Assembly: GCF_006547065.1 (NCBI RefSeq)
Contig: NZ_CP041243.1
Span: forward strand, 2,681,001 to 2,745,000
Length of the DNA stretch: 64,000 bases
Source of the DNA: Brevundimonas sp. M20
Lineage (GTDB): Bacteria; Pseudomonadota; Alphaproteobacteria; Caulobacterales; Caulobacteraceae
Direction: 5' to 3'
Part shown: in pieces, positions 1 to 64,000 of the stretch
How the letters are laid out: the number at the start of each line of letters is the position of its first letter
Position numbering within the stretch: the stretch's first letter is position 1
Notes under the pieces: generated by a model
The model's input: the letters and a program-made list of their open reading frames with translations, nothing else
Told to the model about the DNA's origin: nothing
Database searches by the model: none
Position numbers and translations under genes: made by a program

Positions 1-585
1 CGGTCGGGCGCCTTCGGCGGGACAGGGCCGGACATCCGCGAAAGCTATCGACGTGAAGTGCAGCTGATCGTGCGCGCCCTGTACGGGCTGGAAGTTCCGC
101 TGGTGACGGCGGTGAACGGGCCGGCGATGGGGCTGGGTGGCGACATCGCCGGGCTGGGCGACATTCGCATCGCGTCCGAACAGGCGTCGTTCGGCGCGCC
201 CTTCCTGCGGCTGGGCATTCTGCCGGGCGACGGCGGCGCCTGGCTGCTGCCGCGCAACGTCGGCTACGCCCGGGCGGCGGAGATGCTGTTCACGGGCCGC
301 ACGGTGGATGCACGAACGGCGTATGACTGGGGCTTGGTCAACCGGGTGGTCCCGGCCGCCGACCTGCTGGACGAGGCGATGAAGACCGCAGGCGAAATCG
401 CCGCGCAGGCGCCCCACGCCCTGCGTATGACCAAGGCCCTGCTGCGTCAGGGGCGCGACGCGACCTTTGACCAGATTCTGGAGATGACAGCCGCCATGCA
501 GGCGCTGGCCCACCTGACCGACGACCATGCCGAGGGCATCGCCGCCGTGCTGGACAAGCGGAAGCCGGAGTTCAGGGGGCGGTAG
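1..585 (+). CDS. Crotonase-family enoyl-CoA hydratase/isomerase (5' end outside the window)
   Basis: The reading frame is already open at base 1, so the N-terminus is missing and about 194 residues are visible. The crotonase oxyanion region GPAMGLGGD is followed by ASFGAPF, LPGDGG and the C-terminal Y-x-W-G-L-V-N-R-V-V helix region, all typical of acyl-CoA hydratases and isomerases. By alignment from memory with rat mitochondrial hydratase, the first catalytic Glu is Asp (codon 142-144) and the second is Phe (codon 202-204). PaaG-like isomerases also lack the second Glu. The protein is therefore a crotonase whose exact reaction (hydratase or isomerase) cannot be assigned. It probably acts in fatty- or aromatic-acid degradation in the cytoplasm. 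Confidence 0.85.
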   Translation, partial: RSGAFGGTGPDIRESYRREVQLIVRALYGLEVPLVTAVNGPAMGLGGDIAGLGDIRIASEQASFGAPFLRLGILPGDGGAWLLPRNVGYARAAEMLFTGRTVDARTAYDWGLVNRVVPAADLLDEAMKTAGEIAAQAPHALRMTKALLRQGRDATFDQILEMTAAMQALAHLTDDHAEGIAAVLDKRKPEFRGR

Positions 586-907
586 ACGCCTGAACTCTGG
601 CGACCCTGAGCGCCGCATCGGTCGTGGCGATGAAGCTGTCCAGCGCCGCCCGCATGGTGCGCTCGGCCTGATCCAGAGCTCCGGAGCCGACTGAGCCGCC
701 GCCGGGCTCCAGCGAACGGACGAGAGCGGCCGTGGCCGCGGCCTCGAACACCATCGACATCCGGCGCAGACTGCCGGCCGCGTCGCTGATCACCAAACAG
801 GCCGTCTGGGTGGCCGCCAGCCGGAGCATGGCGTCACCGGTCCGGTCGGACGACGCGAGCAGGGCCTGAAGGATCGCCTCGTCCGCGGAGGCCTTCGCGT
901 CAGGCAC
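572..907 (-). CDS. Hypothetical 111-aa protein, last gene of the RebB cluster
   Basis: This small Ala-rich protein has no signal peptide or membrane segment, and I do not recognise a family. The GTG start at 907 overlaps the stop of the preceding RebB-family gene by 8 nt, so it is probably translated by coupling and belongs to the same transcript. Its 3' end overlaps the convergent crotonase gene by 14 bp. The helical, Ala-rich composition and its position suggest an accessory or regulatory role for the Reb proteins, but that rests only on neighbourhood. Confidence 0.6.
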   Translation of the reverse strand: MPDAKASADEAILQALLASSDRTGDAMLRLAATQTACLVISDAAGSLRRMSMVFEAAATAALVRSLEPGGGSVGSGALDQAERTMRAALDSFIATTDAALRVARVQASTAP

Positions 908-1310
908 CGTCGGCGCCCTCGCCCGAACGCGGAGCCGCCGACGGCGGCGGCGTGAGCCCGCTGGACCGATACAGGGCGATCACACCCTGGGTCGTCGCAG
1001 CCTGGGCCATGATGTTCTGGTTCTGCTGAGCGGTGACCGCGTTCTCGAACATGATCCCGAGCGAGTGAGCGGCTGATTGGTACAGTGAGCCCAGAGCCAT
1101 GGCCGGGGCTTCGCCCACGACCTTCACATTGGCCTGGGTGACGGCGTCGGTGATCTGGGAATTAACGGACGTGGGATAGGCCATGGTCGGGTCTTCCGAT
1201 GAAAGGGCGTCAGGGATGTCACTGGCGTCAGGCGTGTCCGGAAGCGGATCGGCGTCCGTGGGTCCGGGCGCCCCGGCAGGAGCGGGCGCGGCGCGGCGGC
1301 GAGGCGGCAT
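900..1310 (-). CDS. RebB-family R-body protein, with Pro-rich N-terminal extension
   Basis: The core beginning MAYPTSVNSQITDAV and continuing through the GEAPAMALGSLYQS region matches the RebB/'killing trait' family, whose members polymerise into R-bodies. The chosen ATG at 1310 has a GGAG about 8 nt upstream and gives 136 aa with a roughly 42-residue Pro/Asp-rich extension before the RebB core. A shorter start at 1184 (94 aa) has only a weak GGAAGA and would give a standard-length RebB. The core closely resembles the upstream paralogue at 1323-1592, consistent with tandem duplication. The C-terminal tail is Pro/Ser/Gly-rich and unlike the paralogue. Confidence 0.75.
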   Translation of the reverse strand: MPPRRRAAPAPAGAPGPTDADPLPDTPDASDIPDALSSEDPTMAYPTSVNSQITDAVTQANVKVVGEAPAMALGSLYQSAAHSLGIMFENAVTAQQNQNIMAQAATTQGVIALYRSSGLTPPPSAAPRSGEGADGA

Positions 1311-1322
1311 CGGCCGGCTCCG

Positions 1323-1592
1323 TCAGGCGGGCTTGTCAGCCGCGGGCGCGACCGGAGCCGCGGTCGCATCCAGGCTGTAGATCTGCATCACGCCCTGAAC
1401 GGTGGCCGACTGGGCCAGAACCGCCTGCTGGTTCTGGCTGGAGACCGCGTTCTCGAACGCCAGTCCGGTGGAATGCGCCATGGTCTGGTAGAGATTACCC
1501 ATGGCGACAGCAGGGGACTCGCCCAGAACCTTAACATTGCTCTGGGTGATCGCGTCGGTAACCTGATCGTTCACTGAGGTCGGGAAGGCCAC
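1323..1592 (-). CDS. RebB-family R-body protein
   Basis: The 89-aa product begins (V/M)AFPTSVNDQVTDAI and contains GESPAVAMGNLYQTMAHSTG, the conserved RebB core, followed by an Ala/Pro-rich tail. I chose the GTG at 1592 because an AGGAGA lies 6 nt upstream; an in-frame start at 1625 would add 11 residues that the family lacks. RebB-type proteins are small subunits that form coiled R-bodies in Caedibacter and occur widely in proteobacteria. Here it leads a three-gene run (1592 to 572). No RebA, RebC or RebD partner is visible in the window, so whether a structure forms is unknown. Confidence 0.8.
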   Translation of the reverse strand: MAFPTSVNDQVTDAITQSNVKVLGESPAVAMGNLYQTMAHSTGLAFENAVSSQNQQAVLAQSATVQGVMQIYSLDATAAPVAPAADKPA

Positions 1593-1684
1593 GGCGTCTC
1601 TCCTGTGAAGCTTGAGAGAGCGCACATTACGACGCCCGCAAAGATTGTACAGAAATTAAAAACCGCCGCTATCCGAGAAGAGTC

Positions 1685-2842
1685 TTAACGCCCCGCCCGC
1701 GCCGGCCCCAGGCCAAGGGTGAGGGCGAAGACGCCGAAGCAGATCAGGCTGGACAGGGTCAGCGCCGCCACGGGCGACACGTCGATCACCAGCGCATAGG
1801 CCGCCGGGGCCACCGCTTGCAGATACCGCGCGGGGGTCAGGACCAGCGCCTGCCGGACCGCGTACCGATCCGGGCCGAAAACGTGCAGCGGCAGAACGCC
1901 GGACGCCACGGAAAGCATGCCGTTGCCCAGCCCCTGCCCCACCGCAAGCAAGGGCGCCAGACGCGCACCCCCCGCGACGGCCAGCGCCGCTCCCAGAGGG
2001 TGAAACAGGGACGCGATGCGGACGGTCAGCACCGGATGCGAACGGTGCAGGACGAGCAGATCGAACAGGCGGGCCGCGACCGCGCTGGCGGCCGTCAGCC
2101 CCGCCGCCCAGGCCGCGTGGACCGGGTTCAGTCCCAGATCACCGAGCAAACGCGGCAGATGTGCGCCCATGGCGGTCGAGACCATCCAGCCGCCCGCGAA
2201 GACGCCCGCGATCTGGATCATCCGGCGGTCCCACAGGACCGGCCGCGCCCGGTCCGCCTTCGGACAGGGAGCCGATGCTCGATGGCCGGGCAGCAGCAGC
2301 ACCGTCAGCGGCAGGCAGACCAGCAGATGGGCCGTCGCCCAGACCAGACAGGCGGTGCGCCAGTCGGCGGCCTCGATCACCATGCGACTGACCGGCCAGC
2401 CGAGACCGCCGCCCAGCGCGCCGATCAGGGACACGGCGGTGATCGGCCGCCGGGCCGCCGCCCCGTGGATCTGGACCAACAGGGCGAAGGCCGTGCCGTA
2501 CATCCCGATGGACATGCCCAGCCCCAGCAGGGCGACCCCGGCCAGCAAGACCGCTCCTGACGGCGCGCAGGCGATCAGCGAAAGGGCTCCGGTGAAAGCC
2601 AGATGCGCCGCGCCGAGCACGCGCCGCCCGCCCCGCCGCTCGATCCAGCGCCCGCCGAACGGGGTCAGCGCCGCGGAGATCAGAAAGGCGACGGACAGGG
2701 CGGCGAAGACGGCGGATGCGGGCAGATCGAAGGCGCGCGCCATCGGCTCCCCCAACACGCCGAGCAGGTAGTAGCTGGAGGCGAAGGCCACCATCTGACC
2801 AAGGCCGAGGATGGGAACCACGAGGAAGGTGCGAACGGACAT
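1685..2842 (-). CDS. MFS transporter
   Basis: The 385-aa protein has about 12 hydrophobic segments and the loop GGRWIERRGGRRVLG after TM2, the MFS motif A region, which marks it as a major facilitator inner-membrane permease. The substrate cannot be read from sequence. It is divergent from the LysR gene at 2896 with only 53 bp between starts, a classic arrangement in which the regulator controls the transporter. A 92-bp gap separates it from the downstream RebB genes on the same strand. Confidence 0.85.
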   Translation of the reverse strand: MSVRTFLVVPILGLGQMVAFASSYYLLGVLGEPMARAFDLPASAVFAALSVAFLISAALTPFGGRWIERRGGRRVLGAAHLAFTGALSLIACAPSGAVLLAGVALLGLGMSIGMYGTAFALLVQIHGAAARRPITAVSLIGALGGGLGWPVSRMVIEAADWRTACLVWATAHLLVCLPLTVLLLPGHRASAPCPKADRARPVLWDRRMIQIAGVFAGGWMVSTAMGAHLPRLLGDLGLNPVHAAWAAGLTAASAVAARLFDLLVLHRSHPVLTVRIASLFHPLGAALAVAGGARLAPLLAVGQGLGNGMLSVASGVLPLHVFGPDRYAVRQALVLTPARYLQAVAPAAYALVIDVSPVAALTLSSLICFGVFALTLGLGPARAGR

Positions 2843-2895
2843 GGCGCTGGATCGCGGGATTGCTCGTCCGGCGAAAGCGACATATCCGCGTTGCC

Positions 2896-3765
2896 ATGTT
2901 CGAAAACCTCACACCCCGGAGCGGCCTGCCGTCACTTAACGGACTGAGGGCGTTCGAGGCCATGGGGCGGACCGGCAGCGCCACCCGCGCGGCGCAGGAG
3001 CTGAACGTGACCCACAGCGCGGTCAGCCGTCAGGTGAAGGCGCTGGAGGCGGCGCTGGGCGTTCGCCTGTTCGAGGGACCGAAACACGGACTGCGGCTGA
3101 CCGAGCAGGGGCGCACGCTTTTGGCCGGGCTGACCGAGGGCTTCGACAAGCTGGCCGCCGCTGTCGGACGGATCCGGGAGCGCCGCGAACTGCGTCTGGC
3201 GGTGCATCCCAGCCTGGCCGTCAAATGGCTGGTGCCAAGGCTGGCCGATCTTGAGTCGCGCCACCCCGAGATCGTGCTGCACATCACCGAACTGGAGAAC
3301 CGGGCGCTGAAGCAGAGGGGCGCCGATCTGGCGCTCAGGCACGTCGATGCGGCGATGCGCGACACACCCGGGCTGGAGGTTCTGGCGGAGAACCGGGTCG
3401 GACCGGTCTGCGCACCGGCGCTGGCCGCCTCGATCATGACGTCGACACGGCTGATCACGCGCACCCGCGAAATCGCCTGGGCGGAATGGAGCGAACTCAG
3501 CGGGCAGGCGCAGCCCGGAGGCCGCAGCCGGGTCCTGCCGCATCAGCATGTGGTGTTGGACGCGGCCCTGGCGGGGCTGGGCGCGGCGGTGCTGCCGTGG
3601 ATGATCGTGGCGGATGACATCGCCGCGGGACGACTGGTCGCCCCGTTCGGCTTCGTTCCCAACGACGGGGCGCTGGCCCTGATCCGGAACGGCGGAGAGC
3701 CGGACAGCGCCGAGCGGACCCTGATGCGCTGGCTGAAGGATCAGGCGCGCGCGACGCACGCCTGA
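2896..3765 (+). CDS. LysR-family transcriptional regulator (GcvA-like)
   Basis: The ATG at 2896 gives 289 aa starting MFENLTPRSGLPSLNGLRAFEAMGR. The N-terminal winged helix-turn-helix contains G-S-A-T-R-A-A-Q-E-L-N-V-T-H-S-A-V-S-R-Q, with the LFEG(P)KHGL linker near residue 60, and a periplasmic-binding-protein-like effector domain follows. The spacing and the SAVSRQVKALE helix resemble GcvA-type members. In-frame starts upstream would run through the MFS promoter and are rejected. It probably regulates the divergent MFS gene, and the effector is unknown. Confidence 0.88.
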   Translation: MFENLTPRSGLPSLNGLRAFEAMGRTGSATRAAQELNVTHSAVSRQVKALEAALGVRLFEGPKHGLRLTEQGRTLLAGLTEGFDKLAAAVGRIRERRELRLAVHPSLAVKWLVPRLADLESRHPEIVLHITELENRALKQRGADLALRHVDAAMRDTPGLEVLAENRVGPVCAPALAASIMTSTRLITRTREIAWAEWSELSGQAQPGGRSRVLPHQHVVLDAALAGLGAAVLPWMIVADDIAAGRLVAPFGFVPNDGALALIRNGGEPDSAERTLMRWLKDQARATHA

Positions 3766-3777
3766 TCCCTGAAGTCA

Positions 3778-4791
3778 TCAGCCCTGACGGGCGGGCGCCT
3801 GCATCGAGCGGTTGGCCGGCACGCCCACCGAAGGCGTGCGCGACGCACCGGCGGTCTGGCCCGGCTTCATGAACTTCACCAGCACGCGCTGACCGATCAG
3901 CAGGGGCGCGTCACCGGCCGAAACCACGACCTCCACCACGCGCTCGTCCGAACGCTGCGAGGGATCGTCCGAGGCCAGTTTGCGAGCGCCGAAGACGGCG
4001 GCGCGACGCATGACCGTACCGACATAGACCTTGGACGGATCACCTTCCGGCGTGATCTCGACCTGCTGACCGTCGGCGACGTTCGGAATGTCGCTTTCCA
4101 CGATTTCAGCGCGGGCGATACGCGGCGCGTCGGGCTCCAGATCAAACATGTTGGACACGTTCAGGGTCGAGGCGCCGGCGCCCGGGTTGGCGTAACGGCG
4201 CACGATGCGCCCGGCCGAGGGCGAACGGATGATCGTCAGTTCGACGTCATAGGCAGCCTGATCGCGACGGGCGCGAGCGGTCTGGACCGTCGCCTGCTGC
4301 GAGCCGAGGCGGGCTTCGGCCTGGGCGATGGCGTCGCGGGCCTGATCGAGGCGTTGGGCCGCGACGAAGTTGGTGGCGGCCAGACGCTCCATGCGCTCGT
4401 ACTCACGACGGGCGGCGCGGATGTCGACCTGGATCAGGCGCAACTGGCTCTCGGCCGAGGCCAGATCGGCGTTGGCGGTCTGCAGGGCCAAGCGGGGCTC
4501 GTCGTCTTCCTGACGGGCGAGAATCTGTCCGGCGACGACACGGTCGCCTTCCTGCACCAGCACCTCGCGCACGACCCCGCCGCGACGGGCCGCGATCTGG
4601 ATGATGCCGCCCTCGATATCGACCTTGCCGTTTGCGATGGCGGCATACGGGCTTTCAACCTTCTCGGCGGCGGCCTTCTCTTCCTCGGCCTTCTTCGCCT
4701 TGGCGTTACCTTGCAGGACGAGGAACCCGACCACGATCAGGATGACGCACGCCAGGCCGATCCAGAGCCATTTGTTTTTGAGGAAGCGCAT
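3778..4791 (-). CDS. HlyD/DevB-type membrane fusion protein of an ABC exporter
   Basis: The 337-aa protein has one N-terminal membrane anchor (about residues 8-27), then a lipoyl-like half motif (GGIIQIAARRGGVVREVLVQEGD), a coiled coil (about 95-180) and the second lipoyl half and beta-barrel (IIRSPSAGRIVRRY). This is the periplasmic adaptor architecture of DevB-like proteins. It is the last gene of an operon with an ABC ATPase (26 bp upstream) and an FtsX-type permease, as in cyanobacterial devBCA. The likely role is export of a lipid, glycolipid or small molecule across the envelope, and the substrate is unknown. Confidence 0.85.
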   Translation of the reverse strand: MRFLKNKWLWIGLACVILIVVGFLVLQGNAKAKKAEEEKAAAEKVESPYAAIANGKVDIEGGIIQIAARRGGVVREVLVQEGDRVVAGQILARQEDDEPRLALQTANADLASAESQLRLIQVDIRAARREYERMERLAATNFVAAQRLDQARDAIAQAEARLGSQQATVQTARARRDQAAYDVELTIIRSPSAGRIVRRYANPGAGASTLNVSNMFDLEPDAPRIARAEIVESDIPNVADGQQVEITPEGDPSKVYVGTVMRRAAVFGARKLASDDPSQRSDERVVEVVVSAGDAPLLIGQRVLVKFMKPGQTAGASRTPSVGVPANRSMQAPARQG

Positions 4792-4817
4792 AATGTTTCT
4801 CGGTCCGGAAAGGGCGT

Positions 4818-5573
4818 TCAGTGCGACGCCAGGGCGGCGTCAGGATTGGGGGTTCGGCGCTCGTCACTGGTGATGACGCCGTCTTCGATGTGGATGACCC
4901 GGTCGGCCCAGGCCTCGAGGCGTGGGTCGTGGGTCACGCAGATGACCGCGGCGCCGTGCTCGGTGGCGGCGCGACGCAGCAGGCGGATGACCACCTGACC
5001 GTTCTCGCCGTCGAGCGCCGATGTCGGCTCGTCCGCGAACAGGATGTGCGGGTCCTTGGCGAGGGCGCGGGCGATGGCCACGCGCTGCTTCTCACCACCG
5101 GACAGGGCGGTCGGACGCTGGTGCAGGCGGTGGCCAAGGCCGACCTCCTCCAGCGCCAGCCGGGCGCGCTTCTTGGCATCACCCTTGGACAGCCCCTGAA
5201 ACTTCAGCACGATCTCGACCTGCTGCAGGGCGCTCAGGGCCGGGAACAGGTTGAACCCCTGGAAGATGAAGCCGCAATGATCGAGGCGGAACCTGTCGAT
5301 CTTGCTCGTGGAGAAGCTCCACAGATCATCGACGTCCAGTGCATCGACACGGCCCTCCTCGGGACGCAGCAGGCCGGACAGGGCGGCGATCAGGGTCGAT
5401 TTGCCCGACCCCGACGGCCCCATGACCATGGTCAGATCGCCGTGGCGCGCGTCGAAATCGACGCCCTTCAGCACCTGCACAAAGCTTTTGCCCGACTTGA
5501 ATCGCTTGACCAGACCCTTGGCCTCGATGGCGAAGTCGCCGTGCTTTCCGTGAACCTTGGTATGGCCGGTCAT
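4818..5573 (-). CDS. ABC transporter ATP-binding protein (DevA/LolD-like)
   Basis: The 251-aa protein carries Walker A GPSGSGKST (about residues 52-60), the signature LSGGEKQR, Walker B ILFADEP and a switch His in VTHDPR. These mark a MacB/LolD/DevA-class ATPase that pairs with FtsX-type permeases. The start ATG at 5573 overlaps the permease stop by 4 nt (ATGA). It powers the complex formed with the permease and the HlyD-type adaptor on either side. Longer in-frame extensions lie inside the permease gene and are not used. Confidence 0.92.
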   Translation of the reverse strand: MTGHTKVHGKHGDFAIEAKGLVKRFKSGKSFVQVLKGVDFDARHGDLTMVMGPSGSGKSTLIAALSGLLRPEEGRVDALDVDDLWSFSTSKIDRFRLDHCGFIFQGFNLFPALSALQQVEIVLKFQGLSKGDAKKRARLALEEVGLGHRLHQRPTALSGGEKQRVAIARALAKDPHILFADEPTSALDGENGQVVIRLLRRAATEHGAAVICVTHDPRLEAWADRVIHIEDGVITSDERRTPNPDAALASH

Positions 5574-6742
5574 CGCAGCAGGTCCGCAGGTTGGCTGTTC
5601 TTGAGAATGCCGAGCGACAGCAGGCCGGACAGCATGGCGATGATGATCAGACCGCCGCCGACGATCAGCAGCAGGCCGAACGGAAGGGCGATGATGACGG
5701 CGTTGGCCATCGCGAACAGCGAGATCAACCAGGTCAGGAAGATCGCCGCGACCACCCCGACGCAACCGACCCAGAAGCTGAGCTCCATAACAATGCGACG
5801 CAGGCTGCCCATGCCGACGCCAAGGGCGCGCAGCGAGGCGAACTCCTTGATGTTGGCCATGATGGCGCCGCGCAGGGTCTGCCAAGTGATGGCCACGCCG
5901 ATAATGGTGCCCAGCACCACGCATCCGCCGATGATGATGACCAGAATGCCCTCCTGGAACATGGCGCCGGCGTTGGCGTCCGCCAGCTGCTGACGGGTCC
6001 AGGCCTTCCACTGGCCGTCGCCCTGGACGTTCAGCTCATCGGCCACGCGCTGGGCCTGAGAGGGATCGGACAGCTTGACCATCAGCGGACCGACGCGCGG
6101 TCCTGTATCGGCCTGCCCGACCATGCGCAGCGTGTCGCGCGACATGATCACGGTGGCCTGCATCATGTTCGGGTAGCCACGCGTAATGCCCACCACGGTG
6201 ACGGTTTGCCCGTTGTACAGCGCCCGGTCGCCGAGCTTCACGCCCAGCTTGCTGGTCGCGGTCTCGTCGATGGCGACGGTGTAGGGCTGACGCAGGGCGT
6301 CGACCAGTTCCTGCGAATAGTCCGTCGGAATGGTCACCGAGCCGGGCGTGGTATCGATGACCATGGACTGCACGAACTGCTGCCGGGGCGCGCCCATCTT
6401 GGCGCGATCGGCCTGGGACATCGTGGGATCGACGTTCTTCACCGACTGGAAGGAACCGCCCGCGCCGTCCAGCGGCTGGACCTCCACCACGGCCGGATTG
6501 CGATAGGCCAGGGGGATAAAGCGACGCGGCACGCCCGACGGTCCGCCGATCAGGCTGGTGGCGCCCGGCTGCATGATGATGATGTCGGCGCTGGAGCGCT
6601 CGATGGTCGCGGTGAAGCCCTTGCCGATGCCGATGAAGACACCGGTCATCGCCAGCACCAGCAGACCCGACAGCGCGAGCGCCATCACAGCCGCCATGTA
6701 GCGGCGCCATTCGTACAGGAGGGTTGAGAGTGCTAGCGACAT
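5570..6742 (-). CDS. ABC transporter permease, FtsX/DevC type
   Basis: The 390-aa protein has an N-terminal TM (about residues 15-38), a large periplasmic MacB-PCD-like domain, and three C-terminal TMs (from about residue 265), which is the FtsX/MacB topology. It heads the devCAB-like operon running to 3778 and is divergent from the first S46 peptidase with 191 bp between starts. That gap must hold the promoters of both units, but I could not fix a consensus in it. Confidence 0.88.
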   Translation of the reverse strand: MSLALSTLLYEWRRYMAAVMALALSGLLVLAMTGVFIGIGKGFTATIERSSADIIIMQPGATSLIGGPSGVPRRFIPLAYRNPAVVEVQPLDGAGGSFQSVKNVDPTMSQADRAKMGAPRQQFVQSMVIDTTPGSVTIPTDYSQELVDALRQPYTVAIDETATSKLGVKLGDRALYNGQTVTVVGITRGYPNMMQATVIMSRDTLRMVGQADTGPRVGPLMVKLSDPSQAQRVADELNVQGDGQWKAWTRQQLADANAGAMFQEGILVIIIGGCVVLGTIIGVAITWQTLRGAIMANIKEFASLRALGVGMGSLRRIVMELSFWVGCVGVVAAIFLTWLISLFAMANAVIIALPFGLLLIVGGGLIIIAMLSGLLSLGILKNSQPADLLR

Positions 6743-6933
6743 GAACTGTGACGTATCCCCGACGTTGGTCGCTATGTGACCGCCCCTGTGGTTGTGGCCA
6801 AGTTAAATCGGGGTAAGGCGATCACCGTTCAGGCAGGACCCGCGCGGGAAACCGTGGACGACCGGCGGAGACTGGCGCTAGGTACGCGCCAAGAGGGCCG
6901 GCGAAGAGGGTCGAGCCCAGAGGAGACCACTTC

Positions 6934-9027
6934 ATGCTGTTCCGCTCGTTGCGTTCCGCCGTTCAGGCGACCGCGTCCATCATCGCCGTCGGCGGCGTCA
7001 TGGCCATCATGGCCGCGCCGGACACCGCCCGGGCGGACGAAGGCATGTGGACCTATGACAACTTCCCCATCGCGACGGTGAACCAGCGCTACGGCACCCG
7101 CATCGACCAGCAGTGGCTGGACCGCGTGCGCAACGCCTCGGTCCGCATCCAGGGCTGCTCGGCCTCCTTCGTCTCGCCGGAAGGCCTGATCCTGACCAAC
7201 TGGCACTGCGTCGTCGGCTGCTCGCAGGAACTGTCGACGCCCAGCGAAGACCTGGTGAAGAACGGTTTCCTGTCGGCCACCCGTGAGGAGGAGCGCCGCT
7301 GCCCCGGTCAGACCGCCGAGGTGCTGACCGAGATCGTGGACGTCACCGACCTTGTTCTGGCGGCCGGCGCGGGCCTCGAAGGCGCGGCCTTCAACACCGC
7401 GCGCTCGGCCGAGATCAACAAGATCCAGCAGGAAGCCTGCGCCGGCGATGCGAAGTTCAACTGTCAGGTCATCAGCTTCTACCGCGGCGGTAAGTACGCC
7501 CTGTACAAGTTCCGCAAGTACGACGACGTCCGCCTGGTCTTCGCGCCGGAAAATCAGGCCGCTTTCTTCGGGGGGGATCCCGACAATTTCAACTTCCCGC
7601 GCTACGCTCTGGATGCCGCCTTCCTGCGCGCGTACGAGGACGGCAAGCCGGTTGAAGTCGGCAACAACTATCTGCGCTGGAACCCGAACGCTCCGGCCGA
7701 AGGCGACGTAACCTTCGTGTCGGGCAATCCCGGTTCGACCTCGCGCCTGCTGACCATGAGCCAGCTGGAGCGCCTGCGCGATCAGCAACTGCCAATCACC
7801 CTGATCCAGAGCTCGGAACTGCGTGGTCGCCTGCTCGAGTACTCGCTGACCGGCGATGAGGCGAAGCGCGTCTCGTTTGACCCCATCTTCGGCCTCGAGA
7901 ACAGCTTCAAGGTCTACTACGGCCAGCAAGGCGCCCTGACCGACCCGGCCTTCATGGCCCGCAAGCGTGAGGAAGAGAACGAGCTGCGCGCCCGCGTCGC
8001 CGCCGACCCCTCGCTGGTGCAGCGCATCGGCGATCCGTGGGCCGACCTGGAGCGCGTGCAGGGCGTCGCCCGCGACCTGTACCTGCCCTACCGCCAGCTG
8101 GAGCAATCGGCCGGCGGCGGTTCGCAGCTGTATTCCTACGCCCGCGCGATCGTCCGTGCGGCCAAGAACACCAACCTGACCCCTGAACAGCGCGCCCGGA
8201 TGTCCGCCGCGATCTCGGCCGAAACGCCGATCTACACGGACATGGAAGAAATCCGTCTGCGCTACTGGCTGTCGAAGACCCGCGAGTATCTGACGGTCGA
8301 CAATCCGCAGGTGAAGGCAATGCTGGGACGCGAAAGCCCGGAAGCGTTGGCTGACCGCCTGATCTCGGGCACCAAGCTGGCCGACCCGGCCTTCCGCGCC
8401 CAGGCGCTGACCATGACCGCCGAACAGCTGGCCGCCGCCGATCCGCTGCTGGCCTTCGTGCTGGCCAACGACGACGCGGCCGCCGCCGTCGGCGCCCGCT
8501 GGAACGCCGAGGTCAACGCCCCCACCGCCCGCGCCGCCGAGAAGGTCGCCCAGGCCCGCTTCGCGGTCTACGGCACCAACCTGTATCCGGACGCCACCTT
8601 CAGCCTGCGCCTGTCTTACGGCCAGGTGCAGGGCTGGACCTACCGCGGCGTGACCGTGCCGCCGTTCACCTACATGGGCGGCCTTTACGAGCGGGCCACC
8701 GGTTCGGAGCCGTTCAACGCGGCCCAGGCCTTCATCGACAACGAGGCCCGCGTGAACAAGGCCACGGTCTATGACTTCACCTCGACCAACGACATCATCG
8801 GCGGCAACTCGGGCTCGCCCGTGATCAACGCCAACGGTGAAGTGATCGGCGCCGCCTTCGACGGCAACATCCACTCGCTGGGCGGCTCTTTCGGCTACGA
8901 CGGTGAACTGAACCGCACCGTCTCGGTCTCGACCGCCGCGATCACCGAAGCGCTGCGCAACATCTATCCGAGCCCGCGCCTGCTTCAGGAACTGGGCGTC
9001 GACCGTCCGCAACGTCGCCGCCGCTAA
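6934..9027 (+). CDS. S46-family dipeptidyl peptidase (DPP7-like specificity residue)
   Basis: The 697-aa secreted serine exopeptidase has a signal peptide ending about ARA|DEGMW (residues 34-40). The S46 triad is visible: His91 in TNWHCVVG, Asp227 in YALDAAFLRAY and Ser626 in GGNSGSP. In S46 enzymes the residue 18 after the catalytic Ser sets P1 preference (Gly in DPP7, Arg in DPP11). Here it is Gly, so hydrophobic P1 is predicted. Length is close to the usual ~700. GAGGAG about 7 nt before the ATG supports the start. A paralogue follows immediately, and both probably release dipeptides in the periplasm for amino-acid nutrition. Confidence 0.92.
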   Translation: MLFRSLRSAVQATASIIAVGGVMAIMAAPDTARADEGMWTYDNFPIATVNQRYGTRIDQQWLDRVRNASVRIQGCSASFVSPEGLILTNWHCVVGCSQELSTPSEDLVKNGFLSATREEERRCPGQTAEVLTEIVDVTDLVLAAGAGLEGAAFNTARSAEINKIQQEACAGDAKFNCQVISFYRGGKYALYKFRKYDDVRLVFAPENQAAFFGGDPDNFNFPRYALDAAFLRAYEDGKPVEVGNNYLRWNPNAPAEGDVTFVSGNPGSTSRLLTMSQLERLRDQQLPITLIQSSELRGRLLEYSLTGDEAKRVSFDPIFGLENSFKVYYGQQGALTDPAFMARKREEENELRARVAADPSLVQRIGDPWADLERVQGVARDLYLPYRQLEQSAGGGSQLYSYARAIVRAAKNTNLTPEQRARMSAAISAETPIYTDMEEIRLRYWLSKTREYLTVDNPQVKAMLGRESPEALADRLISGTKLADPAFRAQALTMTAEQLAAADPLLAFVLANDDAAAAVGARWNAEVNAPTARAAEKVAQARFAVYGTNLYPDATFSLRLSYGQVQGWTYRGVTVPPFTYMGGLYERATGSEPFNAAQAFIDNEARVNKATVYDFTSTNDIIGGNSGSPVINANGEVIGAAFDGNIHSLGGSFGYDGELNRTVSVSTAAITEALRNIYPSPRLLQELGVDRPQRRRR

Positions 9028-9056
9028 GACCGGCGCGACATCGTCGTACCTTCGAG

Positions 9057-9089
9057 GGGGCCGTCCGCACTTGCCGGGCGGCCCCTTCT
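9057..9089 (+). terminator. Rho-independent terminator after first S46 gene
   Basis: A 10-bp GC stem (9057-9066 with 9076-9085, one G-U pair) encloses a 9-nt loop and is followed by TTCTGGTTT. It lies 30 bp after the stop at 9027 and 56 bp before the next start, suggesting that the two S46 genes are transcribed at least partly separately. Confidence 0.7.
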
Positions 9090-9144
9090 GGTTTCATGGT
9101 CCGCGCAACAACGGGGCGCCCTGTCGCCCGCCCGGAGTTCTGTC

Positions 9145-11229
9145 ATGCGCTACACCCCCGCCCTCGTCGCCGCCCTTCTGACCCTCGCCGCCGGGTCCGC
9201 CGCCCCGACCCTGGCCCGGGCTGAAGAAGGCATGTGGACCTTCGACAACTTCCCCATCGCGCGCGCCAACCAGACACTGGGCACCAACATTGATCAGGCG
9301 TGGCTGGACCGGGTGCGGTTGTCGTCGGTGAAGTTCGGCGGCTGTTCGGCCGGTCTGGTGTCCGCCAGTGGTCTGGTGATGACCAACAACCACTGCGTCG
9401 CCACCTGCGTGGCCAACCTGTCGACGCAGGAAACCAACTACGCCGAGACCGGCTTCACCCCGCGCAGCCGCGAGGAAGAGCTGAAATGCCCGGGCGGGAC
9501 GGCCGAGATCCTGACCGACATCAGCGACGTGACCCAGCGCATGCACGCCGCCGGCGCCGGCTTGACGGGTCAGGCCTTCACCCGCGCCCGTGACGCCGAG
9601 GCCAGTCGTATCGAGCAGGAAGCGTGTGGCGACGCCACCGACAAACGCTGTCAGGTCGTGACCCTGTACCGGGGCGGTCAGTTCAAACTGTACACCTACA
9701 AGCGCTACTCCGACGTCCGTCTGGCGTGGGCGCCCGAGGATCGCGCGGCCACGTTCGGCGGCGATCTGGACAACTTCAGCTTCCCGCGCTTCGCCATCGA
9801 TGCGGCCTTCATCCGCCTGTACGAGAACGGCGCCCCGGCCAGGACCCCGACGCACTTCAAGTGGAACGCCTCGCGCCCGGTCGAGGGCACGCCGGTCTTC
9901 GTCTCGGGCAGCCCCGGCGCGACCCAGCGCCTGCTGACGCAGGACCAGCTGTTCAGCGTTCGGGACGTGGTCCTGCCCATGGATCAACTGATCGCCTCCG
10001 AACTGCGCGGCCGCCTTATCCGCTACTCTGAGGAAGGCGAGAGTCAGGCGTTTGAGGCGATGGATCCGATCGTCTCTATCGAGAACACCTACAAGCGCGG
10101 CCTGGGCCGCATGCGCGCCCTTACCGACGCCAACTTCATGCGCATGAAGGCCGAGGCGGAAGCTGACTTCCGCAGCCGCGCCGAGGCCGGTGTCGGCGCC
10201 GACAATCCCTGGACGACGCTGACGGGGATTCAGCCTGTTCTGCGCGAAAGCTATCCGGCGTATGCCCTGCTGGAAGGCGGCACCGGGATCGGAACCACGC
10301 CGGTCGGCGGCGGCTCGCAGCTGTTCCTGTGGGCGCGCACGCTGGTGCGCGGTGCGCAGGAGCGCGGCAAGCCGTCGGCCGAACGTCTGCCCGAGTTCGC
10401 CGACAGCCGCCTGGCGGGCGTGCAGAGCGGTTTGTTCGCCGAGCGTCCGGTCTATCCGGGTCTGGAGCAGGTCCGCATGGAATGGTGGCTGTCCAAGACC
10501 CGCGAATGGCTGACGGTCGACAACGCGAACGTCCGCGCCCTGCTGGGTCAGGAATCGCCCGAAGGCCTTTCGGCCCGTCTGATCGAGGGCACGACGCTGG
10601 CCGACCCGGCGGTGCGTCGCGCGCTGTGGGAAGGCGGGCTGGCGGCCATCGAGGCTTCGGATGATCCGCTGATCCAGTACCTGCTGCGCATCCAGGAGCC
10701 GACCCGCGCGGTTCGCGCCGCTTGGGAAGAGCAGGTGCAGGCCCCGACCGACCGCGCCTCGGAACGCCTCGCCGCCCTGCGCTTCGAGACCTATGGCGAC
10801 ACCGTCTATCCGGACGCCACCGGCACCCTGCGCCTGACCTACGGCCAGATCGAGGGGACAGACGTTCCGGGACAGCGGTTCGGCGCCTTCACCACCTTCG
10901 ACGGCCTGTGGGACCGCGCGACCGGCGCCGCCCCGTTCGACGTGGCGCCGAAGCTGCTGGCCGCGCGCGACCGGATCGACCGATCGACCGTGCTCAACAT
11001 GGCCGTGTCCTCCGACACCATCGGCGGCTCGTCGGGCAGCCCTGTCGTGACGGCGGCGGGCGAGATCGTGGGGGCGAACTTCGACTCCACCGTCCTGACC
11101 CAGCGCAACGCCTACGGCTATGATCGCAATGTCAACCGCTCGGTCATCGTGACCACCGGCGCGGTGACCACGGCCCTGCGCGATGTCTACGGCATGCAGT
11201 GGCTGGTGGAGGAACTCGGGGTCCGCTGA
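9145..11229 (+). CDS. S46-family dipeptidyl peptidase, paralogue
   Basis: The 694-aa paralogue of the preceding gene has a signal peptide ending about ARA|EEGMW (near residue 26), His83 in TNNHCVAT, Asp219 in FAIDAAFIRLY and Ser630 in GGSSGSP. The residue 18 after the catalytic Ser is Ser, neither the Gly of DPP7 nor the Arg of DPP11. Its P1 preference therefore probably differs from the upstream enzyme. Cys pairs near the N-terminal active-site region (C-S-A ... H-C ... C-V) are shared by both proteins. The duplication is old, since the proteins are well diverged along their length. Confidence 0.92.
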   Translation: MRYTPALVAALLTLAAGSAAPTLARAEEGMWTFDNFPIARANQTLGTNIDQAWLDRVRLSSVKFGGCSAGLVSASGLVMTNNHCVATCVANLSTQETNYAETGFTPRSREEELKCPGGTAEILTDISDVTQRMHAAGAGLTGQAFTRARDAEASRIEQEACGDATDKRCQVVTLYRGGQFKLYTYKRYSDVRLAWAPEDRAATFGGDLDNFSFPRFAIDAAFIRLYENGAPARTPTHFKWNASRPVEGTPVFVSGSPGATQRLLTQDQLFSVRDVVLPMDQLIASELRGRLIRYSEEGESQAFEAMDPIVSIENTYKRGLGRMRALTDANFMRMKAEAEADFRSRAEAGVGADNPWTTLTGIQPVLRESYPAYALLEGGTGIGTTPVGGGSQLFLWARTLVRGAQERGKPSAERLPEFADSRLAGVQSGLFAERPVYPGLEQVRMEWWLSKTREWLTVDNANVRALLGQESPEGLSARLIEGTTLADPAVRRALWEGGLAAIEASDDPLIQYLLRIQEPTRAVRAAWEEQVQAPTDRASERLAALRFETYGDTVYPDATGTLRLTYGQIEGTDVPGQRFGAFTTFDGLWDRATGAAPFDVAPKLLAARDRIDRSTVLNMAVSSDTIGGSSGSPVVTAAGEIVGANFDSTVLTQRNAYGYDRNVNRSVIVTTGAVTTALRDVYGMQWLVEELGVR

Positions 11230-11287
11230 AGAGGGCTCGGTGGCTGTTGGCTAGCGGGCGACCTGCTTCGCCGTCCAGACAGAAAGA

Positions 11288-11318
11288 AGCCCCGCTCGGC
11301 GATCCGGGCGGGGCTTTT
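11288..11318. terminator. Bidirectional terminator between S46 gene and pgsA
   Basis: AGCCCCGC (11288-11295) pairs with GCGGGGCT (11308-11315), and the stem can extend by four pairs inward. T tracts occur on both sides when read in each direction (TTTT after the plus-strand stem; TTCTTTCT on the minus strand). It sits between convergent genes ending at 11229 and 11367. Confidence 0.8.
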
Positions 11319-11366
11319 CATTGTCTGCTCGATGGCTGTTGCGGGACACTCGCCACTCGCAACTCC

Positions 11367-12011
11367 CTAGAGCTGGCTCATCTTTTGCTGGGCCTTCGAG
11401 AAATACTGCCAGCCGGTCCACAGGGTGATGATCGCGGAGAGCCAGGTCAGCGTGACGGCGAAGGTCTCGAAATGGCCCTGCCATTCCGGGGTCGTGCCGT
11501 CCGGGTTGGTCAAACCGAAGGCATCCCACAGCAGGGTCAGTTGCAGGGCCCCCAGCGCCAGCATCTGCAGGGTGGTCTTCCACTTGGCCAGCAGGGTGAC
11601 CGGCAGCTTGACCTTGCCCGCGACGGTCTCGCGCAGGGCCGACACGGCGAACTCACGGAACAGGATCAGGCCACAGGGAATGGCAATGCCCGGCAAGGAG
11701 CCCGAGGCCAACACGCCCAGAATGGCGCCGGTGATCAGAACCTTGTCGGCGATAGGGTCGAGAATGGCGCCCCAACGGGTGGTGGCGTGCCAACGGCGTG
11801 CCAGGAAGCCGTCGACCCAGTCGGTCGAGGCCGCGACGGCGAAGATCCAGAACGCCCAGACTCCGAAGCTGAGTTGCTGTTCGGGCGACAGGAAGCCGTC
11901 CATGAAACCGGGCGCCGCGCCCGCCAGCATCAGGAACATCACCACGCCCGCCAGCAGGCGCAGGCCGGTCAGGATGTTGGGGATGGGATTGGCGTGGTGG
12001 GTGGGGGTCAT
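11367..12011 (-). CDS. pgsA: CDP-diacylglycerol--glycerol-3-phosphate 3-phosphatidyltransferase
   Basis: The 214-aa integral membrane enzyme makes phosphatidylglycerol phosphate from CDP-diacylglycerol and glycerol-3-phosphate, the committed step to anionic phospholipids. The CDP-alcohol phosphotransferase signature is complete: D64-x2-D67-G68-x2-A71-R72-x8-G81-x3-D85-x3-D89. Four to six hydrophobic helices surround it. The N-terminal NPIPNILTGLR is the family's usual opening. It is the last gene of a minus-strand run from uvrC. Confidence 0.93.
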   Translation of the reverse strand: MTPTHHANPIPNILTGLRLLAGVVMFLMLAGAAPGFMDGFLSPEQQLSFGVWAFWIFAVAASTDWVDGFLARRWHATTRWGAILDPIADKVLITGAILGVLASGSLPGIAIPCGLILFREFAVSALRETVAGKVKLPVTLLAKWKTTLQMLALGALQLTLLWDAFGLTNPDGTTPEWQGHFETFAVTLTWLSAIITLWTGWQYFSKAQQKMSQL

Positions 12012-12080
12012 CGCAGCCTTCCGAAAGGGGACGTCCGGTGTGCCATGCTTCGCGAGGCGAGGCGAGGCGTCAGAGAGCCG

Positions 12081-12692
12081 CTAGGTCAGGGGTTCGAAGC
12101 GGCCCGGTCCCTTCAACGCGCGAAGGACGCCGTCGGCTATGCCGAAATGCAGGCCGATCAGCTTGATCTGGCCCGCGGCCTCGCGTTCGGCGATCCACGG
12201 GAAGGTGCGCAGGTTATCCAGCGACAGGCGAACCACCGCCTCTTCCGCAGCCTGCCCCTGCTCGTTCTCGGACACTTCCTCGCAGACCCGGCGCACGACA
12301 GGCGCGCCCTGCGCGACCCAAGGGGCGACGAAGTCCTGCACATTGTCCGGCGCGCCGTGGATCATGGCGTTCACCCCGCCGCACGAGGCGTGGCCCATGA
12401 CCACGATGCGCGAGACGTTCAGCACCTTCACGCCGAACTCCAGCGCCGCCGACACCCCATGCAGATGACCGTCGGGCTCATACGGCGGAACCAGATTGGC
12501 GACGTTGCGCACCACGAACAGCTCGCCCGGCGCGGCGTCGAAGATCAGGGCCGGATCGGCGCGGCTGTCGGAACAGGCGACGATCAGGGTATGCGGCTTC
12601 TGCCCCTTGGCGAGCGCTTCATATTCGGCGCGGGCCTCGGGCCAGTGGTCTTTGCGGAAGCGGCGATAGCCGGCGGCGATCTGGTCGGTCAT
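12081..12692 (-). CDS. Beta-class carbonic anhydrase
   Basis: The 203-aa protein interconverts CO2 and bicarbonate. Zinc ligands are visible as Cys40 (ACSDSRADP), His101 and Cys104 (GHASCGGV), with the Asp42-Arg44 catalytic dyad. The internal VVRNVANLVPPYE matches the substrate-channel segment of the family. No signal peptide is present, so it is cytoplasmic. It probably supplies bicarbonate for carboxylases. It lies 55 bp downstream of the YdeI-like gene on the same strand. Confidence 0.93.
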   Translation of the reverse strand: MTDQIAAGYRRFRKDHWPEARAEYEALAKGQKPHTLIVACSDSRADPALIFDAAPGELFVVRNVANLVPPYEPDGHLHGVSAALEFGVKVLNVSRIVVMGHASCGGVNAMIHGAPDNVQDFVAPWVAQGAPVVRRVCEEVSENEQGQAAEEAVVRLSLDNLRTFPWIAEREAAGQIKLIGLHFGIADGVLRALKGPGRFEPLT

Positions 12693-12747
12693 GGGGGCGG
12701 TATAGGCGATCCGCTGCGCTTGGGGGAGAGGGTGACGTTCGACCCCG

Positions 12748-13059
12748 TCAGCGCCCCCTGCGCCCCTGCCCGTCGATCAGGACCGCCTGCTGCCACGGGC
12801 TGGGCGCCTTGTCGGTGCGGTGGATGCAGCCGACCCAGCAACAGGGCCGTTTCTTGCCCTCCCGCAGTTCCTCGGCTGTTCGGACGATGCGCCGCTGACG
12901 CGTGGCGGGCTGTTTGGCGTCCTCGACCCAGCAGATGAACTCGTTGCGGCCCAGCGGCGTCAGCCCCTGCCACAACGCCAGCACCTCCGGATCGGTCTGC
13001 AGGGCGGTCCTCATGTCTTCGCCCGCGACATGGACCGTGCCCTCCGCGAACTCGCTCAT
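12748..13059 (-). CDS. YdeI/OmpD-associated (bacteriocin-protection) family protein
   Basis: The 103-aa cytoplasmic protein contains LWQGLTPLGRNEFICWVEDAKQPATRQRRI split across its middle, the core of the YdeI/OmpD-associated domain (PF13376), in which a short helix ends in a conserved R-x-R-R-I. A CCWVGC Cys motif follows in the C-terminal third. Biochemical function in this family is not established. The start ATG at 13059 is the only good one in frame. It lies 30 bp after uvrC, probably co-transcribed. Confidence 0.75.
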   Translation of the reverse strand: MSEFAEGTVHVAGEDMRTALQTDPEVLALWQGLTPLGRNEFICWVEDAKQPATRQRRIVRTAEELREGKKRPCCWVGCIHRTDKAPSPWQQAVLIDGQGRRGR

Positions 13060-13089
13060 GCAAACGCCCTTCCCGCTCGACGCCCTATC

Positions 13090-14985
13090 CTACCCCCCGG
13101 CGCCCGGGCGGAAAAACCCGTAAATTCGTTCGGCCAACGCCTGACTTACACCATCGACCTTGACCAGATCGGCGACCGAGGCGCGACCGACGCCCTTGGC
13201 GGAGCCGAAGGCGTGCAGCAAGGCCTTCTTCCGACCCGGACCGACCCCTTCGATCTCGTCCAGCGGGTTCTTCTTGATGTCCATCGAACGCCGCTTGGCG
13301 TGGGCGCCGTTGGCGAAACGGTGCGCCTCATCGCGCAGACGCTGGACGTAATAGAGAACCGGCGACTTCAGCGGCAGCATGAAGGGCGGTTTGCCGGGAA
13401 TAAAGAAATGCTCCTTGCCCGCGTCGCGGTCCGGTCCCTTGGCCACGCCCACGGCCACAATGTCGTCCAGCCCCAGATCGGCAAGCACCGCCTGCACCTC
13501 GGCCAGTTGCCCGGCGCCGCCGTCGATCAGCAGCAGGTCGGGACGGTCGACCTCCTCGCCCTCGTCCTCATCCTTCACCAGACGACTGAAGCGACGGCGC
13601 ATGACCTCGCGCATCATGCCGTAGTCGTCGCCGGGGGTCAGTTCGTCGCCCCGGATGTTGAACTTGCGGTACTGGTTCTTGAGGAAGCCCTCGGGTCCCG
13701 CGACCACCATGCCGCCGACGGCGTTGGTCCCCTGGATGTGGGCGTTGTCGTAGATTTCGATCCGCTCCGGACGGCTCTCCAGACCGAAGGCCTCGCACAG
13801 CTCATCAAGGATTTTCGACTGGGCGGAGTTCTCGGCCAGCTTGCGGCCCAGCGCCTCGCGGGCGTTGGTCAGGGCGTGATCGACCAAGGCCTTGCGGTCG
13901 CCCCGAGCGGGCTTTTCGATGCTGACGACCCGGCGGCCGTCATCCAGCTTGGCCTTCATGGAGAAGGCCTCTTCCAGAAGTTCCTTCTCATGCGGGATCA
14001 CATTGGACAGGATCTGCCGGGGCACCGGCTTGTCCTCGTAGAACTGGCCCAGGAAGGCGGCCAGGATTTCCGGATCGGTATCGGTCCGGTCCACGCGGGG
14101 GAAGTAGGCGCGGCCGCCCCAGTTCTGACCGCCCCGATAGAAGAAGACCTGCACACAGGCCTGACCGCCATCGGAGTACAGGGCGAAGACATCCGCCTCG
14201 GCCACGCCCTCGGCGCTGACCGAATTCTCCATCGAAATGGCCGACAGGGCGCGGATGCGGTCACGGACACGGGCGGCCTGTTCGAAATCCAGATCGTCCG
14301 AAGCCGCCTGCATCTCGGCGGACAGCCGCCCGATCACCGCGCGCGACTTGCCGCGCAGGAAGGCCTCGGCCTCATCGACCAGACCTTCATAGTCCTCCAG
14401 CGAGATCAACCCCGTGCAGGGCGCCGAGCAGCGCTTGATCTGGTGCAGCATGCAGGGTCGCGTCCGGGTCTCGTAGACGCTGTCCGAACAGGACCGCAGC
14501 AGGAAGGCCTTCTGCAGGGTCGTCAGGGTCCGGTTCACCGCCCAGGTCGAGGCGAAGGGGCCGAAATAGTCGCCCTTGATCGTGTGCGCCCCGCGGTGCT
14601 TTCGAACCTGCGGCGCCCGGTGATCGCGACGGATCATCAGTTCGGCGAAGGACTTGTCGTCGCGCAGCACCACGTTGAAGCGGGGCTTCAGTTTCTTGAT
14701 GAAGTTGGATTCCAGCAGCAGGGCCTCGGTCTCGGACGCCGTGACCACCAGCTCCATCGAGCGGGTCAACGAGACCATCAGGCCGATGCGCTGGGTATGG
14801 AACCGCCCCTGCGCATACTGAAGGATGCGCTTCTTGATCGACCGCGCCTTGCCCACATACAGGCAGGCCCCGTCTTCGCCGTACATGCGATAGACGCCCG
14901 GCTTGTCGGGCGCGCGGCGCGCCTCATCCCTGATCAGGTCGGCGGCCTGCAAGGGCGAATCGGTGGCGGGCATCTCCTCGGTCAT
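13090..14985 (-). CDS. uvrC: Excinuclease ABC subunit C
   Basis: The 631-aa nucleotide-excision-repair nuclease has an N-terminal GIY-YIG domain ([18 protein letters not shown], about residues 30-50), a UVR motif near residues 230-250, the RNase H-like endonuclease domain ([12 protein letters not shown]) and C-terminal helix-hairpin-helices ([11 protein letters not shown]). With UvrAB it makes the dual incisions around lesions. I prefer the ATG at 14985; the TTG 9 nt upstream is in frame but has no better ribosome site. Confidence 0.95.
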
Positions 14986-15034
14986 CGGGCGCAATATAGG
15001 CGTCCCCGCGCCGCCGCGAAGCGTCAGCAGTCGA

Positions 15035-15481
15035 TCAGAACCGACGAACCATCACGACGCCCGCGATGACCAGCGCCACGCCGGCCATGCGGCCGAGACT
15101 GATCGGGTTCTGCGGCGTGCCGAAGGCGCCGAAATGGTCGAGGATCAGGCCGATCAGAAGCTGCCCCGCCACCATCAGGGTGATGGTCAGGGCGACGCCC
15201 AGACGCGGTACGCCCCAGGCGGCGGCGACCACGAAGATGGCGCCGTACAGACCGCCGATCCATGCGTACCAGGGCAGGGCGCGCGCGGCGGTCAGGTCCG
15301 GCTTGGCCTGCAGGATCATGGCGATGATGCCCAGCGCCGCCGTGCCGACCGCGAAGGAGACGAAGGCCGCGTTCACCGGCGAGCCGACGGCGGTCATCAA
15401 CTTCGCATTGGTCGGCGCCTGAAGCGCGGTGGCGCCGCCGGCGAAGACGACAGCGATCATGGACAGCAGCATCGGGTTCAT
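15035..15481 (-). CDS. DMT-superfamily small transporter (DUF606/YdcZ type)
   Basis: The 148-aa protein has about five hydrophobic helices and the G-G-x-x-x-L-Q-A-P-T-N opening ([14 protein letters not shown]) typical of DUF606 inner-membrane proteins in the drug/metabolite transporter group, which usually act as pairs or fusions. Here a single 5-TM unit is present. The ATG at 15481 is preferred; a GTG at 15517 would extend into the esterase gene. Substrate unknown. Confidence 0.75.
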
Positions 15482-15523
15482 GCCGCCATGGCTATCACCC
15501 TTGTCGACGGCGCGCACCGGGTC

Positions 15524-16411
15524 TCAGCGACCGAGAATGAACCGGACGGCGCGTTCTCCCTCCGCGTCGCCTGCCTGACCGAACTCGACATTGATGTCGC
15601 GGTGGCTGTCGTCCGGAGCGACGATGACCTGCGCCTGACCGCCCGCGCGAGTCAGGGCGGCGGCCAGCGCCTCGCTCTGGCCCCGGGCGTCATCACGGCT
15701 GGAGATGTAGAAGATCAGATAGGGCGGATAGCGCACGCCCGCCCGGACAAGCAGGGTCGGCGACAAGGCCGCGGCGTTGTCGCCGAAGGCTTCCGAATAG
15801 AGATTGCCCAGGAGGCGTCCGGCGGGCCCGTTTCCACGGTCCCCGGTGGCGTCATAGCCCGCGCCGTCCAGCAGAATCACCCCCGCCAGATCGGACGGCT
15901 GAAGCCCCACACCGGCCAGATAGGTCGGATCGGCCCCGACCAACGCCGCCAGGTGGGCTCCGGCGGAATGGCCCATCAGGAAGAGCGGGCGGCCCGGATG
16001 GGTCCGCTTCAGCGCCACGACGGCGGCGGCGACGTCCTGCGCCTGCTCACGCGGCGTGACCTGGGGCACCAGTCGATAGCCGATGGAGGCGAGGGTTAGC
16101 CCGTGCCTTTGGGCGTACTCCGGCAGGCTGTGCACCATGGCCTTATCGCCCATCGACCAGCCGCCGCCGTGAATATAGGCGAGCACCGGTCCCGTCCCGG
16201 CTCCGGCGTAGAGATCATAGGCCTGCTTCGGATCGGAGCCGGTCGAGATCGAGGTGTGCGGGGCATTGGACCGGCCGCTCTCGACGGCGCGATCGGCCCG
16301 ACGGCGGCGACGATCCCCCCGACGCGGGCGGTCCTGTGCGGCGGCCGTTCCGGCGGCGAAGGCGGCGGCGAGCCCGATCATCAGGGCAGTGCGGCGATGC
16401 AGTTCACGCAT
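15524..16411 (-). CDS. Secreted alpha/beta hydrolase (esterase/lipase, HSL-like)
   Basis: The 295-aa protein has a signal peptide (about residues 1-25, AAA|QD) and an Arg-rich linker, then an alpha/beta hydrolase with oxyanion motif HGGGW (81-85), nucleophile Ser149 in GHSAG, and a C-terminal Asp/His pair in PDDSHRDIN. This pattern matches carboxylesterases of the hormone-sensitive-lipase group. AGGAG 7 nt ahead of the ATG supports the start. Substrate unknown; periplasmic location is inferred. Confidence 0.85.
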   Translation of the reverse strand: MRELHRRTALMIGLAAAFAAGTAAAQDRPRRGDRRRRRADRAVESGRSNAPHTSISTGSDPKQAYDLYAGAGTGPVLAYIHGGGWSMGDKAMVHSLPEYAQRHGLTLASIGYRLVPQVTPREQAQDVAAAVVALKRTHPGRPLFLMGHSAGAHLAALVGADPTYLAGVGLQPSDLAGVILLDGAGYDATGDRGNGPAGRLLGNLYSEAFGDNAAALSPTLLVRAGVRYPPYLIFYISSRDDARGQSEALAAALTRAGGQAQVIVAPDDSHRDINVEFGQAGDAEGERAVRFILGR

Positions 16412-16467
16412 GGTGTGTCTCCTGAAGCCCCCGGAGTCTCCAACGCCAAGCTTGGCCGGTTCCGTCG

Positions 16468-16941
16468 CTACCAGTGCGGCGTCGCCTCAGCCTCGCCGAA
16501 CACCTCCGCCAATCGCGCTCGCGTCGAACGATGCGCGTCCTCGGGCAGGGCGGCCGGATCGAACCAGCCGATCTCGGCGATCTCCCCATGGCTGGAGCGC
16601 TCCGTCATCGTGAACCGGTCCATCCGGTAGACCAACACATGGTCGCCCCGGAAATAACGCTCGTTCGAATGAACACTGACCAGAACAGGCCGCCCCTCGA
16701 CGATCAGACCGGCCTCCTCGCGCATTTCCCGGATCAGGGCGTCCTCGGCCGTCTGCCCCCGCTCGACCCCGCCGCCGGGCAGCCACCAGCCGTGGACATA
16801 GGTGTGCTTGACCAGCAGCACCCGCCCCTCGCCGTCCACCGCAACCCCACGCACGCCCAGCGTCATCCCCCGCGTCGCCCGCGAGAAGGCGAAGAACAGG
16901 GGTCGGGTAAAGGGTTCGATGCGCGTGCGCCAAGTGGTCAT
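16468..16941 (-). CDS. Nudix hydrolase
   Basis: The 157-aa protein has a Nudix box at about residues 57-79 (GGGVERGQTAEDALIREMRE, then EAGL). The first Glu of the GX5E motif is Gln63; REMREEAGL is intact, so the metal-binding helix is preserved. The family hydrolyses nucleoside diphosphates linked to another group; substrate unknown. The start at 16941 avoids an Asp/Glu-rich upstream extension that is the antisense of the neighbouring small ORF. Divergent from the 17020 gene. Confidence 0.85.
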   Translation of the reverse strand: MTTWRTRIEPFTRPLFFAFSRATRGMTLGVRGVAVDGEGRVLLVKHTYVHGWWLPGGGVERGQTAEDALIREMREEAGLIVEGRPVLVSVHSNERYFRGDHVLVYRMDRFTMTERSSHGEIAEIGWFDPAALPEDAHRSTRARLAEVFGEAEATPHW

Positions 16942-17019
16942 CCGGCGACGATAGGCCCTGATGCGTTCTTGAACAGCAGGGCCGGTGCCTTTATTGCCGG
17001 TCGCATCAAGGAGCTTTCC

Positions 17020-17100
17020 ATGCTGGCCCTCTACATCATCCTCGGCTTCGTCGTCGTTCTCGGCGTCATCAACTTCATCGAGTTCGGCCGGGTTGACTAA
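17020..17100 (+). CDS. 26-aa small hydrophobic protein upstream of the SDR-folB pair
   Basis: MLALYIILGFVVVLGVIN is followed by FIEFGRVD and TAA. The protein is almost one transmembrane helix (about residues 2-18) with a short acidic tail. A near-perfect AAGGAG lies 6 nt before the ATG (17008-17013), the best ribosome site in this neighbourhood. Its stop overlaps the TTG start of the SDR gene by 8 nt, so it may couple translation, act as a leader, or be a real membrane microprotein. Too short for most gene callers. Confidence 0.55.
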   Translation: MLALYIILGFVVVLGVINFIEFGRVD

Positions 17101-17851
17101 GCCCGCCGCTGATCGCGGCGCCGCTCTGGTCACCGGCGGCGGCAAGCGGATCGGCAAGGCGATCTGTCTGGAGCTGGCCCGCGCCGGCTTCGACGTTGTG
17201 ATCCATTATCGCGGATCGAAGGACGCGGCGGAGGCCGTGGCCGATGAGGTGCGCGCCTTGGGCCGCCGGGCGGCCACCGTACAGGGCGACCTGTCTCTCG
17301 AAGCCGAAGTACGCGGGATCGTCCCCGCCGCCGTCGAGGCCCTCGGCCCGCTGACCGTGCTGGTGAACAACGCCTCGGTGTTCGAGGATGACCGGGTCGG
17401 TGCGCTGGAGCGCGATATCTGGGACGCCCACATCGAGACCAATCTGCGGGCGCCTATCGTCCTGTCCGAGGCCTTCGCGGCCCGGGCGCCCGACGGCGGC
17501 AGCATCGTCAATCTGCTGGATCAGCGGGTTCTGAAGCCCGATCCCCGCTTCTTCTCCTACGCCCTGTCGCGCAACGGCCTGTGGTGGGCGACGCGGACGA
17601 TGGCGCAGGCCTTGGCGCCCCACATCCGGGTGAACGGCGTCGGTCCCGGGCCGACCCTGCCCTCCATCCATCAGAGCCCCGAAGACTTCGCCGCCGAGGC
17701 CGCCGCCGTGCCCCTACAGAAGGCCGGAAGTCCTGAGGCCGTGGCCGCCGCCGTGCGTTGGCTGGTTGAAGCCGACCTCGTGACGGGCCAGATGATCGCC
17801 GTCGACGGGGGCCAGCATCTGGCCTGGCGAACCCCGGACATCGTGGAGTAG
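17093..17851 (+). CDS. SDR-family oxidoreductase, FolM/pteridine-reductase-like context
   Basis: The 252-aa Rossmann oxidoreductase has cofactor motif TGGGKRIG near the N-terminus, NNAS in the core, Tyr156 and PGPTLPS after beta-6. The active-site Y-x-x-x-K is Y-A-L-S-R here: the catalytic Lys (residue 160) is Arg. I chose the TTG at 17093, which overlaps the preceding small ORF. The next gene is folB, 3 bp downstream, so reduction of a pterin in the folate pathway (FolM/PTR1 type) is plausible. Activity is uncertain given the Arg. Confidence 0.82.
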   Translation: MTKPAADRGAALVTGGGKRIGKAICLELARAGFDVVIHYRGSKDAAEAVADEVRALGRRAATVQGDLSLEAEVRGIVPAAVEALGPLTVLVNNASVFEDDRVGALERDIWDAHIETNLRAPIVLSEAFAARAPDGGSIVNLLDQRVLKPDPRFFSYALSRNGLWWATRTMAQALAPHIRVNGVGPGPTLPSIHQSPEDFAAEAAAVPLQKAGSPEAVAAAVRWLVEADLVTGQMIAVDGGQHLAWRTPDIVE

Positions 17852-17854
17852 CCC

Positions 17855-18250
17855 GTGGCAGCCCCGTCCCCCCTCCCCTTCCCCGTTTCCGGCGCCCCGG
17901 TGCGCGAGGGCCTGACCGTCTTCGTCCGCGGGCTCGAAGTCGCCGCAGGCATCGGCGTCTATGATCACGAACAGGGCCGCCTGCAGCGACTGGTGATCGA
18001 CGTGACGCTCGAGATGACGCCCGCGCCGATCGAACGACTGGGCGACACGATCAACTACGAGACCGTCGCCGAGGCTGCTCGCGCCATCGTGGCGGAAGGC
18101 CACATCGGGCTGGTCGAGACCTTCGCCGAACGGCTGGCGCTGGCCATGCTCAAGGACGCGCGTGTCCGCCGCTGCGCCGTGCGGATCGAAAAGCCGGGCG
18201 CGCTGGGCGGCGAAGCGGTTCCGGGCTGCGAGCTGGTTCTGGCCCGCTAG
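17855..18250 (+). CDS. folB: Dihydroneopterin aldolase
   Basis: The 131-aa enzyme is predicted to cleave dihydroneopterin to 6-hydroxymethyl-dihydropterin and glycolaldehyde in folate synthesis. FVRGLEVAAGIGVYDHEQG is the family's first strand with the Y-x-x-E region, and TINYETVAEAA and LVETFAERLA supply the pterin-binding segment including the conserved Glu. The usual active-site Lys lies in IEKPGAL. GTG start 3 bp after the SDR stop; the two are almost certainly co-transcribed. folP is at 59013 in this window, far from this operon. Confidence 0.9.
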   Translation: MAAPSPLPFPVSGAPVREGLTVFVRGLEVAAGIGVYDHEQGRLQRLVIDVTLEMTPAPIERLGDTINYETVAEAARAIVAEGHIGLVETFAERLALAMLKDARVRRCAVRIEKPGALGGEAVPGCELVLAR

Positions 18251-18331
18251 ACGCCGGGTCGATCAGGACGCCACAGGTTGCGCCGCGCGAACGGGGCCGT
18301 CATACCTGACGGTGGACTTGAAGGACCTCCG

Positions 18332-19027
18332 ATGGCCGAACCGGGCGATCCGCAACACCCTGATGATCATGACGATCATGTCGGTTTCTCTTCCGCGGCC
18401 TCGCTGCAGGGCCGCGCCCGCGAGGTCGCGCCGGAGCCCGAGCCGGAACCCGAACCCACGCCGGATCCCGAACCGGCGCCTGTCACCGCCATCAAGCCGG
18501 AGCGTGAGCCGGACCTGTTCGACCCGGCCCCGCCGCGCCCGGTGATCGAGACGCCCGAACCCGTGATCCCGCCGCCCGCGCCCGAGGCGGCGCCGAAGCC
18601 GAAGTCGCGTCCGGCCTCCGCCGATTCGATCTTTGAACCCTCGCCGGGCTTCACCGGCCGTTCGAAGGATCGGGAAGAGGTCCGCGATCCCCCCGGCGGC
18701 GGCACGGGCCTGTACTCGGTTTATGCGCTGATCCTGCTGGCCGTACCGACGGTCGGGGTGTCGGCGATGATCGCCCTGCTGGCTGTCACAGGCCGTCCCG
18801 GGCCGGAAGACGACCTGTCCCGCTCGCACTTCATCTTCCAGCAGCGCACCCTGTGGGCCGCAGCCATCGCCGTCATGGCAGGCGTGATCCTGCTGGCGGC
18901 TCCGTTCGGTCTGGGCGTGCCCCTGCTGTTCCTCGCGGCGCTGTGGGTGGTGCTGCGCGGCGCCGTCGGCGTCTGGACCCTCAAGGCCGGCAAGCCCGTC
19001 GCCCGCCCACGCGGCTGGTGGATTTGA
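18332..19027 (+). CDS. Hypothetical Pro/Glu-rich membrane protein
   Basis: The 231-aa protein starts at the ATG at 18332, with AAGGA about 8 nt upstream. Residues 1-125 are acidic and low-complexity, with repeated P-E-P-E/P-x-P units, and are probably disordered and cytoplasmic. Three hydrophobic helices follow (about 130-155, 172-190, 193-212) and a basic tail ending RPRGWWI. I do not recognise a family. The architecture resembles envelope proteins with a disordered cytoplasmic arm, but no function can be given. Confidence 0.7.
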   Translation: MAEPGDPQHPDDHDDHVGFSSAASLQGRAREVAPEPEPEPEPTPDPEPAPVTAIKPEREPDLFDPAPPRPVIETPEPVIPPPAPEAAPKPKSRPASADSIFEPSPGFTGRSKDREEVRDPPGGGTGLYSVYALILLAVPTVGVSAMIALLAVTGRPGPEDDLSRSHFIFQQRTLWAAAIAVMAGVILLAAPFGLGVPLLFLAALWVVLRGAVGVWTLKAGKPVARPRGWWI

Positions 19028-19104
19028 GGCCTGATTTCGGGAACGCGAAGCCGATCAGCGGATTGCAGCCGTGACGACCGGCGAAGACCGGTCAGGAGTG
19101 TCCC

Positions 19105-19392
19105 ATGACCATCTTACGCGATGTCCGCGCCGAGCAACGTTTTGAGCAGGGCTTCACCGACGCCGATGGACAGGTGCGGCTCGTCTTCGCCGACTATGCG
19201 GTTCAGGGCGATACGCGCGTGATCCTGCATGTGGAGGCCGATCCCGCCCTGCGCGGCGGCGGCGCGGCGGGCCGGTTCATGCAGTCATTGGCCGCTCACG
19301 CGCGGAACGAGGGCCTGAAGCTCCAGCCGCGTTGCAGCTATGCTGTGCTGTGGCACAGACGCCATCCGGAATACGACGACCTGCTGGCGTAG
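19105..19392 (+). CDS. GNAT-like N-acetyltransferase, YjdJ type
   Basis: The 95-aa protein shows VILHVEADPALRGGGAAGRFM, the acetyl-CoA-binding turn (R-G-x-G-x-A), and C-terminal QPRCSYAVLWHRRHPEYDDLL, the ending shared by the short GCN5-like YjdJ family (PF14542). Substrate unknown. GGAG 8-10 nt upstream supports the start. It stands alone on the plus strand between the membrane protein and convergent 19422 gene. Confidence 0.75.
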   Translation: MTILRDVRAEQRFEQGFTDADGQVRLVFADYAVQGDTRVILHVEADPALRGGGAAGRFMQSLAAHARNEGLKLQPRCSYAVLWHRRHPEYDDLLA

Positions 19393-19421
19393 GCCTCGCC
19401 GCCCGGAGCGCGGCGGCGGCG

Positions 19422-19736
19422 TCAGATCACCCGGCTGACGATGGCTTTCAGGGTCTCGGACTTCGACGGCAGGTCCGAGGCCAGACGCCCGGCGATCTCG
19501 CGCGCGCCGACCGGATAGGCGTCGCCGCCTTCGGCGATCTCCTTGGCCATGGCGGCGGCCTGCATCAGGACAGCCTCCAGAGCCTCGACCTGCTCGACCG
19601 CCAAGGCCCTGGCCTCAAGCTGAAGCCGCTTCACGCGATCCGCGGTGCTCTCGGGCCGGCGCATGAGATCATACACCTCGGCTTCGGCCTGAACGAGGCG
19701 CAGATCGGGCTGGGCAGGCGGGGTGCGCTTGGGCAT
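19422..19736 (-). CDS. Hypothetical 104-aa helical protein
   Basis: ATG at 19736 with AGGAGA 6 nt upstream; longer in-frame extensions are rejected for that reason. The product starts MPKRTPPAQPDLRLVQAEAEV and is predicted largely helical, with a probable coiled coil in residues 35-75 (KRLQLEARALAVEQVEALEAV). No signal peptide, no membrane span, no recognised domain. It may be an oligomeric cytoplasmic protein. Confidence 0.6.
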   Translation of the reverse strand: MPKRTPPAQPDLRLVQAEAEVYDLMRRPESTADRVKRLQLEARALAVEQVEALEAVLMQAAAMAKEIAEGGDAYPVGAREIAGRLASDLPSKSETLKAIVSRVI

Positions 19737-19848
19737 GGCGGTCTCTCCTGACCAACCAATGCGGGCTGAGTCCGCGAGGTTCCCGTGTTGACCGAGCCCG
19801 GTTTCACAAAAGCGGGGCCGTGACTTTCTCGCCTCAGGTGAGTTCCGG

Positions 19849-20874
<1,026 letters not shown>

Positions 20875-21020
20875 GGTGTGGGGTTTGAGCGTTCAGGCGG
20901 GAGGTCAGGAGCGCGCTATATAGGCGAGACCGTCCCGAAACGCGATGTTCGCCCCGAAAGGCGCGGCGGAGCCGAAGCCCCGACCGGATGCAGCGCACCC
21001 GGCCGGGTCCCGGTCCGACT

Positions 21021-23858
21021 TTAGCGGATCGACTGTTCCTCGATCGGCAGGCCCAAGGCCTCCAGTTGCGGGCGCACCACCGAGGCGTCGCCGACGACGA
21101 CCCAGACGAATTGGTCCGGATGGATGTCGCGGCGGGCGGCGGCATCCATCTGGGCGGCGGTCAGGGCCCGCGTGCGGCTGGCGAGGGTCGACTGATAGTC
21201 GTCCGGGCGGCCGTACAGGGCGTTCGAACGCAGGGCGCCGAGGATCTGGCCCGAGGTCTCGAAGCCGCCCGCCAGCGACCGGGTGTTGCCGTTGATGGTC
21301 CGCTCCAGCTCTGTCGGCGAAACGCCGTCGGTTTCCAGGAAGCGGTCGTACTGGGCGATCAGGGCCGCGACGGAGTCACCGGTGCGGTTGGCCTGGACCG
21401 GCGCATTCACGATGTAGGGCACGCGGTGTTCGAGCGCGTTGATGCCGCCCCGCACGCCGTAGGACCAGCCCTTGGTCTCACGCAGGTCCGAGTTGATCCG
21501 CGACAGGAAGTCCGAACCCAGCGTCACGTTCGCCGCGTTCAGCGCCAGCAGGTCATCGGTGCCAGACACCGGCAGGACCGCGCCGCCGTAGATCAGCGAC
21601 TGGGGCGACTGCGGACGGTCGATCAGGACGATACGGTTGCGCGGCGCGGGGATCGGGGCCGAGAAGTCCTTGGTCCCCTTCGGCGTCGAGGGGGCGCGCC
21701 AGTCGCCGAAGGCGGCTTCCAGCTGCGGCGTGACCTCGGCCAGCGGCAGGTCCGAGACGACGAAGATCGTCGCATTGTCCGGGCGCACCCAGGCGTCGTG
21801 CGTCGCGACCAGATCGGCGCGGGTCAGGGCGGTCAGGCTCGCTTCGTCCCCAGACCCCGTGAACGAACGGCCATAGGGGCTGTTCGGGCCGTAGATCAGC
21901 GGCGGCAGGGCGCGCGCGGCGATAGCGCCGGGGTTGGTGCGTTCGCTGGCCAGACCCGAAAGACGGGTGGCGCGGATACGCTCGACTTCCGAAGGAGCGA
22001 ACGCCGGGTTGCGCACGACGTCCGACAGCAGGGCCAAGGCCGGCGTCAGGTTGGCCGTCACCGTCGAAAGGTCGGCCGAGGTGCGGTCCATCGAGGCGCC
22101 GACGTTGATCGAGGCGCCGAGGCGTTCCTCCTCTTCAGCCAGCTGGTTGGCGTCCCGGGTCGTGGTGCCCTCGTCCAGCAGGTCCAGCATCATGGCCTGG
22201 GCGCCCAGTTGGTCTGCGCGGTCGGCGGCGAAGCCGGCATTGAACTCGACCGCGACACGGGTCACCGGAACGGTGTCGACCTGGGCGTAGACCACCTCGA
22301 TGCCGTTCGACAGCCGGGTGCGTTCCACGGCCGGGAAGCTCAGGTCCGGCACCTGACCGACTTCCGGCATAGGCATGCGGGCGACGCGTTCGATTTCAGC
22401 GGCCGGGGCCGGAGCGGCGCCCGGCGGGCTGGCGGCGGCCTCGGTGTAGGCTTCACGCTCGCCCGGCGCGATGGTCATGTCGAAGACCGGGCGCGTCAGC
22501 CAGCGCTGCATGGCGGCCGTGACCTGGGCCGGGGTGACCGAGGCGTATTCGGCCAGTTCCTTCTTGTAGTGGTCGGGATCGCCCGCATACAGCTGGCCCT
22601 CCGCCAGCACGTTGGCCTTGCCGTTGACCTGCTCGAGGCTCTGGATACGGCGCGAAACATACTGGGTGGCGACGCGCGAGACTTCTTCCTCGGTCGGGCC
22701 GTTGGCGATGAAGTCGGTGACGATGGCGTCCAGACGACGGCCCACCTCGGCGGCGTCCTGCCCCGGCTTGACGTCAACCGAAATGTCGAAAATGCCGACA
22801 CGGTGGAAGTCCGAGAGCGACGAGGAGACCGACACGGCAGTTTGTTCGTCACGCACCAGCTGGGTGTCGAGGCGCGAGGAGGCCAGCCCGCCGAGCACCT
22901 GGGCGGCGACGGCCAGCGGCACGGCGTCATCGCTCAGCAGCCCCGGAACGGCCCAACTGCGGGTCAGACGGGTGTTGGCGACGCGGTCATGCATCGTCGC
23001 CACGATCGGGGCGGCGAGGGTCGGGACGTCAGCCTCCGCCGGGGTGTTCACCGGACCGCGCGGGATCGGACCGAAATAGCGGTTCATCAGGGTGCGAGCG
23101 GTCGTCTCGTCAATGTCGCCCGACAGGACGACGATGGCGTTGTTCGGACCATAGTTATCGCGGAACCAGTTCCGCACCGTTTCAAGGCTGGCGGCGTCGA
23201 GGTCGGCCATCGAACCGATGGTCGAGTGACGGTAGGGGTGGCCTTCCGGGAAGAGAGCTTCCAGCTGTGCGTACTCGAACATGCCGTAGGGCTGGTTGTC
23301 GCCCTGACGCTTCTCGTTCTGGACCACGCCGCGCTGCAGATCGAGCACGTCCTGTCCGACCTCGCCGAGCAGATAGCCCATGCGGTCGCTTTCAAGGAAC
23401 AGGGCCTGTTCCAGCGCCGGGGTCGGGACGGTCTGGAAATAGTTGGTGCGGTCGAACCAGGTCGTGCCGTTCAGGTTCGACGGCCCGAGGTTGCGCATGC
23501 GGCCGAGGTAGCTGCCCGGAGCGTTCTCCGAACCGCCGAACATCAGGTGTTCGAACAGGTGGGCGAAACCGGTCGATCCGGCGGGCTCGTCCTTCGAGCC
23601 GACGTTGTACCAGACCGAAATCGCCACCACCGGCGCCTTGCGGTCCTCGTGCACGATCACGGTCAGACCGTTGTCCAGCTGGAAGCGCTTCCAGGGAATG
23701 TTCACCTCGGACACCAGCTGCGACACGGGGGCCGCTTGCGACCGGGTGGGCTGGGCGGCCGCGGCCGCATGGCCCGCATGTCCTGCGTGCTGGGCGAAGG
23801 CGATCGTCGGCGATGCGACGGCGATAAGGGCGGCAAGCGATACGGCGCGGAACTTCAT
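21021..23858 (-). CDS. M16-family metallopeptidase (two-domain, pitrilysin type)
   Basis: The 945-aa secreted protease has a signal peptide to about residue 22 (AFA|QH) and a His/Ala-rich linker, then the inverted zinc motif H100-L-F-E103-H104. The third ligand Glu is in the VVQNEKRQ region. A second M16 fold without the zinc motif starts about residue 480 (LSNGIEVVYAQVDTVPVTR), giving a closed peptidase chamber in one chain. Probably degrades short peptides in the periplasm, in keeping with the two S46 enzymes nearby. Confidence 0.9.
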   Translation of the reverse strand: MKFRAVSLAALIAVASPTIAFAQHAGHAGHAAAAAQPTRSQAAPVSQLVSEVNIPWKRFQLDNGLTVIVHEDRKAPVVAISVWYNVGSKDEPAGSTGFAHLFEHLMFGGSENAPGSYLGRMRNLGPSNLNGTTWFDRTNYFQTVPTPALEQALFLESDRMGYLLGEVGQDVLDLQRGVVQNEKRQGDNQPYGMFEYAQLEALFPEGHPYRHSTIGSMADLDAASLETVRNWFRDNYGPNNAIVVLSGDIDETTARTLMNRYFGPIPRGPVNTPAEADVPTLAAPIVATMHDRVANTRLTRSWAVPGLLSDDAVPLAVAAQVLGGLASSRLDTQLVRDEQTAVSVSSSLSDFHRVGIFDISVDVKPGQDAAEVGRRLDAIVTDFIANGPTEEEVSRVATQYVSRRIQSLEQVNGKANVLAEGQLYAGDPDHYKKELAEYASVTPAQVTAAMQRWLTRPVFDMTIAPGEREAYTEAAASPPGAAPAPAAEIERVARMPMPEVGQVPDLSFPAVERTRLSNGIEVVYAQVDTVPVTRVAVEFNAGFAADRADQLGAQAMMLDLLDEGTTTRDANQLAEEEERLGASINVGASMDRTSADLSTVTANLTPALALLSDVVRNPAFAPSEVERIRATRLSGLASERTNPGAIAARALPPLIYGPNSPYGRSFTGSGDEASLTALTRADLVATHDAWVRPDNATIFVVSDLPLAEVTPQLEAAFGDWRAPSTPKGTKDFSAPIPAPRNRIVLIDRPQSPQSLIYGGAVLPVSGTDDLLALNAANVTLGSDFLSRINSDLRETKGWSYGVRGGINALEHRVPYIVNAPVQANRTGDSVAALIAQYDRFLETDGVSPTELERTINGNTRSLAGGFETSGQILGALRSNALYGRPDDYQSTLASRTRALTAAQMDAAARRDIHPDQFVWVVVGDASVVRPQLEALGLPIEEQSIR

Positions 23859-23982
23859 CTACAGGATCCTCGGTAAGCAAAAGCTGCCGGACCTTAACGA
23901 CAACCTCCCCAGACACAATCCTGACACCTTGCAGACGCGACGACATATCGCGAACATTGGCCCTCGACGGGAGAGAGGCGCC

Positions 23983-24285
23983 ATGGCGGGTTGCGGTCAT
24001 CTGAACACCATCAACCGGGTCACGCCGGGGTCGAAGGGCTGCGAGGAGTGCCTGAAGACGGGCGGCTGGTGGGTGCATCTGCGCCTGTGCAGGACCTGCG
24101 GCCACGTCGGCTGTTGCGATGACAGTCCCAGCCGCCACGCCAGCGCCCACCACCGGGCCACCCACCACCCGATCATCGAGGGCTATGACCCGCCGGAGGG
24201 TTGGGGCTGGTGCTATGTCGATGAAGCGTTCGTCGATCTGCCCGACCAGACGCCGCAGCTGGGGCCGATCCCGAAATTCTTCTGA
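23983..24285 (+). CDS. UBP-type zinc finger protein
   Basis: The 100-aa protein is nearly all zinc finger: C-G-H-L ... C-x-x-C-L ... W-V-H-L-R-L-C-x-x-C-G-H-V-G-C-C-D ... H-A-x-x-H-H-R-A-T-H-H, the PF02148 (UBP) pattern that binds C-terminal peptides in eukaryotes and is common as a free small protein in proteobacteria. Function in bacteria is unknown. The ATG at 23983 follows GGGAGAG; a longer in-frame start would overlap the divergent M16 gene. Confidence 0.85.
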   Translation: MAGCGHLNTINRVTPGSKGCEECLKTGGWWVHLRLCRTCGHVGCCDDSPSRHASAHHRATHHPIIEGYDPPEGWGWCYVDEAFVDLPDQTPQLGPIPKFF

Positions 24286-24304
24286 CGTCCCGTAACCGGC
24301 GCGA

Positions 24305-26164
24305 TCAGGCGCCGGTCTTCTCGCGCTCGTCTTCTTCCTCCAGCGCCTCGGCGGCTTCCTCGTTGAGGGCCTGACCTTCGCGATGCGGCTTGATGTAGGG
24401 TTCGGGCTTGGTGGTGCGGATGTTGCCGCGCATCAGCGAGCGACCGCCGGTGATGCCCTCGACCATCTGGATCGACAGCCGCTCCTCATCGCGACGACGC
24501 ACATCCTCGATGGTCTCCTCGGCTTCCTGATGGGTGAAGCCGAGGTCGATCAGCACCTGATAGCCGAACACCAGCGCGCTCTCGAAGGTTTCGCGCAACT
24601 GGTACTCGACCCCGGCCTGCACCAGACGAATGGCGTGGCCGCGGTCGTAGGCGCGCACGAACAGCTTGGTCAGCGGGAACTCCGCCTTGACCAGTTCCAC
24701 GATCTTGTCGGCGTCTTCCTGCTTGTCGACACAGACCAGAATGGTCTCGGCCTTTGCCGCCCCTGACGCCCGCAACACATCCAGCCGGGTGCCGTCGCCA
24801 TAGTAGACCTTGAAGCCGAAATTCCCGGCGGCCTGGATCATCTCCACGTCCATGTCGATGATCGACACGTCCACGTCGCGCGCCAGCAGAGGCTGGGACA
24901 CGACCTGGGCGAAGCGGCCGAAGCCGATGATCAGCACGCGCTCCCGCAGGTTCTTCGCCTTGTCGACGCCGTCCGCCTCTTCCGGATTCAGGGTCTCGGC
25001 AGGCATGAAGCGGCTGACGAGGATGGTGGTGATCGGGGTCAGCATCATCGACAGGATGACCACCGCGCTGGCGATGGCGGCGATACGCCCGTCGAACACG
25101 CCGGTCGCCAGCGCCGCGCCGTAGAGAACAAAGGCGAACTCCCCGCCTTGGGCGAACAGGACGGCGCGCTCGACCGCCTCGCGCTCGCTGGCCTTGAAGA
25201 TGCGGGCGACGCCGTAGATGGCGACGGCCTTCACCGCCATGAAGGCGATCACGCCACCGATGACCACCTGCCACTCTGCCAGCACCACCGCGAGGTCCAG
25301 CGACATGCCGACGCTGAGGAAGAACAGGCCCAGAAGGATCGCGCGGAAGGGCTCCACATCCGCTTCCAGTTGATGGCGGAAGGTGGATTCCGACAGCAGC
25401 ACCCCCGCCAGAAAGGCGCCCATGGCCATCGACAGGCCGCCGAGGTCCATCAGCCAGGCGGCGCCGACCACGACCAGCAGAGCCGCCGCCGTCATGACCT
25501 CGCGGCCACCGTAGCGAGCGAGGATGCGGAACACCGGGTTCATCAGGAACTTGCCCGCGAACAGCACGATGGCGATGGCTCCGACGGCGAGCAGAAGGGT
25601 GCGCCACAGCGGCGGCCCGCCTTCACCGGCCAGTCCCATGACCGAAGCCATCACCGCCACGATCGCCAGCAGCGGCACGATGGCGAGGTCTTCCAGCAGC
25701 AGGATGGAGATGGCGCGACTGCCCTGCGGCGAGCCCATCTGGCCCCGCTCGTCCAGCATCTGCATGATGACGGCGGTCGAGCTGAGCACGAAGCCCATGG
25801 CGACGATGAAGGACACAGGCGCGGAATAGCCCGCGGCCATGCCGGTCAGGGTCAGCAACAGACCGGCGCCCAGCACCTGGGCGGCGCCCAGGCCGAAGAT
25901 GTCCTTGCGCAGACTCCACAATCGGGTTGGCCGCATCTCCAGTCCGATGATGAACAGGAAGATGACCACCCCGAACTCGGCGACGTGCAGGATCGTCTCC
26001 GGTTCCTTGAACAGCCCGACGCCGAACGGGCCGATGGCCAGACCGGCCGCCAGATAGCCCAGCACGGAACCCAGTTGCAGGCGTCGGAACAGCGGCACGG
26101 CGACCACGCCCGCCGCCAGCAGGGCCGCAACATGCCCAAGCTCAAGTCCGCCAGCCTCGGCCAT
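24305..26164 (-). CDS. Monovalent cation:proton antiporter-2, Kef-type with TrkA-N domain
   Basis: The 619-aa protein has about 12 TM helices forming a CPA2 transporter (GLAIGPFGVGLFKEPE; FLLEDLAIVPLLAI-like segment), then an RCK/TrkA-N NAD-binding domain from about residue 400 (VLIIGFGRFAQVV, a GxGxxx(Q/G) loop). That is the KefB/KefC layout, linking potassium efflux to nucleotide or glutathione-adduct gating. The C-terminal tail is acidic and Glu-rich. No KefF/KefG ancillary oxidoreductase is adjacent. Confidence 0.9.
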   Translation of the reverse strand: MAEAGGLELGHVAALLAAGVVAVPLFRRLQLGSVLGYLAAGLAIGPFGVGLFKEPETILHVAEFGVVIFLFIIGLEMRPTRLWSLRKDIFGLGAAQVLGAGLLLTLTGMAAGYSAPVSFIVAMGFVLSSTAVIMQMLDERGQMGSPQGSRAISILLLEDLAIVPLLAIVAVMASVMGLAGEGGPPLWRTLLLAVGAIAIVLFAGKFLMNPVFRILARYGGREVMTAAALLVVVGAAWLMDLGGLSMAMGAFLAGVLLSESTFRHQLEADVEPFRAILLGLFFLSVGMSLDLAVVLAEWQVVIGGVIAFMAVKAVAIYGVARIFKASEREAVERAVLFAQGGEFAFVLYGAALATGVFDGRIAAIASAVVILSMMLTPITTILVSRFMPAETLNPEEADGVDKAKNLRERVLIIGFGRFAQVVSQPLLARDVDVSIIDMDVEMIQAAGNFGFKVYYGDGTRLDVLRASGAAKAETILVCVDKQEDADKIVELVKAEFPLTKLFVRAYDRGHAIRLVQAGVEYQLRETFESALVFGYQVLIDLGFTHQEAEETIEDVRRRDEERLSIQMVEGITGGRSLMRGNIRTTKPEPYIKPHREGQALNEEAAEALEEEDEREKTGA

Positions 26165-26313
26165 GCGTCATCCCCTCATCCGCGAAGCTTCCATAGTGGG
26201 GGCTGGCGGCCTGAATCGCCACCCCGTAGCGTCAGGCTTCGTCAGGATCGCGCGCCACAGTTTGGCCTGACCTTCACTGGCCAGATGAGCGAACCAGCAA
26301 GGGGAGAGACGCA

Positions 26314-28185
26314 ATGACCGACCGTCCGTTGAAGTCCGCCGTCGTCGTGGCGATGAGCGCCCTGATGACCATCGGCGCCGCACCCGCGCCGATCAACGCC
26401 CCGCAACGAAATCTCGCCCGGGACGGCGAGGTGTCCGCCGCCGCCTGCGCCGAGGTCGGCATTACGCTGCGAACGCCGGACAGACCGGTGGCCGCGCCGC
26501 CTCGTCTGCAGGTGCGCCCGGCGCCGACGCCCCCTCCCCCCGCCGCGGAGGCCACCCAGATCGATGAAGTCGTCGTCACCGGAGCGCGTGTGCAGCGCGA
26601 TCCGACCACGTCGCCCACGCCCTTGATAACCGTCACCAGAGAGGAACTGATGACGACGGGCCAGAGCACCGTCGTCGACTATCTGGCCACTGTGCCGGCC
26701 GCCTCAAACTCGGTCGTTCCGGGCGCGCCGCCGCCCGCTGTCCATGCCGACACCGAGCGCTATCCCGACGCACGCCCCAATCCGGTCCACCGGGTCGCTG
26801 ACCAGCCGGTCTCGACCTTCTCCATCGACGTGGACACCGCCAGCTATTCGAACACCCGCCGCTTCATCAACGAAGGCCGCACGCCGCCCGCCGATGCGGT
26901 CCGGGTCGAGGAGCTGGTCAATTATTTCGACTATGGCTACGCCCGTCCCCGCTCGGCGCGGGAGCCGTTCGCGGTCACGACGGTGGTCGCTGCCTCGCCC
27001 TGGTCGCCGGGGCGTCAGATCGTGCATGTCGGGCTACAGGGTTATGAGTTGCCCGACGCCGAGCGTCGGCCGCTGAACCTGACCTTCCTGGTGGACGTCT
27101 CCGGCTCGATGGGCAGTCAGGACAAGCTGGATCTGGCGCAAAAGTCGATGAACCTGATCATCGACCGGCTGCGTCCGCAGGACCACGTCGCCGTCACCTA
27201 CTACGCCGAAGGCGCCGGTACGACCCTGGCCCCGACGCCGGGCGACCAGAAGCTGAAACTGCGCTGCGCGGTCGCCAGCCTTTACGCCTCGGGCGGCACC
27301 GCCGGGGCGACCGGCATGACCAACGCCTACGATCAGGCCCAGGTCAGTTTCGCCCGGGACAAGGTCAACCGCATCCTGATGTTCACGGACGGCGACTTCA
27401 ACGTCGGCCAGACGAACAACCAGCGTCTTGAGGACTACGTCGCCGCCAGGCGCGAGACCGGCATCTACCTGTCCGTCTACGGCTTCGGACGGGGCAACTA
27501 CCAGGACGAACGGATGCAGACCATCGCACAGGCCGGGAACGGCACGGCGGCCTACGTCGATGGTCTGAACGAGGCGCGCCGCCTGTTCGGGCCGATGTTC
27601 GACCGGGGCGCCTTCCCCATCGCCGACGATGTGAAGATCCAGGTCGAGTTCAACCCCGCCCGCGTCGCCGAGTACCGCCTGATCGGCTACGAGACCCGCC
27701 TGCTGAACGAGGCCGACTTCAATAATGACCGCGTGGATGCGGGCGAGGTCGGGTCCGGCGCCTCGGTCACGGCCCTGTATGAAATCACCCCGGTCGGAGG
27801 CCCGAGCCAGATCCCCGAGCGCCGCTACGACCAGAACCGGGTCGGTGTCGGCGGCGGTGATGCATCGGGTGAGCTCGGCTTCGTACAGGTGCGCTACAAA
27901 CTGCCCGGACAGGATCGTTCGCGCCTGATCCAGCAGGTGGTGTCGAACCGCGGGCGATCGGCCGCCTCGGCCCAGCCGCCGGAGAGCACCCGCTGGGCCA
28001 TCGCGGTCGCGGCCTTCGGCCAGCGCCTGCGCGGCGACCCGTGGATGCCCGCCCACTATGGCTGGAACGAGATCGTGGAACAGGCGCAAGGCGCGCGTGG
28101 GCAGGACCCCTGGGGCGACCGGGCCGAGTTCGTGCAACTGGTCCGCGCCGCACAGGGTCTGCCGACCGGGCAGGCGGCGCCGTAG
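26314..28185 (+). CDS. VWA-domain protein, YfbK-like, with TonB-receptor-plug-like N-terminal segment
   Basis: The 623-aa exported protein has a signal sequence (about 1-29). Residues about 83-135 read like the start of a TonB-dependent receptor plug (EVVVTGARVQR ... PLITVTREEL ... TVVDYLATVPAASN). The YfbK-type N-domain follows (STFSIDVDTASYSNTRRF), then a von Willebrand A domain with the MIDAS D261-V-S-G-S and a C-terminal DUF3520-like domain. Role unknown; cell-envelope assembly or adhesion is inferred. The receptor-like piece is short and has no beta-barrel after it. Confidence 0.85.
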   Translation: MTDRPLKSAVVVAMSALMTIGAAPAPINAPQRNLARDGEVSAAACAEVGITLRTPDRPVAAPPRLQVRPAPTPPPPAAEATQIDEVVVTGARVQRDPTTSPTPLITVTREELMTTGQSTVVDYLATVPAASNSVVPGAPPPAVHADTERYPDARPNPVHRVADQPVSTFSIDVDTASYSNTRRFINEGRTPPADAVRVEELVNYFDYGYARPRSAREPFAVTTVVAASPWSPGRQIVHVGLQGYELPDAERRPLNLTFLVDVSGSMGSQDKLDLAQKSMNLIIDRLRPQDHVAVTYYAEGAGTTLAPTPGDQKLKLRCAVASLYASGGTAGATGMTNAYDQAQVSFARDKVNRILMFTDGDFNVGQTNNQRLEDYVAARRETGIYLSVYGFGRGNYQDERMQTIAQAGNGTAAYVDGLNEARRLFGPMFDRGAFPIADDVKIQVEFNPARVAEYRLIGYETRLLNEADFNNDRVDAGEVGSGASVTALYEITPVGGPSQIPERRYDQNRVGVGGGDASGELGFVQVRYKLPGQDRSRLIQQVVSNRGRSAASAQPPESTRWAIAVAAFGQRLRGDPWMPAHYGWNEIVEQAQGARGQDPWGDRAEFVQLVRAAQGLPTGQAAP

Positions 28186-28241
28186 CCGTTTCCCGCCACC
28201 ACTGACATGGCGTGGCGGGAGAGTTCCGGTAGGCTGCCTGC

Positions 28242-29432
28242 GTGACCGAAACGATCAGCCTCAGGACCGCCCGCCGCATCGCCCTGGCCGCGCAAGGTTT
28301 CGGACGGCTTCGTCCCGGTTCGCCGGGGCGGAGCCATGTCCGCGATCTCGTCCGCAAGCTGGGCGTGGTGCAGATCGACAGCGTCAATGTGGTGACGCGC
28401 ACCCACTACCTGCCCGGCTTCTCACGCCTCGGACACTATCCGCGCGAGGCGCTGGAGGCCGAGGCCTGGGGGCCGAAGCGCAGCCTGTTCGAGTACTGGG
28501 GCCATGAGGCCTCGCTGATGCCGATGGAGCTTCAGCCCCTGTTCCGCTGGCGGATGCAGCGGGCGCAGGAGGGCGCGATGTGGACCGGCATCGCCCGCTT
28601 CGGACGCGAGCGACGGGACTATATCGACGGGGTGCTGGTCGAGATCCAACGGCGCGGGCCGGTCACCGGCGGCGACTTCGCGAGCGGCCCACGCGGACAA
28701 CCGGGCTGGTGGGAGTGGTCGGACGGCAAGCGGGCGCTGGAGTGGTTGTTCTGGGCCGGGATGATCACGACCAAGACCCGCAATGGCTTCGAGCGGGTCT
28801 ATGACCTGACCGAACGCGCCCTGCCCGCTCGCATCATCGACCTGCCGACACCGGACGAGGCGGACGCCCAGCGCGAGCTGGTGCGTATCGCGGCGCGGGC
28901 GCTGGGGGTGGCGACCGAAGCGGACCTGCGCGACTGGTTCCGAATGCCGGTGGCCGAGACGAAGGCCCGGATCGCCGAACTGGTCGAGGCGGGCGAATTG
29001 ACCCCGGTGCAGGTGAAGGGCTGGCGGCAGATCGCGTATCTGGCCCCCGACGCCAGGACGCCGCGCAAGGTGACGGGACAGGCCCTGCTGTCGCCGTTCG
29101 ACAACCTGATCTGGGCGCGCGACCGCACCGAGCGGCTGTTCGGCGTGCGGGTGCGGCTGGAGATATACACCCCCGCCCACAAGCGCGAGCACGGGTACTA
29201 TGTCCTGCCTTTCCTTGAGGACGAGGCGATCACCGCGCGGGTCGATCTGAAGTCCGACCGCAAGGCCGGGGTGCTGCTGGTGCAGGCCGCCTGGCGCGAG
29301 CCGGACACCACCCCTGACACCCCCATGCGCCTTGCGACTGAACTGAAGTTGATGGCCGGCTGGCTGGGGCTGGACCGCGTGAAGGTCGTCGGCAAGGGCG
29401 ATCTGGCGGAGGCCCTGGAGAGCGCGCTCTGA
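28242..29432 (+). CDS. YcaQ-type DNA glycosylase, winged-helix (AlkZ superfamily)
   Basis: The 396-aa protein shows Q44-I45-D46 in VVQIDSVNVV, the QxD catalytic motif of YcaQ-type glycosylases (AlkZ has QxQ), with SRLGHYPREA and FEYWGHEASLMP typical of the winged-helix HTH-42 family. YcaQ enzymes remove alkylated bases and unhook inter-strand crosslinks. GTG start at 28242, 57 bp after the VWA gene. A TetR-controlled efflux operon follows. Confidence 0.88.
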   Translation: MTETISLRTARRIALAAQGFGRLRPGSPGRSHVRDLVRKLGVVQIDSVNVVTRTHYLPGFSRLGHYPREALEAEAWGPKRSLFEYWGHEASLMPMELQPLFRWRMQRAQEGAMWTGIARFGRERRDYIDGVLVEIQRRGPVTGGDFASGPRGQPGWWEWSDGKRALEWLFWAGMITTKTRNGFERVYDLTERALPARIIDLPTPDEADAQRELVRIAARALGVATEADLRDWFRMPVAETKARIAELVEAGELTPVQVKGWRQIAYLAPDARTPRKVTGQALLSPFDNLIWARDRTERLFGVRVRLEIYTPAHKREHGYYVLPFLEDEAITARVDLKSDRKAGVLLVQAAWREPDTTPDTPMRLATELKLMAGWLGLDRVKVVGKGDLAEALESAL

Positions 29433-29456
29433 CAAAAGGGGAGGCGCGCCCTTGAT

Positions 29457-29480
29457 TAAGTGGACACCAGTGTCCACTTA
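29457..29480. promoter_or_regulatory. Perfect palindromic operator upstream of tetR
   Basis: Arms TAAGTGGACAC and GTGTCCACTTA (11 bp each) are exact reverse complements around a 2-bp CA spacer. It ends 9 bp before the TetR ATG at 29490. Twofold sites at this position are typical TetR operators and imply autoregulation of the tetR-emrB-emrA operon. An alternative GTG start at 29460 would lie inside it and is rejected. Confidence 0.8.
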
Positions 29481-29489
29481 GCCGCGATC

Positions 29490-30053
29490 ATGGAACGTCC
29501 CCTCAGAAAAGACGCCGCGGATCGACGCGCCGCGTTGCTGGGCGCCGCCCGCGCGGTGTTCGCCGAGGAAGGCATCGACGCCCCGCTGGATCGCATCGCC
29601 GAACGGGCGGGCGTCGGGCGGGCGACCCTTTACCGGAACTTCCCCGGCCGGACCGAGATCGCCTTGGCGGTGCTGCTGGATGACGTGGCCGAACTGGGCG
29701 AGCTGTTCTCGCGGCCGACCGAACCCGACGCCTTCCTCGACTTCCTGACCGACCTGTCCGGACGACTGGTGCGCAACACGGCGCTGGGCGGGGTGGTGCG
29801 GGCCTCGCCATCCCCGGACATTCTGGCACCCCTGCGTCAGGCCATGGTCAGGGCGGCCATGCCTTCGCTCAAGCTGTCGCAGACCGAAGGGATCGTTCGC
29901 CCTGATCTGAAAGCCTCCGACATCCGGGTTCTGGCCGCCATGCTGGGCGGCGGCATTCACAACGCAAAGCCCGCCGAACGGAACGCCATCGCCCGACGAA
30001 CGCTGGAGCTTGTGCTGGACGCGGTGAGGGCGCCCGCGGGAGGCGGGGCATGA
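29490..30053 (+). CDS. TetR-family regulator of the EmrAB-like efflux operon
   Basis: The 187-aa protein has a TetR helix-turn-helix (residues about 10-55: AALLGAARAVFAEEGIDAP ... IAERAGVGRATLYRNF) and a variable ligand domain. It is the first gene of an operon with a DHA2 pump and a HlyD adaptor; its stop overlaps the pump ATG by 4 nt. A perfect 24-bp palindrome 9 bp upstream is the probable operator. No clear Shine-Dalgarno precedes the ATG, so the transcript may be leaderless or nearly so. Inducer unknown. Confidence 0.9.
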   Translation: MERPLRKDAADRRAALLGAARAVFAEEGIDAPLDRIAERAGVGRATLYRNFPGRTEIALAVLLDDVAELGELFSRPTEPDAFLDFLTDLSGRLVRNTALGGVVRASPSPDILAPLRQAMVRAAMPSLKLSQTEGIVRPDLKASDIRVLAAMLGGGIHNAKPAERNAIARRTLELVLDAVRAPAGGGA

Positions 30054-31741
30054 GCCGTCAGAACTTCAACCTGCCCTGGGCGGAGTACGTCCAGACACTG
30101 AAGCCGCACGAGCGGCCGATGTTCCCCGGCTCGCCCGCCACGCCGGATCACACCCTCCCCTATCGCCTGGCCTATTTCACCGTCGGCATGCTGGTCACCG
30201 CGACCGGCGGCATCGGCGCGGCCATGGTCACGGCCAACACCCAACAGCTGGCCGGCGCGCTCGGCGTCACCACAACCGAGGCCGCGTGGCTGCCGGTGGT
30301 GTTCGTGATGACGAACGCCTGCATGAACCTGCTGCTGGTCAAGTTCCGCATGCAGTACGGCTTGCGGCTGTTCGCCCAGATTTTCCTGATCGCCTATGCG
30401 CTGATCGGGTTCGGCGCCCTGTTCTTCGAGGACTACCAATCGACGCTGATCGTCCGGGCCTTCGCGGGCATGGCGTCCGCGGCGCTGACCACGCTGGGCG
30501 TCCTCTACACCATTCAGGCCTTCCCGGCGGCGCACCGGTTGAAGGGGCTGGTGCTGGCTATCGGCGCATCGACGCTGGCCGTGCCCGCCGTTCGCATCTT
30601 CTCCAACCATCTGGTCGACCTGTCCGAGTGGCGCGGTTTTCACGTCTTCGAACTGGGCCTGTCCCTGTTGTCGCTCGCCGCCGTGTTCGCGCTGAAGGCG
30701 CCGCCGTCGGAGCGGTTCAGGGCGTTCGAGAAGCTGGACTTCCTGACCTTCGCCCTGTTCGCGCCGGGGATCGCCCTGTTGTGCGCGGTGCTTGGGCTGG
30801 GCCGGATCGTCTGGTGGACCGAAGCGGCCTGGGTCGGCTGGGCGCTGGTCGGCTCCATCGTCCTGCTGACCACCGCCGTGGTCATCGAATACAATCGCAA
30901 GACCCCGCTGATCAATCTCAAGTGGATGGCCGGGCCGGACATCGTCCGACTGGCGCTCATCATCGTCGGCATACGGGTGGTGTTGTCGGAGCAGACCTAT
31001 GGCGCGGTCGGCCTGCTGACCCAGATGGGTCTGGGCCCCGACCAGATGCACGGCCTGTTCCTGCTCATCCTGATCGCCACCGTGGCGGGATCACTGACCA
31101 GCGCCTTCACCATGAACCCGGCCAAGCTCTACAAGCCTATCGCCATCGCGCTCGCCATGATCGCGGTCGGGGCCTATCTCGACTCGCATGCGACGGTGCT
31201 GACGCGGCCGGCCCAGCTCTATTTCAGCCAGACCCTGCTGGCTTTCGCCGCCGCCTTCTTCATCGGTCCGGCCATGATGAGCGGCGTGGTGCAGGTGCTG
31301 CAGAAGGGCGCCCATAACTTCGTCAGCTTCATCGTCATCTTCGGCATCGGCCAGAACGTCGGCGGACTGCTGGGGTCGGCCGTGGTCGGCACGCTCCAGA
31401 CCGTGCGCGAAAAATTCCACTCCAGCCAGCTGACGGAACAGATCAACCTTGGCGACCCCGACGTCACCCAGCGTCTGCAGCAACTGTCCGGCGCCTATGC
31501 CCGGGTGATCGGCGACCCCGCCCTGCGCACCGCCGAAGGCCAGGTCCTGCTGCAACAGCAGATCAGCCAGCAGGCCCATGTGCTGGCCTACAACGACGTC
31601 TTCCTGCTGATCGCGGTCTTCGCCGCCATCGGCTGCCTGTGGGTGACCTTCCATCATTTCAGACCCCGCATCGCCGCCCGTCGCGCCGCGCGACAGGCCG
31701 CGAGCGTCGACGCCGCATCGGCCGCCGCCGCCATCGACTGA
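30050..31741 (+). CDS. DHA2-family MFS efflux pump (EmrB-like)
   Basis: The 563-aa protein has about 14 predicted TM helices and the opening LVTATGGIGAAMVTANTQQL, with motif C-like turns as in drug:H+ antiporters of the 14-spanner group. It begins with an unusually long polar N-terminus (about 40 residues). Overlap with tetR (ATGA) and the HlyD gene 31 bp downstream indicate an EmrAB-type tripartite exporter for hydrophobic toxins; substrate unknown. Confidence 0.88.
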   Translation: MSRQNFNLPWAEYVQTLKPHERPMFPGSPATPDHTLPYRLAYFTVGMLVTATGGIGAAMVTANTQQLAGALGVTTTEAAWLPVVFVMTNACMNLLLVKFRMQYGLRLFAQIFLIAYALIGFGALFFEDYQSTLIVRAFAGMASAALTTLGVLYTIQAFPAAHRLKGLVLAIGASTLAVPAVRIFSNHLVDLSEWRGFHVFELGLSLLSLAAVFALKAPPSERFRAFEKLDFLTFALFAPGIALLCAVLGLGRIVWWTEAAWVGWALVGSIVLLTTAVVIEYNRKTPLINLKWMAGPDIVRLALIIVGIRVVLSEQTYGAVGLLTQMGLGPDQMHGLFLLILIATVAGSLTSAFTMNPAKLYKPIAIALAMIAVGAYLDSHATVLTRPAQLYFSQTLLAFAAAFFIGPAMMSGVVQVLQKGAHNFVSFIVIFGIGQNVGGLLGSAVVGTLQTVREKFHSSQLTEQINLGDPDVTQRLQQLSGAYARVIGDPALRTAEGQVLLQQQISQQAHVLAYNDVFLLIAVFAAIGCLWVTFHHFRPRIAARRAARQAASVDAASAAAAID

Positions 31742-31772
31742 CCCCTTTCACGCCCCCCGAACCGTTATCCCC

Positions 31773-32897
31773 ATGACCGACACCACCGCCCCCTCTCCCG
31801 CCCCGCAACCGGCGGCCCAACCGGCCCCGCCGCCTCCGGCCACCGCCCCGGTCGAACCGCCGAAGAAGCGCGTTCTGATCAGCGTCCTGCTGATCGCCAT
31901 CGCGGTGGCCGGGGTGCTGCTGGTGCTGTGGGCTTGGCGACTGCCGCCGTTCACCTCGGGCGTCCAGCACACCGACAATGCCTATGTGCGTGGGCAGGTG
32001 ACGGTGATCGCCCCGCAGGTGACCGGCTATGTGACCTCGGTCGAGGTGCAGGACTTCCAGACGGTGACGCAGGGCCAGCTTCTGGCCACGGTGGATGACC
32101 GAATCTATCGCCAGCGTCTGGAGCAGGCGCGGGCCCAACTTCACGCGGCAGAGGCCGCGCTGGCCAACTCGACCCAGACCCGGAACTCGGCCCGCGGCTC
32201 CGTCGCCCAGAGCAATGCCAACATCGCCGCCGCCCGCGCCGCCGTCGCCAAGGCGCAGGCCGACCACAACCGCGCCCGCACCCTGTTCGAGGGCGGCTGG
32301 GTCGCGCAGGCGCAGGTGGACGTGACCCGCACCGCCCTTCAGGCCGCGCAGGCCCAGTTGGCGGCGGCGCAGGCCGCCACCGGCATCGCCGAGACCGGCG
32401 TGACCTCGGCCATCGTCAGCAGGGGCTCGCTGGAGGCGGCGGTCGAGAACGCCCGCGCCGCCGTGCATCTGGCCGAGATCGACCTGTCCAACACGCGTAT
32501 CCTCGCGCCGCGCGACGGTCGTCTGGGCGAGATCACCGTGCGGCAGGGCCAGCAGGTCGCCGTCGGCGCCCAGCTGATGGCGCTGGTCCCGGACCGCATC
32601 TGGGTGACGGCGAACTACAAGGAGAACCAGCTGCGCGACATCCGTGTCGGCCAGCCGGTCGAACTGTCGGTCGATGCGCTGGGCGGCCGCACCCTGACGG
32701 GCAAGGTCGAACAGATCGCCCCCGCGACAGGTTCGGAGTTCAGCGTCATCCGCCCCGACAACGCCACCGGCAACTTCACCAAGGTGGCGCAGCGGGTGCC
32801 GGTGCGGATCGCGCTTGATCCCGGTCAGGACGGGCTGGACCGTCTGCGCCCCGGCCTGTCGGTGGTGGCGCGGGTGGATACCCGGGCCGGCCGATAA
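31773..32897 (+). CDS. HlyD-family efflux adaptor (EmrA-like)
   Basis: The 374-aa adaptor has a Pro/Ala-rich cytoplasmic start, one TM (about residues 32-52), lipoyl halves (VRGQVTVIAPQVTGYVTSVEVQDF and RILAPRDGRLGEITVRQGQ), a long Ala-rich coiled coil between them (about 105-235) and a beta-barrel (VTANYKENQLRDIRVGQPVEL). This is EmrA/HlyD architecture linking the MFS pump to an outer-membrane channel; no TolC gene is in the window. Confidence 0.9.
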   Translation: MTDTTAPSPAPQPAAQPAPPPPATAPVEPPKKRVLISVLLIAIAVAGVLLVLWAWRLPPFTSGVQHTDNAYVRGQVTVIAPQVTGYVTSVEVQDFQTVTQGQLLATVDDRIYRQRLEQARAQLHAAEAALANSTQTRNSARGSVAQSNANIAAARAAVAKAQADHNRARTLFEGGWVAQAQVDVTRTALQAAQAQLAAAQAATGIAETGVTSAIVSRGSLEAAVENARAAVHLAEIDLSNTRILAPRDGRLGEITVRQGQQVAVGAQLMALVPDRIWVTANYKENQLRDIRVGQPVELSVDALGGRTLTGKVEQIAPATGSEFSVIRPDNATGNFTKVAQRVPVRIALDPGQDGLDRLRPGLSVVARVDTRAGR

Positions 32898-32906
32898 CAG
32901 TGAAAA

Positions 32907-32965
32907 GTGAGTGGTGAGTAGTGATTGGAAGGGCGACCGTTCCCGCCCGGCTACTCACCACTCAC
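32907..32965. repeat. Large inverted repeat (hairpin) between convergent genes
   Basis: GTGAGTGGTGAGTAG (32907-32921) is the exact reverse complement of CTACTCACCACTCAC (32951-32965), with a nested GGGCG/CGCCC pair inside the loop. A partial extra copy of the right arm (CACCACTCACC) follows. No T tract, so it is not a standard terminator, though it could stop transcription from both sides of the emrA and ALDH genes. Confidence 0.75.
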
Positions 32966-32986
32966 TCGTCACCACTCACCTGCGCC

Positions 32987-34480
32987 CTAGACGTCGAACT
33001 TCACGCCCTGAGCCAACGGCAGAGCGGAGCTGAAATTCACCGTCTGGGTCTGGCGACGCATATAGGCCTTCCACGCATCCGAGCCGGACTCACGACCGCC
33101 GCCGGTGTCCTTCTCGCCGCCGAAGGCCCCGCCGATCTCGGCGCCCGAGGGGCCGATGTTGACGTTGGCGATGCCGCAGTCCGAGCCCCAGGCCGACAGG
33201 AATTGCTCGGCCTCTCGCACGCTGTCGGTGAAGACACAGGAGGACAGGCCCTGCGGCACGGCGTTCTGAAGATCGACCGCCTGATTAAAGTCCGTCCAGC
33301 TCAGAACATAGAGGATCGGAGCGAAGGTCTCGTGCTCGACCACCGCCGTCTGGGCGGGCATGCGGACGATGGCGGGCTTGACGTAAACGCCCCCGGCCCC
33401 GACCCGACCGCCGCCGGTGATGATCTCGCCGCCCTGCTGCACGGCCTGTTCCAGCGCTGCCTCGAAAGCTTCGGCGGCAGGGATGTCGATCAGCGGACCG
33501 ACCAGCGTCCCGGCCTCGCGCGGATCGCCGATGGGCAGGGTCTCGTAGGCGGCTTTCAGCCGGGCGATCAGCGCATCGGCCACGCTTTCATGCACCAGCA
33601 GACGGCGCAGGGTGGTGCAGCGCTGGCCCGCCGTACCGACCGCCGAGAAGGCGACCGCGCGCACGGCCATGTCGAGGTCCGCGCTCGGCGTCACGACCAT
33701 GGCGTTGTTGCCGCCCAGTTCCAGCAGCGAGCGGCCCAGACGCGCCGCTACCGTCTGCGCCACCGCCTTGCCCATACGGGTCGAACCGGTGGCCGAAACC
33801 AGCGGGATGCGGGCGTCGGCGGCCAGCGCTTCGCCTGCCTCGCGCCCGCCGATGACCAGTTGTGACAGACCGTCGGGCGCATCCGCGAACCGGGCCAGCG
33901 CCCGCTCGAACACCGCCTGCGTACCCAACGCCGTCAGCGGCGTCTTCTCCGATGGCTTCCAGATCACGGGGTCGCCGCAGACCATCGCCAGACAGGCGTT
34001 CCACGCCCACACCGCGACCGGGAAGTTGAACGCCGAGATGACCAGCACCGGGCCCAGCGGCTGATACGTCTCGCGCATGTGGTGGCCCGGCCGTTCGCTG
34101 GCCAGCGTCAGGCCGTACAGCTGACGGGACAGGCCGACGGCGAAGTCGCAGATGTCGATCATCTCCTGAACCTCGCCGAGGCCCTCGGACACGATCTTCC
34201 CGGCTTCAAGCGTCACCAGTCGGGCGAGGTCGTCTTTCGACGCCCGCAGCTCCTCGCCGAACAGGCGGACCAGCTCTCCACGGCGCGGGGCCGGGACACG
34301 CTTCCATGCGCGGAAGGCGTCGACCGAGCGAGCGACGACGTCATCCAGATGCGGCGTCTCGACGACCGATCCGGCGGTCGATCCGTCGATGGGCGAGCGG
34401 GTCGGCAGATGGCCGGTCCAGACCGCATCGTCCACGCCCAGTCGCTTAAGGATGGCCTTCGCCTCGTTCGCCGCCGTCAT
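32987..34480 (-). CDS. Aldehyde dehydrogenase, ALDH7 (antiquitin/AmaB) family
   Basis: The 497-aa NAD-dependent enzyme probably oxidises alpha-aminoadipate semialdehyde / piperideine-6-carboxylate in lysine catabolism. The ALDH7 signature SAFNFPVAVWAWNACLA is present, with catalytic Glu254 in LLELGGNNA and Cys288 in GTAGQRCTT. C-terminal GGAFGGEKDTGGGRESGSD is family-typical. It stands alone here, with no lysine-degradation neighbours, so the exact aldehyde is inferred from family only. Confidence 0.88.
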   Translation of the reverse strand: MTAANEAKAILKRLGVDDAVWTGHLPTRSPIDGSTAGSVVETPHLDDVVARSVDAFRAWKRVPAPRRGELVRLFGEELRASKDDLARLVTLEAGKIVSEGLGEVQEMIDICDFAVGLSRQLYGLTLASERPGHHMRETYQPLGPVLVISAFNFPVAVWAWNACLAMVCGDPVIWKPSEKTPLTALGTQAVFERALARFADAPDGLSQLVIGGREAGEALAADARIPLVSATGSTRMGKAVAQTVAARLGRSLLELGGNNAMVVTPSADLDMAVRAVAFSAVGTAGQRCTTLRRLLVHESVADALIARLKAAYETLPIGDPREAGTLVGPLIDIPAAEAFEAALEQAVQQGGEIITGGGRVGAGGVYVKPAIVRMPAQTAVVEHETFAPILYVLSWTDFNQAVDLQNAVPQGLSSCVFTDSVREAEQFLSAWGSDCGIANVNIGPSGAEIGGAFGGEKDTGGGRESGSDAWKAYMRRQTQTVNFSSALPLAQGVKFDV

Positions 34481-34592
34481 CGTTCTTCTCCCTGACCCTG
34501 AGCGGCTGTAGCCCGGTCACGCCCGGGGCGGAAGCGGAACCGCCGCCATGCGCGCGGGTTCTTTAGCGCCCCCCGACCAAGGAGAGACCCCG

Positions 34593-35003
34593 ATGAAGGT
34601 TCGCGATCTGATGAGCAAGGACGTGCAGGTGGCTCGCCCCGGCGACACCCTGCAGGAGGTCGCCCGGCGTATGCACGACGGCGGCTTCGGCTTCATGCCC
34701 GTGGCCGACGGCGACGCCCTGATCGGCACGATCACCGACCGCGACATCGTCGTGCGGGCGGTCTCCAGCGGGGTTCCGACCACCGCGCCGGTCGTGGAGT
34801 TCATCTCCCGTGATCCCTATACCGCGCAGGACGACGACGATCTGAAAACCGTTCTGGACGCCATGAGCCAGCGCCAGATCCGCCGCCTGCCTGTTCTGGA
34901 CAAGAACAGGCGTCTGGTGGGCGTGGTGTCGCTCGGCGACCTGTCGACGCGGGTTAAGGAAAAGTACGCCGGCGAGGCCCTGGAAGACATCTCGCGCAAC
35001 TGA
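34593..35003 (+). CDS. CBS-pair domain protein
   Basis: The 136-aa protein contains two CBS motifs: residues 2-57 (MKVRDLMSKDVQVARPGDTL ... ITDRDIVVRAV) and 66-123 (EFISRDPYTAQDDDDLKTV ... LVGVVSLGDLS). CBS pairs bind adenine nucleotides and commonly sense energy state. AAGGAG 8 nt before the ATG at 34593 decides the start. Partner unknown; a stand-alone CBS protein of this size is widespread in alphaproteobacteria. Confidence 0.88.
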   Translation: MKVRDLMSKDVQVARPGDTLQEVARRMHDGGFGFMPVADGDALIGTITDRDIVVRAVSSGVPTTAPVVEFISRDPYTAQDDDDLKTVLDAMSQRQIRRLPVLDKNRRLVGVVSLGDLSTRVKEKYAGEALEDISRN

Positions 35004-35099
35004 TCCGGCGCGGCGGTTAAGGTCTGCTTCACCCTTTCGCCAAACGGCCTGTTCATCGCCGTGCCCCATGGTGCGCTGTCGCAATAACGGGAGCGGACC

Positions 35100-35672
35100 A
35101 TGGCGCGCGCGCAATTCCAGAAGGGCCAGAAGGTCTGGGTCGAGTGCGTCGGCGCATGGGCCCAGATCGAGAAGGTTCAGCCCGTCTGGGCCAAGGGCTT
35201 CGAGGAGCCCGTGCGCGTCACCTACGATGTGGGCCTCGGTCGCGAGTTTCTGGGCCACGAACTGCTGCTGCCCGCTGAGGACCCGGCCGCGGATCTGGGC
35301 CAGAACTGGCGTCTGATGCGCGCGCGGAACAAATGGCAGGCCGCGGAGGACACCCCCCACCATCCCTTCCCCGGCACCTATCCGGTCGTGGTCACCGACA
35401 AGGCCGACTGGGGCGGCTGGCGCGTGCCGGGCGCGGAATACGACCGCGATCCCGAGCAGATCGAATTCCAGGCGCGTCTGATCGCCGCCGCACCCCGGTT
35501 GATGGCGCTGGCGACACAGCTTCTGGCGTCGGTGGACGAGGCTCCGGACGACGCACCGCCCGAGATGCGCGCCCTCGCCAAGGAGGCCCGGACGGTGCTC
35601 AGGAGCATCACCGACATCCTCGCGGCGCCGACCGTCGAGACCACGACGCCGGCGACTTTTCAGGCCGCCTGA
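35100..35672 (+). CDS. Hypothetical 190-aa protein
   Basis: Opening MARAQFQKGQKVWVECVGAWAQIEKV suggests a small SH3-like beta domain, followed by a Trp-rich middle (NWRLMRARNKWQAAED, ADWGGWRVPGAEYDRDP) and an Ala-rich helical C-terminus. No signal peptide or TM. I do not recognise a family. A GGGAGCGG precedes the ATG. Its 3' end is followed directly by a cluster of GANTC sites. Confidence 0.7.
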   Translation: MARAQFQKGQKVWVECVGAWAQIEKVQPVWAKGFEEPVRVTYDVGLGREFLGHELLLPAEDPAADLGQNWRLMRARNKWQAAEDTPHHPFPGTYPVVVTDKADWGGWRVPGAEYDRDPEQIEFQARLIAAAPRLMALATQLLASVDEAPDDAPPEMRALAKEARTVLRSITDILAAPTVETTTPATFQAA

Positions 35673-35794
35673 GTCCCCCAGAGGCGCAGAGTGCGACTCT
35701 CGTGACTCACCCCGTTCGAGAACGTTGATTCAGGGTTAACCCTGCTCGACAGGAATCCGCGACGCAGCCTAGATTCGGGCTTCGTTGTCGAATC
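35671..35794. promoter_or_regulatory. Dense GANTC (CcrM-type) cluster upstream of PleC-like kinase
   Basis: Seven GANTC sites (35671, 35695, 35704, 35727, 35753, 35772 and 35790) fall in 124 bp. The 35727 site abuts the palindrome at 35731. In Caulobacter, GANTC sites are methylated by CcrM and used by GcrA and other cell-cycle regulators. Their concentration here, ahead of a PleC-like kinase, suggests methylation-dependent control. Confidence 0.55.
35731..35744. promoter_or_regulatory. 14-bp perfect palindrome in kinase promoter region
   Basis: CAGGGTTAACCCTG reads identically on both strands. It contains GGTTAACC, which holds two overlapping TTAA-type half sites as used by CtrA. It lies 66 bp before the kinase TTG start. 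A degenerate version (CAGGGTTAACAGCCCCTG) lies at 52267-52284 ahead of the 50857-52221 gene. Confidence 0.5.
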
Positions 35795-35809
35795 GTCCGG
35801 GAGAGCGCC

Positions 35810-37684
35810 TTGCGGGGTGAGGAGCGCCGCATATCACCACAAGGACGGCGCGCCTCCGATCGTGAGCGTGGCGCGCCCGCGTGGCTGCGCATCTCCATCC
35901 TCGCGCTGGCGCTGGCGATCACCGCCCATGTGCTGCTGGTGGCGCGCGATGTCGCGACGCCGCACGCCCGATCAACAGGCTTCGCCTTCTCCGACCTGTG
36001 GGTGCTGGGGCCGCCCATCGCCATCGGCCTGTTCACCCTCGCCCTCGTGGTCATCATGCAGCGGCGCCAGATGGGCATCAGCCGCGCCTGGGCCGCGTCG
36101 GAACGTCGGTTCCGGGGCGCCGTCGAGGCCGCCCATTGCGGGGTCTGGGACTGGGACATCGAAGCCGGGCAGGTGATGATCTCGGACTACATGGCCAGTC
36201 TGATGGGAATCGACCGCAGCGGCTCCCTGCCGGAAGAAGTCTTCATGGAGCGCATCCACCCGCGCTACCGCGACGCCGTCCAGCACGCCCTGCGTCAGGC
36301 CCAGACCTACGGCTCTTTTGAAGTCAGTTTCCCGGTGCCTGACGAGCACGGTCGCGCCCGCTGGATCGACGCCCGCGGTCAGGCGCGCGGCGAGCGGGGG
36401 CAGGACGGGTTCACCTCGGTGCTGGGCGTCGCGCTGGACACCACGGAGGCCCGCCGCGCCAAGGCCCAGGCCCAGTCCGCCGAAGGCCGCCTGCGCGACG
36501 GCATCGAAAGCGTAAGCGACGCCTTCGTCCTGTTCGACAAATCGGGTCGCCTGATCCTGTCCAATCAGGCCTTCCAGGACGCCTTCGGCTTCGAGGAAGG
36601 CGTGGTGCGAAAGGGCGCCTACAAACAGGACCTGAACCGCATCGCGGCGCTGGCGATCAAGTCGGAGCAACCCGCCGCCGGTGGTCGCGCCGGCGCCCGC
36701 GAGGTCGAACTGGTCGATGGCCGCTGGCTGCAACTGGTCGAACGCTTCACCTCGGACGGCGGCTCGGTGGTTTCGGCGGCCGACATCACCGCCATCAAGC
36801 AGAAGGAAGCCGAGCGCCAGCGGGCGGTGGAGCGCCTTCACGCGACCATCGCCGAGCTGGAGGACCGCGAGGAAAAGCTGTCCCTGCTGGCGCGCAAATA
36901 CGAGGTCGCCATGACCCGGGCCGAGGCCGCCAATCAGGCCAAGTCCGAGTTTCTGGCGAATATGAGCCACGAACTGCGCACCCCGCTGAACGCCATCAAC
37001 GGCTTCTCGGAGATCATGGCCGGCGAGCTGTTCGGCCCGCTGGGGCACGACAAGTACAAGGGCTACGCCGCGGACATCCTGAAGTCCGGCCAGCACCTGC
37101 TCAGCCTGATCAACGATATTCTGGACATGGCCAAGATCGAGGCCGGCAAGTTGACACTGCACTATGAGCAGGTGTCGCTGAAGGAGCTGGTCGAGGACGC
37201 CACCCGCCTGATGCGCGGCAAGATCGAGGAAGCCGGACTGAAGCTGGTGGTCGATGCGCCGGAACTGCCGGAGATCGAGGCCGACCATCGTGGGCTGAAG
37301 CAGGTGATCCTGAACCTGATCTCGAACGCGGTGAAGTTCACGCCCGAGGGCGGCGACATTCTGGTGTCCCTGTCACGGTTGGACGACGACCGTGTGCGGG
37401 TGGCGGTGTCCGACACCGGCATCGGCATCGCGCCCGAGGACCTGGCCCGTCTGGCGCGGCCGTTCGAACAGGTCGAGGGTCAGCACTCCAAAACCACGCA
37501 GGGCACAGGCTTGGGCCTGGCCCTGACCAAGTCCCTGATCGAACTGCACGGCGGCGAACTGGTGATGGAGAGCGAGCCGGGACGCGGCACGACCGTAAGC
37601 TTCGACCTGCCGATCCGTCGCCCGTCGGAGACGACGCAGGCACAGCCCCTGCCCCAGGTCCAGTCCCGAGCCCGCGCGGCCTGA
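35810..37684 (+). CDS. PAS-domain sensor histidine kinase, PleC/DivJ-like
   Basis: The 624-aa kinase has two N-terminal TM helices (about residues 25-45 and 60-80), two PAS-like domains (about 95-220 and 225-335), a coiled coil, and a kinase core with H-box FLANMSHELRTPLNAINGFSEIM, N-box NLISNAVKFTPEGG and G-boxes DTGIGIAPEDL / GTGLGLALTKSLIELHGG. The core is very like Caulobacter PleC, which controls polar development through DivK/PleD, but the long PleC periplasmic domain is missing. TTG start preceded by GGGAGAG. No response regulator is adjacent. Confidence 0.9.
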   Translation: MRGEERRISPQGRRASDRERGAPAWLRISILALALAITAHVLLVARDVATPHARSTGFAFSDLWVLGPPIAIGLFTLALVVIMQRRQMGISRAWAASERRFRGAVEAAHCGVWDWDIEAGQVMISDYMASLMGIDRSGSLPEEVFMERIHPRYRDAVQHALRQAQTYGSFEVSFPVPDEHGRARWIDARGQARGERGQDGFTSVLGVALDTTEARRAKAQAQSAEGRLRDGIESVSDAFVLFDKSGRLILSNQAFQDAFGFEEGVVRKGAYKQDLNRIAALAIKSEQPAAGGRAGAREVELVDGRWLQLVERFTSDGGSVVSAADITAIKQKEAERQRAVERLHATIAELEDREEKLSLLARKYEVAMTRAEAANQAKSEFLANMSHELRTPLNAINGFSEIMAGELFGPLGHDKYKGYAADILKSGQHLLSLINDILDMAKIEAGKLTLHYEQVSLKELVEDATRLMRGKIEEAGLKLVVDAPELPEIEADHRGLKQVILNLISNAVKFTPEGGDILVSLSRLDDDRVRVAVSDTGIGIAPEDLARLARPFEQVEGQHSKTTQGTGLGLALTKSLIELHGGELVMESEPGRGTTVSFDLPIRRPSETTQAQPLPQVQSRARAA

Positions 37685-37686
37685 CC

Positions 37687-38184
37687 CTATTTCTTGTCGG
37701 CCTGAGGGCCGTCTTGACGATCACGCGGGGCGGTCTTGCCGCGACGGGACAGGATCTGCGAGAGCACGGCGCGGTCCTCGGGCGACAGCGTGCCGAACAG
37801 CTGAACCGAGTCCGCCTCAAGCCGGGCGCGTCCGCGCAGTTCCGCCGCGCGGGATTCCCCGAGCAGGGCCCGAACCCGCGCCGGGTCGAACTGGGGGGAG
37901 GCCGACAGCTCGATCGCGGCCCGGCGCTTGGACCGCGCCTCCTCGAAGTCAGGCTTCGCGGCCAGCGCGGACGCCTTCAGCGTCTGACGCACACGCTGGC
38001 GCACCTCCGGGCTGAGCTGTCCGATCAGGCTCATGGTCGAGCCCGTGCGGGCGGGACGTTGTTGCGCCTCGATCCGGCGCTCGGCGCGCTCATGCGCGAC
38101 CCAGATCGTCCCCACGGTCGCGATCCCGAACAGGTTCAGCGCGACGGAGGCCGCCAGAGCGATCTTGAGGGTCTTCGGACTCAC
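37687..38184 (-). CDS. Periplasmic heavy-metal sensor, CnrX/Spy-like
   Basis: The 165-aa protein has one N-terminal TM (about residues 8-28) and a helical periplasmic domain with LSPEVRQRVRQTLKA and LSPEDRAVLSQILSRR. The two similar LSPE helices are typical of the CnrX/Spy (LTXXQ-like) fold. It is the last gene of an ECF sigma / anti-sigma unit and overlaps the anti-sigma stop by 4 nt, which matches CnrXYH-type metal signalling. The metal is not shown by sequence; no Met/His cluster is obvious. Confidence 0.78.
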   Translation of the reverse strand: MSPKTLKIALAASVALNLFGIATVGTIWVAHERAERRIEAQQRPARTGSTMSLIGQLSPEVRQRVRQTLKASALAAKPDFEEARSKRRAAIELSASPQFDPARVRALLGESRAAELRGRARLEADSVQLFGTLSPEDRAVLSQILSRRGKTAPRDRQDGPQADKK

Positions 38185-38618
38185 CCCAGAACCTCCGAGT
38201 CATCCACCCCCTGCAGGGTCGACTGATACAGGATCGCGTCAGCCTGGGCGTCGGCGGTCATGTGGGACGTCATGATGACACCGGCGGCGACACCGGCGCA
38301 GGCGGCGACCGCCCAGCCGGCACCGAAGATCAGGGTCAGGCGGTCGAGCCAGCGACGGCCCTGACGGCGCGCCTTCAGTCCGGCTTCAGCCGCCGAGGCG
38401 ATCACGCGATCCCGCAGCGCCGTTGACAGCCGGGGCGTCGGCGCGGCGTGCAGCAGGGCGTCGACGGCGTCGGCTTCCGCCAGCGCCTCCCGCACGATCT
38501 CGGGCCGGGCCTCCATGAAGGCCCGCGCCGCGTCCCGCTCAGCCTCGGGCCAGCGCCGCGGATCGACGCCATAGGCCGAGATCAGGGCGATGAACCGTTC
38601 CGCCGTCATCACACTCAC
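38181..38618 (-). CDS. Predicted membrane anti-sigma factor
   Basis: The 145-aa protein has a helical cytoplasmic N-terminus (MTAERFIALISAYGVDPRRWPEAERDAARAF split across helices), one TM (about residues 95-118) and a short periplasmic tail. The ATG overlaps the sigma-factor stop by 4 nt, the classic ECF sigma/anti-sigma coupling. No HXXXCXXC zinc motif is present, so it is not a ZAS type. It likely holds the sigma factor until the CnrX-like protein signals. Confidence 0.75.
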   Translation of the reverse strand: MSVMTAERFIALISAYGVDPRRWPEAERDAARAFMEARPEIVREALAEADAVDALLHAAPTPRLSTALRDRVIASAAEAGLKARRQGRRWLDRLTLIFGAGWAVAACAGVAAGVIMTSHMTADAQADAILYQSTLQGVDDSEVLG

Positions 38619-39178
38619 GCTCCTTCAGCGTCCGGCCGCATATCGGCCAGAGCCAGTCTCAACGCTCGCCGTCCTCGTGACAGCAGGCTTTCCAACGCCT
38701 CGACACTAACCTCCATCAGGGCCGCGGCCTCGATGTTGGTCAACTCCTGATAGTGACACAGGACGATGGCCTCTCTCTGGCGATCCGGCAAACGGGCCAG
38801 AGCCGCCTCCACACGCACGCCCACGTCCGCCGCCAGCAATCCCCGATCCGGAGCCGCGCCCTCGTCCGGACGATCCGGCGGCGTGTCCGTGGTGATCTCG
38901 CGCCGTCGCCGCAGCCGGTCGTAACAGAGGTTCAGCGCCACCCGGTGCAGCCAGGTGTCGAACCGCGCCTTGCCCGGCGCCCAGCGCGGCGCCTGTCGCC
39001 AGGCCCGCAGCATGGCTTCCTGCGCCACGTCCTCGGCCTCGACGGCGTCGCCCAGCATGCGCCGCGCCAGCGACAGCATGCGGGGCAGCTTCCTCGCCAC
39101 CATGGACTGGATGGCCGCGGGATCGCCTTGACCCACGCGGCGCACCAGATCCTCGTCGGGGTCGGCGATCAGCGCCAA
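38615..39178 (-). CDS. ECF sigma factor
   Basis: The 187-aa protein has region 2 (LVRRVGQGDPAAIQSM ... DVAQEAMLRAWRQ) and region 4 (ALARLPDRQREAIVLCHYQELTNIEAAALMEVSVEALESLLSRGRRALR), with no region 1 or 3, which is the ECF layout. TTG start at 39178 with GAGGG ahead. It probably transcribes its own operon and the EF-hand gene 66 bp upstream on the same strand. Confidence 0.92.
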   Translation of the reverse strand: MALIADPDEDLVRRVGQGDPAAIQSMVARKLPRMLSLARRMLGDAVEAEDVAQEAMLRAWRQAPRWAPGKARFDTWLHRVALNLCYDRLRRRREITTDTPPDRPDEGAAPDRGLLAADVGVRVEAALARLPDRQREAIVLCHYQELTNIEAAALMEVSVEALESLLSRGRRALRLALADMRPDAEGA

Positions 39179-39243
39179 TAGGCCCTCGTTCGAACGTCAT
39201 CGAAAGGGTCGTTCGGCGCAGAACCGGCGTCCCCGACATCTCC

Positions 39244-39807
39244 TTACTCCGAAGCGGGGGCTTGAGGCGACGCTTCTCGTGCGGCGAGACGTTGCTGCAT
39301 CCGCTCACGGCCCCGCTCGCGCCCGGCGCGACGTTCCTCCACGCTCAGGAAGCCGTCGCTGTCGGTGTCCAGACGGGTGAAGGCCTGATCGGCGCGGGCG
39401 CGGACATCGGCGATCCGCACCGGTCCCCGCTCGCCGCGCGGACCATGGTTGCGACGCGCATGCTCGGGGCGAGGACGCGCGGCGCCCCGCTCGGCCATGG
39501 CGACGAATTCCTCGCGGCTAAGCTTGCCGTCGTTGTCAGTATCCAGTCGTTCGAAGCGGGCCCCGGCCCGCTCCTGACGCACGACCATGGCCCGCGCAAG
39601 GCGTTCCTCACGGGTGACGGTCCCGTCGCCGTCAGCGTCGGCGGCGGCCAGAGGCTGAACGCGGCGCTCCACGAAATCAGTCCGACTAACCGGCGCGTTC
39701 GGGGCCGCCTGCGGCGCCGGCTCGATCGGCGGACGCGCGGTCGCAACGCCTGCGGCGGCGGCCAGAGCCACGACGGCGAAGCCGCCGATCAGAAGGGTTC
39801 TGCTCAT
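39244..39807 (-). CDS. Exported EF-hand calcium-binding protein
   Basis: The 187-aa protein has a signal peptide (about 1-25, ATA|RP) and three EF-hand loops: D-A-D-G-D-G-T-V-T-R-E-E, D-T-D-N-D-G-K-L-S-R-E-E and D-T-D-S-D-G-F-L-S-V-E-E, each with the canonical 12-residue pattern. ATG at 39807 chosen (GGAG 8 nt upstream) over one 33 nt earlier. It lies directly upstream of the ECF sigma operon, on the same strand, so it may be part of the same metal or calcium response. Confidence 0.85.
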   Translation of the reverse strand: MSRTLLIGGFAVVALAAAAGVATARPPIEPAPQAAPNAPVSRTDFVERRVQPLAAADADGDGTVTREERLARAMVVRQERAGARFERLDTDNDGKLSREEFVAMAERGAARPRPEHARRNHGPRGERGPVRIADVRARADQAFTRLDTDSDGFLSVEERRAGRERGRERMQQRLAAREASPQAPASE

Positions 39808-39869
39808 TCGATGATCTCCATGGCCCTGCGGCCTTGTCATCCCTGTCAGGAGATCGAACGCACCGGCGG

Positions 39870-42764
39870 CTAATCTCCGTCGCGAAGCGGCGGCAGCGCC
39901 CTGTCGAACGCCCCGCGCGCGGCGCGGCGGACCTCGGCCAGACGCGCGGTGAGACTATCGAAATCGGGCGATCCGGCCGCCTCGGCCAACCGTCGCCGGA
40001 ACCCTTCCGGTTCGTTCGACGGGTCGCCCGGATCGTCAAAGGCGGCGGCCAGCACCTGCCCAAGCGCCTGTTGCAGACGCCAGGCCTCCGCCAGTTCCGG
40101 TTCTCCGGTCAGGGCCTCAAGGGTGGAGACCGTCAGCGGCTCTCCGATCGCGGCGGCCTGCAACTGGCTGACCTGGGCCACGAACTCGGCATCGACCTGA
40201 CCGCCGGGCGCCAGCTTGAGATCCCACGCCCCCTGCCCCGGTCGCTCGCGCTCCATCAGATCCCGCATCCGCCGGGCGTCGGCGGCGATGTTCACGCCCG
40301 GTCGCGGTCGACGCAGGATCGCCTCCAGCATGGCGGCGACCTCGGTCCCGAAGGCCTTGTCGTCCGTCCAGACCACGCGAGCGCGCGTCAGGGCCATGAA
40401 CTCCCATGTGTCGCCTTCAGCCGCATAGTAGTCGCGCAGAGCCGACAGCCGCAGGGAGACCGGGCCCTTGGCCGCGCCCGGACGCAGCCGCATGTCCACC
40501 TCATATAGCCCGCCTTCGGCGGTGTGGGCGGACAGGGCCGCGATCAGCCGCTGGGTGAACCGGGAATAGAAGACCCCCGCCGCCCATCCCTTGCCCGACG
40601 ACACGACATCCGCCGGCGCCTCGTACAGGGTCATCAGGTCCAGATCGGAGCTGGCCCGCATCTCACGCGATCCGGCCTTGCCCAGGGCGATCACGGCGAC
40701 CCGACCGCCGGGCAGGGTTCCGCCCTGCCGCTCCGCCTCGGCGAGGGCCGCCGGCGCCAGCGCCGCCATCACCGCGTCCGCAAGCTTGGTCAGCGCCTGT
40801 CCCGCCGCCTCCGGCCCGGCCCGTCCGGTCAGGATCTGCAGGCCGATACGGAACATCTGATCCCGGTGGATGCGGCGCACGGCGTTCATCGCCGCCTCGA
40901 AATCAGGCGCGGCTTCGGCCTCGGCCAGCATCTGCTCGGTCAGGCCAGAGTCTTCCTCCAGATCGCGGGCGAAGCGGGCGTCCAGCATGCTGTCCAGCGC
41001 CGCCGGATATCGCCCCAGCGCCCGCGCCAGACGCGGGGCGAAGGCCATGACTCCGACCACCAGTTCGAACAGGCGCGGCTGATTGAGGAACAGGGCCTGC
41101 ACCTGCACGCCGGCGTTAAGTCCGGCGAAGAAGACGGCGAAGCGGCGGAAGGCGTCGTCGGCCGCCCCGGTGTCCGCCAGCGCGGTCAGCAGACGGGGCG
41201 CCAGCCGGGTGAACAGTTCCCGGCCCCGCGCGGTGCGGGTCGCGGGGATGCGGCCGTGGTGCCAGCTGCGGATGGTGTCCGCGACGGTCGCGGGCTCCGG
41301 GAAGCCCATGCGCGCGAGCGTCTCCAGCGTCTCCGGATCGTTCTCGACGCCGGTGAAGACCAGCGAACCATAGGGTGACGACAGTTCCTCCTCACCCTCG
41401 AACAGTTCGCCGTAGCGACGATTCACCCCGACCAGCAGGGCCTCGACCCGGGCGTCGAAGACGGCCAGATCGCCCTCCCCCGCCAGTGCGCCGACGGCGG
41501 CGCGACGGACCGGATCGACCGGCAGGCTGTGCGTCTGCTCATCGTCCAGCATCTGGACCCGATGCTCCAGCCCGCGCAGTTCGACATAGGCGGCGGTCAG
41601 TTCCTCGCAGACCCCGGCCTCGATATGACCGTCGTCACGCAGGGCGGCCAGCGCCTCGACAGTGCGTGGCTTCCGCAGCTTCGCATTGCGGCCGCCGAGG
41701 ATCAGTTGCTGAGTCTGGGCGAAGAACTCGATCTCGCGGATGCCGCCGCGCCCGAGCTTCAGATTGGCCCCGGCGGCCTCCAGTCCCTCGCCGGTCTTGT
41801 GGACATGGATCTGTCGCTTGATGGACTGGATGTCCAGGATGGCCGGATAGTCGAGACTGCGCCGCCAGATGAAGGGCGCCAGCGCCTTGATGAAGGCCTT
41901 GCCCTCGCGGATATCCCCGAGCATGGCGCGCGCCTTGATGAAGGCCGCCCGCTCCCAGTTCTGGCCGACGCCCTCGTAATAGGTCAGGGCGAAGGGCACG
42001 GCGACGACCGGCGGGGTCGAGGACGGGTCCGGGCGCAGGCGAAGGTCCACCCGGAAAACATAGCCGTCGCCGGTCCGCTCCTGCATCAGGGTGGCGAAGG
42101 CGTGGGCCAGCCGATCCACGAACCGCTGGGGCTCCACGCCGTCGGCCAGGGCGGTGATGAGCACCTCCGGCGCCCAGAACAGACTGATGTCGATATCCGA
42201 CGAGTAGTTCAGTTCGTCCGCGCCATGCTTGCCCATGGCCAGACCGAACAGACCGGGGACGGGCCCGCGCTTGTCGTCGGCCTTGGAGATCAGCTTGCCC
42301 CGCTCACGCTGGTCATGCGCAACCGCGGACAGGGCGGCGCGAGACGAGATGTCGGCGAACCGGCTCAGGGCGAGGGTGACCTGATCCAGATCCCACACCC
42401 CGCCGAGATCGGCGAGGGCGGTCAGCAGGTGCAGCTCGCCCTTCAGCCGACGCAGCGGCGAGCGCACATCGTCCGCGCCCCCGGTCAGGGCGGCGGTGCG
42501 CCTGAGCACATCCGCCAGACGCACATCCGGCCCCTGCTCCAGCAGGGCGCGCAGGGTGTCTGGCCAGCGTCGGGCGATGCCGAACAGATAGGGCGAGGCG
42601 GCGAACACAGGCTCCAGCGCCGCCCAACTGGCCGCCAGCGTCTCGCGCCAGCCGCCCTCGTCCGCGGCCTCGGACAGACGCTCATGCGCGCGGGCGGCGG
42701 CGGCTTGATCCAGCACCGGCCCGCAGGGCTTCAGCGCCGCGACGGCCTGAGCGGCGTCCGTCAT
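39870..42764 (-). CDS. glnE: Bifunctional glutamine synthetase adenylyltransferase/adenylyl-removing enzyme
   Basis: The 964-aa protein has two nucleotidyltransferase domains. The N-terminal deadenylylase contains GKHGADELNYSSDIDI (about residue 190) and the C-terminal adenylyltransferase contains GKAGSREMRASSDLDL (about residue 700), each with the family's G-x-x-x-x-x-E ... S-D-x-D pattern, separated by the RIHRDQMFRIGLQILTG linker. It tunes glutamine synthetase to nitrogen supply with GlnB. The start overlaps the upstream histidine kinase stop by 4 nt. Confidence 0.95.
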   Translation of the reverse strand: MTDAAQAVAALKPCGPVLDQAAAARAHERLSEAADEGGWRETLAASWAALEPVFAASPYLFGIARRWPDTLRALLEQGPDVRLADVLRRTAALTGGADDVRSPLRRLKGELHLLTALADLGGVWDLDQVTLALSRFADISSRAALSAVAHDQRERGKLISKADDKRGPVPGLFGLAMGKHGADELNYSSDIDISLFWAPEVLITALADGVEPQRFVDRLAHAFATLMQERTGDGYVFRVDLRLRPDPSSTPPVVAVPFALTYYEGVGQNWERAAFIKARAMLGDIREGKAFIKALAPFIWRRSLDYPAILDIQSIKRQIHVHKTGEGLEAAGANLKLGRGGIREIEFFAQTQQLILGGRNAKLRKPRTVEALAALRDDGHIEAGVCEELTAAYVELRGLEHRVQMLDDEQTHSLPVDPVRRAAVGALAGEGDLAVFDARVEALLVGVNRRYGELFEGEEELSSPYGSLVFTGVENDPETLETLARMGFPEPATVADTIRSWHHGRIPATRTARGRELFTRLAPRLLTALADTGAADDAFRRFAVFFAGLNAGVQVQALFLNQPRLFELVVGVMAFAPRLARALGRYPAALDSMLDARFARDLEEDSGLTEQMLAEAEAAPDFEAAMNAVRRIHRDQMFRIGLQILTGRAGPEAAGQALTKLADAVMAALAPAALAEAERQGGTLPGGRVAVIALGKAGSREMRASSDLDLMTLYEAPADVVSSGKGWAAGVFYSRFTQRLIAALSAHTAEGGLYEVDMRLRPGAAKGPVSLRLSALRDYYAAEGDTWEFMALTRARVVWTDDKAFGTEVAAMLEAILRRPRPGVNIAADARRMRDLMERERPGQGAWDLKLAPGGQVDAEFVAQVSQLQAAAIGEPLTVSTLEALTGEPELAEAWRLQQALGQVLAAAFDDPGDPSNEPEGFRRRLAEAAGSPDFDSLTARLAEVRRAARGAFDRALPPLRDGD

Positions 42765-44176
42765 GCCTCCGCCGCCGGCAGGACCAGCGCCACGCGCAGG
42801 CCGGGGCCGGAGCCTTCATAGGCGCCGGGACCTTCATCCAGGGTGATGCGCCCGCCGTGGGCCTCCATCACCGCGCCGACCAGCGACAGGCCCAGACCCG
42901 AGCCGGGCTCGGTGCGGCTGTTGTCCAGACGGACGAAGCGCTGGATGACGCGCTCGCGGTCTTCCTCGGGCACGCCCGGACCGGTGTCGGTGACCGAGAA
43001 CTCGATCTCGCCGGACGAGCGCCGCCGGGCGCGCAGCATGACCGCCCCGCCCACGGGCGTGTACTTGATCGCATTGTCGATGATGTTGGCCAACGCCTGC
43101 GCCAGGAAAGGCTGGTTGGCGTTGACCGTCAGGCCGCGCTCGATCTCGGCCGAGAACTCCAGCCCCTTGTCCTCGCTGGCGGGCTCGTAGAGCTCGGCCA
43201 TGTCGGCGGCCAGATCCGCCGCGTCGAACAGGGCGGGGTCGGGGATGCGCCCCGAACCGGCGGCGGCCTGAAGCCGGGCGATGGCCAGAACGGTGTTGAA
43301 GGTCTTCAGCAGGTCGTCGGCCTCGGACAGGGCCAGCTCCAGCGCCTCGGTTCCGTCGATCTTGCCCGCCTCGGCATCGATCAGCGCCACCTCCAGCTTG
43401 GCCCGCATCCGGGTCAGGGGAGAGCGCAGGTCGTGGGCGATGGCGTCACCGGCGTGGCGGATGGAGGCCATCGAGCTCTCAAGCTGATCCAGCATCCCGT
43501 TGAGGCCCTGCCCCAGCTCGTCCCACTCGTCGCCGGAGTTGCGGACCACGGCGCGGGCCTTGAGGTCGCCCTCCTGCACGGCACCGACGACGCCCTTCAG
43601 CCGCCCCATGGCGCGTTCCAGATTGCGGCTGACCAGCAGCCCGCCCGCAAGCCCGAGCAGCAGAACGATGCCCATCGCCCCCCAGAGCGCCTGCGTCAGA
43701 CGGCCCAGATAGGCCTCGATGTCGCCCATAGACTGACCGACGAACAGCATCTCCCCGCCCGACAGCCGAACCTGCACGCCCCGTACCTGCGGCCGGATCA
43801 CCCGCCCGTCGGGAAGGTTGTCGGTCATGGGGAAGGTCACCCACTGGACGCCCTGATTGTATTGCTCGATCGGGGACATGGTCAGGCTGCCGGTGATCCG
43901 GCTGCCGTCCCGCTCCATCAGCAGATAGACGAAGCTGCTGCGGGTCAGGGTCCGGTCGATCAGCGCCCGGTTCACGGCGTCCAGACCGCGCTGGTCATAG
44001 ATGCCGCGCAGCACCTGAAGCTCGCCCCGCACATCCTGCTCGGCCCGCACCCGCGCCTCGTTGGCCGAGGCGATGTAGACATAGGCCAGCACCGCGCTGG
44101 CCGCCGCGGCGAACAGGGCGACGAACAACAGGGTCAGCCGGAAGGGCGTCCGACGAAGGAGGGAGGGCAGACGCAC
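42761..44176 (-). CDS. Sensor histidine kinase of a two-component pair (split from its regulator by an insertion)
   Basis: The 471-aa kinase has TM1 (about 12-35), a periplasmic sensor, TM2 (about 165-188), HAMP, H-box DAIAHDLRSPLTRM, N-box NIIDNAIKYTPVGG and G-box DTGPGVPEEDR / GSGLGLSLVGAVMEAHGG. GTG at 44176 is chosen; its G is also the last base of the DUF559 stop TAG. The cognate response regulator is 44640-45311, with the DUF559 element between. Downstream, glnE starts inside its last codon. Confidence 0.9.
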   Translation of the reverse strand: MRLPSLLRRTPFRLTLLFVALFAAAASAVLAYVYIASANEARVRAEQDVRGELQVLRGIYDQRGLDAVNRALIDRTLTRSSFVYLLMERDGSRITGSLTMSPIEQYNQGVQWVTFPMTDNLPDGRVIRPQVRGVQVRLSGGEMLFVGQSMGDIEAYLGRLTQALWGAMGIVLLLGLAGGLLVSRNLERAMGRLKGVVGAVQEGDLKARAVVRNSGDEWDELGQGLNGMLDQLESSMASIRHAGDAIAHDLRSPLTRMRAKLEVALIDAEAGKIDGTEALELALSEADDLLKTFNTVLAIARLQAAAGSGRIPDPALFDAADLAADMAELYEPASEDKGLEFSAEIERGLTVNANQPFLAQALANIIDNAIKYTPVGGAVMLRARRRSSGEIEFSVTDTGPGVPEEDRERVIQRFVRLDNSRTEPGSGLGLSLVGAVMEAHGGRITLDEGPGAYEGSGPGLRVALVLPAAEA

Positions 44177-44184
44177 TAGGCTTC
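44176..44184. repeat. 9-bp direct repeat, left copy (putative target-site duplication)
   Basis: CTAGGCTTC, exact copy at 44640-44648. On the minus strand it reads GAAGCCTAG and supplies the last two codons and stop of DUF559. It also ends with the G that begins the kinase GTG. Confidence 0.75.
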
Positions 44185-44574
44185 TCCCTCCCCGGCACGG
44201 GGAGGGTGGTCGGCGCGCAGCGACGACCGGGTGGGGCGGGCAAGGCAACGCATCCGCACCTGTTCAATCACTTCCTGAACCCTGTCCCGCACAGCCTCAT
44301 TACTCACCCGAAACGTCAGAAAGCCCAGCCGCGCAAGCACCGCATCCCTGACCCGATCCTTGCGCGCCCGGTCTTCATCTCTGTGCGACGCTCCATCGAC
44401 TTCAATGATCACAGCTCGATCCAGACACACGAAGTCGAGAATGTATCCCCGCTCCGGGTGCTGCCTTGGGAAATGCAGACCTTCCTGACGAAGCTTACGC
44501 AGCCTCACCCAGAGCCGCGCTTCGGCGGGCCTCATTGCCTTCCTGAGGGCCCTTACCCTGGCGATGACGGCCAT
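44176..44574 (-). CDS. DUF559 endonuclease-like protein (Vsr/PD-(D/E)XK fold)
   Basis: The 132-aa protein begins MAVIARVRALRKAMRPAEARLW and contains RQHPERGYILDFVCLDRAVIIEVDGASH with D47, E58 and D60 as the probable metal-binding PD-(D/E)XK residues. DUF559 belongs to the Vsr/restriction-endonuclease-like group. Its start lies just at the inner edge of the right inverted repeat and its last ~20 residues are translated repeat (RADHPPRAGEGEA). Stop TAG comes from the 9-bp duplication. It is the only gene in the insertion. Nuclease activity is unproven. Confidence 0.85.
   Translation of the reverse strand: MAVIARVRALRKAMRPAEARLWVRLRKLRQEGLHFPRQHPERGYILDFVCLDRAVIIEVDGASHRDEDRARKDRVRDAVLARLGFLTFRVSNEAVRDRVQEVIEQVRMRCLARPTRSSLRADHPPRAGEGEA
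44186..44249. repeat. Left inverted repeat of the DUF559 unit, GC-rich palindromic
   Basis: CCCTCCCC-GGCA-C-GGGGAGGG forms a hairpin, followed by the GGTCG...CGACC-like palindrome and GGGTGGGGCGGGC, then AAGGCAAC. It is the imperfect inverse of 44575-44632, differing by small indels (for example GGCAC versus GGCA). It encodes the C-terminus of DUF559 on the minus strand. Confidence 0.75.
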
Positions 44575-44632
44575 GTTGCCTTAGCCCTCCCCACCCGGTC
44601 GCTGCGCGACCACCCTCCCCTGCCGGGGAGGG
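44575..44632. repeat. Right inverted repeat of the DUF559 unit
   Basis: GTTGCCTT(A)GCCCTCCCCACCC, then GGTCGC-TGC-GCGACC (a perfect 6-bp hairpin), then ACCCTCCCC-TGCC-GGGGAGGG (8-bp hairpin). Reverse-complemented it aligns with the left copy over about 60 positions with a few single-base indels. The 44633-44639 bases (AAACCAC) separate it from the right 9-bp repeat. Confidence 0.75.
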
Positions 44633-44639
44633 AAACCAC

Positions 44640-44648
44640 CTAGGCTTC
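44640..44648. repeat. 9-bp direct repeat, right copy
   Basis: CTAGGCTTC, identical to 44176-44184. On the minus strand it is the last two codons and stop of the response regulator (GAA GCC TAG). Confidence 0.75.
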
Positions 44649-45311
44649 CAATCTATAACCTGCGCCCCGGACCGTCTGCAGCATCGCCTTGTCGAAACCC
44701 TTGTCGATCTTGGCGCGCAGGCGGCTGATGTGGACGTCGATGACGTTGGTCTGGGGGTCGAAATGATATTCCCACACCTTCTCCAGCAGCATGGTGCGGG
44801 TCACCGACTGGCCGGCGTGGCGCATCAGGAATTCCAGCAGCTGGAACTCGCGCGGCTGCAGGTCGATCTCCTGACCGGCGCGGTGCACGGTGCGGGCGAT
44901 GAGGTTCATCTCCAGATCGCCGACCTTCAGAACGGTGGCGACCGAGCCGGTCTCGCGGCGACGCGACAGGGCCTCGACGCGGGCGATCAGTTCGGCGAAG
45001 GCGTAGGGCTTGACCAGATAGTCGTCGCCGCCAGCCTTCAGGCCCACGACGCGATCCTCGACCTCGCCCAGCGCCGACAGGAACAGAACCGGGGTCTGGT
45101 CGCCGTCCTTGCGCAAGGTCTCGACCATGCCGATGCCGTCCAGACGCGGCATCATGCGATCCACGACATAGACGTCATAGCCGCCCTTCTGGGCTTCCAG
45201 CAGGCCGAAGGCGCCGTCGACGGCGTGGGTCACATCGTGACCGGCCTCGGTCAGTCCCCGGACCATCGCGGTCGCGGCCTCGGCGTCGTCCTCGACCACC
45301 AGAATGCGCAT
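44640..45311 (-). CDS. OmpR/PhoB-family response regulator
   Basis: The 223-aa regulator has a receiver domain with phospho-acceptor Asp51 in YVVDRMMPRLDG, acidic pair in ILVVEDDAE and the K in LVKPYAF, then a winged-helix effector (QPREFQLLEFLMRHAGQSVTRTMLLEKVWEY split across helices). ATG at 45311, with AGGGG upstream, preferred over a TTG at 45332. Its natural partner is the kinase at 42761-44176, and the pair is interrupted by the DUF559 unit. Signal unknown. Confidence 0.92.
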   Translation of the reverse strand: MRILVVEDDAEAATAMVRGLTEAGHDVTHAVDGAFGLLEAQKGGYDVYVVDRMMPRLDGIGMVETLRKDGDQTPVLFLSALGEVEDRVVGLKAGGDDYLVKPYAFAELIARVEALSRRRETGSVATVLKVGDLEMNLIARTVHRAGQEIDLQPREFQLLEFLMRHAGQSVTRTMLLEKVWEYHFDPQTNVIDVHISRLRAKIDKGFDKAMLQTVRGAGYRLEA

Positions 45312-45399
45312 GGAATCAGCCCCTGAATGCAAAATCGCCGCCGATGTTAGCGCATCGGCGGCGACTTGGTCAGTTAAGCGTTGTTCAGGTTGCAGACGA

Positions 45400-46968
45400 T
45401 CATTCGTCGGCGAACTTCAGCACCACCAAGGCATTGCCCTGCGGCGTCCAGACCGACAGCAGAATGCTGGGACGACCCGACCGCTTCACGGCCTCGACGG
45501 CAGTGCGGAACTCGGCGACGGACCGGACCGGACGGTTGTCCGCACGGGTGATCACGAGACCTTCCTGAAGCTGGGCGCGGGCGCCCGGCGTGCGCGGGGC
45601 GACGCCGGTGATCAGCACCCCCGCCACCGTATCCGGCATGCCGTTACGCTGACGGGTTTGCGCGGTCAGCGGCGCGACGCTGATGCCCTCGACAGGCTCA
45701 CCTTGCGCGGCGGGAGGAGCGCTCGGCGCCGCCTGACCGGAACCGCCGCCGTCCTGATTCAGCAGCTCGGCTTCCGACGGACGGGTGCCGGCCTGAATGC
45801 TGACGGTCTGGCGACGTCCATCCCGCAGAACCTCCATGCGAACCGTATCGCCGGGGCTGACCGCGCCGACCGCACGGGTGATTTCGGTGCCGTCCGCGAC
45901 CGGGCGACCGTTCACGCCGACGACCAGATCGCCGATCTGCAAGCCGCCACGCTCGGCGGGCGCGCCCGGGGTCAGGGTGTCGACCAGCGCGCCCTTGAAG
46001 TTGCGCGGCTGCCCAAGCGCTTCCCAGGCTTCCGGCGTCAGGGTGCGCAGACCGGCGCCGATGTAGCCTCGACGGATCGTCTCCCCCCGCATCAGGCGAT
46101 CGGTGATCGGTTTGGCGACCGAGGCCGGGATGGCGAAGCCGATGCCGACCGAGCCGCCCGACGGCGACAGGATGGCCGAGTTCACGCCGATGACGCGCCC
46201 GTAGATATCGAAGGTCGGACCGCCCGAGTTGCCCCGGTTAATGGCGGCGTCGATCTGGATGTAGTCCGTATAGGGCGTGCGCGAATCCAGCTGGTTGCGA
46301 CCCTGCGCCGAAACAATGCCCGCCGTGGCGGTGCCGCCCAGACCGAAGGGGTTGCCCACCGCGATGACCCAGTCGCCCACGCGCGGGTTGGCGGTCTCCT
46401 CGAAAGTCACATAGGGGAAGTCCGTCCCCTCGACCTTCAGCACGGCCAGATCGGTCGATTCATCGCGGCCGACCACGCGGGCGGTCAGCTCGCGCGCGTC
46501 CGCCAGCTTTACGGTGATCTCCACCGCGTCGGCGACGACGTGGTTGTTGGTGACGATGAAGCCGTCGTCCGAGATGAAAAAGCCCGAGCCGGAGCCCATG
46601 GCCGTCGTGCCTTCATCCTCGCCGCCCTCGCCAGAGCCGTCTTCGCCCTGCCCGTTCGGCAGCGGCACGGCACCTAGACCGGGAATCTGGAGGAAGCCCT
46701 GCGGGCGGGCGGCCACCCGGGTCTTCACGTCGATCTGCACGACGGCCGGGGCGACCTGTTCAAAGATGTCGGCGAAGCTGCGGGGCGCGCCTTGAGGCGG
46801 GGCGAAATTGGCGCCCGCGGCGCCGGCGCTGGGGATCAGGCGTCCGCTGACGCCCGCCACGGGCCCGGCGTTCGCCGCGGGCCACTCTATCACCCCGCCC
46901 GCGGTCGCGGCGGCGGCGAAGGCCAGGCCGGCGACGGCTCCGAGCATGAATTCCTTGCGCTTCATCAT
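45400..46968 (-). CDS. DegP/HtrA-family serine protease with two PDZ domains
   Basis: The 522-aa periplasmic protease has an N-terminal membrane/signal segment (about 8-24), a trypsin-like domain with His143 (TNNHVV), Asp173 (STDLAVLK) and Ser248 (RGNSGGP), and two PDZ domains (about 300-385 and 425-520). The long acidic Gly/Glu linker (about 106-121) precedes the protease core. Envelope quality control, DegP/DegQ type. Independent transcript; 88 bp gap to the response regulator. Confidence 0.92.
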   Translation of the reverse strand: MMKRKEFMLGAVAGLAFAAAATAGGVIEWPAANAGPVAGVSGRLIPSAGAAGANFAPPQGAPRSFADIFEQVAPAVVQIDVKTRVAARPQGFLQIPGLGAVPLPNGQGEDGSGEGGEDEGTTAMGSGSGFFISDDGFIVTNNHVVADAVEITVKLADARELTARVVGRDESTDLAVLKVEGTDFPYVTFEETANPRVGDWVIAVGNPFGLGGTATAGIVSAQGRNQLDSRTPYTDYIQIDAAINRGNSGGPTFDIYGRVIGVNSAILSPSGGSVGIGFAIPASVAKPITDRLMRGETIRRGYIGAGLRTLTPEAWEALGQPRNFKGALVDTLTPGAPAERGGLQIGDLVVGVNGRPVADGTEITRAVGAVSPGDTVRMEVLRDGRRQTVSIQAGTRPSEAELLNQDGGGSGQAAPSAPPAAQGEPVEGISVAPLTAQTRQRNGMPDTVAGVLITGVAPRTPGARAQLQEGLVITRADNRPVRSVAEFRTAVEAVKRSGRPSILLSVWTPQGNALVVLKFADE

Positions 46969-47081
46969 AGGCGGTCGACAATCCTCTCACCGGGCGACGA
47001 AAGCGCCCGTTACGGCGATGATTACAGGGCGTTCGCGAGTTTCAGCAACGTCCATATGACGATGTTGGCTCCCGCCTCGCG

Positions 47082-47573
47082 TCAGTCGTCAGACCGATTT
47101 GCGTCAGGATCGCGGCGAAGCTGTCCTTCGAAGAGAATATCGGCCAGCCGGGCCTCCTCCTCGGGCGAAAGCGGCGCGACCTCGGCCTTGCGGCGGCGGG
47201 CGAAAGTCAGCAGCAGAGCCCCGACCGCCAGCACCACGGCGAACGGCCCGAACCAGAGAAGCCAGGTCCCGGCCCTCATGGGCGGGGTGAACAGGACAAA
47301 GTCGCCATAGCGACGGACCAGATCCTCGCGAATGGCCTGATCGCTGCGTCCTGCGGCGATCTGGTCACGCACCAGCCCGCGCATGTCGGACGCGATGCCC
47401 GCCGGGCTGTCGGCGATGGCCTCGTGCTGACAGACGACGCAGCGGATGTCCTCGAACAGACGTTTGGCGCGGGCTTCCTGAGCCGCATCGGGCAGGGGAC
47501 GATCAGGCGCGGGCGCCGGTTCAGCGGCGATCAGACCCACGGCGGCGACAGCGATCAGCAGGGCGCGCTTCAT
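47082..47573 (-). CDS. ccmH: Cytochrome c maturation protein CcmH (CycL-like)
   Basis: The 163-aa protein has signal/TM at the N-terminus, the redox motif R-C45-V-V-C48 (EDIRCVVCQHEAIADSPAGIA) that reduces apocytochrome c, the RRYGDFVLFTPP segment, and a C-terminal TM (about 112-131). ATG at 47573 overlaps the ccmF stop by 4 nt. The last gene of ccmIEFH. Full-length for the alphaproteobacterial type. Confidence 0.92.
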   Translation of the reverse strand: MKRALLIAVAAVGLIAAEPAPAPDRPLPDAAQEARAKRLFEDIRCVVCQHEAIADSPAGIASDMRGLVRDQIAAGRSDQAIREDLVRRYGDFVLFTPPMRAGTWLLWFGPFAVVLAVGALLLTFARRRKAEVAPLSPEEEARLADILFEGQLRRDPDANRSDD

Positions 47574-49552
47574 GCGGCGACCTTCCGTGCTCCGACGGCC
47601 AGCCGCAAGCGGCGATCCATCAGCGACAGCACGCCCCCCAGCGCCATGATCAGCGGGCCGACGAAGATCAGCCGCGCCCACGGGTTCCACCACACCCGAA
47701 CGTTCCAGGCTGGAGCGCCGTCGGCGGTCTGCGCCCGCTCGCCCAGCACCACATACACATCGTCCAGCCCGCGAAAATCGAGCCCCACCTCGGTCGTGGT
47801 CTGGCCGCCCGTGGGGAAGAAACGACGCTCGGCGGTGACGGTGCGGCTCCGCCCGCCGGGAACCGACACGATCAGATGGCCCTGCTCGGCCAGATAGTTC
47901 GGCCCCTCGACAACGCGGACATCATCCAGCGTGACGGTCCACTTGCCCGCCTCAAGCGACTGGCCGACAGCCAGCGGGCGCGCGGCCTCGATGCGATAGC
48001 CGGTCTCGACCACCGCCCCCAGGACGAAGACCCCCAGCCCGGCGTGAGCCAGGGTCATGCCCCAGGCGCCCAGCGGCAGGCCCTTGGCCCGGCGCAGGGT
48101 CTCGGCCACCGGCGCGCGGAACAGCTTGATACGTTCCGCTGTCTCGGACAGGGCGCCGAGGATCAGCCAGACCCCCATGCCGATGCCCGCCGCCGACAAG
48201 GCCTTGCGCGGCTCGAACACGGCGAAGGCCAGCAGGGCGAACACCACCGTCAGACCGGCCGCCACGGCCAGCCGCTGGGCCGCGCCCTTCGCGTCACCGC
48301 GCTTCCACGCCAGCAAGGGTCCGGCGGGCAGGATGATCAGGGCCACCGTCATCAGCGGGACGAAGGTCAGGTTGAAGTAGGGCGGACCGACCGAGATGGC
48401 GGCGCCCGACGCCGCCTCAAGGATCAGCGGATACAGGGTGCCCAGCAGCACCGTCGCGGCGGCGGCGGTCAGGAACAGGTTGTTGATCACCAGTGCGCCC
48501 TCGCGGCTGATCGGGGCGAACAGGCCGCCGCCCTTCAGCTGCGGCGCCCGCCAGGCGAACAGGGCGAAGGCCAGGCCGGCGGTCACCCCGAGGATGGCCA
48601 GCAGCACCAGACCTCGCTCGGGGTCGACGGCGAACGCATGAACGCTGGTCAGCACGCCGGACCGGACGAGGAAGGCGCCCAGCATGGAGAAGGTGAAGGC
48701 GAGCAAAGCGAGGAAGGTCGTCCAGCCCGCCAGCGCCCCGCGCCGCTCGGTCACCACCGCGCTGTGCAGAAGGGCGGCGCCCGCCAGCCAAGGCATGAAG
48801 CTGGCGTTCTCGACCGGGTCCCAGAACCACCAGCCGCCCCAGCCCAATTCATAGTAGGCCCAGAAGCTGCCCAGCAGGATGCCGACGGTCAGGAAGGCCC
48901 AGCTGGCCAGCGCCCAGGGACGCACCCAACGGCCCCATGCGGGCCAGAAGCTGGCGTTGGCCCGTCCCTCGATCAGGGCGGCGACCGCCAGCGCGAAACA
49001 GACCGAGAAACCGACATAGCCGCAGTAGAGCAGCGGCGGGTGGAAGGCCAGGGCCGGGTCCTGCAGCAGCGGGTTCAGGGACTGGCCCTGGAACGGCGCG
49101 GGGTTCAGGCGGGTGAAGGGGTTGGAGGTGAAGACGGTGAAGGCCAGGAACAGGGCGCCAAGCAGGCCCTGGGTGGCGACCGCGCAGGTCTTCAATCCGA
49201 ACGGCAGGTTCCGCGCCCGCGCCAGAGCGGCGCCGAACACGGTCATCACCAGACACCACAGCAGCAGCGAGCCCTCGTGGCTGCCCCAGGCGGCGGCCAC
49301 CTTGTAGAGCATGGGCTTGTCGGTGTGGCTGTTGGCCGCGACGTTGGCGACCGAGAAGTCCGACACCGCGAAGGCGAAGATCAGGCACAGGAAGGCCACC
49401 AGCACCAGACCGGCGGCGGCGATGGCCGCCCCGTTGGCGGCGCCCGCCAGAACGGGGCTGCGCCGGATGCGCCCGGCGGCGGCGATCACTGCCTGCAACA
49501 CCGACAGGACAAGCGCGAGAATGAGGGCGAAGGCGCCGGTTTCAATGATCAC
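47570..49552 (-). CDS. ccmF: Heme lyase CcmF
   Basis: The 660-aa integral protein of about 15 TMs has the tryptophan-rich heme-handling motif GWGGWWFWDPVENASFMPWL (about residue 235) and conserved periplasmic His residues. It attaches heme delivered by CcmE to apocytochrome c. GTG start overlaps the ccmE stop by 4 nt. The N-terminal TM order and length fit the family. Confidence 0.94.
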   Translation of the reverse strand: MIIETGAFALILALVLSVLQAVIAAAGRIRRSPVLAGAANGAAIAAAGLVLVAFLCLIFAFAVSDFSVANVAANSHTDKPMLYKVAAAWGSHEGSLLLWCLVMTVFGAALARARNLPFGLKTCAVATQGLLGALFLAFTVFTSNPFTRLNPAPFQGQSLNPLLQDPALAFHPPLLYCGYVGFSVCFALAVAALIEGRANASFWPAWGRWVRPWALASWAFLTVGILLGSFWAYYELGWGGWWFWDPVENASFMPWLAGAALLHSAVVTERRGALAGWTTFLALLAFTFSMLGAFLVRSGVLTSVHAFAVDPERGLVLLAILGVTAGLAFALFAWRAPQLKGGGLFAPISREGALVINNLFLTAAAATVLLGTLYPLILEAASGAAISVGPPYFNLTFVPLMTVALIILPAGPLLAWKRGDAKGAAQRLAVAAGLTVVFALLAFAVFEPRKALSAAGIGMGVWLILGALSETAERIKLFRAPVAETLRRAKGLPLGAWGMTLAHAGLGVFVLGAVVETGYRIEAARPLAVGQSLEAGKWTVTLDDVRVVEGPNYLAEQGHLIVSVPGGRSRTVTAERRFFPTGGQTTTEVGLDFRGLDDVYVVLGERAQTADGAPAWNVRVWWNPWARLIFVGPLIMALGGVLSLMDRRLRLAVGARKVAA

Positions 49553-50019
49553 GAGGCGGGGCCTCCGGCTTCAGGACGCCATTCGCCCTTGGCCTTCAGA
49601 CTCTCCTGAACCTCGCGCGGCATGTAGTTTTCATCGTGCTTGGCCAGAACCTGGGTCGCGCGGAACGAACGGTCCGGCAGGAAGGCGCCCTGCGCCACGA
49701 TCCCCTGCCCCTCGCGGAACAGGTCCGGCAGGTCGCCGCGATAGACCACACGGGTCGTGGCGACATTGTCGGTGACGACGAAGGCGACCTCGCCGTCCCC
49801 GGCGCGCTGCACGCTGCCGACCTCGACCAGTCCGCCCAGACGGATCACCCGGCCCTCGGGCGCCTTTTCCAGCGTCGCCTCGGAGGGGGAGAAGAAGAAG
49901 GTCACGCTGTCGCGCATGGCGTACAGCGACAGGCCGACAGCCAGCGCGAGGATCGGCGCCACGGCGATGAAGATCCAGAGGCGGCGACGCGCCTTGGGCG
50001 ATTTGGGCAACCAGCTCAT
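49549..50019 (-). CDS. ccmE: Heme chaperone CcmE
   Basis: The 156-aa protein has one TM (about 14-35), an OB-fold and the covalent heme-binding His128 in LAKHDENYMP. It passes heme from CcmC to CcmF. ATG at 50019 overlaps the ccmI stop by 4 nt; a longer in-frame start would lie in ccmI. No ccmABCD is visible in the window. Confidence 0.94.
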   Translation of the reverse strand: MSWLPKSPKARRRLWIFIAVAPILALAVGLSLYAMRDSVTFFFSPSEATLEKAPEGRVIRLGGLVEVGSVQRAGDGEVAFVVTDNVATTRVVYRGDLPDLFREGQGIVAQGAFLPDRSFRATQVLAKHDENYMPREVQESLKAKGEWRPEAGGPAS

Positions 50020-50837
50020 TGGGCGCCTCCGGGGGGCAGGCGGCGTTCCAGATCGGTCCGTCGCGGATCCTGCGGGTCCAGCGCGGCGATCAGGGGCGCC
50101 CACATCCGGCGGCTCTCGGCGGCGTCACCGCGCGCCAGCGCCGCCTCGCCGAGGAAGTACAGGGCGCCCAGTTGGCCGGGGTCCAGCTTCAAGGCTTCGC
50201 GGAAAGCGGCCTCGGCGTCCGCGCCGATAGTCCCTCCGTTGGCGCGAACGAGGCTTTCGCCAAGTCGCGCCCAGCCCTGTGCGTCGCCCGGCGTCAGCTC
50301 TAGCAGACGGCGGAAGGCGGAGGCGGCGCCGATGGCGTCCCCGGCCTCGAACCGCGCCGCGCCCAGCATGGCCAGCGCCTGCGTATTGTCCGGCTGTTCG
50401 CGCACCTGCCGTTCGATCACGGCGGCGATCTGAACCGGAGCAAGCGGCTCGGACAGGGTCGCCCATTCATCGACCCGGCGTTCATAGGGCTGGTCCGGCA
50501 GGCCCGAGGCGCCGAACATCAGATACAGGCCCAGCGCCGCCGCCACGGACAAGCCAATCCCCGCCAGCACGACGACCCGATCCTTCGACCCGGCGCGCAG
50601 TTCGGCGGGGGCCCGCTGCGCCGCCAGGATACGGCGACCGGCCTCGGCGCGCGCCGCGACCCACGCGGCCTCGCCCATCAGTCCCCGGGCCTTCAGCCGG
50701 TCCAGTTCAGCCAGTTCGGCGACCGAGGCGGCGTTTTCGACTGCTTCGCCCGCGTCCGCGCCACGCCGGGCGCCGGTCAGCACCAGCAGCCCCGATAGGG
50801 CCGCCAGCAGGCCTGTCATGATCCAGAAGAACATCAT
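50016..50837 (-). CDS. ccmI: Cytochrome c biogenesis protein CcmI (TPR)
   Basis: The 273-aa apocytochrome chaperone has an N-terminal TM (about 3-22), a Leu/Ala-rich coiled segment, a second TM (about 88-108), then TPR repeats (ALAMLGAARFEAGDAIGAA, GWARLGESLVRANG, ALYFLGEAALARGD). It is the first gene of ccmIEFH. Two adjacent ATGs (50837, 50834) are equally possible. Confidence 0.9.
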   Translation of the reverse strand: MMFFWIMTGLLAALSGLLVLTGARRGADAGEAVENAASVAELAELDRLKARGLMGEAAWVAARAEAGRRILAAQRAPAELRAGSKDRVVVLAGIGLSVAAALGLYLMFGASGLPDQPYERRVDEWATLSEPLAPVQIAAVIERQVREQPDNTQALAMLGAARFEAGDAIGAASAFRRLLELTPGDAQGWARLGESLVRANGGTIGADAEAAFREALKLDPGQLGALYFLGEAALARGDAAESRRMWAPLIAALDPQDPRRTDLERRLPPGGAQ

Positions 50838-50856
50838 CGCCGCGCGATGTAGCCGA

Positions 50857-52221
50857 TCAGGCCGCCCGCGACGAGGCCCCGCTTGTCGCGGGGCCGCCAC
50901 CGGCGACCGCGGCCCGGCGCCGCACCGTCCGCGCGGCGTCCTTTGATTCAATCAGTTCGAGATAGCGGGCCGCGACGGAGACCAGCCGAAGGGCATGCGT
51001 CTCATCCGGCGCCTCGCCCTCGTTGACCATCGTCAGGACCTCGTCCGCATAACCGCTGAGCCGCTCGGTCAGGGTGTCGACCAGCGCCTTGCGCGCCGCC
51101 TCGCTGCCGAAGATGGCGGCGGCGCCGCGCGTGGCCCCGACCAGCCGCAGCAGGGCCAGGGCCGCGTCGGCGGCCTCGCCCCGCGCGGCGGCGTCCAGCA
51201 TCGGCGCCATCCGGCTCATTCGCCCCGAGGTCTGCACGCGGGTCAGCGGCAGGGCCTTGTCCACCGCCTTGTCCGCCGTGCGCAGCAGGCCCGAGAGCCA
51301 GCCGGACACCTTCACGCGGCTGTCCCGGACACGGCGGCCCCACTCGGAGTCCGGATCGAGCGTCAGGGTCACGTCCAGTTCGGCCAGAACGCCCGCGCAC
51401 CAGTCCAGATCAGCGATGGCCGTGTCGACGCCCCCGGCGGTCTTGCCGGGCTGATAGGCCGCCAGCCGGGCCGAGCGCTCGTCCACCCCGTCCAGCAGAC
51501 GATCCACGAAGCCCGCCAGCTCGGAGGCGCTGAGGAAGCCGCGCCGTCCCGCGACGCCGGACGTCCGGGTGATGATCCGCAGCACCAACACCGCGTCATC
51601 CAGTTGGGAGAACAACATCTCCAGCAGGCGCCCGGCTCCATCGTCGTGGATGTCGGAGCAGTCCTTCACCAGCAGGCGCAGTTCGGCCAACTGGTCGCCA
51701 TCGGGACGTTTCAGCCAGACCTCGATCGACGGCAGGCCGCGCCGGGCCAGATGGGCGAGGTCCAGACAGCTGGCGAGATCGAACAGCCCCTGCTCCCGCC
51801 GCGCGGGCTCAAGATCCTCGGGCCAGACCAGCGCCGGGCGGTCGCGCACGGCGGCGGCGGCGGACAGGCAGTAGCGGTTGGCGACCGCCGCGGCGTCGGG
51901 GCCGTCCGGATCGTCCAGGCGGGGCAACAGGCCAGGTTCGCGCTCGATGGCGGCGCGCCACAGGCGGGGCAGAACCGCTGGAGGAAAGCTCATGGAGCCG
52001 ATGCCGTCCGCCCGCCGCTGGAACATCCGGGCGACGGGAGCCAGCACGAAGGCCCGCCGGGCGCGGTCGCGCATCTCCTCGGCCAGCATCAGGCGCAGCT
52101 CGGCCGCCCGACCACCCGGCAGGGCGGCGACCGCCGCCGCAACCGATTTCAGGACAGTCTCCGGGCATCGCCCGATCAGGGCGGCCAACGCGATGCGATG
52201 GGCGGCGGTCAGCCCGGACAT
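50857..52221 (-). CDS. Unrecognised 454-aa cytoplasmic protein
   Basis: No signal peptide, TM or familiar motif. The sequence is strongly helical and Ala/Leu/Arg-rich (RIALAALIGRCPETVL ... MLDAAARGEAADAALALLRLVGA), like a helical-repeat or HEAT-type protein, with several Cys. It ends 20 bp before ccmI on the same strand, so co-transcription with ccmIEFH is possible. A CAGGGTTAAC-type element lies 46 bp upstream of its ATG. I give no function. Confidence 0.75.
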   Translation of the reverse strand: MSGLTAAHRIALAALIGRCPETVLKSVAAAVAALPGGRAAELRLMLAEEMRDRARRAFVLAPVARMFQRRADGIGSMSFPPAVLPRLWRAAIEREPGLLPRLDDPDGPDAAAVANRYCLSAAAAVRDRPALVWPEDLEPARREQGLFDLASCLDLAHLARRGLPSIEVWLKRPDGDQLAELRLLVKDCSDIHDDGAGRLLEMLFSQLDDAVLVLRIITRTSGVAGRRGFLSASELAGFVDRLLDGVDERSARLAAYQPGKTAGGVDTAIADLDWCAGVLAELDVTLTLDPDSEWGRRVRDSRVKVSGWLSGLLRTADKAVDKALPLTRVQTSGRMSRMAPMLDAAARGEAADAALALLRLVGATRGAAAIFGSEAARKALVDTLTERLSGYADEVLTMVNEGEAPDETHALRLVSVAARYLELIESKDAARTVRRRAAVAGGGPATSGASSRAA

Positions 52222-52294
52222 GAAACCTCTTCCAACCGCACCCGGTGAGGAGACAGGATGAAGGCTCAGGGTTAACAGCCCCTGACTGAAGGTC

Positions 52295-53731
52295 TCAGAT
52301 TTCAGCGGTCGGGAGCTCGAGCAGGACCTTCAGCCCGCCCATGTCGCTGTCGCCCAGGGTGATCTTCCCGCCATAGGCGCGGGTCAGCTCGACCACGATG
52401 GACAGACCGAGCCCCGAACCCGGCGTGGTCTCGTCCATCCGCATGCCGCGTTGCAGGGCGGCCTCGCGCTGGTCGGCGGGCAGGCCGGGGCCGTCGTCCT
52501 CGACCACCACGACCATCTGGCCCAGATGAGTCGGGCCGGCGGAGATGCGGACGCGCCGCTTCGCCCATTTGCAGGCGTTCTCCATCAGATTGCCGAGGAT
52601 CTCCTGCAGGTCCTGACGCTCGCCACGGAAGCCCAGTTCATCCGGGGCGCGCCAGTCGATCTCGACGTTCTTCCACTCGAACACCCGTTCAAGCATCACG
52701 GCCAGTTCGTCGATCACCTCGGCGATGGGGGTGCGCTCGCCCAGCAACTGGGCGCGGGCGGCGGCGCGGGCGCGGCGCAGGTGATGATCGACCTGGGCCT
52801 TCATCACCTCGGTCTGCTTGCGGACCATGTCGGGCAGCACGCCCTCCTGCGTCCCCGCCTCGGCCAGCATGACCGACAGCGGGGTCTTCAGGGCATGGGC
52901 CAGATTGCCGACGTGGGTGCGCTGGCGCTCCACCGTCTCCTGGTTCTGGTCCAGCAGGCGATTCACCTGCTCGGCCAGCGGCTGGATTTCCACCGGATAG
53001 CTGTGCGCGATCCGCGCGGCCTTGCCCTTGCGAACGTCGGCGATCTCGTTGCGCAGACCGAACAGGGGGCGCAGGCCGATCTGCACCTGCAGGAAGACCG
53101 CGATCACCAGCCCCACGCCGAGGATCAGCAGGGCGATCCAGGTGAAGGTCGCGAACTGGCGCGCATCCGCGTCGATGGTCGAGCGGTCGATCCCGGCCAT
53201 CAGCACCAGCGGCGCATCGCGCCCCGGCAGGGTCTTCAGACTGGCGGCGACCCGTAGCGGCCTGTCGATGGGCCCCTCGGCATTATAGCTGATCGTCTGG
53301 CCGAAGGCGTCGCTGAGCCGGTCGGCCAGCCCCGCCGGTACGATCAAATCCTCGCCTGCCAGAGACGGCGACCGGGCCAGCATGCGCACGCCGCCCTGCC
53401 CGTCCAGCTCGCCGATCGCCCAGTACTTCCCCGACAGGGGCCGCAGGGTCAGCGAATCCTTGATCTCGGCCACCGTCACGCCCTCCGGCGTCACGGTGGT
53501 GGCCAGCACCACGTCGTCGATGGTCTCGTTCAGCACGAAGCCAAGACGACGCAGGGTGCTTTCCTCATACTGGCGCGTGAGGGCCCAGCCGGTCAGCAGC
53601 AGGGCGACCACGATCCACGCGGCGGCCAGCCAGATCAGGCGACGGGTCAGACTGCGGCCGGGACGACCGATCCAGCGGCCCCAGCTTTTCGGCTCGGCAG
53701 CCGTCGTTTCGCCCCCCGACGCGTCGGTCAC
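52295..53731 (-). CDS. Sensor histidine kinase (PhoQ-like layout)
   Basis: The 478-aa kinase has TM1 (about 29-50), a periplasmic sensor, TM2 (about 198-218), HAMP, H-box VGNLAHALKTPLSVM, N-box NLMENACKWAKRRV and G-boxes DDGPGLPADQR / GSGLGLSIVVELTRAYGG. Starts inside the stop of its regulator (ATGA). N-box has K-W rather than K-Y as in PhoQ-type kinases. Signal unknown. Confidence 0.9.
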   Translation of the reverse strand: MTDASGGETTAAEPKSWGRWIGRPGRSLTRRLIWLAAAWIVVALLLTGWALTRQYEESTLRRLGFVLNETIDDVVLATTVTPEGVTVAEIKDSLTLRPLSGKYWAIGELDGQGGVRMLARSPSLAGEDLIVPAGLADRLSDAFGQTISYNAEGPIDRPLRVAASLKTLPGRDAPLVLMAGIDRSTIDADARQFATFTWIALLILGVGLVIAVFLQVQIGLRPLFGLRNEIADVRKGKAARIAHSYPVEIQPLAEQVNRLLDQNQETVERQRTHVGNLAHALKTPLSVMLAEAGTQEGVLPDMVRKQTEVMKAQVDHHLRRARAAARAQLLGERTPIAEVIDELAVMLERVFEWKNVEIDWRAPDELGFRGERQDLQEILGNLMENACKWAKRRVRISAGPTHLGQMVVVVEDDGPGLPADQREAALQRGMRMDETTPGSGLGLSIVVELTRAYGGKITLGDSDMGGLKVLLELPTAEI

Positions 53732-54408
53732 GCGGCTTCGGACTCGCCCGCCAGCGGCGTCAGCCGGTATCCGAGACCGCGCACGGTCTCGATCCGGTCA
53801 GAACCGATCTTCTTGCGCAGGCGACCGACGAACACCTCGATGGTGTTCGAGTCGCGGTCGAAGTCCTGATCGTACAGGTGCTCGACCAGCTCCGTGCGGC
53901 TGATGACCCGGCCCTGGTGCATCATCATGTAGTGCAGCAGGCGGTACTCCAGCGAGGTCAGGCGCAGGGGCTCGCCGTTGACGCTGGCGCGCGCCGCGCG
54001 CGGGTCGAGCCGCAGGCCGCCGCACGACAGGGTCGCCGAGGCGATGCCCGCCGACCGGCGCAGCAGGGCGCGCAGGCGGGCCAGCAGCTCCTCGGTGTGG
54101 AAGGGCTTGGTCAGATAATCGTCGGCGCCGGCGTCGAAGCCCGACACCTTGTCCGACCAGGCGCCGCGCGCCGTCAGGATCAGGACCGGCGTGGTCTTGC
54201 CGTCCCGACGCCAGCGCTCCAGCACCGACACGCCGTCGATCTTGGGCAGGCCCAGGTCCAGCACCACCACGTCATAGGGTTCATTGTCGCCCAGATAATG
54301 GGCTTCCTCGCCGTCCGAGGCGTGATCCACCGCATAGCCGGCGTCACCGAGGGCCGTCTTCAGTTGGCGGGACAGATCGACGTCGTCTTCGACCAGAAGC
54401 ACTCGCAT
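53728..54408 (-). CDS. OmpR/PhoP-family response regulator
   Basis: The 226-aa regulator has a receiver domain with Asp51 in VVVLDLGLPKIDG and Lys in LTKPFHTEELL, then a winged-helix effector ending SDRIETVRGLGYRLTP. It is coupled to the kinase downstream and to the PepSY-like gene 9 bp upstream. GTTCAG direct repeats of OmpR-family spacing lie on both sides of the locus (54739-54755, 54956-54972), so autoregulation is plausible. Confidence 0.92.
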   Translation of the reverse strand: MRVLLVEDDVDLSRQLKTALGDAGYAVDHASDGEEAHYLGDNEPYDVVVLDLGLPKIDGVSVLERWRRDGKTTPVLILTARGAWSDKVSGFDAGADDYLTKPFHTEELLARLRALLRRSAGIASATLSCGGLRLDPRAARASVNGEPLRLTSLEYRLLHYMMMHQGRVISRTELVEHLYDQDFDRDSNTIEVFVGRLRKKIGSDRIETVRGLGYRLTPLAGESEAA

Positions 54409-54417
54409 TGGGGTATC

Positions 54418-54714
54418 CTACCGACTGGCGTCGACGGTGACGTTGAAGATGCGGCCGTCGCGCTCGAAGGCGAAGACGTAGCTGCTGCCCGACTGGCCGC
54501 GGTAACCCACGAAGCGGGCGCCGCCGGCGCGGGACTGGGCGATGCGTTGGGCCTCGGCCTGACTCATCTGCGGGCGCTCGCGCTCCCGAGGCGGTTGCTG
54601 CTGCTCACGCCCCGGCGGACGGCGATCACCGCGCGGACCATCCTGAGCGGCGGCGACCGAGAAGGGCGCGACAGCCAGCAGGGCGGCGGCAAGAATGACG
54701 GACATCCGTTTCAT
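54418..54714 (-). CDS. Secreted PepSY-like protein, first gene of the two-component operon
   Basis: The 98-aa protein has a signal peptide (about 1-22, AAA|QD), an Arg/Pro/Gln-rich linker (residues 24-50) and a PepSY-like C-terminus (SQAEAQRIAQSRAGGARFVGYRG ... VFAFERDGRIFNVTVDA). Small PepSY proteins often accompany PhoPQ-type kinases and may modulate the sensor. Only 9 bp before the response regulator, so same transcript. Confidence 0.8.
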   Translation of the reverse strand: MKRMSVILAAALLAVAPFSVAAAQDGPRGDRRPPGREQQQPPRERERPQMSQAEAQRIAQSRAGGARFVGYRGQSGSSYVFAFERDGRIFNVTVDASR

Positions 54715-55034
54715 GGTGACGGGTTTAGTCTCGCGGCTCTGAACGACGGCTGAACGAACAGTCTAGACATATTTCAGTTCGTCCGCGCGGACGAAGCATC
54801 TTTTTGGGGCCACGGACCGTCGGCCCTTCGGGACCTCCCGACCCCACGCGGCCAAATAGCCCCTTACGCGCGCGCGGATCATTTCTCCCCTCGCAGGACG
54901 ACGGCCCAAAGCGTGACGGCGATTTCATGCAGATGAACGTTAACTGACTTTCGCTGTTCAGATCGGGCTCAGGCCGGGGCTGCTTTTATCCACGTCAACG
55001 CAGCCACATCGGTTGCGAGAACAGGAGAGACCCG
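54715..55034. promoter_or_regulatory. Divergent intergenic region with two GTTCAG repeat boxes
   Basis: No convincing gene in this 320-bp stretch. GTTCAG-N5-GTTCAG on the minus strand at 54739-54755 lies 25 bp before the PepSY-like start. GTTCAG-N5-GCTCAG on the plus strand at 54956-54972 lies 12 bp before a TTTATC (54985-54990) that could be a -10, matching PhoP-box promoter geometry. A minus-strand 67-codon frame (54725-54928) lacks a ribosome site and is not called. Confidence 0.5.
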
Positions 55035-55409
55035 ATGTTCAAGAAAGCCATCATCCCCGCCCTCGTCCTGGCCGCGGCTTCCGTCGCGGTCCCGGCCACC
55101 GCCTCGGCCCAGCAACACCGCGGCGATCGCGGCGACCGGTACGAGCAGAACTACCGCGGCTGGCAGCCGATCGCGCAGCGCAAGTACAACCTGGATCGTC
55201 GCATCGACCAGGGCGCGCGCAACGGTCAGCTGAGCCGTCGTGAAGCCACCCGCCTGCGCAGCGAGCTGAACTCGCTGGTGCGCCTGGAGTACAGCTACCA
55301 ACGCGGTGGCCTGTCGCTCCGCGAGCGTCAGGATCTGGACCGTCGCTACGACCGCCTGTCGCAGCAGGTCCGCTACGAGCGTCGCGATCGCGACGACCGT
55401 CGCTGGTAA
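55035..55409 (+). CDS. Small exported basic protein
   Basis: The 124-aa protein has a signal peptide (about 1-25, ASA|QQ), then an extremely Arg/Asp/Tyr-rich helical chain (RGDRGDRYEQNYR ... RRYDRLSQQVRYERRDRDDRRW). No enzyme motif. AGGAGAGACCCG is 5-7 nt before the ATG. Such DUF-type basic periplasmic proteins are common in Caulobacterales and are often envelope-stress genes. An OmpR-type box upstream suggests control by the adjacent regulator. Confidence 0.8.
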   Translation: MFKKAIIPALVLAAASVAVPATASAQQHRGDRGDRYEQNYRGWQPIAQRKYNLDRRIDQGARNGQLSRREATRLRSELNSLVRLEYSYQRGGLSLRERQDLDRRYDRLSQQVRYERRDRDDRRW

Positions 55410-55440
55410 CACCTGGCCTTCCCTCCCCGAGAGGTCAGCG

Positions 55441-55478
55441 AGGGGCGCGATCCGATAGGGTCGCGCCCCTTTCCTTTG
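55441..55478 (+). terminator. Rho-independent terminator after the basic protein gene
   Basis: AGGGGCGCGA (55441-55450) pairs exactly with TCGCGCCCCT (55461-55470) around a 10-nt loop, followed by TTCCTTTGG. It also lies just after the stop of the convergent PhzF gene on the other strand. Confidence 0.8.
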
Positions 55479-55479
55479 G

Positions 55480-56289
55480 TCAAAGCCGCAGCATGCTCTC
55501 GATGACTGTCACCGCCTGTCCCCGCAACAGGACGCGGTCGCCGTTCAGGACCGTGCCGATATCGCCGCCACGACCGGGGAAGACCTGCCGGAAACGCACC
55601 CCGGCCCGTCCCAGCTTGTCCGCATACAGCGGCGCCAGGATGCAGTGCGCCGAGCCGGTGGCCGGGTCCTCGTCCACGCCGCAGCCCGGCGCGAAGAAGC
55701 GGTCGACGACATCGACGTCGTCGGACGGATCAGCGGCAGCGCAGACGATCACCTGCCCCGGTTCGCCCGCCTCGCCCTGAAGCGCCGCCAGCGCCCGGAT
55801 GTCCGGCGCTACCGCATGAACGGCGGCGGCGTCCGCCAGAACGGCGACCAGATAGCGCCCGGCCCAGACCTCCACCGGCTCAACGCCCAGCGCCTCCGCC
55901 AGCCCGGCGAGCGGCCCGGTGCGGCGCGGCGGATCAGACGGGAAGTCCATCTCGTAACCACCCTGGGTGGCCCGCACGATCAGCGGGCCGGAGCGGGTGC
56001 CGAAGGTCAGGGCGTCAACCGACAGGCCCAGCTCCGCCAGCAGCACATGGGCCGAGGCCAGCGTGGCGTGGCCGCACAGATCGACCTCCGTCCCCGGCGT
56101 GAACCAGCGCAGACCGAACCGCGCGGGATCATTGGTGCGCAGCAGGAAGGCCGTCTCGGCCTGATTGTTCTCCTTGGCCAGCGCCTGCATCCACGACGCA
56201 TCGGGCCACTGGTCGAAGGGCTCGACCACGCAGGCGGGGTTGCCCCGGAACGGCGCGGCGGCGAAGGCGTCGATGGTCCATTGTTTCAT
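55480..56289 (-). CDS. PhzF-family isomerase/epimerase
   Basis: The 269-aa protein has the diaminopimelate-epimerase fold: [17 protein letters not shown], catalytic Glu45 in [22 protein letters not shown] and [11 protein letters not shown]. PhzF isomerises a phenazine precursor, but no other phz genes are present, so the substrate is unknown. Start ATG shares a base with the stop of the nucleotidyltransferase gene (TGATG). Confidence 0.88.
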
Positions 56290-56861
56290 CACACACCCTC
56301 TACCTTCAGTTCCGGCCACCGCGTCTGTGCGCTGGCCACGGCCTTGTCCCAGCCCTTCGCCAGCGGGCGGTTGGGATTGGGGCGCAGGATCATGTCGAAC
56401 ATGTCTTCAAGGCCAAACGGCGCCGCGACGCTGATCGAGTCGTCAGCCTCCAGCCGGACGCCGACCGAGAAGGCGGGGGCGACGAAGCGGGACAGGGCGG
56501 TGTCGGTGTCGGGCAGGGCCTCATAGGGCTCGCCGAAACGGTCGGGGAACCAGATGTGGACGCGGGCCTGATTGCGGACCTCGACGATGTCGCGGAAGGG
56601 CGGCTCGAAGGCGGCGGCGACCTGCTTGATCACCACGTCCTCGGCGTCCCAGCTGGTGTCCGGGTCGAAATAGCCGAGATCGTAGTCCTTGATCCCGTAG
56701 CCCGCCGGGCGGCCGGTGAGGTCGTTCCAGACGGCCTGATAGACAGCGCCCGAGAAGACCCGCCAGTCGTTCAGGCCGAGGCTCCGCACCGTCGTCAGGA
56801 CGTGCATCAGATCGGGGTTGGCGCGGATGATCTGACCGAGCCGGGCCTCGAGGTCGCTCAT
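56289..56861 (-). CDS. Nucleotidyltransferase-family protein (PF06042, DUF925)
   Basis: The 190-aa protein contains [33 protein letters not shown], where D-Y-D-L-G-Y-F-D is the paired-Asp motif of the DUF925 nucleotidyltransferase-like family, and [16 protein letters not shown]. Substrate and role unknown. Its ATG overlaps the thiD stop by 4 nt, so it is co-transcribed with thiD and PhzF. Confidence 0.82.
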
Positions 56862-57655
56862 CGGCGCAGCGTCCAGCCATGGTCCAGCGGACCATGGCCG
56901 CAGCCGAGGCCGGGGGCGCGGCGGATGGCTTCGGCGACATAGGCCCAGGCTTCGGTGACGGCGAGTTCGAGCGGCAGGCCCTTGGCCAGACCGGCGGCGC
57001 AGGCGCTGGCGAGGGTGCAGCCGGTGCCGTGGGTGTGGCGGGTATCGACGCGTTCGCCCTCCAGCAGGGTCTCGCCGTCGGCGGTGACGAGCACGTCGAT
57101 GACGCGGTCGCCGGTGGCGACGTGGCCGCCCTTCATCAGGACCGCCTTGGCGCCCATGCCCAGCAGGAACTCGCCCGCCCGGCGCTGGCCGTCCAGATCG
57201 GCGACGGTGAGTCCGGTCAGGGCCTCGGCCTCGGGCGCGTTGGGGGTCAGCAGGCTGGCCCGCGGGATCATCAGCGAGCGCACCGCCTGCACGGCCTCGT
57301 CCGGCAGCAGGGGATGGCCGCCCTTGGCGATCATGACGGGGTCCACGACCGTCGCGGCGTCGGAGCTGTCGAGGATGGCCGCCACCCGTTCGACCACGTC
57401 GGTGGAGCCCAGCATTCCGGTCTTGATGGCGTCGGCGCCGATGTCATCCAGCACCGCCCGCGCCTGCGCCTCGATCAGGTCCAGCGGCAGGGGATGGACG
57501 CCGTGAACGCCCAGGGTGTTCTGAACCGTGATGGCGGTGATCGCCGTGGCCGCGAAGCCGCCCATGGCCGTCACGGCCTTGGTGTCCGCCTGTATGCCCG
57601 CGCCGCCGCCCGAGTCAGAGCCAGCGATGATCAGGACGCGTCCGAGAGAGGTCAT
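56858..57655 (-). CDS. thiD: Hydroxymethylpyrimidine/phosphomethylpyrimidine kinase
   Basis: The 265-aa ribokinase-fold enzyme phosphorylates HMP twice for thiamine synthesis. IIAGSDSGGGAGIQADTK is the N-terminal substrate motif and DTRHTHGTGCTLASACAAGLA the C-terminal anion hole with catalytic Asp. Start at 57655 follows AGGGG but with very short spacing. Operon with the 56289 and 55480 genes. Confidence 0.93.
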   Translation of the reverse strand: MTSLGRVLIIAGSDSGGGAGIQADTKAVTAMGGFAATAITAITVQNTLGVHGVHPLPLDLIEAQARAVLDDIGADAIKTGMLGSTDVVERVAAILDSSDAATVVDPVMIAKGGHPLLPDEAVQAVRSLMIPRASLLTPNAPEAEALTGLTVADLDGQRRAGEFLLGMGAKAVLMKGGHVATGDRVIDVLVTADGETLLEGERVDTRHTHGTGCTLASACAAGLAKGLPLELAVTEAWAYVAEAIRRAPGLGCGHGPLDHGWTLRR

Positions 57656-57784
57656 CCCCTGCGAATGGCCGAGTCCGCAGCGGCGGGCAAGGGCGCGACA
57701 AACTGAACCCGGCTTCGGCGGCCTTCCGACGCGCATTCCGCCCCGGTCTTAACTACATAGGGAATATCGGAACAGGAGATCGTC

Positions 57785-59029
57785 GTGTCGCGAAAGACCG
57801 TGGTGATCGTGGGCGCCGGGTTCGGCGGGCTGGCTGCGGCCCGGGCCTTGAAGGGCGCCGATGTGGACGTGGTGCTGATCGACCGCACCAACCACCACCT
57901 GTTCCAGCCCCTGCTCTATCAGGTCGCCACCGCCGCCCTGTCGCCCGCCGACATCGCTACCGCCTCGCGCACCCTGCTGCGGGGCCAGAAGAACGTCACC
58001 GTCCTGATGGGCGAGGTGACCGGGGTCGATGCGGCGGCGAAGGTCGTGCGGCTGAAGGACGGGCCGGAGCAGGCCTATGACTGGCTGATACTCGCGACCG
58101 GAGCGGCCTACAGCTTCTTCGGTCACCCTGAGTGGGCTGACGACGCCGAGGTGCTGAAGTCGCTGGACGACGCCCTGACCATCCGTCGCAAACTGCTGGC
58201 GGCCTTCGAGAAGGCGGAACTGACCGACGATCCGGAAGAGGCGCGCCGGCTGATGACCTTCGTCGTCGTCGGGGCCGGACCGACCGGAGTGGAGACCGCC
58301 GGCACGATTGCAGAGATGGCGCGGATGACCCTGCGCCACGACTTCCGTCGCATCGACCCGACCAAGGCGCGGGTCATCCTGTTCGAGGCGGGACCGAGGG
58401 TGCTGACCGCCTTCCCCGAAGACCTGTCCGCCTATGCCAAGAGGGCTCTGGAGGAGCTGGGTGTCGAGGTGCGCACAGGTACGGCGGTGGAGGCCATAGC
58501 GGACGGCGTGGTGCGCGCGGGCGGCGAGACCATCGCGGCGGCGGCCGTGCTGTGGAGCGCCGGGGTCGAGGCGCGTCCGGCGGCGAAATGGCTGGGCGCC
58601 GAGGCGGTGCGGAACGGCGGGGTGGTGGTCGATGCGACATGCGCCGTGCCGGGCGTTCCCGACGTCTTCGCCATTGGCGACGTGGCCAGCTTCCGGCAGG
58701 ACGGAAAGCCCCTGCCCGGTCTGGCGCCGGTGGCCAAGCAGCAGGGCAAATGGGTCGGCAAGCTGGTCCGCGCCCGCGCCGAGGGACGGCCCGATCCGCC
58801 CGCGTTCCGGTATCGCGACTGGGGGACCATGGCGGTGATCGGACGGTCGAAGGCGGTGGCCCTGCTGGGGCCGTGGAAGCTGACCGGCTTCATCGCCTGG
58901 CTGGCCTGGTCGCTGGTCCACCTGATGCTGCTGATCGACTTCCGCAGCCGGGTGATCGTCTATGTGAACTGGACCTGGGCCTGGTTCACCATGGGGCGTG
59001 GGGCGAGGCTGCTCACCCGGCTGCCGTGA
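57785..59029 (+). CDS. Type II NADH dehydrogenase (NDH-2-like FAD oxidoreductase)
   Basis: The 414-aa protein has FAD-binding VIVGAGFGGLAAARAL, second GxGxxG (VVVGAGPTGVETAGTIAE) for NADH, DVFAIGDVAS near the C-terminus, and a hydrophobic, membrane-associated tail. It passes electrons from NADH to quinone without pumping. GTG at 57785 with AGGAG 7 nt upstream. Its 3' end overlaps the convergent folP 3' end by 17 bp. Confidence 0.9.
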   Translation: MSRKTVVIVGAGFGGLAAARALKGADVDVVLIDRTNHHLFQPLLYQVATAALSPADIATASRTLLRGQKNVTVLMGEVTGVDAAAKVVRLKDGPEQAYDWLILATGAAYSFFGHPEWADDAEVLKSLDDALTIRRKLLAAFEKAELTDDPEEARRLMTFVVVGAGPTGVETAGTIAEMARMTLRHDFRRIDPTKARVILFEAGPRVLTAFPEDLSAYAKRALEELGVEVRTGTAVEAIADGVVRAGGETIAAAAVLWSAGVEARPAAKWLGAEAVRNGGVVVDATCAVPGVPDVFAIGDVASFRQDGKPLPGLAPVAKQQGKWVGKLVRARAEGRPDPPAFRYRDWGTMAVIGRSKAVALLGPWKLTGFIAWLAWSLVHLMLLIDFRSRVIVYVNWTWAWFTMGRGARLLTRLP

Positions 59030-59825
59030 CCGCCGCCTGCACCGCCAGCGCCTGAACGGTCTCGCGGACATCGTGGACGCGGATGATCTGCGCGCCGCGC
59101 CGGGCGGCCTCGAGCGCGAGGGCCAGCGAGCCGCCGAGGCGGTCGGAGGCGTCCACGGCGGTGGGGTCGATGGCGGCGATGGTGCGCTTCCGGCTGGCCG
59201 CGTAGAGCACCGGCAGGCCGGTCGCGCCGAGGCGTTCAAGGTTGGCGGTCAGGGCCATGTTGTGGGCCAGCGTCTTTCCGAAGCCGATGCCGGGGTCGAG
59301 CCAGAGGCGTTCCGGCGCGACGCCCGCGGCCATCACCTCGCCCGCCCGGATCGCCAGCCAGTCCACAACCTCGGACACCACGTCATCGTAGTGAGGCGCG
59401 TCCTGCATGGTGCGCGGCTCGCCCTTCATGTGCATCAGGACCACGTCGCAGCCGAGGTCCACGGCGGTCGGCAGGCTGGCGGGCGAGAAGCCGAGGGCCG
59501 TCACGTCGTTCCAGATGTTGGCCCCGGCGCCGACGGCGGCGGCGGCGACCTCGGGCTTCATGGTGTCGATGCTGATGGGGCCGTCCCAGAGGGCGCGCAG
59601 GCCCGCGACGACGGGCGCGGTGCGCATGACCTCGTCCTCAAGGCTGACCGGCTCGGCGCCGGGCCGGGTGCTCTCGCCGCCGATGTCGAGGATGTCGGCG
59701 CCCTGCCGGACCAGCTCCAGCCCATGGGCGACGGCGGCCTCGACCGTGTCGTGCCGCCCGCCGTCCGAGAAGCTGTCAGGTGTGACATTGACGATGCCCA
59801 TGACGCGGGGACGGAGAACGGCCAT
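59013..59825 (-). CDS. folP: Dihydropteroate synthase
   Basis: The 270-aa enzyme condenses pterin pyrophosphate with p-aminobenzoate; it is the sulfonamide target. VMGIVNVTPDSFSDGG (loop 1), ILDIGGESTRPGAEPVS (loop 2) and WLDPGIGFGKTLAHN are diagnostic. ATG at 59825 shares a base with the stop of the regulator gene upstream (TGATG). Last gene of that minus-strand run. Confidence 0.94.
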   Translation of the reverse strand: MAVLRPRVMGIVNVTPDSFSDGGRHDTVEAAVAHGLELVRQGADILDIGGESTRPGAEPVSLEDEVMRTAPVVAGLRALWDGPISIDTMKPEVAAAAVGAGANIWNDVTALGFSPASLPTAVDLGCDVVLMHMKGEPRTMQDAPHYDDVVSEVVDWLAIRAGEVMAAGVAPERLWLDPGIGFGKTLAHNMALTANLERLGATGLPVLYAASRKRTIAAIDPTAVDASDRLGGSLALALEAARRGAQIIRVHDVRETVQALAVQAAVTAAG

Positions 59826-60127
59826 CAGTCCTTGCCCCCGATCAGGTTGCCGAGCGCGAACAGATAGCTCTTGAAGGCGTTGCGGCCGGGCTCGGTGATG
59901 GAGACGCGGGTCAGGGGCTTGTTGTTCACGAAGCTCTTGTCGATGGCGACGTAGCCCGCCTCCTCCAGCTTCTTGAGGTGGACGGAGAGGTTGCCCTGGG
60001 TGGCTTCCAGAACGGTCTTCAGTTCGGTGAAGTCGGCGGTCTCGACGTCGGCCAGATAGACCATGATCCCCAGCCGCATGCGACCGTGGATGACCTCGTC
60101 GATCCGTCCGAGATCGGCCAGTCCCAT
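59825..60127 (-). CDS. Winged-helix transcriptional regulator (PF13601 type)
   Basis: The 100-aa protein is a single winged helix: RIDEVIHGRMRLGIMVYLAD, ELKTVLEATQGNLSVHLKKLEEAGYVAIDKSFVNNKPLTRVSITEPGRNAF, split over helix-turn-helix and wing. These small regulators often pair with the membrane protein beside them, which here lies 2 bp upstream. A GTTTG/CAAAC palindrome at 62101 is a candidate operator. Confidence 0.85.
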   Translation of the reverse strand: MGLADLGRIDEVIHGRMRLGIMVYLADVETADFTELKTVLEATQGNLSVHLKKLEEAGYVAIDKSFVNNKPLTRVSITEPGRNAFKSYLFALGNLIGGKD

Positions 60128-60129
60128 GC

Positions 60130-60786
60130 TCAGTCAGCCTTCGGTCCGGCGGCCTTGCGGGCGTCGCGGTACAGGACCCAGCCCGGCAGGGCGAACAGCA
60201 GGAACAGGGCGGCGGTGCAGACGCCCAGATAGGCGATCGGCTGGCGCACCAGCACACCCAGCGCCACCGCCGCGACCCACCCGCCGAGGGCGACGGCCAG
60301 CATCCAGCCCTTCTTCTTCAGCATCCAGGCGACGTACCAGGCGGCGGCCTGAAGGGCGAAGACGATGGCGGCGTAGTAGAGCCAGACGGCGAAGTCCTGA
60401 TCGCGCCAGGCGCCGACCGCGAAGACGATCACGACGGCGGAGTTGGCCATGCCGGAGGCGCTGAAGGCGGCGCTGGTGACGCGCGAGGCCAGCGGCCCGC
60501 GATTGCCCGCGCCGGTCTTGCGGTCCCGCAGGATGGCCCAGGTCAGGATGGCCAGAAACGTCCCGGTGATCCCGACCACGAACAGCAGGTTGGCGAGGTC
60601 CGGCCAGCGGATCACGCCGAAGACCTGACCGATGTGGAACAGGCACTGGAGCCCGTACAGCAGCCCGCCCGCGAGGTAGCAGACGGCGAGGGTCATCGGG
60701 ACGCCGCCGCCACCGCCGCCCTCGACGATGGAGCGCATGAAGGCGAGGTCGTCCTCGGGCGAATGCAGGCGGGGCTTGGCGGGCAT
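60130..60786 (-). CDS. Hypothetical membrane protein partnered with a winged-helix regulator
   Basis: The 218-aa protein has an acidic N-terminus with a G-G-G-G-G-G loop (residues 23-28), then about six hydrophobic helices (about 32-52, 62-82, 106-124, 134-155, 160-176, 185-205). No family recognised. Stop lies 2 bp before the regulator start, so they form one unit; the protein may be the signal input or the target of the regulator. Confidence 0.75.
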   Translation of the reverse strand: MPAKPRLHSPEDDLAFMRSIVEGGGGGGVPMTLAVCYLAGGLLYGLQCLFHIGQVFGVIRWPDLANLLFVVGITGTFLAILTWAILRDRKTGAGNRGPLASRVTSAAFSASGMANSAVVIVFAVGAWRDQDFAVWLYYAAIVFALQAAAWYVAWMLKKKGWMLAVALGGWVAAVALGVLVRQPIAYLGVCTAALFLLFALPGWVLYRDARKAAGPKAD

Positions 60787-60802
60787 GGCGACTCTCTCCG
60801 AA

Positions 60803-60831
60803 CCGGCTCATCCATCGGGTGGACGAGCCGG
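60803..60831 (-). terminator. Hairpin between acyltransferase and membrane protein
   Basis: CCGGCTCATCCA (60803-60814) and TGGACGAGCCGG (60820-60831) form a 12-bp stem with one G-U pair and a 5-nt loop. On the minus strand it lies after the acyltransferase stop and just before the ribosome site of the membrane protein. There is no T tract, so it could be an attenuator, a weak terminator or a processing site. Confidence 0.45.
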
Positions 60832-60845
60832 AAGGGGTTGGCAAG

Positions 60846-62057
60846 CTATTCGGCAGGCAAGACGGCGGGATCGGCCGCCGGACGGCGCCAGGGGATGCGG
60901 CGGCCGTTCAGCCATTTGCCCATGAAGCCGTGGCGGACCGTCAGCTCATAGGACAGCAGGCAGACGGCGAAGACGCCCAGCGACACCCCGATCAGCTTGG
61001 CCCACCAGGGCGCGGGCCAGTCCTGCATCCAGACCTGGGCCAGCATGATCAGCGGCAGGTGCAGGATGTAGACCCAGTAGGAGGCGTCGGCGAGGTAGCG
61101 GCGCACCGGGCTGTGGCCCGACAGGAAGCGCAGACACAGGGCGACGGCGGCCAGAGCCGAGCTGAAGACCGCCACGGCGACGACGGCGGTGGCGATGGCC
61201 TTGGCCTGCGTCGGCTCGGCCATCGGCGTGATCACCGGACCGCCGGCGAGGATGTAGCTCCACACGCCCGAAACCACGGCCAGCACCAGATAGACGGGCC
61301 ACCCGCCGGCGAGGCGGTCCAGCAGGTCGCGGCGGCGATCCAGCAGGAAGCCGAGCGCGAAAGCCGAGCCGAAGCCGACCAGGGCGGCGGTGTGCGGAAC
61401 CAGCCCGGCATCGGGGGTCGGGACGGCGAAGAAGGCGATCCACTTCGGGTCCAGCCAGAAGGCGACGGCCAGAGGCGCGGCCAGCACGAAGGGCGTCCAC
61501 CAGCCGATCAGGACTCCGGTCAGACGGTCCACGGCCCGGCCCCAGCCCCCGCTCCGGTCCAGCGCCGCGAAGGGGGCGCGCAGGATCAGGGTCGCCAGAC
61601 AGAACAGGGTCAGGACGTAGAGGAACCAAAGATGGGTCAGCGGGAGGTTGGTCCAGTCATAGGTCGGCGGCGGGGGCGGCTCGGCGCCGGGGACGACCCA
61701 GCCCTGAACATGGGCGTTCCAGACCAGAGCCGTGACGATGCCCGCCATGACCGGGAACCAGAAGGCCAGCAGCGGGCCGGTGATGCGGACGGCGCGATCC
61801 TTCGCGAAGCCCAGCCAGCCCTTCCGGGCGATCATCATGTGGGCGAACAGGCCCGCGATCAGGAAGAAGGCGGTCATCCGGAACAGGTGGATGGCGAAGA
61901 AGACCCAGGCTGCGCCGATGGAGGTGTTCTCGTCGGCGACGATCCAGATCTGCTGCGGGAAGAAGGACAGGCTGGCGTGCAGGACGACGCCCAGCAGCAG
62001 GGCGCCGCCTCTCAGGGCGTCGAGGCCGGGCAGGCGCTCGGTCGGATGGGTGGACAT
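60846..62057 (-). CDS. Acyltransferase-3 family membrane protein (OpgC/MdoC-like)
   Basis: The 403-aa protein has about ten TM helices. LPGLDALRGGALLLGVVLHASL is the acyltransferase-3 opening with the conserved catalytic His, and IHLFRMTAFFLIAGLFAHM follows. OpgC-type members acylate periplasmic glucans or other envelope polysaccharides. No partner genes are adjacent, so the acceptor is unknown. Confidence 0.85.
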   Translation of the reverse strand: MSTHPTERLPGLDALRGGALLLGVVLHASLSFFPQQIWIVADENTSIGAAWVFFAIHLFRMTAFFLIAGLFAHMMIARKGWLGFAKDRAVRITGPLLAFWFPVMAGIVTALVWNAHVQGWVVPGAEPPPPPTYDWTNLPLTHLWFLYVLTLFCLATLILRAPFAALDRSGGWGRAVDRLTGVLIGWWTPFVLAAPLAVAFWLDPKWIAFFAVPTPDAGLVPHTAALVGFGSAFALGFLLDRRRDLLDRLAGGWPVYLVLAVVSGVWSYILAGGPVITPMAEPTQAKAIATAVVAVAVFSSALAAVALCLRFLSGHSPVRRYLADASYWVYILHLPLIMLAQVWMQDWPAPWWAKLIGVSLGVFAVCLLSYELTVRHGFMGKWLNGRRIPWRRPAADPAVLPAE

Positions 62058-62100
62058 GACGGGGCTCCCCTCGTTGATAGCGCCGATCTACGACAGACTT

Positions 62101-62115
62101 GTTTGAATTGCAAAC
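62101..62115. promoter_or_regulatory. Near-palindromic GTTTG/CAAAC site upstream of acyltransferase
   Basis: GTTTGAATTGCAAAC is palindromic except for one base pair and lies 43 bp before the acyltransferase ATG (62057). The twofold form suits a MarR/winged-helix dimer, such as the regulator at 59825. TTGTTCATTAAC follows it. Confidence 0.4.
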
Positions 62116-62215
62116 TTGTTCATTAACAGTTCCGCGATGAGATGGGCGAGGAAGGGTGGGGTTTGGGAAATATCCAGCCAAAACAGTCGGCTGCGCCGTC
62201 CTCGGCCCGGGTCCG

Positions 62216-62288
62216 TAGACGGGTGAGACGGTGGAGACGGATGCAAATACACCGTCTATCCCGTCTATGTCGTCTATGCCGTCTATGG
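62216..62288. repeat. Inverted minisatellite arrays (9-bp units)
   Basis: Units CGTCTATCC, CGTCTATGT, CGTCTATGC and CGTCTATGG run head to tail at 62253-62288. Upstream at 62216-62242 are TAGACGGGT, GAGACGGTG and GAGACGGAT, which are approximate reverse complements. Together they could fold into a long, imperfect hairpin. Confidence 0.65.
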
Positions 62289-62297
62289 GTTTTGGGT

Positions 62298-62325
62298 GCA
62301 GGCAGCAGGCAGCAGGCAGCAGGTT
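62298..62325. repeat. GCAGGCA tandem repeat
   Basis: Three perfect 7-bp copies of GCAGGCA (62298-62318) are followed by GCAGGTT (62319-62325). Short slippage-type repeat. Confidence 0.7.
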
Positions 62326-62364
62326 ATCAGGTGGGTGCGTCAGAATTGGACGTATCCTGCCGCT

Positions 62365-62523
62365 GCTATCGTCATCCCGACGAAATTCGGGATTCAGCGG
62401 CGCGCGAGAGCGCGAAGCTGTCGGGAGCGTCGGCGCCACACGTCAGAGATCGGATTTCGCCGCCGTCGCGGCGCCGCTGGGTCTCGGGGTTCGCTCTGCG
62501 AGCGCCCCCGGGATGACGATAGC
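62365..62523. repeat. Palindrome-bounded intergenic repeat element
   Basis: GCTATCGTCATCCCG (62365-62379) and CGGGATGACGATAGC (62509-62523) are exact inverse copies. Between them lie further short inverted stretches and GATTC. Elements with a CGTCATCCCG end are common alphaproteobacterial intergenic repeats; whether this one has other copies cannot be told from one window. Confidence 0.6.
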
Positions 62524-62773
62524 GGGTGAGGACAGCTATCGGACCTGTTCACCGAGGCCATGACCCGGTTTGACTTCCCTGCCCGTCAGCCTAGCCTGAG
62601 GGGATGTGCGGATTGTCCGAACAGGGCCGGTTGCTGAACCACGCGGGACGCCTCGTCGCAGGCGATTGACCCGGGAGCGATGACGCGTGTCGCGCTTCCG
62701 GGTGACGCGACCTGTTCCCCCTGAGGCTTGCGCCCGACGAAACGCGGCGGCCTCGACACATCGAGATAATCCC

Positions 62774-63190
62774 ATGACCACCCGCCCCTCCGGCGCCGCG
62801 CCCGCGCGCCTGCCCGCCATCCATCTGAGCGCATCCGACCACGCCCTGTTGACCACCTTCGTCGGGGAGACCGAGGCCGAGGGCGTCGCCAGCCTGTTGC
62901 AGCAGGAACTGGCGCGCGCCCATGTGCACGGCCACGGCCGCCGACTGCACACCGTCGGCCTGAACTGCTGGGTCCACTACACCGACGAACGCAGCAGCCG
63001 GACCCGCCGGGTCAAGATCGTGCCCCCCGCCGAGGCCGACATTGATGCAGGCCTGATCTCGCCCCTGTCCCACGTCGGGTCCGGGCTGCTGGGCCTCGCG
63101 CAGGGCCAGTCGATCCGCTGGCCCGATCCGTCTGGCCGCGTGCGCGTGCTGACCCCGGTTCTGATCGAGGACTGCGAAGCACCGATCTGA
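62774..63190 (+). CDS. Rnk-like / GreA-GreB C-terminal-domain protein
   Basis: The 138-aa protein has a short helical N-terminus and a C-terminal beta domain with SPLSHVGSGLLGLAQGQSIRWPDPSGRVR, the GreA/GreB C-terminal and Rnk pattern (Rnk regulates nucleoside diphosphate kinase and binds RNA polymerase). It lacks the full GreA coiled coil. ATG at 62774; an earlier in-frame codon has no ribosome site. Confidence 0.8.
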   Translation: MTTRPSGAAPARLPAIHLSASDHALLTTFVGETEAEGVASLLQQELARAHVHGHGRRLHTVGLNCWVHYTDERSSRTRRVKIVPPAEADIDAGLISPLSHVGSGLLGLAQGQSIRWPDPSGRVRVLTPVLIEDCEAPI

Positions 63191-63205
63191 GGCGCGCAAA
63201 CAGAA

Positions 63206-63231
63206 AGGGCCGGGGATCGCTCCCCGGCCCT
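63206..63231. terminator. Bidirectional terminator between Rnk-like gene and ftsH
   Basis: AGGGCCGGGGA (63206-63216) and TCCCCGGCCCT (63221-63231) form a perfect 11-bp stem with a 4-nt loop TCGC. On the minus strand TTTCTGTTTG follows, giving a better T tract for ftsH than for the plus-strand gene. Confidence 0.8.
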
Positions 63232-63252
63232 CCTGTTGGTTGGACGTCAGGT

Positions 63253-64000
<748 letters not shown>

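Follow-up and report, generated by a model that had tools for sequence, protein, structure and literature searches.

A DUF559 gene in a two-component operon of Brevundimonas sp. M20 belongs to a unit bounded by palindromic repeats. As comparison with related genomes shows, such units keep to their own sites, turn over there and are frequently associated with palindromes. We tentatively regard the feature as one copy of a palindrome-bounded, homing-like selfish nuclease unit, a reading to which we assign a probability of roughly 0.48, and we infer nuclease-driven homing or transposition as the best account of how the unit would move. Two terminal inverted repeats, both made up of two hairpins, enclose a DUF559 nuclease with a predicted Vsr/EDxHD fold, whose reading frame passes through one of the repeats. 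In the proposed mechanism, the nuclease would cut an empty allele, or an allele carrying a hairpin alone, and the break would be repaired from an occupied copy arriving by gene exchange, which amounts to homing. The hairpins may be the places where the DNA is recognised or processed, and miniature and single-hairpin forms would arise by deletion between hairpins.

Organization of the unit

The features of the locus in the window (the whole stretch of 64,000 nucleotides that was analysed) are collected in Table 1. The DUF559 ORF matched Pfam PF04480 with an E-value of 7.2e-26 and 90.6 bits against a curated cut-off of 20.6, its other Pfam matches being two nuclease-like profiles. It is flanked by the genes of a response regulator and a histidine kinase, and its own TAG overlaps the GTG of the kinase (TAGTG), in agreement with the initial annotation, which had placed a DUF559 gene with such junctions inside a two-component operon. 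A search on the gene strand revealed no transposase gene inside the 464-nt unit, the ORF of this strand being DUF559; a plus-strand ORF (44206-44643) overlaps it.

Table 1. Positions of the DUF559 unit, its repeats and the neighbouring genes in the window.
Feature	Position	Strand	Remarks
DUF559 ORF	44176..44574	-	132 aa; nuclease core approx. residues 1-110; the kinase-side repeat encodes the tail
Response regulator (Response_reg and Trans_reg_C)	44640..45311	-	Pfam domains
Sensor histidine kinase (HAMP, HisKA, HATPase_c)	42761..44179	-	GTG start overlaps the DUF559 stop
Kinase-side terminal inverted repeat (TTCTCCCTCCCC...)	44182..44241		Hairpins 44186-44206 and 44208-44228; end set by comparison with other occupied junctions
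Regulator-side terminal inverted repeat (gene strand TTTCCCTCCCC...)	44584..44635		Hairpins 44613-44632 and 44597-44611
CTAGGCTTC, copy 1	44176..44184	+	TTC is also the element end; CTA is the complement of the DUF559 stop
CTAGGCTTC, copy 2	44640..44648	+	End of the response regulator gene (final codons with stop)

The arms of the inverted repeats in the window include stretches of 18 and 17 nt with 94% complementarity. Each terminal repeat folds as two hairpins (−20.8 and −17.2 kcal/mol as single-stranded DNA; z approx. −2.7), and for each repeat 2 of 200 shuffled sequences reached an energy as low. Comparison of 38 occupied junctions and of miniature elements defined the ends of the unit as YTCTCCC/GGGAGAR. 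At the regulator-kinase junction the DUF559 reading frame terminates within the terminal repeat, an arrangement that argues against a host gene lying by chance between repeats.

The predicted DUF559 fold is that of EDxHD/Vsr nucleases and matches the DUF559 protein 3HRL, the homing nuclease I-Bth0305I and Vsr. E18, D47, H64 and D73 are invariant in 13 aligned DUF559 sequences, as judged by alignment and not by residue-by-residue superposition; the replacement of D47 by E in the copy of genome G017 counts against the homing unit. Purifying selection acts on the core (dN/dS 0.06-0.28 in 15 pairs, which are not independent of each other), as would also be expected of a host gene. The repeat-encoded tail showed no purifying selection, with a pN/pS of 1.04 that is a rough value given the short and unaligned sequence.

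Occupied and empty junctions

The regulator DNA was matched in 130 of 131 genomes of the genus, a few of these being paralogue-like matches or contig ends alone. Leaving aside six genomes without a usable junction, we parsed 125 junctions, of which 38 carried DUF559 and 87 did not. Among the latter is the empty junction of G111, the genome nearest to that of the window by regulator DNA (94% identity). The empty-site alleles foreseen by the initial annotation thus exist, and occupation of this locus is not the rule among relatives. A search of named genomes returned 19 loci; nine of them (L251-L259), which matched almost the entire protein at 66% identity or more and come from Brevundimonas, other Caulobacteraceae or alphaproteobacterial records, all had DUF559 between the same two genes. 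Comparison shows that the unit is present or absent at the regulator-kinase junction as a block.

The tree set comprised 121 loci (four of the 125 were left out): 36 with DUF559, 53 empty (at most 60 nt, some overlapping as TGATG) and 32 with other inserts, which indicates that the junction is an insertion hotspot. On the combined tree, occupancy by DUF559 required 26 changes, 20 of them forced by well-supported branches, compared to 31.3 with shuffled labels. The regulator-only and kinase-only trees each required 25 changes, with 10 and 19 forced, respectively. One ten-genome clade contains six occupied and four empty junctions. The empty junctions of G013, G014, G015 and G020 have one common sequence except for one base (nine aligned), which fits an ancestral empty state.

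Several other inserts were seen at this junction. At least two further families of palindromic inserts of approx. 127-160 bp, of the GTGGCGAG type and the CCTCCCCCG type, occur there, e.g. in L128 (G061) and L113 (G128). In L109 (G033), a miniature element of the CCTCCCCCG type is nested in a decayed window-type element. L098 (G046) carries a 686-nt insert with two small ORFs, which we take to resemble a BrnT/BrnA toxin-antitoxin pair.

Trees of DUF559 and of its locus were compared for 33 occupied taxa (5 of the 38 were left out). The DUF559 tree rejected the locus tree (AU p 2e-5), and 10 of 17 strong splits were in conflict; 3 of 17 conflicted with the regulator and 13 of 17 with the kinase, the fit to the regulator being the better one. 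In the control, the regulator and kinase trees rejected each other as well (AU p 6e-8 and 1e-4; strong conflicts 2/9 and 2/15). Thus, ordinary recombination at the locus accounts for part of the DUF559 conflict, which weakens the case for homing and is in line with a host gene. For the closest DUF559 pairs, no significant excess of similarity over their regulators was seen (Fisher p 0.07), which likewise speaks against homing. Exchange of the DUF559 unit is likely, and we infer that the nuclease drives it.

Repeats around DUF559 genes at other sites

DUF559 genes are present in 123 of 131 genomes of the genus, 63 of 192 of the class and 98 of 249 of the phylum. The repeats were typed for 109 fetched copies of the genus. 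In the 68 copies typed on both sides, repeat type tracked protein clade, with 5 changes on the tree compared to a minimum of 4 and a shuffled mean of 23. The remaining 41 copies had no type on both sides under the strict pattern used; 15 of them, including the window copy, had type A downstream only. The 62 window-type copies occupy seven sites, several of them assigned by a single matching flank, and the 6 site changes equal the minimum, each lineage keeping its own site.

In 24 of 30 loci of the class (one locus per genome), inverted repeats flank DUF559 more strongly than in the same-locus control, and scores of at least 14 were reached by 22/30 loci but only 1/58 control segments. The phylum gave similar results: 18 of 27 further loci exceeded their control, with scores of at least 14 in 15/27 compared to 1/54. 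By their kinship labels, 13 of these 27 loci come again from the class and 14 from other classes; 7 of the latter 14 scored at least 14. All five loci from Desulfuromonadales/Geobacter, Nitrospiria and Burkholderiaceae, which were chosen by similarity to the window protein, scored 19-35 compared to 8.5-9.5 in the control. A score of at least 14 was also reached by 32 of 40 genus loci, here without a same-locus control. DUF559 genes flanked by inverted repeats, for which the initial annotation had suggested a search, are therefore found well outside the genus, and DUF559 genes without such repeats are a sizeable minority. In L175, L176 and L177 (G049, G083 and G052), one DUF559 lineage lies just upstream of a sequence resembling RNase P RNA.

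Miniature elements and hairpin numbers

The hairpin CTCCCTCCCC-n-GGGGAGGGTGG was found in 99 of 131 genomes of the genus, with up to 56 matches in one genome, and the reversed control pattern had no match. Many hairpins are arranged as inverted pairs. Among the matches listed, 35 such pairs measure 113-162 bp and have the same ends as the window unit. Shorter forms of the unit thus comprise miniature elements of approx. 145 bp and single hairpins. The flanks of twelve miniature loci served as queries against eight genomes, and six of these loci were examined against relatives. The site of the miniature element in L194 is empty in G033, G010 and G036. The sites of L198 and L199 hold a lone hairpin formed by the two outer arms in G036 and G030, respectively, which is what a deletion between two hairpins would leave. 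Two miniature elements lie, as judged by eye, where other genomes carry DUF559 units: L192 at a site like that of clade C and L194 at one like that of clade B, the latter beside a sequence that by eye we take to be RNase P RNA. The genome of the window itself contains a window-type miniature element without DUF559 (L216, approx. G000:C1:2436730-2436868), and L009 and L020, each with one matching hairpin and part of an arm, are possibly further examples.

Genomes with a window-like DUF559 (best E approx. 1e-30 or lower; 55 of 131) had a median of 7 hairpins compared to 2 in genomes without, and after subtraction of two hairpins per unit the values were 5 and 2 (p=7e-4). In independent pairs from the tree, the corrected difference mostly pointed in this direction, with 8.5 vs 0.4 pairs at a threshold of 3 (median p 0.012) and 9.0 vs 1.8 at a threshold of 5 (p 0.039); at a threshold of 8, the link was not significant (6.9 vs 2.5, p 0.29). 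Moreover, 13 genomes without a window-like DUF559 contain at least 10 hairpins, so that any dependence of the hairpins on the nuclease is loose. Both observations count against the homing unit.

The same data bear on two other explanations. The first, which we consider unlikely, is a hairpin-recognising transposition system similar to REP/RAYT or IS200/IS605 that would use the DUF559 nuclease, leave no target duplication and carry both the unit and, in trans, miniature elements to new sites. Such a system would be expected to produce the wide occurrence of hairpins and of inverted pairs, the association of hairpin number with DUF559, the related units whose repeat type recurs at six other sites and the flanking inverted repeats of DUF559 loci from other classes and phyla. 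The 13 hairpin-rich genomes are difficult to reconcile with it. On the DUF559 tree, one colonisation suffices for each of the seven sites, so jumps of the full unit to new sites must be rare. Furthermore, we know of no strand-joining step in nucleases of the PD-(D/E)XK type.

The second explanation, which appears rather improbable, is that DUF559 is a host gene, e.g. for a mismatch-repair nuclease, lying between independently mobile palindromic repeats and patchy through recombination and loss. Use of the same junction by other insert families is consistent with this. So is Caulobacter VsrA, a protein with a DUF559 domain and a functional link to a cytosine methyltransferase according to the part of the source covered (PMC12907096). 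A gene caught by chance between repeats, however, should not have inverted repeats so much more often than control segments do, nor a repeat type that follows its protein clade from site to site.

Target duplication

The two exact copies of the 9-bp CTAGGCTTC reported by the initial annotation are present and are the sole ones in the window, where shuffled sequences led us to expect 0.07 copies. When 44176-44639 is excised in silico, the gene strand reads GAAGCCTAGTGCGTC. The 9-mer is less unusual than its count suggests, because the regulator 3′ end GAAGCCTAG recurs in G091 (occupied junction, no second copy) and G100 (empty junction) and because the conserved end of the element supplies the TTC at 44182-44184. 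A duplication could thus comprise at most 6 bp (GCCTAG).

At 37 occupied loci (one of the 38 was left out), the longest string common to the two flanks of a unit had a mean length of 4.43 compared to 4.32 for mismatched loci (p=0.22), and a mismatch-tolerant test of trimmed flanks gave 3.89 and 3.76 (p=0.20). The 35 miniature elements showed no consistent flanking duplication at lengths of 2-6, 8 and 9 and offsets of 0-3. At least 7 common letters were found in 3/37 loci compared to 3.3% of mismatched pairs, and trimmed scores of at least 6 in 5/37 compared to 6.1%, so duplication may occur occasionally. The longest match elsewhere was 7 bp, seen across the unit in G112 (ATTTCTC) and G030 (GAGGCGT). 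Most likely, the 9-bp repeat in the window reflects chance and shared coding ends. An ordinary transposon insertion that duplicated 9 bp of its target, as first proposed, is very improbable despite the exact 9-mer, the two 7-bp matches and the 5/37 high-scoring flanks, since flanks are on average no more alike than mismatched ones, miniature elements show no consistent excess and three of the nine bases belong to the element. Of the earlier picture of a mobile unit, the absence of a transposase gene, the position in an operon junction and the empty alleles hold, whereas the target duplication is not supported. The lack of a consistent duplication is also what a hairpin-recognising transposition system would leave.

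Relation to known systems

Like DDE transposons and insertion sequences, the window unit has terminal inverted repeats; unlike them, it shows no transposase gene on the gene strand and, over the 37 occupied loci and 35 miniature elements, no consistent target site duplication. In REP/REPIN-RAYT systems, repeat type is tied to the clade of the RAYT protein. The window-type palindromic repeats resemble these systems in this respect, as far as the RAYT side is covered here, and in forming miniature elements of inverted pairs. The enclosed protein, to which this comparison was confined, is DUF559 and not a Y1 (HUH) tyrosine transposase.

With EDxHD homing endonucleases such as I-Bth0305I, the unit has in common occupied and empty alleles of one site and lineages faithful to their own site. 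In contrast to these, it lies outside introns and inteins and has hairpin repeats at its ends, and its protein is free-standing, short (132 aa) and without a long DNA-binding region. As the described enzymes have a long DNA-binding part according to the section of the source covered (PMC3943268), this difference is a further point against homing. Caulobacter CIR repeats are likewise intergenic palindromes of alphaproteobacteria. They are double-arm structures of approx. 110 bp and, unlike the unit, are described with GANTC sites and, in the portion of the source covered, without mention of an associated gene (PMC2229807); this comparison is one of descriptions, not of sequences. DUF559 (PF04480) proteins including Caulobacter VsrA and 3HRL of N. 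gonorrhoeae are described as Vsr-like or homing-type nucleases, and the portions covered of the open PubMed Central papers on DUF559 and its synonyms describe no repeat-bounded unit.

A wider generalization is possible, although we hold it with more reserve than the reading of the single copy. DUF559 nucleases as a class may be what mobilises palindrome-bounded elements, together with the miniature forms derived from them, in Pseudomonadota and in other bacteria as well. They would then form a counterpart of REP-RAYT that does without a transposase: a nuclease of the Vsr fold would recognise the hairpins of its own lineage and spread the unit, for the most part by homing into the operon junction where that unit belongs. 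DUF559 genes are common yet poorly explained. If many of them belong to palindrome-bounded selfish units, GC-rich intergenic palindromes would gain a testable enzyme, and annotations as Vsr-like repair proteins would need rereading. The presence/absence set of the genus includes closely related sisters of both states, so that homing can be tested directly.

Stop/start coupling

The suggestion that the element restores the coupling it broke was confirmed in part. The DUF559 stop is coupled to the next start in 29 of 38 copies at the regulator-kinase junction and in 3 of 4 other copies of the window's own genome, compared to 5/27 and 7/40 fetched copies at other sites. Coupling that is common at the junction and scarce elsewhere looks like local selection in operons and not like a built-in feature of the unit. 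Two more DUF559 paralogues of the genome of the window, L001 and L004 (G000:C1:893943 and 2153434), have stops that overlap the next start; judging from their translations, we take their neighbours to be glyQ/glyS and astD/astB, respectively.
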